DNA of 64,000 nt, from contig CP167917.1 of assembly GCA_041504365.1 (NCBI GenBank), positions 2,356,001-2,420,000 on the forward strand, read 5' to 3'. The stretch is from Dryocola sp. LX212. Its GTDB lineage: Bacteria > Pseudomonadota > Gammaproteobacteria > Enterobacterales > Enterobacteriaceae. The first letter of the stretch is position 1; the number at the start of each line of letters is the position of its first letter. The notes beneath the pieces are model-generated. The model searched no databases, was not told where the DNA came from, and worked only from the letters and a program-made list of their open reading frames with translations. The position numbers and the translations under genes are program-made. This document shows positions 1-64,000 of the stretch, in pieces.

Positions 1-1306
1 ACTCGCCGATAAGCCCTTCGATCTCTTTTGCGGCCTGCGCGCTGCGTTGGGCAAGTGTGCGCACTTCGCTGGCGACAACCGCAAAGCCTCTGCCCTGCTC
101 CCCGGCTCGCGCTGCCTCAACCGCCGCGTTAAGTGCAAGTATATTGGTCTGGAAAGCAATGCTGTTGATGACCGCAGTGATCTCGGAGATCTTCTTCGAG
201 CTGCTGGAGATATTGTTCATGGTCGTCACCACGCCGGAAACCATACGTCCTCCGTCGCTTGCCTTATGGGAGGCATCTTCCGCCAGCCTGCTGGCGTGAT
301 GGGCGTTATCGGCGTTTTGCTTCACCGTCGCGGTCAGCTGCTCCATGCTGGCCGCCGTCTGCTCCAGGGCTGCCGCCTGCTCTTCGGTACGCGAAGAGAG
401 ATCGGTGTTGCCGGCGCTGATCTCACTGGTGCCCTGATAAATCGCCTCGGCCCCTTCGCGCACGGTTCCCACCGTTTTTACCAGCGACGCCTGCATATCC
501 TGTAGGTGCTGGCTGAGCCTGCCGATTTCGCTGCGCCCGCTCGGCTGCGGCGGCAGGGTTAAATCACCTGCGGCGATGCTTTCGATGCGCACGGCGGCCT
601 GCTGTAATGGCCCAATGACCACCCGACGCAGCATCACGAAGGTGAAAATGGTCATAAACAGCGCAACCCCGAAGGCTCCCGCCATAACAATCATGCTCAG
701 CCGCGTGCGTGCATGCGCCTGCTGGCCCAGCGCGTTTGCCCTTTCGGTACGGATGGCAATCGCTTTCAGCAGCACGGAGTTATAGTCCGCATCCAGCTGG
801 CGGGCCGTTTCCGTTTCATGCTTGATGATCGCCTCAAACATGCCGTTTTTGGCATATTTGATCATCGGCTGAAGTCCCTGAGCGACGTAGGCGGTAAAGC
901 GCCCGTTTAAATCCGCATCCAGCGCTTCATCTGCGGGCGTTTTTACGCGTCGATTCATGTAGGCGCTGAAGCCATCCTGAGCCTGTTTAATGCGTTTTTC
1001 GGCTTCGGCGATATTGCGCTTGTTGTCTTCCATTTCGCCCACGCGGACGGCGGAACCAGCGTGAATGATATTCAGGCGCGCCGTGCGCAGGTGGTTTGAG
1101 CTATTCGAGATCCCCGTTCTGACCTGAATCTCCTCGGTGACGTCCTGAAGGGCATTATTGCTCTGGATCAGAAAGTAGCTCGCCAGCGCGATACACAGCG
1201 CAAACAGCACTAAAATGCCGCCGAGAATGGCGCTGAACAGCGGAACGAGGCGGATGTGATGCCAGAAGTAGACTGAATCCTGCGAGGAGATTGTTTTTGT
1301 AGCCAT
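1..1306 (-). CDS. methyl-accepting chemotaxis protein, 3' end outside window
   Basis: Inner-membrane chemoreceptor that would signal to CheA/CheW. About 435 codons are visible, read on the minus strand from ATG at 1306 (AGGG Shine-Dalgarno just upstream); the C-terminus lies beyond the left edge. The translation shows a first membrane segment near residues 18-40, a periplasmic helical ligand domain to about 190, a second membrane segment, HAMP, then the cytoplasmic signalling bundle with the hairpin-tip motif [15 protein letters not shown]. The N-terminus matches no E. coli Tar/Tsr/Trg/Tap receptor that I can recall, so the ligand is unknown. A flagellar sigma-28 promoter sits upstream, which fits a motility-regulon gene. 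I am sure of the family, not of the specificity. Confidence 0.93.
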
Positions 1307-1345
1307 GTCCCTGGAGTCTCTTGTAGGTAAGGTATCGTGAAGTCG

Positions 1346-1372
1346 ATATCGGCCTGCAAAAGCAAAGCATTA
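1346..1372 (-). promoter_or_regulatory. sigma-28 (FliA) promoter of the chemoreceptor gene
   Basis: On the minus strand TAATGCTT (1372-1365), an 11-base spacer and GCCGATAT (1353-1346) match the FliA consensus TAAAGTTT-N11-GCCGATAA at 6/8 and 7/8 positions with exact spacing. It lies about 40 bases upstream of the ATG at 1306, so the chemoreceptor is probably a class 3 flagellar gene. Confidence 0.8.
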
Positions 1373-1424
1373 CGGACATGGCTCAGAAGTGTGGGCTGCG
1401 TAACAAATTATCTACAAATGCCGC

Positions 1425-2279
1425 TTATTTCCCCTGCAGAACGATTTCCGCCGCCTTTGCCAGCACGTCGCGGCGCGCTTCGGCATCCTGCTTATGCTGG
1501 GTGAAATAGACGGTCAGCACCTGCGGAGCTTTTTGCGGCGGCCAGATCACCGCCACGTCGTTGGTGGTGCCGTAATCCCCGGCGCCGGTTTTATCCCCCA
1601 CCACCCAGCCTTCCGGCGTGCCCGCGCGGATACTTTTCGCGCCCGTCTGGTTCTGTTTCATCCAGTTCTGCAGCAGCTGTTTTTGCTCTGCTTTAAGGGC
1701 ATTGCCCAGCACCAGCTTTTGCAGGTTGGCGGCCATTGCCTCCGGCGTGGTGGTATCACGCTCGTCGCCTGGAATGGCGGTGTTCAGCTCCGGCTCCCAG
1801 CGGACGAGGTGGGTTTTACCGTCCCCTAAAGTTGCGGCAAGCTGGGCAATGCCTGACGGCCCACCAATTTCTTTAAGCAGGATATTCCCGGCAGTGTTAT
1901 CGCTCCATTCAATTGCCGCTGCTGCGATATCCGTCATTTTCATGCCCTTCCCGACGTGCTTCTCCGTCACGGGGGACCAGCTCACCAGGTCGCTTTGCTG
2001 CCAGGTAACATTTTTATCCAGCAGATCCGGCTGCCGTTCGCTTTTCCTGAGCACTGCCGCTGCGGCCAGCACTTTAAAGGTGCTGGTCATCGGAAAGCGT
2101 TCATTTCCACGATAGCTGTAGCGCTTGCCCGTGGCGGTATCAATAAGCGTGACGCCAAGACGGCCATCGGCACTTTTTTCCAGCGCCGCAAGCTGCGCAT
2201 CCAGGGACGAGGACGCGGCCCAGGCTGGGGTGCCGGCAAGAAAAATAGCGAGCAGAGAAAGAGGTAAAATGTGTTTCAT
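1425..2279 (-). CDS. bla: class A beta-lactamase
   Basis: Periplasmic serine beta-lactamase, 284 aa, the usual class A length. It has a signal peptide (cleavage near the AWA-A at residues 19-22), catalytic S66-T-F-K69 (Ambler 70-73), SDN at 126-128, omega-loop R160-W-E-P-E-L-N with the general-base glutamate E162, and K230-T-G. The stretch after KTG (AGDYGTTND) resembles the CTX-M/KLUC/SED type of chromosomal enterobacterial enzymes, but the active serine is preceded by MT, not MC as in CTX-M. No LysR-type ampR gene adjoins it, the next gene being a divergent oxidoreductase, so expression is likely constitutive and low. The substrate spectrum cannot be read from sequence. No insertion sequence is seen nearby, so I take it as resident. 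Confidence 0.95.
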   Translation of the reverse strand: MKHILPLSLLAIFLAGTPAWAASSSLDAQLAALEKSADGRLGVTLIDTATGKRYSYRGNERFPMTSTFKVLAAAAVLRKSERQPDLLDKNVTWQQSDLVSWSPVTEKHVGKGMKMTDIAAAAIEWSDNTAGNILLKEIGGPSGIAQLAATLGDGKTHLVRWEPELNTAIPGDERDTTTPEAMAANLQKLVLGNALKAEQKQLLQNWMKQNQTGAKSIRAGTPEGWVVGDKTGAGDYGTTNDVAVIWPPQKAPQVLTVYFTQHKQDAEARRDVLAKAAEIVLQGK

Positions 2280-2433
2280 TTCAGGGCCCTTTATAGGTGC
2301 AGGTGACGAGGCCGTGCCATGGTAGCAAGTATAGTGATCTTAACAAACGCCCGGCACGGCGCTTTTTGACCGCGCTATTTTGTTAAACAGGAGTAAACTT
2401 GCTGTAATTATTTGCGCAACAAGACAGACACCG

Positions 2434-4722
2434 ATGAAATTTAAACCTGCCATAAAGCCCTATTCTGCCGCAGCCGGCGGCTGGGGATCCCTGGAAGCCA
2501 CTACCCGCTTCGTTCTCGACAGCAGGCACGCCCTGAAAAATTTGCGCAACCTGATGCGTATGAACAAAGCCAAAGGCTTTGACTGCCCCGGCTGTGCCTG
2601 GGGAGACGATAACAAAAGCACCTTCAGCTTCTGCGAAAACGGTGCTAAAGCCGTGACCTGGGAAGCTACGCGCCGCTTTATCGACGCGCAATTTTTTGCA
2701 GCGCACAGCGTCAGCAAGCTGTACCAACAAAGCGACTACTTTCTGGAATATCAGGGCCGACTGACCGAACCTTTGCGCTACAACGCGCAGACTGACCATT
2801 ACGAGCCTGTCAGCTGGGACGACGCCTTTACGCTGATTGCTACGCATATCTGCCAGATGGACAACCCTGACCAGATGGAGCTGTACACCTCAGGCCGCGC
2901 CAGCAACGAAGCCTCTTATCTTTATCAGCTGTTTGGCCGCATGGTCGGCACCAACAACTTCCCGGACTGCTCGAATATGTGCCACGAGGCCAGCGGTAGC
3001 GGCCTGAAGCGCAGTATCGGCGTCGGCAAGGGAACCCTCCACCTGAATGATTTTGAGAAGGCGAACGCCATTTTCGTCTTCGGCCAGAATCCGGGGACAA
3101 ATCACCCGCGCATGCTGCACAGCCTGCGCCATGCGGCGGAAAACGGCGCACAGATTGTCACCTTTAATACGCTGCGCGAACGCGGGCTTGAGCGTTTTGC
3201 CGATCCGCAGAAGCCGCTCGAAGTTGTGACGCCAATGGCCGGGTCCATCAGCACCAGCTACTACCAGCCGAATCTCGGCGGCGATATGGCCGCCGTGCGC
3301 GGGATGGCGAAAGCGCTGCTGGAAAGCTGGCGCAGCGGCGGCCAGCGCGACGTTTTCGACGAGCAGTTCCTCGCTGAGCACACCCACGGTGCGGAGGCCT
3401 GGTTTGCGGAAATCGACGGCACCAGCTGGCAGCATATCGTCCGTCAGTCTGGATTAAGCGAACAGCAGCTGCGCGACGCCGCCGCTATCTGGCAGCAGGC
3501 CGACCGGGTGATTTGCACCTGGGCGATGGGCATCACCCAGCATAAACATTCGCTGAATACGGTCCGCGAGATCGTTAACCTGCAGCTGCTGGGCGGGCAT
3601 CTTGGTAAACCGGGCGCGGGTCTTTGTCCGGTTCGCGGCCACAGTAACGTCCAGGGAAACCGCACCATGGGTATCGATGAGAAGCCCTCTGCCGTCCTGC
3701 TGGATAGTCTGGCCGAACATTTTGACTTCGAGCCTCCTCGCGCTGCGGGCCACAATACCGTTCAGGCGCTGGCGGCCATGCTGCGTGACGAAGTTAAGGT
3801 ACTGATAGCGCTGGGTGGCAACCTGGCCGCCGCCGCGCCGGACAGCCCGCGTACCGAAGAGGCGCTGCGCCGCTGCGGCCTGACGGTGCACATCAGCACC
3901 AAACTCAACCGCAGCCATCTGGTTCCGGGCAAAGACGGTCTGATTCTGCCAACCCTCGGGCGTACCGAGGCTGACGTGCAGGCGACGGGGCGTCAATTTG
4001 TCACCGTTGAGGACTCTTTCAGCATGGTTCATGCCTCAGAAGGTATCGGTAATCCGATTGCCGTCACTCAGCGTTCGGAAACGGCCATTGTGGCGGGGAT
4101 TGCGGATGCGGTGTTGGGTAAGGATAAACTCGACTGGCTGGCCCTGTCCGCCGATTACAACCTGATCCGCGACCACATTGCCGCTACCCTTCCCGGCTTT
4201 GCGAACTTCAATCAGCAGTGCGATATTCCCGGAGGTTTCTATCTGGGGAACGCGGCGGCAGAGCTGCGTTTCGCTACGCCAAGCGGTAAAGCAGAATTCA
4301 GCGCCGCCCCGCTGCCTGATTCTCTGTCTGGCGAGCTGGACGCCCCGTTTGTGCTGCAAACATTACGTTCACATGACCAGTACAACACCACAATCTACGG
4401 GCTGGACGACCGCTATCGCGGGGTTTACGGCCAGCGCGAAGTGCTGTTCATTAACCCGGAAGATCTGGCAGCCCTTGGCCTGCAGGATGGGGATCTGGTG
4501 GATATTGAAACGGTCTGGAACGATGGCATCCTCCGTAAGGTCAGCGGCTTCAAGATCGTGCCGTACGCCATCCCGCGTGGAAATCTTGCGGCTTACTACC
4601 CCGAGACGAACCCGCTGGTTCCTCTGGACAGCATCGGTGACGGTACGGGCACGCCGACGTCTAAGTCTGTGCCGGTAAAAGTTAGCCTTACCGGGCAGGT
4701 AAAAACCAGCCGTATCGCCTGA
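2434..4722 (+). CDS. FdhF/YdeP family molybdopterin oxidoreductase
   Basis: 762-aa cytoplasmic oxidoreductase of the formate-dehydrogenase-H/YdeP family, predicted to bind bis-molybdopterin-guanine-dinucleotide. It follows E. coli YdeP along its length (AAGGWG near the N-terminus, GFDCPGCAW, NNFPDCSNMCHE, GHNPGTNHPRM-like QNPGTNHPRM, RSHDQYNTTIYG), but looks like a diverged paralog, so I do not assign ydeP. I chose ATG 2434 because it matches the family N-terminus; an in-frame TTG at 2380 would add 18 residues with no homology, and the ribosome site of either start is poor. The true substrate is unknown; E. coli YdeP is linked to acid resistance. It is divergent from the beta-lactamase and 306 bp upstream of the PQQ dehydrogenase. 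Confidence 0.9.
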   Translation: MKFKPAIKPYSAAAGGWGSLEATTRFVLDSRHALKNLRNLMRMNKAKGFDCPGCAWGDDNKSTFSFCENGAKAVTWEATRRFIDAQFFAAHSVSKLYQQSDYFLEYQGRLTEPLRYNAQTDHYEPVSWDDAFTLIATHICQMDNPDQMELYTSGRASNEASYLYQLFGRMVGTNNFPDCSNMCHEASGSGLKRSIGVGKGTLHLNDFEKANAIFVFGQNPGTNHPRMLHSLRHAAENGAQIVTFNTLRERGLERFADPQKPLEVVTPMAGSISTSYYQPNLGGDMAAVRGMAKALLESWRSGGQRDVFDEQFLAEHTHGAEAWFAEIDGTSWQHIVRQSGLSEQQLRDAAAIWQQADRVICTWAMGITQHKHSLNTVREIVNLQLLGGHLGKPGAGLCPVRGHSNVQGNRTMGIDEKPSAVLLDSLAEHFDFEPPRAAGHNTVQALAAMLRDEVKVLIALGGNLAAAAPDSPRTEEALRRCGLTVHISTKLNRSHLVPGKDGLILPTLGRTEADVQATGRQFVTVEDSFSMVHASEGIGNPIAVTQRSETAIVAGIADAVLGKDKLDWLALSADYNLIRDHIAATLPGFANFNQQCDIPGGFYLGNAAAELRFATPSGKAEFSAAPLPDSLSGELDAPFVLQTLRSHDQYNTTIYGLDDRYRGVYGQREVLFINPEDLAALGLQDGDLVDIETVWNDGILRKVSGFKIVPYAIPRGNLAAYYPETNPLVPLDSIGDGTGTPTSKSVPVKVSLTGQVKTSRIA

Positions 4723-5028
4723 TTGTCGGAGGCCGCTTTTCCTCCCTGCAAAATGAATTTATAGGGAGATAAGCGGCAGCGTCATCCACCGCATCATTTC
4801 CTGTTCGCAATAAATGCGAAATTTCTCGTTAACAACTTTGCAATATCCTCACTGAGGATTATGATAGCCGCAACATTCACCATTTGGTTCGTAATTATTG
4901 CCTGAAATGGCACCCACCGCGAACAGATGCGTTCATGTTTACCCCAATCGGTACACTTTTGCGATCTCCGGCTACGGAGTCGCTTTCGCACGTGCAGTAC
5001 AAGGACACTGTTCTGACAGGAGAACAAT
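4723..5028. promoter_or_regulatory. intergenic region with 15-bp palindrome before the PQQ dehydrogenase
   Basis: No gene seen in these 306 bases. They hold a perfect interrupted palindrome, ATCCTCA-C-TGAGGAT at 4845-4859, of the size of a regulator half-site pair, about 170 bases before the dehydrogenase start. An AGGAGAA ribosome site precedes the ATG at 5029. Operator function is only inferred from symmetry and position. Confidence 0.35.
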
Positions 5029-7419
5029 ATGGTAAGCAATTCCCCTCCGCGCGGCCTGGCATCAGGGCTGCTGTGGTTACTTGGCGGACTGATGGCCCTC
5101 ATTGGCCTCGCCATCGGCATTGGCGGGGCTTATTTAGTCTCGCTGGGCGGCAGCTGGTATTTCCTGCTGATGGGCATCGTGATGCTCGTTTCCGCCGTTT
5201 TAATTTTCCGCAAAAAAACTTCAGGGCTGGTGCTGTACGCGCTGGCCTTTATCTGCACGATTTTCTGGGCCATCAGCGATGCCGGTATGGATTTCTGGCC
5301 GCTCTTTTCACGTCTGTTCACCTTCGCCGTGCTGGCTTTTCTGGCGGCTATCGCCTGGCCAATCCTGCGTGCCGCTAACGGTGCGGCTACGGTAAAAAAA
5401 GCGCCCGCCTACGGGATTGCCGCCGTGCTTGCCGTTTGTATGCTGGTGAGCGCTGGCTGGATGTTTGTGCCTCAGGTTCAGGTTGCGGCAAAAGAAGATG
5501 TACCGGTGAAACCGGTCACCCCTGCCGAAGCCCAAAAGGACTGGAAGCACTGGGGTAACACCACCCACGGCGACCGCTTTGCGGCGCTCGACCAAATTAA
5601 CAAAGGCAACGTTTCTGAGCTGAAAGTGGCGTGGACCGCGCACACGGGCGACATTCCGCAGAGCAACGGCTCTGGCGCGGAAGACCAGAACACCCCGCTG
5701 CAGGTAGGCGACACGCTGTTCGTCTGTACGCCGTACAGCAAGGTGCTGGCGCTGGACGTGGACTCCGGCAAAGAAAATTGGCGCTTTGACAGCAAGGCGA
5801 CCGCACCAAACTGGCAGCGCTGCCGTGGCTTAGGTTATTTCGAAGAGACCACGCAAAAGGCCGCCGCCACGCTTGCAGAGCCAGCACAGCCAGCCGCCTG
5901 TCCTCGTCGCCTGTTCCTGCCAACTACCGATGCTCGCCTGCTGGCGATCAACGCCGATAACGGCAAGCTGTGCGAAGACTTTGGCGACCACGGCACCGTG
6001 GATCTGAAAGTCGGCATGGGCGAAGTAAAACCGGGCTATTACCAGCAAACCTCTACGCCGCTCGTCGCGGGGAACGTGGTTATCGTTGGCGGCCGCGTAG
6101 CGGATAACTTCTCTACCGGCGAGCCTCCGGGCGTGGTACGTGCTTATGACGTTCACACCGGTAAACTGGCATGGGCCTGGGATCCGGGTAATCCGAACAT
6201 TACCGGCGTACCGCCTGAAGGCCAGACCTATACTCGCGGCACGCCGAACGTCTGGTCCGCTATGTCCTACGATGCGAAGCTGAACCTGGTCTATCTGCCT
6301 ACCGGTAACGCCACGCCTGACTTCTTTGGCGGCACGCGTACCCCCGAAGATGATAAATACAGCTCTTCCCTTGTGGCGGTGGATGCCACCAGCGGGAAAG
6401 TTCGCTGGCATTTCCAGACTACACACCACGATCTGTGGGACTTCGACCTGCCGTCTCAGCCGCTGCTGTACGACCTGCCGAACGGCAAAGGCGGCACTAC
6501 GCCGGTTATCGTGCAGACCTCCAAGCAGGGCATGATTTTCATGCTCAACCGCGAGACCGGGGAGCCTGTCGCGAAGGTGGAAGAGCGCCCTGTTCCGCAG
6601 GGTAACGTGGAAGGCGAGCGCTATTCGAAAACCCAGCCGTATTCTGTCGGCATGCCGATGATCGGCAACGAAACGCTGACCGAATCGGATATGTGGGGCG
6701 CCACGCCAATAGACCTGCTGATCTGTCGCATCGAGTTTAAGGGGATGCGTCATCAGGGCGTCTTCACCCCACCGGGTCTGGACCGCTCTCTGCAGTACCC
6801 AGGCTCGCTGGGCGGCATGAACTGGGGAAGCGTCTCGGTGGATCCGAACAACAGCCTGATGTTCGTCAACGATATGCGTTTGGGTCTTGCGAACTATATG
6901 GTGCCGCGCGCGAACGTGGCGAAAGACGCCAGCGGCATCGAGATGGGTATCGTACCGATGGACGGGACGCCATACGGCGCAATGCGCGAACGTTTCCTGT
7001 CGCCGCTGGGCATTCCCTGCCAGAAGCCCCCGTTCGGTACGATGTCAGCGGTTGATCTGAAGTCCGGAAAAATCGTCTGGCAGGTACCGGTGGGCACCGT
7101 GCAGGACACCGGCCCGCTGGGCATTCGCATGCATATGCCCATCCCAATTGGTATGCCGACGCTGGGAGCATCGCTCTCCACACAGTCCGGCCTGCTGTTC
7201 TTTGCTGGCACCCAGGACTTCTATCTGCGTGCGTTTGATACCGCCAACGGTAAAGAGATCTGGAAATCTCGTCTCCCAGTGGGAAGCCAATCCGGCCCGA
7301 TGACTTATGTGTCACCGAAAACCGGTAAGCAGTACATTGTGATCAACGCAGGCGGGGCGCGTCAGTCCCCTGACCGCGGCGATTACATTATTGCCTACGC
7401 GCTGCCTGATGCGAAGTAA
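5029..7419 (+). CDS. membrane-bound PQQ-dependent dehydrogenase, glucose/quinate/shikimate family
   Basis: 796 aa, the length of E. coli Gcd. Five hydrophobic segments occupy about residues 10-145 (the quinone-reducing membrane anchor), followed by a periplasmic eight-bladed propeller that binds pyrroloquinoline quinone. The active-site region TTHHDLWDFDLPSQP matches Gcd (VHHDLWDMDLPAQP, containing the catalytic Asp). It would oxidise an aldose or cyclic polyol in the periplasm and pass electrons to ubiquinone. Sequence divergence from Gcd through the whole propeller suggests a paralog with another substrate, so no symbol is given. No pqq biosynthesis gene is nearby; like E. coli it may depend on external PQQ. 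A good AGGAGAA ribosome site supports the start. Confidence 0.9.
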   Translation: MVSNSPPRGLASGLLWLLGGLMALIGLAIGIGGAYLVSLGGSWYFLLMGIVMLVSAVLIFRKKTSGLVLYALAFICTIFWAISDAGMDFWPLFSRLFTFAVLAFLAAIAWPILRAANGAATVKKAPAYGIAAVLAVCMLVSAGWMFVPQVQVAAKEDVPVKPVTPAEAQKDWKHWGNTTHGDRFAALDQINKGNVSELKVAWTAHTGDIPQSNGSGAEDQNTPLQVGDTLFVCTPYSKVLALDVDSGKENWRFDSKATAPNWQRCRGLGYFEETTQKAAATLAEPAQPAACPRRLFLPTTDARLLAINADNGKLCEDFGDHGTVDLKVGMGEVKPGYYQQTSTPLVAGNVVIVGGRVADNFSTGEPPGVVRAYDVHTGKLAWAWDPGNPNITGVPPEGQTYTRGTPNVWSAMSYDAKLNLVYLPTGNATPDFFGGTRTPEDDKYSSSLVAVDATSGKVRWHFQTTHHDLWDFDLPSQPLLYDLPNGKGGTTPVIVQTSKQGMIFMLNRETGEPVAKVEERPVPQGNVEGERYSKTQPYSVGMPMIGNETLTESDMWGATPIDLLICRIEFKGMRHQGVFTPPGLDRSLQYPGSLGGMNWGSVSVDPNNSLMFVNDMRLGLANYMVPRANVAKDASGIEMGIVPMDGTPYGAMRERFLSPLGIPCQKPPFGTMSAVDLKSGKIVWQVPVGTVQDTGPLGIRMHMPIPIGMPTLGASLSTQSGLLFFAGTQDFYLRAFDTANGKEIWKSRLPVGSQSGPMTYVSPKTGKQYIVINAGGARQSPDRGDYIIAYALPDAK

Positions 7420-7473
7420 CTGAAAACTGCTTTACCCGGGCGGATGATAAAGAGGAACAATCAGCGTTTATAA

Positions 7474-7548
7474 GGTGGATAAGCTTGAACGCCATCCACC
7501 TTTAACGCTGGTTGTGTCGGATGACGCTGCGCTTATCCGACCTACGCA
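7474..7548. repeat. REP-type repeat pair
   Basis: Two adjacent imperfect palindromes, GGTGGAT...ATCCACC (7474-7500) and TCGGAT...ATCCGA (7517-7540, followed by CCTACGC). They resemble enterobacterial REP units and related copies occur at 24.9, 39.9, 42.8 and 52.9 kb. Confidence 0.7.
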
Positions 7549-7617
7549 ACGGCAACATGCCATAGTCGGTATAGAGAGTGATACTGCAACCCGCTTATTT
7601 TTACAAACATATAGACA

Positions 7618-7736
7618 TATAATTAACATTGCGTTAACTTCAAGGCTATTCCTCTGAAGTTAGCCTAAGTGTTTATTCGCATTGGTAGTCTTGCACTCTG
7701 CAACCCTCGGTACACCTGTTACTGAGGGCTTTTCTT
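7618..7736 (+). ncRNA. candidate small RNA (promoter, hairpin, terminator)
   Basis: A perfect -10 hexamer TATAAT lies at 7618-7623; a plausible transcript starts near 7630, forms a 7-bp hairpin (AACTTCA 7636-7642 with TGAAGTT 7655-7661) and ends in a strong intrinsic terminator at 7704-7736. The expected length is about 105 nt. No ORF of note lies inside. The -35 box is weak and I recognise no known RNA family, so this is a candidate only; the terminator could instead end read-through from the PQQ dehydrogenase. Confidence 0.35.
7704..7736 (+). terminator. intrinsic terminator between dehydrogenase and ArsR-type gene
   Basis: Nine-bp stem (CCCTCGGTA 7704-7712 with TACTGAGGG 7720-7728, one G-T pair), 7-nt loop, then a T-rich run. 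It lies 285 bases after the dehydrogenase stop and overlaps the last bases of the converging regulator gene. Confidence 0.8.
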
Positions 7737-8418
7737 AGGCTACGCTAATGCCAAACACCTTTTTCAACCCGCGTTTTCCTGCAGCGGTAAAATGCAGTTC
7801 CCGACTGATTAAATCCCGTTTTATCCACTCTTTCGCTTCACAGGTCTGTAACAGCGTAGTGCCGAGTACGCCCCCAAGGTGCACCCTTCGCTCGCTCCAG
7901 TCCAGGCATCCGCAGGCCAGACGCCGACGCGAGCTACCCGTTCTCGTCTTGATGCCCAGTCTTTCGCATTGGGCATAACCTTCGGCTGTTAACGCGTATT
8001 CCTCACCTTCCAGCCAGCCCAGGCTGAACAGCCGATCGTGGAGCACAACGGCGACTTCTCCGGCCATATGGTCGTAGCAGGTTCTGGCGTAGCGCAGATC
8101 GTGCGGCGTTTTGCTGCGCAGCACGCTGCGGTCCACGCTGACCAGGCCCATAAGCCCTTCCAGCGCTTCGGCTATTTGATGGCTGTACAGACGGTAATAG
8201 CGGTGACGCCCCTGCTGCACACAGGCAATCAGTGACAGGTCCAGAAGTTTTGCCAGATGGCTGCTGCCGGTAGAGGGCGCAACCTCCGCCATCACGCTCA
8301 GTTCAGTGGCGGTCCAGGCTCGGCCGTCCATCAGCGCACACAGAATTCTTGACCGGGTTTTATCGGCAATGGCCGCCGCAACGGCGGCAAGTCGCGTTTC
8401 TAAATAATTGCTTTCCAT
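7735..8418 (-). CDS. ArsR-type winged-helix transcriptional regulator
   Basis: 227-aa cytoplasmic regulator. Residues about 10-90 form an ArsR-like winged helix (recognition part around APSTGSSHLAKLLDLSLI, wing QQGRHRYYRL). The remaining 135 residues are a C-terminal domain with a conserved RTCYDHMAGEVAV motif and several cysteines and histidines, found in long ArsR-type regulators; no classic metal site of SmtB/ArsR is evident. It is divergent from the monooxygenase/TauE pair, 74 bases away, and probably controls that pair. The effector is unknown. Confidence 0.82.
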   Translation of the reverse strand: MESNYLETRLAAVAAAIADKTRSRILCALMDGRAWTATELSVMAEVAPSTGSSHLAKLLDLSLIACVQQGRHRYYRLYSHQIAEALEGLMGLVSVDRSVLRSKTPHDLRYARTCYDHMAGEVAVVLHDRLFSLGWLEGEEYALTAEGYAQCERLGIKTRTGSSRRRLACGCLDWSERRVHLGGVLGTTLLQTCEAKEWIKRDLISRELHFTAAGKRGLKKVFGISVA

Positions 8419-8447
8419 ATTTCGATGGTCAACGAAGCATCCGGTTG

Positions 8448-8476
8448 GTCAGGGAGATAAGGTGGCCCTCCCTGAC
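8448..8476. promoter_or_regulatory. 9-bp perfect inverted repeat in the arsR-type/monooxygenase intergenic region
   Basis: GTCAGGGAG (8448-8456) and CTCCCTGAC (8468-8476) form perfect arms around an 11-base spacer, ending just before the AAGGAG ribosome site of the monooxygenase. It may be the operator of the divergent regulator, or an RNA hairpin controlling translation start. Confidence 0.5.
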
Positions 8477-8492
8477 AAAAGGAGCGACACCG

Positions 8493-8843
8493 ATGATTGC
8501 CGTAATTTTTGAAGCACAACCTGCCGCCGATAAACAGGCAGAGTATCTGAATCTGGCCTCTGAACTTAAACCCATGCTTGATGAAATAGAAGGATTTATT
8601 TCGGTTGAGCGATTCGCAAGCCTGGCAACGCCGGGGAAACTGCTGTCGCTTTCGTTCTGGCGCGATGAAGAGGCTGTAAAACAGTGGCGTAATATCGCTT
8701 TTCACCGCGAGGCGCAGACCGCAGGCAGAACTTCAATTTTTGAAAATTATCATCTGCGCATCGCGTACGTACTGCGTGACTACGGCATGGACGAACGTGC
8801 TCAGGCACCAACAGACAGCCGCGGGGTGCACGATCATGACTGA
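8493..8843 (+). CDS. antibiotic biosynthesis monooxygenase (ABM) domain protein
   Basis: 116-aa single-domain protein of the ABM/YgiN ferredoxin-like fold, which usually dimerises. Recognisable features are the opening MIAVIFEA strand, the GFISVERF strand, and the LLSLSFWRDEEAVKQWR helix-turn followed by H-x-x-A. Members range from quinol or aromatic monooxygenases to haem-degrading enzymes; the substrate here is unknown. ATG 8493 is preferred over upstream in-frame codons because AAGGAG lies 8 bases before it. The last 8 bases overlap the next gene, indicating translational coupling with the TauE/SafE transporter. Confidence 0.85.
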   Translation: MIAVIFEAQPAADKQAEYLNLASELKPMLDEIEGFISVERFASLATPGKLLSLSFWRDEEAVKQWRNIAFHREAQTAGRTSIFENYHLRIAYVLRDYGMDERAQAPTDSRGVHDHD

Positions 8844-9576
8844 ATCGATCAGCTATGCCATTGTGGCAACATTTGTCCTCGCCGGAATGGTAAAAGGGGT
8901 AACCGGTATGGGTCTGCCAACGGTGGCTATGGGGATTCTTGGCTCTTTAATCTCTCCCGTAGCGGCGGCGGGAATGCTGTTGCTCCCCTCTTTTCTGACC
9001 AACCTGTTCCAGCTCTGCGAAGGAGGAGATCTTAAGCGGCTGCTTTTCCGGCTGTGGCCGATGATGCTGATGATTGTCTGCGCCACGCTCGGCGGTAGCG
9101 TCTGGCTGGCCTCTGGGAGCAATAAACTCACCACCTGCGCCCTGGGCATCGCCCTGGTGTCTTATGCCCTGTGGACTTTATTCGCACGTCCGCTGCGCGT
9201 TTCTCCCCGCCATGAAAAATGGCTCGGCCCGCTGATCGGGCTCCTGACCGGGCTTCTGACGGGCGGCACGGGCGTATTTGTTATTCCGGCGGTGCCCTAT
9301 ATTCAGTCTCTCGGCCTTGAACGGGATGAGTTAGTCCAGGCGCTGGGGCTTTCCTTCACATTTTCAACGCTGGCGCTGGCGGGAGGATTGTGGTGGCACG
9401 GCGCGCTTCACTCCATCTCCCCGGCAACCTCTGCAATAGCCGTAGTGGCGGCTTTGGTTGGCCTGTTCGCCGGGCAGCGCATCCGCAAACGTATCAGCCC
9501 GTTGACCTTCAAACGCGGCTTCCTTATCTGCTTACTATTGCTTGGCGGTGACATGGTTCTGCGCGCCGCGTTTTAA
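8836..9576 (+). CDS. TauE/SafE family anion exporter
   Basis: 246-aa inner-membrane protein with about eight hydrophobic segments in two repeats, each starting with a KG-x-TGMG / LLTGLLTGGTG motif typical of the TauE/SafE (sulfite/organosulfonate exporter) family. ATG 8836 overlaps the monooxygenase stop by 8 bases. The neighbouring rhodanese hints at a sulfur-related role for the cluster, but that is inference; the transported ion cannot be read from the sequence. Confidence 0.88.
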   Translation: MTESISYAIVATFVLAGMVKGVTGMGLPTVAMGILGSLISPVAAAGMLLLPSFLTNLFQLCEGGDLKRLLFRLWPMMLMIVCATLGGSVWLASGSNKLTTCALGIALVSYALWTLFARPLRVSPRHEKWLGPLIGLLTGLLTGGTGVFVIPAVPYIQSLGLERDELVQALGLSFTFSTLALAGGLWWHGALHSISPATSAIAVVAALVGLFAGQRIRKRISPLTFKRGFLICLLLLGGDMVLRAAF

Positions 9577-9966
9577 TCACGCAAATTCAAAGCCCTCGTC
9601 GGCCCAACCGGTGATGCCGCCGATCATGATTTTGACCGGGCGTCCCATGCGCGCCAGCTTCAGGGCTGCCCGGTCGGCCCCGTTACAGTGTGGTCCGGCA
9701 CAGTAGACCACGAACAGCGTATCGGCCGGCCACTCGGCCATGCGCTCCACGGTCATATCCCGGTGCCGCAGATGCAGCGCGCCGGGGATATGGCGGCGGT
9801 TAAATGCCTCTGGCGTGCCCACGACATGCAAAAGCACGAAATCCATATCCCCTTCTGTCATTGAGCTGTGCACATCGTCACAGTCGGTTTCCAGAGTCAG
9901 ACGCTGCAAAAAATGGGCGGCGGCGATTTCTGGTGCGGCGGGTGTATATTCAGTTACGTAGCTCAT
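9577..9966 (-). CDS. single-domain rhodanese (sulfurtransferase-like)
   Basis: 129-aa rhodanese domain. The catalytic loop YCAGPHCNGADRAA carries the predicted persulfide cysteine, and the N-terminal part has the usual VDVR-like region replaced by LLHVVGTPEAFNRRHIPGALHL. I chose ATG 9966 because GAGGAG precedes it; a longer frame to 10038 adds an unlikely extension. It converges end to end with the TauE/SafE gene and is divergent from ftrA, the arrangement seen for ftrA in other enterobacteria. Confidence 0.88.
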   Translation of the reverse strand: MSYVTEYTPAAPEIAAAHFLQRLTLETDCDDVHSSMTEGDMDFVLLHVVGTPEAFNRRHIPGALHLRHRDMTVERMAEWPADTLFVVYCAGPHCNGADRAALKLARMGRPVKIMIGGITGWADEGFEFA

Positions 9967-10015
9967 GGGCTGCTCCTCAGTAGGTGTGCCAACACTATAG
10001 TGCTCGGCTGCCTTG

Positions 10016-10043
10016 TTGACAGGTGGCAGGAATGCCATATAGC
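10016..10043 (+). promoter_or_regulatory. ftrA promoter with palindrome between -35 and -10
   Basis: A perfect -35 box TTGACA (10016-10021), a 16-base spacer and TATAGC (10038-10043). The spacer holds the palindrome TGGCA-GGAA-TGCCA (10024-10037), so a bound regulator would block this promoter. A second palindrome, CACTATAGTG at 9993-10002, lies on the rhodanese side and contains a TATAGT -10-like box for the minus strand. FtrA autoregulation is inferred. Confidence 0.6.
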
Positions 10044-10078
10044 GTGAACATCATGCCAAATTCACTTCGGAACATTTC

Positions 10079-11041
10079 ATGAATAATACGCTGGTTGTTG
10101 CCCTGGCCTATGACGGCCTCTGTACTTTTGAGTTTGGGGTTGCGGTGGAGATTTTCGGGCTGGCTCGCCCGGAAATGGGCGACGACTGGTATCGTTTTGC
10201 CGTCGCGGGTATCGAACAGGGTGAATTAAGGGCGACCGGAGGCATACGCTTTGCGGTAGATGGAGGCCTTGATCTGCTGGAACAAGCCGGAACAATCATA
10301 ATACCCGGCTGGCGTGGGGCCGACGCGCCCGTTCCACCAGATCTGTGTGCGGCTCTGATTGCGGCGCATAATCGCGGTGCCAGGCTTTTGACTATCTGCT
10401 CTGGCGTGTTTGTTCTGGCCGCCGCGGGCCTGCTGGACAACCAGCGGGCCACGACCCACTGGCGCTATACCGATCTGCTCCAGCAGCGCTATCCGAACAT
10501 CCAGGTAACGCCAGACGTACTTTATATTGATAACGGCAGCGTACTTACTTCTGCCGGTAGCGCAGCGGGAATCGACCTGTGTTTACACCTGGTTCGTCGG
10601 GATTATGGCAGCGCGGCGGCAAACAGTGTCGCTCGTCGTCTGGTGGTCCCTCCCCACCGCGACGGTGGTCAGGCACAGTTTATTGAGCAGGCGGTTCCCG
10701 TTGCCTATGAGAGCCATCGCCTGGGTCCACTCTTTGATTATCTGCATGCTAACCTGGCCCGGCTGCACAGCGTTGCCAGCATGGCAAAATTTGTCGGCAT
10801 GAGCCCGCGTACCTTTTTGCGTCGTTTCGAAGCGGCTACCGGCACCACACCGGCAAAATGGCTCCTTGCCGCTCGTTTAGCCCGCTGCCGTGATTTATTA
10901 GAAAACAGCAGTGCTTCCGTTGAGAAAATTGCAGAGCTGACGGGATTTGGCAGCGCGGCGACGTTACGCCATCACTTTCGTAAACAGCTTGCCACCAGCC
11001 CCGCGGCCTGGCGAAAAATATTTACTTCAACCGGCGAATAG
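10079..11041 (+). CDS. ftrA: transcriptional regulator FtrA (GlxA family)
   Basis: 320-aa regulator. Residues 1-190 form a DJ-1/PfpI (amidotransferase-like) domain with the nucleophile-elbow-like TICSGVFVLAAAGLL, and residues about 215-315 an AraC-type pair of helix-turn-helices (SVASMAKFVGMSPRTFLRRF, VEKIAELTGFGSAATLRHHF). This architecture and the divergent rhodanese gene identify FtrA. Its effector is not established. It lies 112 bp from the rhodanese start and probably regulates it and itself. Confidence 0.9.
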   Translation: MNNTLVVALAYDGLCTFEFGVAVEIFGLARPEMGDDWYRFAVAGIEQGELRATGGIRFAVDGGLDLLEQAGTIIIPGWRGADAPVPPDLCAALIAAHNRGARLLTICSGVFVLAAAGLLDNQRATTHWRYTDLLQQRYPNIQVTPDVLYIDNGSVLTSAGSAAGIDLCLHLVRRDYGSAAANSVARRLVVPPHRDGGQAQFIEQAVPVAYESHRLGPLFDYLHANLARLHSVASMAKFVGMSPRTFLRRFEAATGTTPAKWLLAARLARCRDLLENSSASVEKIAELTGFGSAATLRHHFRKQLATSPAAWRKIFTSTGE

Positions 11042-11049
11042 TTTACAGC

Positions 11050-11084
11050 CGGTTAGCTCTTGTTTAACTTGTGTCCACTAATAT
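11050..11084 (+). promoter_or_regulatory. PhoP box and -10 of mgtS
   Basis: Direct repeat CGGTTA-N5-TGTTTA at 11050-11066 (PhoP consensus half-site T/G-GTTTA), followed after exactly 12 bases by a -10 box TAATAT (11079-11084). The 12-base distance is the class I PhoP promoter arrangement. Predicts induction by low magnesium. Confidence 0.8.
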
Positions 11085-11156
11085 TGTGGCACTCAACTGA
11101 GTCATTTAATTAACGAGAGGTATTTCTATCGAAATGCGCAGCAAAGAGGAATAAAT

Positions 11157-11252
11157 ATGCTGGGAAATATGAACGTATTTATGGCCGTACTGGGAATTAT
11201 TGTCTTTTCCGGTTTTCTGGCCGCTTATCTGAGCCATAAATGGGATGACTAA
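11157..11252 (+). CDS. mgtS: small membrane protein MgtS
   Basis: 31-aa inner-membrane protein, one transmembrane helix. The translation (start MLGNMNVFMAVLG, end LSHKWDD) matches E. coli MgtS (formerly YneM) at all but about two positions. MgtS is made under magnesium limitation and, from published work, stabilises the MgtA magnesium importer and interacts with PitA. An AGAGGA ribosome site lies just upstream. A PhoP box precedes the gene, an intrinsic terminator follows it, and the MgrR-type RNA converges on it. Too short for routine gene callers. Confidence 0.95.
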   Translation: MLGNMNVFMAVLGIIVFSGFLAAYLSHKWDD

Positions 11253-11280
11253 TGAACGGTGATGCTCCCCCACCAACACG

Positions 11281-11316
11281 GCCCCTCGCAGATGCAAATC
11301 TCGGGGGGCTTTTTTA
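11281..11316 (+). terminator. mgtS terminator
   Basis: Long stem GCCCCTCG with CGGGGGGC (11281-11288 / 11302-11309), extended inside by AGAT/ATCT, followed by six T. It ends the mgtS transcript 29 bases after the stop codon. Confidence 0.88.
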
Positions 11317-11324
11317 TGGCGACG

Positions 11325-11422
11325 AAAAAAAACCGCCACTCTGGTGACGGTTCAAGATGCATGGATAGATTTTATTTTTGTTCGCTGAGCCTGCTGTTTT
11401 ATTAAGCGCAGACTTCAGATGA
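11325..11422 (-). ncRNA. mgrR: MgrR-type PhoP-regulated small RNA
   Basis: Minus-strand transcript predicted from about 11422 to 11325, close to 98 nt, the published size of E. coli MgrR. It has its own PhoP box and -10 just upstream and ends in an intrinsic terminator (AACCG...CGGTT stem, 11331-11352) followed by eight U. In E. coli, MgrR is PhoP-dependent, adjacent to yneM/mgtS, Hfq-binding, and represses eptB and ygdQ. The call rests on position, promoter and size; I did not match the body sequence base by base, and target pairing was not tested. Confidence 0.75.
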
Positions 11423-11427
11423 CTCTC

Positions 11428-11462
11428 AAAATAGCCCGTCTGACCTCAACCTTGCCTAAACG
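11428..11462 (-). promoter_or_regulatory. PhoP box and -10 of the mgrR-type RNA
   Basis: On the minus strand CGTTTA-N5-GGTTGA (11462-11446), each half 5/6 to the PhoP consensus, then exactly 12 bases and a -10 box TATTTT (11433-11428). Same geometry as the mgtS promoter 380 bp away on the other strand. Confidence 0.78.
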
Positions 11463-11608
11463 AAAGGCGTGAATACGCTTAATATTGCTGCTTGCCGCCT
11501 GGCACCTTGTCGGTCATTATCATTGTGTTACGTTTGTTCATCATTCGACAGAGTTGTTTAGGGGATGATACGGTCATATCAGCACAAAAATTTTAACAGG
11601 TGAAAGTT

Positions 11609-11980
11609 ATGCGTAAGTCGAAAGTTGTAATGCTGTCCGTCCTTCTGATGACGCTGCCCGTTGCTTTTTCAGCACAGGCCTACGGTGAACCGGCAAAAGC
11701 CGCCACGCCAAAAACCGCAGCCACTCCCAAAACTAACGACCCTTCTTCTTTTGAGCTAAAAGAGTTTTTTGCTGACTATAAGCACTTTGCTATTGGCGAC
11801 GTTGTGCCGGACCTGTATCGCACTAAACCTTATCAGATAGACGCCTGGCAGATCCGCCACCTTCCTGCGCCTGAAGCAGGCAGCCACTGGACCTATATGG
11901 GCGGCAACTACGTGCTGATTACCGATGCGGAAGGGAAAATTGTGCGTGCCGTTAAAGGCGAAATTTTCTACGGTAACTAA
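11609..11980 (+). CDS. RcnB family periplasmic protein
   Basis: 123-aa exported protein: signal peptide (residues 1-24, AQA cleavage), an Ala/Thr/Lys/Pro-rich linker with the repeat AATPKT, and a C-terminal RcnB-like domain (YRTKPYQIDAWQIRHLPAPEAGSHW, then GGNYVLI). RcnB of E. coli is a periplasmic protein needed for nickel and cobalt homeostasis; this protein may not do the same, as its N-terminal metal-ligand region is unlike RcnB. ATG 11609 is chosen over GTG 11600, which lies inside the AGGTGA ribosome site. Confidence 0.8.
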   Translation: MRKSKVVMLSVLLMTLPVAFSAQAYGEPAKAATPKTAATPKTNDPSSFELKEFFADYKHFAIGDVVPDLYRTKPYQIDAWQIRHLPAPEAGSHWTYMGGNYVLITDAEGKIVRAVKGEIFYGN

Positions 11981-11988
11981 TTCGAAAT

Positions 11989-12016
11989 AATAACCCCGAA
12001 CGCTCGGGGTTATTTT
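11989..12016. terminator. bidirectional intrinsic terminator
   Basis: Eleven-bp perfect stem (AATAACCCCGA 11989-11999 with TCGGGGTTATT 12004-12014) and 4-nt loop, with T runs usable on both strands, between two converging genes. Confidence 0.9.
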
Positions 12017-12309
12017 CAGGCGCTGCGCATCGCTTTTATTTTCGAATAGCCATATTCAAATATAAGATCCGTAGTGCACATAAAGACGATCACGTCTCCA
12101 GCGCCGCACTCCTCCAGCGTACTGTTTAATTCCGCGTCAAAATCTTTTGTTAATACCGGCATCAGCATCTGCATATCGCCCGGATAATCTTCGTCCTCGT
12201 CCGGCGGCATATGCTCAATTTGTGAGCCACGGACTACGTAGATGAGGACGTTTTTCTCGTTAAATGTTACCGGGGCGCGCAGATGCTTGCCAATGGGGTG
12301 CTTTGCCAT
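12016..12309 (-). CDS. conserved-looking hypothetical protein, 97 aa
   Basis: I do not recognise this protein. It is 97 aa, with no signal peptide or membrane segment, an acidic patch PPDEDEDYPGD near the middle and two cysteines in ECGAGDVIVFMC. The ribosome site AGGGAAC precedes ATG 12309. The alternation of hydrophobic strands (NVLIYVVRG, DVIVFMCTTDLIFEYGY) suggests a small soluble alpha/beta fold. It converges on the RcnB-like gene through a shared terminator and lies downstream of feaB on the same strand, separated by a hairpin at 12362-12395. Confidence 0.7.
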   Translation of the reverse strand: MAKHPIGKHLRAPVTFNEKNVLIYVVRGSQIEHMPPDEDEDYPGDMQMLMPVLTKDFDAELNSTLEECGAGDVIVFMCTTDLIFEYGYSKIKAMRSA

Positions 12310-12361
12310 GGAGTTCCCTTATTCGTATGCGCGAACGTGCGCGGTTATCCCAGCGAAATAT

Positions 12362-12395
12362 ACCTGCCAAATCGACGCGGGTCGACCAGGCAGGT
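12362..12395 (-). terminator. structured hairpin downstream of feaB
   Basis: Nested inverted repeats ACCTGCC/GGCAGGT (12362-12368, 12389-12395) and TCGAC/GTCGA (12372-12376, 12381-12385). The U-run is weak, so termination efficiency is uncertain. Confidence 0.45.
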
Positions 12396-12407
12396 GCCAG
12401 ATGCCGA

Positions 12408-13907
12408 TTAATAACGCACGCAGATAGATTTTGTTTCCGTGTAGGCTTCCAGCCAGTCCGGGCCGAAATCTCTGCCCGTACCTGACTGTTTCATGCCGCC
12501 AAACGGCATGTTGGCGTCGATCAGCGTATGGCTGTTAACCCAGACGGTGCCTGCCTGAATGCGCGAAGTGTAGCTCATCGCCGCCTGCAGGTTGCTGGTC
12601 CACAGACTCGCCGTCAGGCCGTATTCAGTGTCGTTCGCCAGCCGCAACGCCTCTTCCGCATCGCTGACGCGCACCAGATTTACCACCGGGCCAAACACCT
12701 CTTCCTGGTTCAGCCGCAGTTCGGCGGACGGGTTAACCACCAGCGTCGGCGGAACGTAATATCCCCCGTTTTTCGGGCCAGCGTTGCCGGTTATCAGCTC
12801 CGCATTATGCTGCTGGGCGTCAATCAGGTAATCGGCCACTTTTTGCTGATGCCCTTTCGAGACCAGCGGATTGATGTGCGTGGCCGTATCCATGCCCGCA
12901 CCTACGGAAAGAGATTTTACCGCCAGCTCAAAGTCGCCGACCAGCGAATCGAACAGCGGAGATTCAATATAGATGCGCGAGCTGGCGGCGCAGACCTGCC
13001 CCTGGTTGAGGAAGCTGCCCGCCATCAGCCCTTCAATAACCATTGCCGGATCGGCATCCTTCAGCACAATGGCCGGGTTCTTACCGCCCAGCTCCAGCGT
13101 GACGCGAGTTAAGCGGTCTGCCGCTGCCCGCGCGATGCCTTTGCCCGTCGCGGTCGAGCCGGTAAAACTGACCTTAGCAATCAGGGGATGCTCCGTCAGC
13201 GCCCGTCCACAACCCGCTCCCGAGCCCGTTACTACGTTGAATACCCCATCAGGAACGCCCGCTTCGCTGGCCAGCTCTGCCATGCGTAACAAAGTCAGCG
13301 GCGTGGTTTCGGAGGGTTTCACCACGATGGAGCAGCCTGCGGCCAACGCGGGCATAACTTTCCACATGCCGATCAGCAGCGGGAAGTTCCAGGGCACAAT
13401 GCCCGCCACAACGCCGACCGGCTCTTTACGGGTCCACGCCTGGTAGCGCGCCCCTTCAGGCATCGGGATGGAAACATCCAGCGTGCGGCCACTGATTTTA
13501 GTCGTCAACCCGGCGGTGTAGCGCATCCAGTTCAGCGCACAGCCCACCTCGAAAGCACGGGAAATATTGATGGATTTCCCCTGTTCCAGCGTTTCCAGTT
13601 GCGCCATTTCTTCGGCGTTTTCTTCGAGCAGATCCGCAAAGCGCAGGAGGATTTTTTCACGCCCGGCAGGCAGCATATTGGCCCACACGCCGCTGGTAAA
13701 AGCTCGCCAGGCCGACGTTACGGCTTTATCTACGTCCCGCTCGCTGGCGTCCGCGCTGGTGGCGATTTGCAGGCCATCAGCTGGGTTAAAAACCTTTAGC
13801 CGCGCGTCGCTTGTCGACTCCTGCCAGCTTCCGTCAATATAAAGCCCGTGGTTTCTCGTCAGAAAACGCTGTACGGATCCCAGAGTGGCAACTGTTTGAG
13901 CGGACAT
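12408..13907 (-). CDS. feaB: phenylacetaldehyde dehydrogenase
   Basis: 499-aa NAD-dependent aldehyde dehydrogenase, the same length as E. coli FeaB (PadA) and similar throughout ([30 protein letters not shown], ending ETKSICVRY). It oxidises phenylacetaldehyde to phenylacetate, downstream of amine oxidase in phenethylamine and tyramine use. Catalytic cysteine is in GQVCAASSR and the activating glutamate in LELGGKNPA; the nucleotide-binding GSTATGKGI is intact. Two FeaR boxes lie upstream and feaR is divergent. The amine oxidase gene tynA, beside feaB in E. coli, is not at this locus. Confidence 0.95.
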
Positions 13908-13971
13908 ATTTTCTCCTTATCATGGCTTAAAGCTTATGGCTTCCAGTCTAGTCACAGACGCCATAATTGCC

Positions 13972-14008
13972 TTTCACGTTCCTGCCAATGACTTTGCTCC
14001 CTGTGACA
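13972..14008 (-). promoter_or_regulatory. tandem FeaR boxes upstream of feaB
   Basis: Two exact matches to the FeaR site TGNCA-N8-AAA on the feaB-coding strand: TGTCA-N8-AAA (14008-13993) and TGGCA-N8-AAA (13987-13972). They are 21 bp apart, two helical turns, so two regulator molecules would bind the same face. The nearer box ends 65 bases before the feaB start. Confidence 0.8.
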
Positions 14009-14150
14009 GCCTCCGCATTTGGCGACATTGCCCGTCATTTTGGCGCCGCGCTTATCTATAGTGAATTCCTATACCAGACGCGAAAGGCTTCAACCGCATC
14101 GCGCATCCTGTAAGTATTGATAAACACATTGGCAGGCCGTGGGGGGATCA

Positions 14151-15059
14151 ATGGCGGTACCGGAAAATAAAGAACGTTTTGAGAGCTGGCTGGGGCACAT
14201 CAACCGGGCCTGCGGGCATTTTGCCGGGCAGCTGCTGGATGAGGGTTTCCGCGGTACGCTTGAGGAACACCATGCCAATGACATGAAGCTGAGCGTGGTA
14301 GATATCGCCCATGCACGGCTGTTCCGTACCCAGCATGAGGTCAGCCGCAGCAACGACGCCTGGTTCTATACGGTTTTCCAGCTGGAGGGGGAAGCGGTGA
14401 TGGAACAAGGCGGCAGCCAGGCCGTGATGCGCCGGGGGGATATTACGCTCATCGACGCCTCCCGCCCCAGCAGTTTCATCTATTCACAGCGCGCCAGGCA
14501 GGTTTCGCTGCTGGTGCCGCGCCATCTGGTTGAACAGAACCTGCGCAGCGGCGATATCCCCTGCGCAAGGCGCCTGAATGGTGAGATGCCCGTGGTTCAG
14601 CTGAGCCAGCGTCTGCTGCATGAAAGCATGCAGAGTCCGGATCTTAACGCCTGCGAAAGTGAGGCCGCGCTGGAAGCGATAATCTGCCTGCTGCGGCCGG
14701 TGCTGCAGATACGGGATGCCACTGTCTCTAAAAAAGAAAGGCAGCTCGCGCGGGTCATGGCGCTGATCGATAACAATATTCAGTCGGAGGCTTTACGCCC
14801 GGGGTGGATTGCCGGCGAGGCGGGAATGTCGGTGCGCAGCCTCTACCGCATGTTCGCGGATAAAGGCCTGGTGGTTGCGCAGTACATCAGGAATCGCCGC
14901 CTGGACTTGTGCGCCCAGGCCTTACGCACCGCCTGCGCCAGCGAAAAACTTGCGGGGATCGGCTACAGCTGGGGCTTTACCGATCACAGCCACTTTTCCA
15001 CCGCCTTTAAGCTGCGCTTTGGCGTGTCGCCGGGTGAATACCGTAAGAGGTGGCAATAG
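14151..15059 (+). CDS. feaR: transcriptional activator FeaR (AraC family)
   Basis: 302-aa activator, close to the 301 aa of E. coli FeaR. An N-terminal cupin-like sensing domain (FYTVFQLEGEAVMEQGG, RRGDITLIDASRPSSF) is followed by the AraC DNA-binding domain with the highly conserved stretch GMSVRSLYRMFADKGLVVAQ and a second HTH ending FGVSPGEYRKRW. It activates feaB in response to aromatic amines or their aldehydes. ATG 14151, after a purine-rich GGGGGGA, gives the family N-terminus; GTG 14139 is the alternative. Confidence 0.93.
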   Translation: MAVPENKERFESWLGHINRACGHFAGQLLDEGFRGTLEEHHANDMKLSVVDIAHARLFRTQHEVSRSNDAWFYTVFQLEGEAVMEQGGSQAVMRRGDITLIDASRPSSFIYSQRARQVSLLVPRHLVEQNLRSGDIPCARRLNGEMPVVQLSQRLLHESMQSPDLNACESEAALEAIICLLRPVLQIRDATVSKKERQLARVMALIDNNIQSEALRPGWIAGEAGMSVRSLYRMFADKGLVVAQYIRNRRLDLCAQALRTACASEKLAGIGYSWGFTDHSHFSTAFKLRFGVSPGEYRKRWQ

Positions 15060-15062
15060 GCG

Positions 15063-15386
15063 CTACTTTTTCATCCATTGCCCGTTGATGCCACGCACAT
15101 ATTCGCCTGGAGCTGCACGCGTCACCAGCTTCTGCCCGGCCAGCTTCGCCACTTCATCAACGGAAATATTATTGCTGTCGGCCAGCTGCTGGTAGTGCGC
15201 CGCCCTCGCCTCGTTGATGCTGTTCACCAGCGCCAGCGTCTCTTTATCCTGTTTGATCGGTGCGATATAGCCGCTCAGCGTTTCGCCGACCAGCCCCTGC
15301 TGCCGCGCTTCATTCAGCGTTACCGCCAGCAGCGGCTGGCTGAACAGCATCGTGCACATCAGCGCGGCTTTAAGTGTCGTTTTCAT
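15063..15386 (-). CDS. ydbL: YdbL family periplasmic protein
   Basis: 107-aa exported protein (signal peptide to about residue 22) with a DUF1318 domain: VDEVAKLAGQKLVTRAAPGEYVRGINGQWMKK is nearly E. coli YdbL. Last gene of ydbH-ynbE-ydbL; published work describes YdbL as assisting the YdbH-YnbE bridge. A GAGGGCTAAG ribosome site precedes the start, 13 bases after the ynbE stop. Confidence 0.95.
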   Translation of the reverse strand: MKTTLKAALMCTMLFSQPLLAVTLNEARQQGLVGETLSGYIAPIKQDKETLALVNSINEARAAHYQQLADSNNISVDEVAKLAGQKLVTRAAPGEYVRGINGQWMKK

Positions 15387-15399
15387 GTCTTAGCCCTCA

Positions 15400-15591
15400 T
15401 CAAAACAGATCGCTGCGGCTTTTCAGCAGGGTTTCCACGTCTTTATCGACTTTGATGTGGATCTCATGCTCGATCTTCACGTTCATGTTGATGGTGATAG
15501 GCTCTTTCGGCGCCGCCACTTCAATGCGCGGCGTACATCCCACAAGCAGTGTTGCCCCGGCAGCCAGCCCTGCGGCAGTGTAAAATCTCAT
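15400..15591 (-). CDS. ynbE: outer-membrane lipoprotein YnbE
   Basis: 63-aa lipoprotein with lipobox LLVGC (acylated Cys about residue 19) and a mature part (TPRIEVAAPKEPITINMNVK, then KDVETLL-SRSDLF) almost identical to E. coli YnbE. It is reported to complete an intermembrane bridge with YdbH by beta-strand pairing at the outer membrane. The start overlaps the ydbH stop as ATGA, so the two are translationally coupled. Confidence 0.95.
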   Translation of the reverse strand: MRFYTAAGLAAGATLLVGCTPRIEVAAPKEPITINMNVKIEHEIHIKVDKDVETLLKSRSDLF

Positions 15592-18230
15592 TGTGTATCC
15601 TCACATGCTTCACCGGGTTTCTGGCAGCGCGCCCGCGGGATCGCGGCGTTCTCTTCCAGCCAGGTTTGTAAATTGTCGCCGAAGCGCAGGCTGCGCCAGA
15701 GCGTAAAAAGATTTTCCTGATGGGTATAGTTGAGATGCACGGTATTTTTCTTGTCCTCAACGTGGCTGATACCGGTAACGCTTGCGCTCATCGTCACCTC
15801 GCCCAGGTTGTCTAAGTTGATTCTGGTCCACGAGCGCGAAATCTCCATATACCTCAGCCAGTTTATTGCCGCTCCCGCCGCCATATTGTTGGCAACGATG
15901 GCGTCCGCCATGTCTTTGTCCATGCGGAAGGTCAGCGCGCCGGGATTGGTCAGCCAGCCGTCTTTGATTATCCACTGCGGATGGTTCAGCCACAGCGGCA
16001 GCGCGCCGCTTATTGGCCCAGACAGGGTGAACTGCTTAGGATTGACGGCGGACACCAGCTGGCTTGACGAGATATTTTGTAAGCGCAGCAGCGCCGCATC
16101 GCGCTGTGGCATGCGCAGCTGCTGCATAAGGATTTTGCCGCCAAGAATGTCAACGCTGACGTCGCTTAGCGCCAGCGGCCTGTCCTCGCTCCACGGATAC
16201 CAGCCTTCGAGATCGGCAGTAATATTCTGCGCGATGACCTGGTTTTTAACCTCACCAATGCGCAGCGTCACCGGACCACGGGTACCCAGATGCCAGGTTG
16301 CGTCGCTGAAGCGGAACGGCATGACAAAATCAACGCCGTTGATTTGGTTGTCCGGCAGCCAGACGCTGCCCTTTTTCACCACGCCGTGGCCCCCGGCCTC
16401 AAAGCCCTGCCCGCTGGCCGCCGAGAACGCGACCTGGGCATAAAGGCTGCCCTCCTTCAGTTCCAGTTTCCAGTCCGGCGGAACAAGCGGCTGAAAAACC
16501 ATCAGCGCCTGCTCGGGCCACCATGCGTTACCGCGCAGGCGCTCGCCGTCCCAGCGGCCAATAACCCGTACAGGGCCAATAGCCCCCGCGTGAAGATCGC
16601 CTTTAAACTGGAACGAAGTGGGATCCTCGCCGTCCACGCTAAATTTCAGCGTGGATGCGGGGAGCGTGCTGCCACCGGTGAACGTTGTGCTTCCGGCATC
16701 AAGGGAAAGCGCCCCGGTGAACGATGGATGGGCTTTATCACGCGCCCAGCGAACGGGTTTCTCAAGCACCAGACGCGGAGTGTTCATCTGCATGGTGCCG
16801 TATTGCAGCTTGTCGAACCCGGTCGACAGCGAAGTCAGTTCAATATTGCTGTTGCGCCACTCCCCTTTGCCGCTCACGTCCCAGCGGGCGTTCATGGGCT
16901 TAAAGCCCCCGCTGCCCCAGTAGTGCCATTGCCACAGCCCTGCGTCCGGCAGGAAATTGTCCGCTTTACCGTCCAGGTGGAGTACGACGCTGCCCATTTC
17001 ATTTTCATGCGCGCGGATAATCGCCTGCAATCGCCCGTCCACGCCCTGCGCGGTGAGTCGCACCCCGGCCAGCGGCCAGCGAATTTCGTCAATATCCAGC
17101 GAGTCGATGACCCGGCCACGTGAACGCAGCAGCGCACCTGGCCTGAACAGCAACTGCGGGTGGGTCAGCGCGCCGCTTAGCTCACCTGGCAGCACGGCGT
17201 AGAAGACCATCGCATCCTGTTTCGCCTCGCCGGTCAGCTGCAACGGCAGCGCACTGTTAGTCAGGCTGAGTTTGCCCGGGCCGATGTTCAGTACCGCATT
17301 CGCTTTGCCTGCCAGGCCCTGCGTGACCACGTTCATGCGCCCGCTGAAGGTGGCACCGCCCAGCCCTTGCTGCCAGTCATCGATCCGCAGCGCGATGCCG
17401 CCGCGCAGCGGAACGCCCTCATAGGGCCACTGCCACTGGCCGCCGTTGATCTCAAACATGCTGCTGCTGATGGTCCAGGGTAATCTGGCCAGCGGTTCGC
17501 TGTCGTGTGACTTACGCAGGGTCAGCGATCCTTGCTCCTCGTGCCAGTCGAGCACGGCATGAATTAGCTCGGGCTCCTGCGGGATGCGCAGCGTGGAGGT
17601 CACATAGCCCTGCTCCGGTAAGCCATTCGGCACAAGCGGCAGGGTGAATTTGCCCACCAGCTCTACAGGTTGCATCCCCTCAAAGGCACGCACTTTGAAC
17701 TGCTCCAGCTCCAGGGATTGCCCTTTTAACTTTGCGTCCACGGTGAGCAGCGGGCCAGAGTAATGCACCTCCTGTTGCGTGGGCGTCAGCGAAACGCGTA
17801 AGCCGCCTGCGAACTGCTGCCAGGGCGCCACATTCACTTTATCAATGGTCAGCAGCGTCCGGGGCAGCAATGACTGCCACTCGGCGAGCGTACGCGGCGC
17901 TGCCGGGTCAGAATTGTCCCCGGGGATTTTACTGATACAGTCAGGATTAATATTCAGTTCATTGACGTGCAGCCGCCAGCGGGAAGGATGGCTTAGGGTG
18001 GCATCTTTTAGGCTCGCCAGTTCGCAGTCTTCGGCAAGGTAACGAAGATCGGGAATAATAACTGCGCCGCGGCTCAGCCGGGGGCTTTTTTCCAGCGCGA
18101 TGCGCGTTCCCTGCGGGAGCCAGACACCTGCCAGGGTCGGCAGCCAGCTGGCGACGGTCTGCAGCAGCGCCAGCGGCAGCAAAATGAGTATCAATATCAG
18201 CGCAATTATGGCTTTATATTTACCCTTCAT
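15588..18230 (-). CDS. ydbH: AsmA-like envelope lipid-transport protein YdbH
   Basis: 880 aa, against 879 in E. coli. One N-terminal transmembrane helix (residues 6-26) anchors it in the inner membrane; the rest is a long periplasmic beta-rich bridge of the TamB/YhdP/YdbH class that carries phospholipid to the outer membrane. The C-terminal part (GEVTMSASVTGISHVEDKKNTVHLNYTHQENLFTLWRSL region) is the DUF2125/dicarboxylate-like conserved end that meets YnbE. First gene of the ydbH-ynbE-ydbL operon, divergent from ldhA. Confidence 0.95.
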   Translation of the reverse strand: MKGKYKAIIALILILILLPLALLQTVASWLPTLAGVWLPQGTRIALEKSPRLSRGAVIIPDLRYLAEDCELASLKDATLSHPSRWRLHVNELNINPDCISKIPGDNSDPAAPRTLAEWQSLLPRTLLTIDKVNVAPWQQFAGGLRVSLTPTQQEVHYSGPLLTVDAKLKGQSLELEQFKVRAFEGMQPVELVGKFTLPLVPNGLPEQGYVTSTLRIPQEPELIHAVLDWHEEQGSLTLRKSHDSEPLARLPWTISSSMFEINGGQWQWPYEGVPLRGGIALRIDDWQQGLGGATFSGRMNVVTQGLAGKANAVLNIGPGKLSLTNSALPLQLTGEAKQDAMVFYAVLPGELSGALTHPQLLFRPGALLRSRGRVIDSLDIDEIRWPLAGVRLTAQGVDGRLQAIIRAHENEMGSVVLHLDGKADNFLPDAGLWQWHYWGSGGFKPMNARWDVSGKGEWRNSNIELTSLSTGFDKLQYGTMQMNTPRLVLEKPVRWARDKAHPSFTGALSLDAGSTTFTGGSTLPASTLKFSVDGEDPTSFQFKGDLHAGAIGPVRVIGRWDGERLRGNAWWPEQALMVFQPLVPPDWKLELKEGSLYAQVAFSAASGQGFEAGGHGVVKKGSVWLPDNQINGVDFVMPFRFSDATWHLGTRGPVTLRIGEVKNQVIAQNITADLEGWYPWSEDRPLALSDVSVDILGGKILMQQLRMPQRDAALLRLQNISSSQLVSAVNPKQFTLSGPISGALPLWLNHPQWIIKDGWLTNPGALTFRMDKDMADAIVANNMAAGAAINWLRYMEISRSWTRINLDNLGEVTMSASVTGISHVEDKKNTVHLNYTHQENLFTLWRSLRFGDNLQTWLEENAAIPRARCQKPGEACEDTQ

Positions 18231-18443
18231 GGGCGGTTAATATCCTGATTCAGCGGCAATTTATGCCGGATGATGCCACCATTCTGGCATGATTCGCATT
18301 GGGCGTGAAGGCTGCGCCATCGACTAAGCTTAGATGAGCGGCATTCGAAGGAGGCGAAAGGCCTTCAAAAACTCTTTTTTAAGAATTGTAAGAAAATTTT
18401 AAGCATGATAATTTAGCTTTAAAATCATCTGGAGAAAAGTCTT

Positions 18444-19433
18444 ATGAAACTGGCCGTGTATAGCACAAAACAGTATGACAAGAAGTATCTGCAGAATGTT
18501 AACCAGGAGTATGGCTTCGACCTTGAATTTTATGACTTCCTGCTAACTGAGAAAACCGCCAAAACGGCCCACGGCTGCGACGGCGTCTGCATCTTTGTCA
18601 ATGACGACGGCAGCCGCCCCGTGCTTGAAGAGCTGAAGAAGCAGGGGGTAAGGTTTATCGCCCTGCGCTGCGCGGGCTTCAATAACGTGGATCTGGACGC
18701 GGCCAAAGAGCTGGGTCTGCCGGTGGTTCGCGTTCCTGCATATTCCCCTGAGGCCGTGGCCGAGCACGCTATAGGCATGATGATGTGTCTGAACCGTCGT
18801 ATTCACCGTGCCTATCAGCGTACCCGTGACGCCAACTTCTCCCTCGAAGGGTTGACCGGCTTCACCATGTATGGCAAAACGGCGGGCGTCATCGGCACCG
18901 GGAAAATCGGCGTGGCGACGCTGCGCATCCTCAAAGGCTTCGGCATGCGCCTGCTGGCCTTCGACCCGTACCCAAGCGCGGCGGCGCTGGAGATGGGCGT
19001 GGAGTATGTCGACCTGCCGACGCTTTTCGCCCAGTCGGAGGTTATCTCACTGCACTGCCCGCTGACGCCGGAAAACTACCATCTGCTGAACCGCAGCGCG
19101 TTCGACCAGATGAAGGACGGCGTGATGGTGATTAATACCAGCCGCGGCGGCCTGATTGACTCCCAGGCGGCGATTGAAGCGCTGAAAACCCAGAAGATTG
19201 GCGCGCTGGGCATGGACGTGTACGAGAACGAGCGCGACCTGTTCTTTGAAGATAAGTCCAATGACGTGATCCAGGATGACGTTTTTCGCCGCCTGTCCGC
19301 CTGCCACAACGTGCTGTTCACCGGGCATCAGGCCTTCCTGACCGCCGAGGCGTTAACAAGCATCTCCGAGACCACGCTGGAGAACCTGCGTCAGCTTGTG
19401 AACGGTGAACCTTGCGTTAACCAGGTAAACTGA
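18444..19433 (+). CDS. ldhA: fermentative D-lactate dehydrogenase
   Basis: 329 aa, identical in length to E. coli LdhA. It reduces pyruvate to D-lactate with NADH during fermentation, in the cytoplasm. The nucleotide-binding GTGKIGVATLRILKGFGM follows the N-terminal half-domain; the D-2-hydroxyacid signature arginine (INTSRGG), glutamate (MDVYENE) and histidine (FTGHQAFLT) are present. TGGAGAAA ribosome site at 18430. Monocistronic by spacing, with a large repeat-filled region downstream. Confidence 0.97.
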   Translation: MKLAVYSTKQYDKKYLQNVNQEYGFDLEFYDFLLTEKTAKTAHGCDGVCIFVNDDGSRPVLEELKKQGVRFIALRCAGFNNVDLDAAKELGLPVVRVPAYSPEAVAEHAIGMMMCLNRRIHRAYQRTRDANFSLEGLTGFTMYGKTAGVIGTGKIGVATLRILKGFGMRLLAFDPYPSAAALEMGVEYVDLPTLFAQSEVISLHCPLTPENYHLLNRSAFDQMKDGVMVINTSRGGLIDSQAAIEALKTQKIGALGMDVYENERDLFFEDKSNDVIQDDVFRRLSACHNVLFTGHQAFLTAEALTSISETTLENLRQLVNGEPCVNQVN

Positions 19434-19490
19434 CCGATTTTTTATTCCTCTCTCCCTCGAGGTAGCTGTCTCTTATATAGGTCTTTGAAA

Positions 19491-19778
19491 CAGTTACTGG
19501 CGAGATCGAGAAGGTTCCGTTCACTTTACGTCAGGTGGCATATGTTGCTGCCGAACCGGTGAACGTCCAGAGGGTGTTCGCCGTCACACCCTCTGGGCTC
19601 CCGACTCCCGGCAACAAATCGCCACCTGCGGCGGTAAACCTCCATTTTTGGCTCCCTGTCCTGGTCGGTTGCGATTCGTTCCCGACGATCACAACCTCCA
19701 GCCGTTCCCGACGGCTGGACCCGGCCATGAAGCCAAAAAAGGAGGCGATTTAAGCCGGACCCAACACCCTCGCTTTAA
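19491..19778 (+). repeat. structured repeat, copy F
   Basis: About 288 bp. Local helices: CCAGAGGGTGT/ACACCCTCTGG (11 bp, about 19567-19596), CCAGCCGT-TCCCG-ACGGCTGG (19698-19718) and the long-range CCTCC..TTTTTGGCT with AGCCAAAAA.GGAGG (19639-19653 / 19731-19745). Blocks shared with copy R include GGTGAACGT, CGGTAAAC, GCGATTCGTTCC, GACGATC, TTCCCGAC and CGATTTAAGCCGG. Confidence 0.8.
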
Positions 19779-19850
19779 CTTCCAAGAATGTCCCATCTCC
19801 AGTGTCGCTGTAGATTTCAAAGCGATGCTATTTCTGATGTTATTTCTGGC

Positions 19851-20142
19851 TTAAAGCGACACCCTGTTCCCGGCTTAAATCGCTCCGGTTTTTGCCCTTC
19901 AGGCAGGGTCACGTTGTCGGGAACAACGTGAGAGAGCGATCGTCTGGAACGAATCGCGAACGACCCTGCATGTTGGGTAAAAACCGGAGTTTACCGCTTC
20001 AGCGGCGATTTATTTGCCGGGCGCCGGGGTCGTCAGGGGGATGGCGTATTCCCCATGACACGTTCACCGTTCGCAACGGTAGCAGAGATAGCCAGACGGT
20101 CGGGTGAACGGAAAACCAGCCGGTTAACAGATCCCCCTGACG
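19851..20142 (-). repeat. structured repeat, copy R (inverted)
   Basis: Diverged reverse-strand copy of the element at 19491-19778. Its helices sit at the same places but with different base pairs: CACGTTGT-TCCCG-ACAACGTG (19910-19930, same TCCCG loop), AAAAACCGGAG/CTCCGGTTTTT (19979-19989 / 19883-19893), and a closing stem CGTCAGGGGGAT/ATCCCCCTGACG (20031-20042 / 20131-20142). Paired changes of this kind argue for selection on structure. Confidence 0.8.
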
Positions 20143-20353
20143 TATAACCGGGATGAGTTGTGACTAAGAGGCAGATTGAGGGAGAGGGCTGGGTGAGAGT
20201 AAAAGTTAAGCGATAGCGCTGTGTCTGGTGAGGCTTGCCCTCATCCCCCAGGAGAATTAGTTAAAAAATAAGATTATCCTTACTGCAACCCGGCCCGCTT
20301 TTTGCCACAGTGGCGCCAACTCATTGACGGAATCAATACCTTAGGGAGAGGAA

Positions 20354-20779
20354 ATGAAAAAATTAGCTTCACTGCTGCTGGCCACGATGGTGCTGGCGGG
20401 CTGTGCGCAGTCCGGTGATAAAGGAACGGTCACCGCCCAGGATCTTCAGCATCACCGCTACGTGTTGCAAAGCGTGGACGGCAAGCCGCTGACCGGCATC
20501 AAGCGTATGCCGGAGCTGAGCTTCGGTGAAAATATGCATATCTACGGCGCGATGTGTAACCGCTTTATGGGGCAGGCAACGCTTGAGGACAATATTTTGT
20601 CTTCAAAAGGCCTGGGTATGACCATGATGATGTGCGTGGAGCCGCAGCTCAACCAGCTGGACCACATGCTTAACGACATGCTGACCAGCGGCGCGAAGGT
20701 AGATTTAGCGAAACAGCAGCTGACGCTGAAAACCAGCCAGCACACCTTAGTGTATAAGCTGGCCGATCTGGTCAACTAA
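20354..20779 (+). CDS. hslJ: heat-shock lipoprotein HslJ (META domain)
   Basis: 141-aa outer-membrane lipoprotein: lipobox LAGC (Cys 17) after a short signal peptide, then a META domain (MCNRFMGQA, LGMTMMMC) as in E. coli HslJ, which is linked to heat shock and novobiocin tolerance. GGGAGAGGAA ribosome site. Converges with ydbJ. Confidence 0.95.
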   Translation: MKKLASLLLATMVLAGCAQSGDKGTVTAQDLQHHRYVLQSVDGKPLTGIKRMPELSFGENMHIYGAMCNRFMGQATLEDNILSSKGLGMTMMMCVEPQLNQLDHMLNDMLTSGAKVDLAKQQLTLKTSQHTLVYKLADLVN

Positions 20780-20781
20780 GG

Positions 20782-21063
20782 CTAGTAAGACCCACAGGTT
20801 CCGGCGGCAAGCGCGTTCTCACTACAGCGTTTGCCGTTGGGCATCGCGCACATGCCGACAGACGATCCGTCCAGCTGACGAGCAACGCTCAGCGTCCCGC
20901 CAATCATTGCGCAATTCGCCTCACTTTGACCTGACATCGCCGCTCTCATTCCCGGAGGAACGTGGGCAGCCGTCGCCTGTTGCGGTGGTTCACTACTACA
21001 TGCCGTTAACAGCGATGTGGATAACACCAGTGCGGCACAGCCGGCTAAAAACGCAGCGCGCAT
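20782..21063 (-). CDS. ydbJ: DUF333 lipoprotein YdbJ
   Basis: 93-aa putative lipoprotein: lipobox LTAC (Cys about 22), then a DUF333 region with the motif ANCAMIGGTLSVARQ and four further cysteines (CAMPNGKRCSENALAAGTC) likely in disulfides. Function unknown. ATG 21063 is chosen because AGAGGA lies before it; longer frames to 21171 lack a signal sequence at the right place. Stop codon is 2 bp from the hslJ stop. Confidence 0.88.
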   Translation of the reverse strand: MRAAFLAGCAALVLSTSLLTACSSEPPQQATAAHVPPGMRAAMSGQSEANCAMIGGTLSVARQLDGSSVGMCAMPNGKRCSENALAAGTCGSY

Positions 21064-21341
21064 TCCTCTTCTCCCCTGAACGTTGCAAAACCTATGAATC
21101 ATAAGTGCCAGCCCTGCCTGGGTCGAGGGCGTCACGCAACAAAAAGTGTCTACATTTGTAATACCGATCACCTTTTAGGATAAAACTCCAGATAATTCCT
21201 GGTAGGGATTATTCATTCCGCCAATGACCATCACACAAAAGCGAAAATCGCGCTTCCCGCCCTTTGCTAGACTTAAAGCATTATTCTTCGGCTCGCCGAG
21301 GTTATGCGGGTCTTTTATCTTTGCGCAATGAGAGCAACCAT

Positions 21342-24300
21342 ATGATCACTATCGACGGCAATGGTGCGGTCGCCTCCGTGGCGTTTCGTGCCAGTGAGGT
21401 TATTGCCATTTACCCGATCACCCCTAGTTCGACAATGGCCGAGCTGGCGGATGCCTGGTCCGGGGATGACCGTAAAAACGTCTGGGGTGACACTCCCCGC
21501 GTGGTAGAGATGCAGTCCGAGGCCGGGGCTATCGCTACCGTGCACGGCGCGCTGCAAACTGGCGCCCTCTCCACTTCCTTTACGTCATCGCAGGGTTTAC
21601 TGCTGATGATCCCCACGCTGTACAAGCTGGCCGGGCAGTTAACGCCGTTTGTACTGCACGTTGCCGCCCGTACGGTGGCGACCCACGCGCTGTCAATTTT
21701 TGGCGACCACTCTGATGTCATGGCCATTCGCCAGACTGGTTGCGCCATGCTTTGCGCAAGCAGCGTCCAGGAAGCACAGGACTTCGCGCTGATTTCACAT
21801 ATTGCGACGCTGAAAAGCCGCGTGCCGTTTATTCACTTCTTCGACGGCTTCCGCACCTCGCACGAGATCAACAAGATTGCTCCGCTGGCGGACAGCACAA
21901 TTCTGGATCTTCTGCCGCAAAAAGAGATCGACGAACACCGCGCCCGGGCGCTGAACCCGGATCACCCGGTTATTCGCGGCATCTCTGCAAACCCGGACAC
22001 CTATTTCCAGTCCCGCGAGGCGACGAACCCGTGGTACAACGCGGTTTACGAACACGTAGAGCAGGCGATGGACAGCTTCGCCGCCGCAACCGGACGCCAG
22101 TATCGCCCGTTTGAATATTACGGCCATCCGCAGGCCGAACGCGTAATTATCCTGATGGGTTCCGCAATCGGCACCTGCGAAGAAGTAGTTGATGAGCTTT
22201 TACAGGGCGGCGAGAAAGTTGGCGTCCTTAAAGTTCGCCTGTTCCGTCCTTTCTCTGCGGACCATCTGCTGGAAGTACTGCCGGAAACCGCCCGTCACGT
22301 TGCGGTGCTCGACAGAACCAAAGAGCCCGGCGCGCTGGCGGAGCCGCTGTATCTGGACGTGATGACTTCCCTTGCTGAAGCCTTTAACCGTGGCGACCGC
22401 GAAACGCTGCCGCGCGTGATTGGCGGGCGCTATGGCCTCTCATCCAAAGAGTTTGGCCCGGACTGCGTGCTGGCGGTATTTAATGAGCTGAAACAGGCAA
22501 AGCCTCGCCCTCGCTTTACCGTTGGCATTTACGACGACGTGACCAACCTCTCCCTCCCGCTGCCGGAAAACACCCTGCCGTCCCGTTCGAAGCTGGAAGC
22601 GCTGTTTTACGGCCTGGGGAGTGACGGCAGCGTCTCAGCAACCAAGAACAACATTAAAATCATCGGTAACTCGACGCCGTTTTTCACTCAGGGCTATTTC
22701 GTTTATGACTCGAAAAAGGCGGGCGGTCTGACTGTTTCCCACCTTCGCGTCAGCGAGCAGCCTATTAACGCCACCTATCTGATCGATCGGGCCGACTTTG
22801 TCGGCTGCCACCAGCTGCAGTTTATCGACAAGTACCAGATGGCAGAACGCCTGAAACCCGGCGGTATCTTCCTTCTTAATACGCCGTACGGCGCGGATGA
22901 GGTCTGGCACCGCCTGCCTCAGGAAGTGCAGGCGGTGCTAAATCAGAAGAAAGCGCGGTTCTTCGTGGTTAACGCAGCGAAAATTGCCCGTGAATGCCAG
23001 CTTGGCGCACGTATCAACACCGTCATGCAGATGGCGTTCTTCCATCTGACTAACATCCTGCCCGGCGACAGCGCGCTGGCCGAGTTGCAGGGCGCGATTG
23101 CCAAAAGCTACAGCAGCAAAGGTCAGGAGCTGGTCGAACGCAACTGGCAGGCGCTGGCACTGGCCCGCGAATCCCTGGCGGAGGTTCAGCTCCAGGAAGT
23201 GAACGAAACCAGCCCGATGCGCCCGCCGGTGGTTTCCGATGCGGCACCGGATTTCGTCAAAACTGTTACGGCGGCCATGCTGGCAGGTCTGGGCGACGCC
23301 CTGCCTGTTTCCGCCCTGCCGCCGGACGGGACCTGGCCGATGGGTACCACCCAGTGGGAAAAACGCAATATTGCCGAAGAGATCCCCATCTGGAAGCCGG
23401 ACATCTGCACCCAGTGTAACCACTGCGTTGCGGCCTGCCCGCACTCGGCAATTCGCGCGAAGGTGGTTCAGCCGGACGTTATGGAACACGCTCCTGCCGC
23501 CCTGCAATCGCTGGACGTGAAGTCCCGCGATATGAAAGGCCAGAAATACGTGCTTCAGGTCGCGCCTGAGGACTGCACCGGCTGTAACCTGTGCGTGGAA
23601 GTCTGCCCGGCGAAAGACCGCCAGAATCCGGAAATCAAGGCCATCAACATGATGTCGCGCCTTGAGCACGTTGAAGAAGAGAAAGAGAACTACGATTTCT
23701 TCCTCAGCATGCCGGAAATGGAGCGTACCAGCCTGGAGCGTATCGACATCCGTACTTCGCAGCTGCTGCAGCCATTATTTGAGTACTCCGGTGCCTGCTC
23801 CGGCTGCGGGGAAACCCCGTATATCAAGCTGCTGACCCAGCTTTACGGCGACCGTATGTTAATTGCCAACGCCACCGGCTGCTCATCGATTTATGGCGGC
23901 AACCTTCCCTCCACACCGTACACCACCGACGCCAACGGGCGCGGCCCGGCCTGGGCGAACTCGCTGTTTGAGGACAACGCCGAATTTGGCCTCGGCTTCC
24001 GGTTAACGGTCGATCAACACCGTGCCCGCGTCATGCGCCTGCTGGAAAAATTTGCCGACCGGCTGCCAGCGGAGCTCAACGAGCAGCTTCACGCTGAGGC
24101 TACGCCAGAAGTTCGCCGCGAGCAGGTTGTCGCTCTGCGCCAGTATCTGGCCAACGTTGACGATGCAGATGTCCGTCAGCTTCTGACCGATGCCGACGCG
24201 CTGGTCGATAAATCTATCTGGCTGATTGGTGGGGATGGCTGGGCGTATGACATCGGCTTCGGCGGCCTTGATCACGTGCTGAGCCTGACTGAAAACATCA

Positions 24301-24872
24301 ATATTCTGGTGCTGGATACCCAGTGTTACTCCAACACAGGCGGCCAGGCGTCAAAAGCAACGCCGCTCGGTGCGGTCACCAAGTTTGGTGAGCACGGCAA
24401 GCGCAAGGCGCGGAAGGATCTCGGGGTCAGCATGATGATGTACGGGCATGTGTATGTTGCGCAAATCTCGCTTGGCGCGCAGCTGAACCAGACGGTGAAG
24501 GCGATTCAGGAAGCGGAGGCCTATCCGGGCCCGTCGCTGATTATCGCCTACAGCCCGTGCGAGGAGCATGGTTACGATCTGGCGCTAAGCCATGACCAGA
24601 TGCGCCAGCTAACCGCAACAGGCTTCTGGCCGCTCTACCGCTTCGATCCACGCCGCGCGGACGAAGGCAAACTGCCGCTGGCGCTGGATTCCCGCCCGCC
24701 GTCGGACGCGCTGGCCGATACGCTGATGAAAGAGCAGCGCTTCCGCCGCCTGAACGCCCAGCAGCCGGACGTGGCCGAGCAGCTGTGGAAGGATGCGGCA
24801 GAAGACTTACAGAAGAGATACGACTTCCTTGCCCAGATGGCAGGGAAAGCCGAAAAAGCACCGAGCGAATAA
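21342..24872 (+). CDS. ydbK: pyruvate:ferredoxin (flavodoxin) oxidoreductase
   Basis: 1176-aa multidomain enzyme (E. coli YdbK/NifJ 1174), oxidatively decarboxylating pyruvate to acetyl-CoA and CO2 and reducing ferredoxin or flavodoxin. Domains in order: pyrimidine-binding (IYPITPSSTMAE), transketolase-like and gamma domains, two-cluster ferredoxin insert (CTQCNHCVAACP about residues 688-699 and CTGCNLCVEVCP about 745-756), and the thiamine-diphosphate domain (CSGCGETPY, GGDGWAYDIGFGGLDHV, ASKATPLG) . ATG 21342 matches the E. coli start; the longer frame has no support. No ompN or micC follows, unlike E. coli. Confidence 0.97.
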   Translation: MITIDGNGAVASVAFRASEVIAIYPITPSSTMAELADAWSGDDRKNVWGDTPRVVEMQSEAGAIATVHGALQTGALSTSFTSSQGLLLMIPTLYKLAGQLTPFVLHVAARTVATHALSIFGDHSDVMAIRQTGCAMLCASSVQEAQDFALISHIATLKSRVPFIHFFDGFRTSHEINKIAPLADSTILDLLPQKEIDEHRARALNPDHPVIRGISANPDTYFQSREATNPWYNAVYEHVEQAMDSFAAATGRQYRPFEYYGHPQAERVIILMGSAIGTCEEVVDELLQGGEKVGVLKVRLFRPFSADHLLEVLPETARHVAVLDRTKEPGALAEPLYLDVMTSLAEAFNRGDRETLPRVIGGRYGLSSKEFGPDCVLAVFNELKQAKPRPRFTVGIYDDVTNLSLPLPENTLPSRSKLEALFYGLGSDGSVSATKNNIKIIGNSTPFFTQGYFVYDSKKAGGLTVSHLRVSEQPINATYLIDRADFVGCHQLQFIDKYQMAERLKPGGIFLLNTPYGADEVWHRLPQEVQAVLNQKKARFFVVNAAKIARECQLGARINTVMQMAFFHLTNILPGDSALAELQGAIAKSYSSKGQELVERNWQALALARESLAEVQLQEVNETSPMRPPVVSDAAPDFVKTVTAAMLAGLGDALPVSALPPDGTWPMGTTQWEKRNIAEEIPIWKPDICTQCNHCVAACPHSAIRAKVVQPDVMEHAPAALQSLDVKSRDMKGQKYVLQVAPEDCTGCNLCVEVCPAKDRQNPEIKAINMMSRLEHVEEEKENYDFFLSMPEMERTSLERIDIRTSQLLQPLFEYSGACSGCGETPYIKLLTQLYGDRMLIANATGCSSIYGGNLPSTPYTTDANGRGPAWANSLFEDNAEFGLGFRLTVDQHRARVMRLLEKFADRLPAELNEQLHAEATPEVRREQVVALRQYLANVDDADVRQLLTDADALVDKSIWLIGGDGWAYDIGFGGLDHVLSLTENINILVLDTQCYSNTGGQASKATPLGAVTKFGEHGKRKARKDLGVSMMMYGHVYVAQISLGAQLNQTVKAIQEAEAYPGPSLIIAYSPCEEHGYDLALSHDQMRQLTATGFWPLYRFDPRRADEGKLPLALDSRPPSDALADTLMKEQRFRRLNAQQPDVAEQLWKDAAEDLQKRYDFLAQMAGKAEKAPSE

Positions 24873-24887
24873 ACCGCCCCGCGCAGG

Positions 24888-24915
24888 GTCATCCATCGCC
24901 GATACGGTGGATGAC
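24888..24915. repeat. REP-like hairpin after ydbK
   Basis: GTCATCCA/TGGATGAC, perfect 8-bp arms around a 12-base loop, resembling the other REP units of the window; the following 100 bases up to dbpA hold nothing recognisable. Confidence 0.55.
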
Positions 24916-25022
24916 GTCGGGGGACAATTATTATATGGAGATCCCTTTCCACGGGATGTTTGTGTTGGCAGAGTCGGCGTAATTTACCCCCTTTTGCCAA
25001 GGGAGAGGCGCTAATATCGACT

Positions 25023-26396
25023 CTACTTGAACAAACGAACCTTAACCGACTTACCTTTAATTTTGCCCTGTTGCAGCTGCTTCCAGGCGTGGCGGGCAAC
25101 TGACTGCCGAACGGCTACGTAAACGTGAATCGGGTGCACGTCTATCTTGCCGATATCGGCTCCAGCCAGCCCCATGTCCCCCGTCAGCGCACCAAGAATA
25201 TCGCCGGGACGCATTTTCGCTTTCTTGCCGCCGTCAATGCACAACGTCGCCATTTCAGCCTCAAGAGGCTTAATGGTGATGCCGCCAGGTGGCTGCTGCC
25301 AGTTCAGGGACAAATGCAGCATATCTGCCAGAACGCTTGCCCGCTGGGCTTCTTCAGGGGCACAGAAGCTGATGGCAAGACCGCTCTGCCCGGCACGCGC
25401 GGTACGCCCAATACGGTGGACGTGCACTTCCGGATCCCAGGACAGCTCGTAGTTGATGACCATTTCCAGAGCCTTAATGTCCAGCCCGCGCGCAGCAACG
25501 TCTGTCGCCACCAGTACGCGGCTGCTGCCGTTTGCAAAGCGCACCAGCGTCTGGTCGCGGTCACGCTGTTCCATATCACCGTGCAGCGCCAGCACACTCT
25601 GGTTGCTTTCGCTCAGCGCATCGCAGACCGCCTGGCAGTCTTTTTTGGTATTACAGAAAACAACGCAGGATGCGGGCTGATGCTTGCTGAGCAGCTTTTG
25701 CAGCAGGCCAATTTTGCCGCTGCGGGAGATTTCGAAGAACTGTTGTTCAACGGACGGCAGCTCATCGACTGAATCGATTTCAATGGTCATCGGCTCACGC
25801 TGCACTCGGGAGCTGATTGCAGCGATAGCGGTTGGCCAGGTGGCGGAAAACAGCAGCGTCTGGCGCTTCGCGGGCGCATGGCTGATAACTTCATCAATGG
25901 CGTCCGCAAAGCCCATATCCAGCATGCGGTCCGCCTCGTCCAGCACCAGCGTTTGCAGCGCATCCAGCCTGACCGTCTCTTTCTTCAGATGGTCCAGCAG
26001 GCGGCCTGGCGTGGCCACAATAACGTGCGGGGCGTGAATCAGCGAGTCACGCTGGACGCCAAACGGCTGGCCGCCGCACAGCGTCAGGATTTTAATATTC
26101 GGCATGTAACGTGCCAGGCGGCGCAGCTCTTTGGCAACCTGGTCCGCCAGTTCGCGCGTTGGGCACAGCACCAGTGACTGGGTGATGAACTGGCTGGCAT
26201 CAATGTGCTGTAGCAGACCGAGGCCGAAGGCGGCGGTTTTGCCGCTGCCGGTTTTCGCCTGCGCACGGACATCTTTCCCTGCGAGGATAGCGGGCAGTGC
26301 GGCCGCCTGAACCGGCGTCATGGAGAGATAGCCCAGCTCATTAAGGTTGGTGATTTGTTCCGCAGGCAGGACGTTCAGGGTAGAAAAAGATGTCAC
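25023..26396 (-). CDS. dbpA: ATP-dependent RNA helicase DbpA
   Basis: 457-aa DEAD-box helicase, the E. coli length. It acts in 50S subunit assembly by remodelling around 23S rRNA hairpin 92. Motifs seen: Q motif (MTPVQAAALP), I (AQAKTGSGKT), II (DEAD), III (SAT), V (ARGLDI), VI (HRIGRTARAG), then the C-terminal RNA-recognition domain that gives rRNA specificity (ends KGKSVKVRLFK). In E. coli dbpA lies beyond ttcA and next to fnrS; here it is on the ydbK side. Confidence 0.97.
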   Translation of the reverse strand: MTSFSTLNVLPAEQITNLNELGYLSMTPVQAAALPAILAGKDVRAQAKTGSGKTAAFGLGLLQHIDASQFITQSLVLCPTRELADQVAKELRRLARYMPNIKILTLCGGQPFGVQRDSLIHAPHVIVATPGRLLDHLKKETVRLDALQTLVLDEADRMLDMGFADAIDEVISHAPAKRQTLLFSATWPTAIAAISSRVQREPMTIEIDSVDELPSVEQQFFEISRSGKIGLLQKLLSKHQPASCVVFCNTKKDCQAVCDALSESNQSVLALHGDMEQRDRDQTLVRFANGSSRVLVATDVAARGLDIKALEMVINYELSWDPEVHVHRIGRTARAGQSGLAISFCAPEEAQRASVLADMLHLSLNWQQPPGGITIKPLEAEMATLCIDGGKKAKMRPGDILGALTGDMGLAGADIGKIDVHPIHVYVAVRQSVARHAWKQLQQGKIKGKSVKVRLFK

Positions 26397-26664
26397 AGTA
26401 TTACTCTCACTAGATGGGCTGGCACGCAGCGGCTGGCGCGTAGTCTAGCAGAATCGCGTGATGGGGTCATTTCTCTGCACCAGATCACATTTCCTGCCAT
26501 CCTGAAATGTAACTAAACTATTATATCGTTAATGAAAACAAGAGAAGCGATCCGCGAGGTCCGAATAACCGTAAAAGCGATCACGACGTTCGTAACGAAA
26601 ACGGCGACGGCTGAGCCTGAATAGCGAATAAGGCCTTCACACGCAGGCCTCATTAATTTAATCC

Positions 26665-26862
26665 TCAGATTCCTCGCATAACAATCTCGACCGCTTCGTG
26701 GCTGATAATACTGCCCACCCCATCGCCAAACGTTTTACCCTGCCGCTGAAGTTCATTAACGATATTATCGCGGTTAATTTCCTGCCCCTCCGCAATGAGA
26801 TTCACTACCGCAGCCCCGATTGCACAACCAATTAACTGTACCCGCTCTTCATCCTGGCTCAT
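26665..26862 (-). CDS. YmgB/AriR family small regulator-like protein
   Basis: 65-aa protein resembling the helical core of E. coli YmgB/AriR, a small biofilm and acid-resistance modulator: ERVQLIGCAIGAAVVNLIAEGQEINRDNI aligns with the family pattern of E-x6-G-x-A-x2-NL-x2-G-x3-N-x2-NI, followed by a second helix ending ISHEAVEIVM. The likely form is a dimeric helical bundle. The identification is by pattern only, and a role in biofilm control is inferred. A weak AGGCCT/AGGCCT hairpin follows at 26631-26650. Confidence 0.65.
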   Translation of the reverse strand: MSQDEERVQLIGCAIGAAVVNLIAEGQEINRDNIVNELQRQGKTFGDGVGSIISHEAVEIVMRGI

Positions 26863-27250
26863 TAACCCACTCTCTTATGATTACCCATAAAAAAACTAGC
26901 ACAACCTGGCGGGGCCGCTAATGTGTCTCTTTACGTTAGTAGTTTCAGGGGTTGTGAAGGGCGTAAAAGAAGAGAAAAATCCGGGAGCCTGTCGACATCG
27001 ATCAGGCCCCGTAAACACACAGCAGTACCAGAAGTCTTCCTGTCTTTTCCGTGACAGGTTCACTATGTATAAACATCCTCCATGAAGAATGCACGGATAT
27101 ATTCTTATTGATTTTTAAGTAACTTAATTCAAATCATCGCATTACAGCCATGGTTAAGTGCGAATTTATGTAGGCTTAATTGCTTGCGAATTGTGGCAGG
27201 TTGCCTCTGGAGCGTTCAGCGTGGATAAGAGAGGATTGAACCTAAAAAAT

Positions 27251-27322
27251 TGGTCCGCCACCGGAGCCTCGAACCCCGTACTACAACATCCTGTTGTCGC
27301 TATTCCGATGAGCTAGTGGTGG
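27251..27322 (-). tRNA. tRNA-like element, probably a tRNA pseudogene or mimic
   Basis: 72 nt on the minus strand fold as a cloverleaf: 7-bp acceptor stem CCACCAC/GTGGCGG with one A-C mismatch, position 8-9 TA, a 3-bp D stem with loop CATCGGAAT, an anticodon arm ACAAC-AGGAT-GTTGT with only a 5-nt loop, and a normal T arm CGGGG-TTCGAGG-CTCCG, ending A-CCA. The genome-encoded CCA and intact T arm contrast with the abnormal anticodon loop, so it probably does not decode. A U-rich run follows the CCA. A promoter-like TATTAT lies upstream (about 27410). Confidence 0.5.
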
Positions 27323-27581
27323 TAATAACCCTTCCTGAGGTCGTTCTCAACAATGCGTGAGAAAAATTCGTGCGCTCGGGCTTTCCTGACTGGAAAGTCA
27401 GGCGGCGAATAATACACAAGTCAATTTAACCTTACCAATTATGCACTAATCAAAAATGTAAAAAATTTACCAACAAAATTTATTTATAAATCACTTTTCC
27501 GATGATTAATTCCACACAATTAATTATGATCACCCCGTTACTTTACAGGTGACAGTTTCTTATTAGGGCAACTAAGCCCAG

Positions 27582-27608
27582 GCGCCAATGTCCGTTGGCG
27601 CTCTTTTT
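27582..27608 (+). terminator. strong intrinsic terminator in the dbpA-ttcA region
   Basis: GCGCCAA (27582-27588), 6-nt loop, TTGGCGC (27595-27601), then TCTTTTT. A small hairpin GGGC-AACTAA-GCCC lies just upstream (27566-27579). No gene is seen before it, so a plus-strand small RNA is possible. Confidence 0.8.
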
Positions 27609-27865
27609 ATTATGGTGAGATGCTGGTTTCAGGATATGGATTTCCGCTCATAATCAGCATGTAAGAGGTCAGTGTCTCGCCGCCCCCTCCCTCCCGCTAA
27701 CTGCGTCTCTGATAAACACAACCATACACAAAACGTCCGGCTCCCCTTTTTGAGTACCCGGTAATGCGGCATGCGTGCAAATCATGCTGGCATTCGGCTC
27801 GCCAATCCGTACCATACACGCCAGCATTGCGCGTTACGCGTATTGGTTTATAGCCCGAAAACTCC

Positions 27866-27910
27866 ATGACCAGTCAAAAAGAGCAGTACAACCTCAAGAT
27901 AAAGCACTAA
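27866..27910 (+). pseudogene. displaced original 5' end of ttcA
   Basis: ATG followed by codons for MTSQKEQYNL, then KIKH and a stop. KEQYNL is the conserved start of TtcA. The reading is cut exactly after the 20-bp sequence shared with the intact ttcA (27878-27897 against 30401-30420). This is the native ttcA start, left behind on the far side of an integrated element that supplied a new one. Confidence 0.8.
27878..27897 (+). other. left attachment core (attL)
   Basis: Twenty-bp AAAGAGCAGTACAACCTCAA, identical to 30401-30420 inside intact ttcA. Direct repeats in ttcA are the expected footprint of Rac-type integration. Inside the left end, TTTGCCCC-like motifs repeat (about 28013, 28049 and 28062), like integrase arm sites. 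Confidence 0.85.
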
Positions 27911-28205
27911 TTTTTTCAATGGCTTGTTTTTACTTGTTTTTGTACTTTTTTCATATAGTTGCGATGCTATTACAGCTCCGCTAATACCCGCCAACAACCT
28001 CTGAAAAAGCCCCTTTTTTGCCCCTTCTGGAACCGGCGTGTCCCATTTTTGCCCCCAAATTTGCCCCCAAAAACGAGCGATATGGGAATCCCCATATCGG
28101 GTTTGATGCGGTGAACGGACACCATTCACCAGCGCCTGGCGATTATAGTGCTCGCAACATAATGACTTCCTTTGAGGGGTGAGCCTGTATTCAGGAGTAA
28201 ATATG

Positions 28206-28232
28206 AAAAAGCCCCGGCAAATGCCGAGGCTC
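28206..28232 (-). terminator. terminator of the fimbrial adhesin gene
   Basis: Minus-strand hairpin AGCCTCGGCA/TGCCGGGGCT followed by TTTTT, 30 bases after the adhesin stop codon. Confidence 0.85.
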
Positions 28233-28261
28233 GAAAAAACACAACTATCTGTCTCAGAAAA

Positions 28262-29299
28262 TCAGGAGAAATCCACTCGGAGATAAGCCAGAGTAGTAAA
28301 TTGTCCGAGCGCTGGTGTATTACCCGTTGTGCCCACTGGATAAGCATGGAGGGTAATATTACTTTCATAGCCGTCATTCAGAGTAAACGGAATAACGCTA
28401 CCGGTATCGTTAGGAATCAACGGGGTACCGCTGTCATCTGTTATCACAACGCCTACATCACTGTTATCGGATTGAAGCGCACTGGGTACTCCTGCTGAGG
28501 CAGTCCCCTGAATACGCAACGTCAGGTTGGCTGATGCACTAATATCATTGCACTTTATTGGAATCGTAAAGGTTTTAGGAGTGTAACGTTCTGGTTTTTG
28601 ACCGATGGTGCTGAAATCACCGGAATAGAATTTGCCCATATCAACGACAACCTGAGTGCCTGCATTGATGCTACAGTTTTGAGGTACAACAACAGTGCCG
28701 GTTATTTTATACTGTACAGGTGCAACTCCTGACGTTGGGCATAGCCCATCATTGGAAAGACAACTATAGAGTTCAGATACTGGGATCACACCCAGGTTAA
28801 CCGTTCCAATAAACGGTTTTTTTATCCTTAACGCGAAATTCCCACTATTGCCTGTAGCTGTGTTTGCCATGGTTTGATCATACCCGCAGACGTGATTATC
28901 ATCCGATGCCACTCCCCCATTAAGATTAGTGAAAGGTACATCTTTCAGCTGGCCAGATACTGAAATTCGTTGTTTAATATCAAGATAATCATTCACGGAA
29001 TACCAGCCATCACCACTATCTGGGATCAACATTCTGGCGGTAAAAACCCAAAAATACGCATGTTCAGAACCTGCGCTACATCCGCAATGCAGTACGTACG
29101 TTCCTAATGAAGACCAGCTATATGCCGGATCTTTAATAAAACCAACAACGTTATCCGTTGTAGTAACCTGAGTCACACCGGAGTTTACCGTTAAATATGT
29201 TGCCCCGGATGGATTATAACAAACATAAGTTGTGGCAAACCCCTGCTGTGCGAACGAGGCAAAAAGAACGAACAGTATAATTTTTATCATTTTCAACAT
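28262..29299 (-). CDS. fimbrial tip adhesin-like protein (orphan)
   Basis: 345-aa exported protein. Signal peptide to about residue 22 (GFA-TT), an N-terminal cysteine-containing domain of about 170 residues of lectin/adhesin type, and a C-terminal pilin domain that begins at ITGTVVVPQNCSINAGTQVVVDMGKF and ends in the FimH-like pattern FTTLAYLRVDFS. This is the plan of chaperone-usher tip adhesins. No chaperone, usher or major subunit gene is present, so it can only work with a system elsewhere or is a leftover. Its base composition is clearly more AT-rich than the core genes. ATG 29299 has AGGAAG upstream; GTG 29305 is less likely. Confidence 0.82.
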   Translation of the reverse strand: MLKMIKIILFVLFASFAQQGFATTYVCYNPSGATYLTVNSGVTQVTTTDNVVGFIKDPAYSWSSLGTYVLHCGCSAGSEHAYFWVFTARMLIPDSGDGWYSVNDYLDIKQRISVSGQLKDVPFTNLNGGVASDDNHVCGYDQTMANTATGNSGNFALRIKKPFIGTVNLGVIPVSELYSCLSNDGLCPTSGVAPVQYKITGTVVVPQNCSINAGTQVVVDMGKFYSGDFSTIGQKPERYTPKTFTIPIKCNDISASANLTLRIQGTASAGVPSALQSDNSDVGVVITDDSGTPLIPNDTGSVIPFTLNDGYESNITLHAYPVGTTGNTPALGQFTTLAYLRVDFS

Positions 29300-29419
29300 A
29301 CCCACTTCCTATAAATTATCGTTCGTTAATATAATTATAGATCGCTAAATCCGGAAGCTTTGCCATTATATCGTTCCATGTCGAGCTTGGTTAACTTTTT
29401 CCAGGTCAGGAGGTTTAAT

Positions 29420-29593
29420 TTACGACCCATTAGCTATCACGTTGTAATTTCTCTTCAATTGCCTGGCAAATAAATTGCGCCCTGCTAAAGCCCTTCGGAT
29501 ATCCCTTTGCTCGTCGGTGCTCAAAAGCTTTTCGACTTCAGCAGAAAAAACGTAGCGTGTACCCTCACCATCTAACCGTTTTTCTCTGCCCAT
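29420..29593 (-). CDS. hypothetical basic protein, 57 aa
   Basis: Short reading frame with a good ribosome site (GAGG, 7 bases before ATG 29593). The product begins MGREKRLDGEGTRYVF and is Arg/Lys-rich towards the C-terminus (RRALAGRNLFARQLKRNYN). I do not recognise it. Charge and size suggest a small DNA-binding or accessory protein of the integrated element. It lies 120 bp upstream of the adhesin gene on the same strand. Confidence 0.5.
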   Translation of the reverse strand: MGREKRLDGEGTRYVFSAEVEKLLSTDEQRDIRRALAGRNLFARQLKRNYNVIANGS

Positions 29594-29789
29594 TTTAATA
29601 CCTCACCATTTTAGTGCTACACAGAATTTTACAGGCATCACTTAGCAAGCATAGTCATATAATGGACTATTTCAATATGTTAGCATGTAATCATGCTTTT
29701 CATTGACAAATTCAAGTTGTGTACTAATGGGGGTGTCGAAAATTTTTTCATGTTCTTTCATGCATTTTTTTCATTATTATCAGTGAGTT

Positions 29790-30325
29790 GATGTATTCAT
29801 GCAAAAAACACTATCGGACATAATCAGGGTACTGTCCATGTGAACCGCAACCTGACAATCCTCGGTACATTCGGGCCGCCGAAAACCGACGCAGGGATCA
29901 GAACGCTAAAGTTGCTGGCGCCAGCATTGGAAGCGCTGAAAGCCCAGCGGGAATTAACGGCTCTCCAGCCAAAATCAAGAATCGTGTTCTATCATCGCGA
30001 ATACGGTAAAACTGAAATCCAGCGCCTACGCTTTGTGTTCATGCCTCGCATGCGTAAAGGTGAGCAAAAAGCCTACTACAGCGTTTCCAGCATCGGTGAC
30101 CGATGGAACGCAGCTGTAAAACGTGCTGACATTCGCCGCCGGAATCCGTACCATACGCGGCATACTTTTGCCTGCTGGCTTCTGTCAGCCGGTGCAAACC
30201 CGTCATTTATCGCGAATCAGATGGGGCATGAAAATGCACAAATGGTCTATGAGGTTTATGGCGCATGGATCGAAGAGCTGAACGGCGATCAGGTGCTGAT
30301 GCTAAATTCCAGGCTGGCGCTTTAA
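29790..30325 (+). pseudogene. tyrosine integrase, C-terminal fragment (Rac/IntR-like)
   Basis: Open frame of about 175 codons after a TGA at 29787, from 29840 reading VNRNLTILGTFGPPKTDAGIRTL. It keeps the beta-hairpin lysine region, the box II H-x-x-R (PYHTRHTF), the second histidine (QMGHEN) and the catalytic tyrosine (VYEVYGAWI). The arm-binding and core-binding domains and the first catalytic arginine are missing; a full integrase of this type has about 400 residues. It ends 49 bases before ttcA, the usual place of the integrase in Rac-like elements. The island is therefore not able to move by itself. Confidence 0.85.
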
Positions 30326-30373
30326 AAAACTTTGCCCCTTATATGCCCCTTTTGGTTTTAGAGACAGTAAATA

Positions 30374-31309
30374 ATGCAAGATAATCAACAAGTTAAAAAG
30401 AAAGAGCAGTACAACCTCAATAAACTTCAGAAACGTCTTCGCCGTAACGTGGGTGAAGCGATCGCGGATTACAACATGATTGAAGAAGGCGACCGTATCA
30501 TGGTCTGCCTTTCCGGCGGTAAAGACAGCTACACGATGCTGGAAATCCTGCGCAATCTGCAGCAGAGTGCGCCGATTAATTTCAGCCTGATCGCGGTTAA
30601 CCTTGACCAGAAACAGCCTGGCTTCCCGGAGCATGTCCTGCCCGCCTACCTTGAGAGCATCGGGGTCGAATACAAGATTGTCGAAGAAAATACTTACGGC
30701 ATCGTAAAAGAGAAGATCCCGGAAGGGAAAACAACCTGCTCGCTGTGTTCACGCCTGCGCCGCGGCATTTTGTATCGCACGGCAACCGAACTTGGCGCGA
30801 CCAAAATCGCACTTGGCCACCACCGTGACGATATCCTGCAGACGCTGTTCCTGAACATGTTCTACGGCGGAAAAATGAAAGGCATGCCGCCGAAGCTGAT
30901 GAGCGACGACGGTAAGCACATTGTTATTCGTCCGCTGGCCTACTGCCGTGAGAAGGATATTGAACGTTTTGCCACTGCTCGCGAATACCCAATTATTCCT
31001 TGTAATCTGTGCGGCTCGCAGCCGAACCTGCAGCGTCAGGTCATTGGCGATATGCTGCGCGACTGGGATAAACGCTATCCGGGCCGTATTGAGACAATGT
31101 TCAGCGCTATGCAGAACGTTGTGCCTTCACACCTGTGTGATACCGAACTGTTCGACTTTAAAGGCCTGCAGCACGGCGCTGAAGTCGTGGACGGGGGCGA
31201 CCTGGCCTTTGACCGTGAAGAACTCCCGATGCAGCCTGCTGGCTGGCAGCCTGAAGAAGATGACAGCGATGCCCCGCTGCAGCGTCTGGACGTGCTGGAA
31301 ATCAAATAA
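30374..31309 (+). CDS. ttcA: tRNA 2-thiocytidine(32) synthetase TtcA
   Basis: 311 aa, like E. coli. ATP-dependent enzyme that thiolates cytidine 32 of certain tRNAs, using an oxygen-sensitive [4Fe-4S] cluster. PP-loop SGGKDS (residues about 44-49), cluster cysteine pairs TTCSLC and IPCNLC, and GHHRDD are intact. The first 16 codons come from the integrated element: the attR core (30401-30420) overlaps codons 10-16 and the native start remains at 27866. The ribosome site before ATG 30374 is poor, so expression may differ from that of the native gene. Confidence 0.96.
30401..30420 (+). other. right attachment core (attR) inside ttcA
   Basis: Second copy of the 20-bp core found at 27878-27897. 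TGCCCC motifs (30333-30338 and 30345-30350) just before ttcA resemble those at the left end. Confidence 0.85.
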
Positions 31310-31318
31310 ATGCTTCAT

Positions 31319-31339
31319 CCCTCTCCGTTCTGGAGAGGG
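31319..31339. terminator. hairpin between ttcA and the proline-rich small gene
   Basis: Perfect stem CCCTCTCC-GTTCT-GGAGAGGG, 10 bases after the ttcA stop, between converging genes. No U-run on either strand, so it may act mainly in RNA 3'-end protection. Confidence 0.5.
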
Positions 31340-31345
31340 AACGCT

Positions 31346-31495
31346 TCACATATGCGGTGGCGGGTCGATTATCGGTTTCGGATCGGGATCAATTGGCGGA
31401 TCGGGTATTGGCTGCGGTTTCGGGATGGGATCGGGAATCGGTACCGGGTCGGATGGAACCGGGTCACTCATAAACATGCCGCGATGTTCGTTCAT
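31346..31495 (-). CDS. proline-rich small protein, 49 aa
   Basis: Not recognised. ATG 31495 follows an optimal AGGAGG at an ideal distance. After MNEHRGMFMS the product is a run of Pro-x steps with alternating Asp, Ile, Val and Lys (SDPVPIPDPIPKPQPIPDPP, then PIIDPPPHM), 20 prolines in 49 residues. Such sequence would form an extended polyproline-II rod and needs EF-P for translation of the PPP near its end. No signal peptide or membrane segment. It lies between ttcA and fnrS, on the minus strand. Confidence 0.65.
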   Translation of the reverse strand: MNEHRGMFMSDPVPSDPVPIPDPIPKPQPIPDPPIDPDPKPIIDPPPHM

Positions 31496-31545
31496 CTTTG
31501 CCTCCTGTGGTTACTCTCCTTAAGCATAGTCAATAAATCGCAGAC

Positions 31546-31667
31546 AAAAAAAAGCCGACTATCAAAGCCGGCGTGGTACGAATCAATTGTGCTATGCAGT
31601 AATTCAAAAAAAGGAAGTAAGACAATATGGAGCGCAACGCCCATCGCTTGACGTTGCATTCACCTGC
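31546..31667 (-). ncRNA. fnrS: FnrS small RNA
   Basis: 122-nt Hfq-dependent RNA, same length as in E. coli, recognised by its 5' end GCAGGTGAATGCAACGTCAA and the core GGGCGTTGCGCTCC, TTGTCTTACTTCC and GCATAGCACAATTG; changes cluster in the terminator stem (GCCGGC.. with GTCGGC) and keep it paired. FnrS is induced by FNR without oxygen and represses aerobic-metabolism and oxidative-stress mRNAs. Placed between ttcA and zntB here. Confidence 0.96.
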
Positions 31668-31702
31668 AAGAGAGAGTTTGCACCTCCCCGCCCGGTGATT
31701 TA

Positions 31703-31716
31703 TTGACTTCGCTCAA
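31703..31716 (-). promoter_or_regulatory. FNR box of fnrS
   Basis: TTGAG-N4-GTCAA on the minus strand, 8/10 to TTGAT-N4-ATCAA, centred about 42 bases upstream of the FnrS 5' end, the class II activation position. Confidence 0.85.
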
Positions 31717-31762
31717 TTTAGACGGCATTTCCTGCCCTGCCTTGAGCAGATAATCTGAAATT

Positions 31763-32746
31763 TTACAACCATTTACTGCGATGTAACCACCAGGCAACAC
31801 CCCCTATCACAACCACCAACATCATACAGAACAGGCTGAAGCCAAAGTGCCATTCGCCACCGGGAATGCCGCCAAGGTTGACGCCAAACAGGCCCGTGAG
31901 GAAGGTGCTGGGCAAAAAAACCATCGCCATCAGCGACATGGTGTAGGTACGGCGGCCCATGGCCTCCTGCATCACCGTCGAGATTTCGTCGGTCATTATG
32001 GCTGTGCGGGCAATGCAGGAGTCGATTTCATCGAGCCCGCGTCCAAGACGGTCCGAGATGTCCTGCATACGACGGCGATGGTCGTCGGTCATCCAGGGCA
32101 GACGCTCGCTGGAAAGGCGCGCGTAGACGTCACGCTGCGGCGCCATATAGCGACGCATAACAATCAGTTGTTTGCGCAGCAGCGCAAGGAAACCGCGCGG
32201 CGGGATTTGCTGATCGAGCAGGTTATCTTCAAGGTCGATGATTTTGTCGTGCAGCTGTTCAATAAATTCACTTGCGTGGTCGGTCAGGGCATCGCAGACG
32301 TCCACCAGCCAGCTGCCACAGTCCGTTGGCCCGGTGCCTTCGTTCAGATCGTTTACCACGTCGTCCAGCGCCAGTACCTGCCTCTGCCGGGTAGAAACGA
32401 TAAGCCGTTCGTCCATGTACAGCCGCATGGCCACTAGTTGGTCCGGACGCTCATCGGTGCTGCCATTGATGCAGCGCAAGGTGATGAGCGTTCCCTCACC
32501 CACCCGCGATACCCGCGGACGCAGACTTTCGCCTGACAGCGCATCACGCACGTAGTTAGGCAGCAACGGCGTTTTTTCCAGCCATTCTGCGCTGTCGCGA
32601 TTGGTATAATTCAGGTGCAGCCAGCAAGGATGCTCGCTGTCAATGAGGGTATCATTTTCGACAGGTTTAACGCCGCCGCAGCCATCCAACTGCCAGGCAA
32701 ACACGGCGTCTGGTACCTGTATATCGGCTCCTTTAATTACATCCAC
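31763..32746 (-). CDS. zntB: zinc transporter ZntB (CorA family)
   Basis: 327 aa from a GTG start at 32746 with GGAGAG upstream, exactly the E. coli length. Pentameric inner-membrane channel/transporter: a large N-terminal cytoplasmic domain, then two C-terminal transmembrane helices with the CorA-type pore motif GVN (LFGVNLGG) and a short tail RSKWL. ZntB is reported as a proton-driven zinc importer. Confidence 0.95.
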
Positions 32747-32865
32747 TGCTTTCTCTCCAGCCAAAAACTCTGCTGCCAGTCTAGCCATCTTCGTTAGTTA
32801 TTCAACAGACCTGATTGCAATCACACTGAATTAACAGGGAAAGAGAGGGTTTCTGGATAGAAAAG

Positions 32866-33132
32866 TTAGCGCAGCTGACTGTCTTTCGAACCCCGGCGGT
32901 TGTAACCAGAGAAGGTCGCCTTCCTGGCATCTTCTTCCTGCTGGCATTTCACACACAGCCTCACGCCGGGAATCGCCTTACGCCTTGCCAGTGGGATGGC
33001 GGACCCGCACTCTTCGCAATATTCCAGGCTTTCACCTTTTGGTAATTCGCTGCGCGCGCGGGCGATAGCGTCGTCTAAAGTACTGTCGATTTGTTCCTGC
33101 ACTGCATCATCATTTGCCCACCCGGATGCCAT
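32866..33132 (-). CDS. YbiI-like DksA/TraR C4 zinc-finger protein
   Basis: 88 aa, the same length and both ends as E. coli YbiI (MASGWANDDAV..., GYNRRGSKDSQLR). A helical N-terminal part is followed by a C4 zinc finger with Cys 39, 42, 60 and 63 (CEECG, CVKCQ) and the DksA-signature IP-x-ARR-x-AIPGVRLC. It may bind the RNA polymerase secondary channel like TraR, but its function is untested. The locus differs from E. coli ybiI, so it could be the ortholog moved or a paralog. Confidence 0.88.
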   Translation of the reverse strand: MASGWANDDAVQEQIDSTLDDAIARARSELPKGESLEYCEECGSAIPLARRKAIPGVRLCVKCQQEEDARKATFSGYNRRGSKDSQLR

Positions 33133-33201
33133 TTGCCACCTCCGAAAGTTTGTCTACTCGCCTGTGTCAATAATAGCACCTGCGGGCGGGCCGGGATTTT
33201 G

Positions 33202-62684: not shown

Positions 62685-64000
62685 TTAGCCTTTGGCTTTT
62701 CCCGGCAGGGTTTTCATCAGTTCGTCCGGGCTGATGGTCGCCACGATGCTGCCGGGGAGCGGCATCTTAAGAATATGATTTTTCATCTTGCCGATGACGT
62801 GCATCTCGCACGGACGGCAGTCGAACTTCAGCGTCAGCACCTCGTCGCCGTGGACCAGCTGCATTGGGGTAGCGCGCCAGCTCTTGATATTGCCTTTCGC
62901 CTGCTTCGGGCAGAGGTTAAACGCAAAGCGCAGGCAGTGTTTGGTGATCATTACCGGCACTTCGCCCTTCTCTTCGTGGGCTTCATACGCGGCATCAATA
63001 AGCTTCACGCCATAGCGCTGATAAAACTCGCGCGCTTTGTGGTTGTAGACGTTAGCAAGAAACGTCAGGTGCTCTTCAGGATATACCGGCGCAGGTACCG
63101 AAACCGCTTTGCGGGAGCCGCGCTGATACTGCGCTAAACGCGCTTCAGTCAGCGCATCGACCGCATCACGGCGAAGCTGGTTTAGCAGGCTGTTCGGGAC
63201 AAAGTACGGCTCAGGCAAGGTGATGTTGACCTGGCGCGCGGAGTACATGGTCTGCCCGAGCTTAGTCAGACCGTCGCGCAGATTGTCATAGGCTTTTTGC
63301 GGGTTGTTCGCGGCTTCAAACTGCCCCTCAAGCGTTTTCGTTATACTCACGCCCTCTTCGCTGGTCAGCGTCAGTACCAGCTGCTCCTGCCAGCCGCTCA
63401 GCTCCATATCCACCGCCACTCGCCTTTCGCTGGAGGTTTTCAGCAGCGCCTGCTGCCAGTTATGGTCGAGGTTGCGGTTCAGCGGATGGTGTGAGCGCAG
63501 ATTTTTCAGCGTCTCCGGCATTTCATTCGGCCAGACGCGATACTGATTTTTACCCGTTTTCTCGACGGTGTTCGCGCGGAAGCCAACGATTTCACGTTTG
63601 ATCAGCACGTTCAGACCGTCGCCGTTGGTTAGTTCATCCTTAACGGCAACGTCCAGATGATCTTTGCCAACCTTCAGCACTTCACCCACCTGCAGGCCGA
63701 TGAATTTCGGGGAGTCAAAGGCGCCAATGTCGATTTTACGTTCATTCACGAAGTAGTCGGTGCTGCCACGGTGGAACGTTTTATCCGGGGACGGAATAAA
63801 GAAGTGGGACGTGCGGCCCGAAGAGGCGCGAACCAGGTCGGTACGGCTCTCCATCAGCTCATCAAGCAGCTGACGATAATAAGAGGTAATGTTTTTCACA
63901 TAGCTCATATCTTTGTAACGCCCTTCAATCTTGAAGGAGCGTACACCCGCCTCTACCAGCGCCGCAAGGTTGGCGCTCTGGTCGTTATCTTTCATCGACA
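62685..64000 (-). CDS. rlhA: 23S rRNA 5-hydroxycytidine C2501 synthase RlhA (5' end outside window)
   Basis: C-terminal 438 residues of about 650 (E. coli RlhA/YdcP); the start is beyond the right edge. U32 peptidase-family protein that hydroxylates C2501 of 23S rRNA. Visible: AALVEAGVRSFKIEGRYKDMSYV, an insert domain, and a C-terminal domain with cysteines in ITKHCLRFAFNLCPKQ and FDCRPCEMHVIG that likely bind a [4Fe-4S] cluster. Confidence 0.93.
   Translation of the reverse strand, partial: SMKDNDQSANLAALVEAGVRSFKIEGRYKDMSYVKNITSYYRQLLDELMESRTDLVRASSGRTSHFFIPSPDKTFHRGSTDYFVNERKIDIGAFDSPKFIGLQVGEVLKVGKDHLDVAVKDELTNGDGLNVLIKREIVGFRANTVEKTGKNQYRVWPNEMPETLKNLRSHHPLNRNLDHNWQQALLKTSSERRVAVDMELSGWQEQLVLTLTSEEGVSITKTLEGQFEAANNPQKAYDNLRDGLTKLGQTMYSARQVNITLPEPYFVPNSLLNQLRRDAVDALTEARLAQYQRGSRKAVSVPAPVYPEEHLTFLANVYNHKAREFYQRYGVKLIDAAYEAHEEKGEVPVMITKHCLRFAFNLCPKQAKGNIKSWRATPMQLVHGDEVLTLKFDCRPCEMHVIGKMKNHILKMPLPGSIVATISPDELMKTLPGKAKG

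Follow-up and report, generated by a model that had tools for sequence, protein, structure and literature searches.

The window analysed here is a stretch of 64,000 nucleotides of the Dryocola sp. LX212 genome. Between the genes ldhA and hslJ, the initial annotation had placed two inverted, diverged copies of an undescribed structured element at positions 19491..20142. Both copies are present. The inverted arms at 19663-19758 and 19870-19965 were found to be 74% complementary by an inverted-repeat search of the window, and the stems CCAGCCGT/ACGGCTGG and CACGTTGT/ACAACGTG around a common TCCCG loop can be seen in the sequence. The extent originally given lies inside a longer element of 709 bp, for which the following features were determined (window positions).

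19448..19465, no strand: left half of an interrupted REP-like hairpin (CTCTCTCCCTCGAGGTAG), uninterrupted in genome G004 (L244)
19466..20174, no strand: whole element, 709 bp; copies of the same genome align across this span and break at both ends
19466..19484, plus strand: left IS50/Tn5-type end CTGTCTCTTATATAGGTCT, 15/19 compared with the end consensus
19515..19565, minus strand: P1 hairpin of the left arm, TTCCGTTCAC ... GGTGAACG on the plus strand (sequence reading and arm alignment)
19567..19596, minus strand: P2 hairpin of the left arm with a variable G+C-rich stem (inverted repeat I10 and arm alignment)
19607..19759, minus strand: core RNA of the left arm, P3-P9 (match of covariance model R1, L001 1628-1780 (-), E 4.7e-25)
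19680-19682 and 19706-19708, minus strand: the two loop GGA of the left arm, within the core RNA
19760..19868, no strand: spacer separating the two outward-facing arms (between the R1 arm matches)
19869..20021, plus strand: core RNA of the right arm, P3-P9 (R1 match, L001 1890-2042 (+), E 1.3e-41, the right-arm sequence itself being in the R1 seed)
19920-19922 (P9) and 19946-19948 (P8), plus strand: loop GGA of the right arm, read in the sequence
20032..20059, plus strand: P2 hairpin of the right arm (sequence reading and arm alignment)
20061..20113, plus strand: P1 hairpin of the right arm, ending in GGTGAACGGAA (sequence reading and arm alignment)
20156..20174, minus strand: right IS50/Tn5-type end CTGCCTCTTAGTCACAACT, inverted, 16/19 compared with the end consensus
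20175..20197, no strand: right half of the interrupted REP-like hairpin (ATTGAGGGAGAGGGCTGGGTGAG), uninterrupted in G004

In RNA sense, P1 of the left arm ends in GTGAACGGAA, and this tail follows 21 of the 30 arms that were found by the core model alone. The conservation of P1 was judged on these 30 arms; in the pattern-selected set of at least 119 stretches it proves nothing, since the search pattern contains TTCCGTTCACC. Neither a sigma-70-like promoter nor a match to CsrB was found in the element.

The element is a mobile repeat and not a lone pair of copies. Using positions 19480-20150 as BLAST query, it was identified at 11 places in its own genome, the window included. Four of these copies are nearly full-length (that of the window among them), L005 is a core that lacks the outer ends, and the other six are truncated or have internal deletions. 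The three other nearly full copies are 95-96% identical to the window copy, and internal deletions joining inside palindromes were observed in L016, L018 and L060. Plasmids, E. coli genomes and phages gave no match to the element at E ≤ 1e-5.

The ldhA-hslJ region was without the element in all five other genomes of the genus that were examined. In G004 (L244) the region carries an uninterrupted hairpin, CCTCTCCCGCCCGGGAGAGG, whereas in the own genome the order is CTCTCCCTCGAGGTAG, element, ATTGAGGGAGAGGG. The window copy is an insertion into a REP-like hairpin after ldhA. The last 10 bases of the left hairpin half and the first 10 of the right half agree at 7 of 10 positions (L001), which is a possible target duplicate. 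Judged by eye, such duplicates agree at 10 of 11 positions in both L020 and L007 and are weaker at other loci, the targets being palindromic themselves. Their length looks like 8-11 bp by eye, compared with the fixed 9 bp target duplication of IS50. In the fetched loci, 42 distinct IS50-type ends lie no more than 150 nt from the arm start TTCCGTTCA, and a half of a REP-like hairpin was found at most 40 nt outside 18 of these 42 ends, compared with 0.8% of random 40-mers.

For the 19-bp Tn5/IS50 ends, the letters that we take to be the established ones were used. Ends of this type (at least 14/19) were detected on both sides in 10, on one side in 8 and on neither side in 31 of 49 scored paired-arm candidates, a set in which a few pairings (L034, L042) do not represent genuine elements with two arms. 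Among random windows, 5 of 3,000 had such ends. L005 (G000:C1 2776086-2776687) has the F-R core seen in the window copy, without the IS50-type ends, and its flanks GGTGATGTTCCG and CGGAAAAATACC are similar to those of several Buttiauxella and G024 copies. This suggests a second way of moving, or a loss of the ends.

An accompanying transposase, a possibility raised in the initial annotation, was not found in the element, and the Tn5-type transposase family PF02281 was absent from the own genome and from the same-family genomes among 147 relatives. In nine carrier genomes PF02281 likewise gave no match, but neither did the controls in that search, which is therefore no proof of absence. The family was detected at three loci in other families of the order. 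At L222 (over the family cut-off) the transposase gene is flanked by CTGTCTCTTGATCACATCT and CTGTCTCTTCTACACATTT and at L223 (just below the cut-off) by CTGACTCTTATACACAAAT and CTGTCTCTTGATCACATCT, about 1.5 kb apart in both cases; the third locus, L221, has a short frame and no IS50-type ends. The Tn5 transposase recognises two 19-bp ends (PMC6201506, excerpt). The element would be mobilised in trans by an IS50-type transposase. The partner transposase may be located elsewhere or may have been lost.

The element thus resembles insertion sequences and MITEs of the IS50/Tn5 group in its 19-bp ends of the IS50 kind, the missing transposase gene and the internally deleted copies. It differs from them in its structured-RNA cargo, in the many copies beside REP-like hairpins and in that no partner transposase was found in the carriers.

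The conserved content of each arm is a folded RNA with real covariation. Model R1 was built from 15 arms aligned by sequence only, with a structure of 50 pairs in helices P3-P9 written by hand from one arm. The fold of approximately 153 nt consists of the closing stems P3 and P4, the small hairpin P5, the long stem P6, the three-way junction P7 and the hairpins P9 and P8. Over 99 loci, R1 had 106 matches at E ≤ 0.01. A second set of 63 loci yielded 27, and the 28 viral control loci that it contained stayed without a match; repeat loci were left out of the R1 scans of 99 and 67 loci. The P1 pattern had also given 48 scattered matches in viral contigs, which were taken as chance since none of the 28 loci tested with R1 matched. 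After removal of identical sequences and those with N, 100 of 124 full-length arm matches were kept, of which 13 lack the core start by the search expression used and 33 were left untyped. When 100 arms were aligned plainly with MAFFT, RNAalifold returned a poor structure because the variable helices misalign, and the covariance model was used instead.

In the alignment of the R1 set, two-sided changes were found in 46 of the 50 pairs and 92.9% of the cells are paired. The covariation was 0.376, compared with 0.121 after shuffling and at most 0.054 with slid partners. Since this alignment was fitted to the structure and includes the seeds, a separate test was made with 21 distant arms that were not used for a second model, R2 (window-type and diverged arms); 20 of them are at most 85% identical to any building arm and one is 92% identical. 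In this distant set two-sided changes occur in 37 of 50 pairs, 84.9% of the cells are paired and the covariation is 0.457, compared with 0.139 after shuffling. P6 is the loosest helix there, with 67.8% of its cells paired. An earlier outside set of 29 distinct arms, which is partly independent only as 13 of the 29 share 85% identity or more with an arm used for the model, gave two-sided changes in 41 of 50 pairs and a covariation of 0.466 versus 0.148. The covariation reported initially for two copies therefore holds with many more copies and stays above that of shuffled alignments. For the window copy itself, the right arm folds at −82.7 kcal/mol (z −8.0 versus shuffles) with the consensus helices present, and the left arm at −82.1 kcal/mol (z −5.8).

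In both arms, the RNA corresponds to the strand opposite to the F reading of the initial annotation, and the arms face outward. In the sequence-only alignment of 15 close arms, read as the reverse complement of F, 29 cells in 10 pairs are G-U and none is A-C. The larger fitted alignment (A3) contains 176 G-U and 31 A-C in RNA sense, the A-C count being raised by low-scoring antisense matches of palindromic cores that stay in it (for example L112 +, L102 - and L131 -; that of L151:7131 was excluded from the counts over 90 arms). In the first outside set the numbers were 51 and 24, and in the distant set 37 and 19, a weaker asymmetry than in the close arms. Folding energy favours the RNA sense in 82 of 90 arms and in all 21 of the distant set. 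The layout at 16 loci of the first outside set is an outward pair in ten cases, arms of one orientation in two and only one arm in four.

The initial annotation had left the choice between a folded RNA and single-stranded DNA. The G-U rather than A-C mismatches in one strand and the better folding of one sense point to selection on the RNA and on that strand, and only the first of the two options is kept. Strand-symmetric helix mismatches, as expected of a single-stranded-DNA element of the attC or REP/RAYT type, were not observed. A function at the DNA level, as cruciform or single strand during transposition, or covariation that is merely the trace of template-switch repair at quasipalindromes, would fit the inverted arms, the palindromic hairpins, the deletions that join inside palindromes and the modest asymmetry of the distant arms. 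Under this explanation both strands should look alike, yet the close arms and the folding energies separate them clearly, and we regard it as very improbable.

The giant hairpin that the two arms could form with each other is probably avoided. None of 37 elements from three host groups has two arms that are at least 85% identical, whereas 27-50% of arm pairs from different elements reach this value, copies of one lineage being non-independent in this comparison. Selection against long perfect palindromes would produce such a pattern.

In the RNA sense, GGA is located in the loop of P9 in 90 of 90 arms and of P8 in 88 of 90, and in none of the P5 loops. The same distribution was found in the distant arms (21, 20 and 2 of 21 for P9, P8 and P5) and in the first outside set (28, 27 and 1 of 29). 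The window element thereby exposes at least two GGA in hairpin loops, as expected of a CsrA-binding RNA. In the window type, the loop reads C-N-GGA; its N is free and its closing pair covaries. This context occurs in 74 of 90 P9 loops, N being variable, and an A two bases before GGA in 16 of 90 P9 and 13 of 90 P8 loops.

The CsrA consensus obtained by SELEX is RUACARGGAUGU, mostly in loops of six nucleotides, and the repeats in CsrB are CAGGA(U/A/C)G (PMC7652899, excerpt). The SELEX consensus and the RsmE structure call for an A where the window loop has a C, and stems longer than those of most SELEX hairpins are possibly disadvantageous (PMC7652899, excerpt). The window copy has C instead of this A in its loops, and its loop stems are longer than in most SELEX hairpins. 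Outside the window type, the loops are mostly A-N-GGA-Y. Diverged arms of Entomohabitans, Huaxiibacter, Superficieibacter, Leclercia, Phytobacter and others mostly show A-N-GGA closed by C-G, and CUACAAGGAUGUAG in Phytobacter (L056) is an example that shows the published consensus.

The own genome encodes CsrB and one csrA. Of the 24 GGA in this CsrB, 13 have a C and 9 an A two bases upstream (read by eye), and the sequence UCUGGAA, which is the P8 loop of the right window arm, also occurs there. A CsrA paralogue adapted to C-N-GGA was not seen, with one csrA in each of 19 genomes. A loop of the Smaug type (CNGGN) was considered and dropped because the last A of GGA is conserved.

A comparison with Rfam gave chance-level scores for the window copy, and in this respect the initial statement that no Rfam family is recognised applies. 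It does not extend to the sister arms, on which the family RF01731 (TwoAYGGAY) falls. At E ≤ 0.01, RF01731 was found in 16 of 60 relatives, in seven of these over its cut-off, and a single genome had up to 22 matches. No matches were found in the own genome or in 14 control genomes, and the gathering threshold of 43 bits was not reached in the window or the own genome. Model R2 identified the same place and strand as RF01731 in five of five fetched Enterobacteriaceae loci over the cut-off (L228, L229, L230, L231 and L232; E 7e-11 to 1.4e-3); two such loci from other families (L227, L233) gave no match with R2. G008, G021 and G030 have RF01731 matches and no R2 match at E ≤ 1e-4. At L230 (G025), a long AAGTCC/AAGTTC microsatellite lies upstream of the TwoAYGGAY core.

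Like the arms, TwoAYGGAY has a three-way junction with two adjacent hairpins whose loops contain A-N-GGA-Y. P1 and P2 parts are found alongside in L228, L231 and L042, and a P2-like hairpin in L230 and L232. In the window copy the junction and the paired GGA loops are present; the loops are C-N-GGA and not A-Y-GGA-Y. It also differs from TwoAYGGAY by the missing RF01731 match, the two inverted arms and the IS50-type ends. Judging from these sequence comparisons, the window element is most readily understood as a relative of the TwoAYGGAY elements that is diverged and has IS50-type ends. A comparison of motifs led to the proposal that RF01731 binds CsrA (PMC4333381, excerpt), and the family belongs to the same Rfam clan (CL00106) as RsmV. 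The sRNAs CsrB/CsrC and RsmX/Y/Z/V likewise have GGA in hairpin loops, in C-N-GGA and A-N-GGA contexts. In contrast to them, the element is dispersed and mobile, combines two GGA loops in each arm with a complex, fixed fold, and no promoter was found.

Alternatively, the fold and its GGA loops could serve another host RNA-binding protein or the control of the element's own transposition, leaving Csr unaffected. The C-N-GGA of the window deviates from the A-N-GGA consensus at a protein-contacting position (PMC7652899, excerpt), the whole fold of 153 nt is conserved, which is more than two CsrA sites would require, and P1, P2 and the tail are often kept too. On the other hand, a free N next to a fixed GGA, the CANGGAYG-like hexaloops of other genera and the coincidence with RF01731 are what CsrA recognition predicts, and C-N-GGA is the commonest context in the CsrB of the same genome. 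Another partner is therefore considered unlikely, and recognition by CsrA is the preferred reading.

Arms of the R2 type were detected in 70 of 246 Enterobacteriaceae genomes and in 44 of 154 genera; these values and the copy numbers are floors, because at most 12 candidates were scored per genome with strict filters. Among 274 genomes drawn from the class, two had R2 arms, namely the own genome and G446 (L272).

The neighbouring genes could be called for 45 elements with a simple ORF caller. As raw counts without a background rate, 20 elements lie between convergent, 20 between co-directional and five between divergent genes; some sites are common to related genomes, and three of the divergent cases (L055, L074, L169) look like one site. 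Accordingly, 40 of 45 elements are located at the end of at least one neighbouring gene.

This position, the 20 elements between convergent genes, the REP-like hairpins that are often the targets and the very stable arm folds would also be expected if the element were a palindrome that, similar to REP/BIME, acts at 3′ ends to stabilise or terminate transcripts arriving from either side, its loop sequences being incidental. The terminator-like sites in the element are only two, weak and overlapping, both in the P5 region, versus 1.0 expected. The nearly invariant GGA in two of the three hairpins would be left unexplained, and we judge such a role improbable. REP/BIME, ERIC and other enterobacterial repeats, as generally known, are like the element intergenic, palindromic and dispersed, and often located at the 3′ ends of genes. 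Size, sequence and fold of the element are different, and it inserts into REP-like hairpins but is not one.

Taken together, the element is probably a non-autonomous transposable element (MITE) with IS50/Tn5-type ends, belonging to a family of CsrA-binding RNA modules made by read-through. We infer that it is transcribed, bound by CsrA, active in titration or local regulation and mobilised in trans as set out above. Transcription would occur by read-through from either neighbour, the element lying mostly at gene ends. Because the arms are inverted, a transcript from either side always has one arm in GGA sense as its 3′ half. This arm would fold on its own, and its P9 and P8 hairpins would together bind one CsrA dimer through their GGA loops, which are 23 nt apart. 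The copies would be CsrA handles on the host transcripts and, summed, a dispersed CsrA sponge. The effect could be local, on the stability of the host mRNA, or global, by titration. This account is weakest at the loop, with its C instead of A, and at the many elements lacking recognisable ends.

More tentatively, a transposable element family built on a CsrA-binding RNA may have multiplied across the Enterobacteriaceae and distribute CsrA sites over the 3′ UTRs of its hosts. In the own genome, 11-12 scored cores correspond to some 22-24 GGA loops, which is about as many as the 24 in CsrB, so that mobile DNA would rewire and titrate a global regulator. In the literature covered, which contains few subscription papers and includes an excerpt of PMC10969869, nothing fitting a CsrA sponge that is mobile, or a comparable MITE of the IS50 type, was found. 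Should the interpretation be right, a repeat that is common between the genes of many enterobacterial genera would be a structured RNA that moves and binds a regulator, and transposition would spread the binding sites of a global post-transcriptional regulator. The two-arm symmetry, if true, would let the RNA work in either insertion orientation. The orphan Rfam family TwoAYGGAY would gain a genomic identity, as arms of dispersed repeats, and a testable function, for which the covariance model, the strand and the exact loops for mutation are supplied here.

At L008, L017, L032, L106, L150 and L031, the P8 loop of arms that are otherwise normal carries an insert of some 70 nt. The inserts read in the own genome and in G016 have the stretch ACGCTTGCGT or a near copy in common. 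In the tandem array of G016 (L031:795-1026), the insert adds a CUC-AGGGAU-GAG hairpin and has a sub-threshold match to AaHKsRNA22. In L031 and L035 (G016:C1), arms of one orientation follow each other in tandem at distances of about 640-715 nt, and at L264 a GGAACC-TTCCAC tail, itself repeated, was found downstream of the arms.

Elsewhere in the window, Rfam matches were obtained on the minus strand for frnS (RF01796, 31550-31667, 121.5 bits) and for the Hfq-binding RNA STnc560 (RF01407, 11246-11455, 76.3 bits). A small ORF with a DUF333 domain (PF03891) adjoins hslJ at 20785-21171, also on the minus strand.
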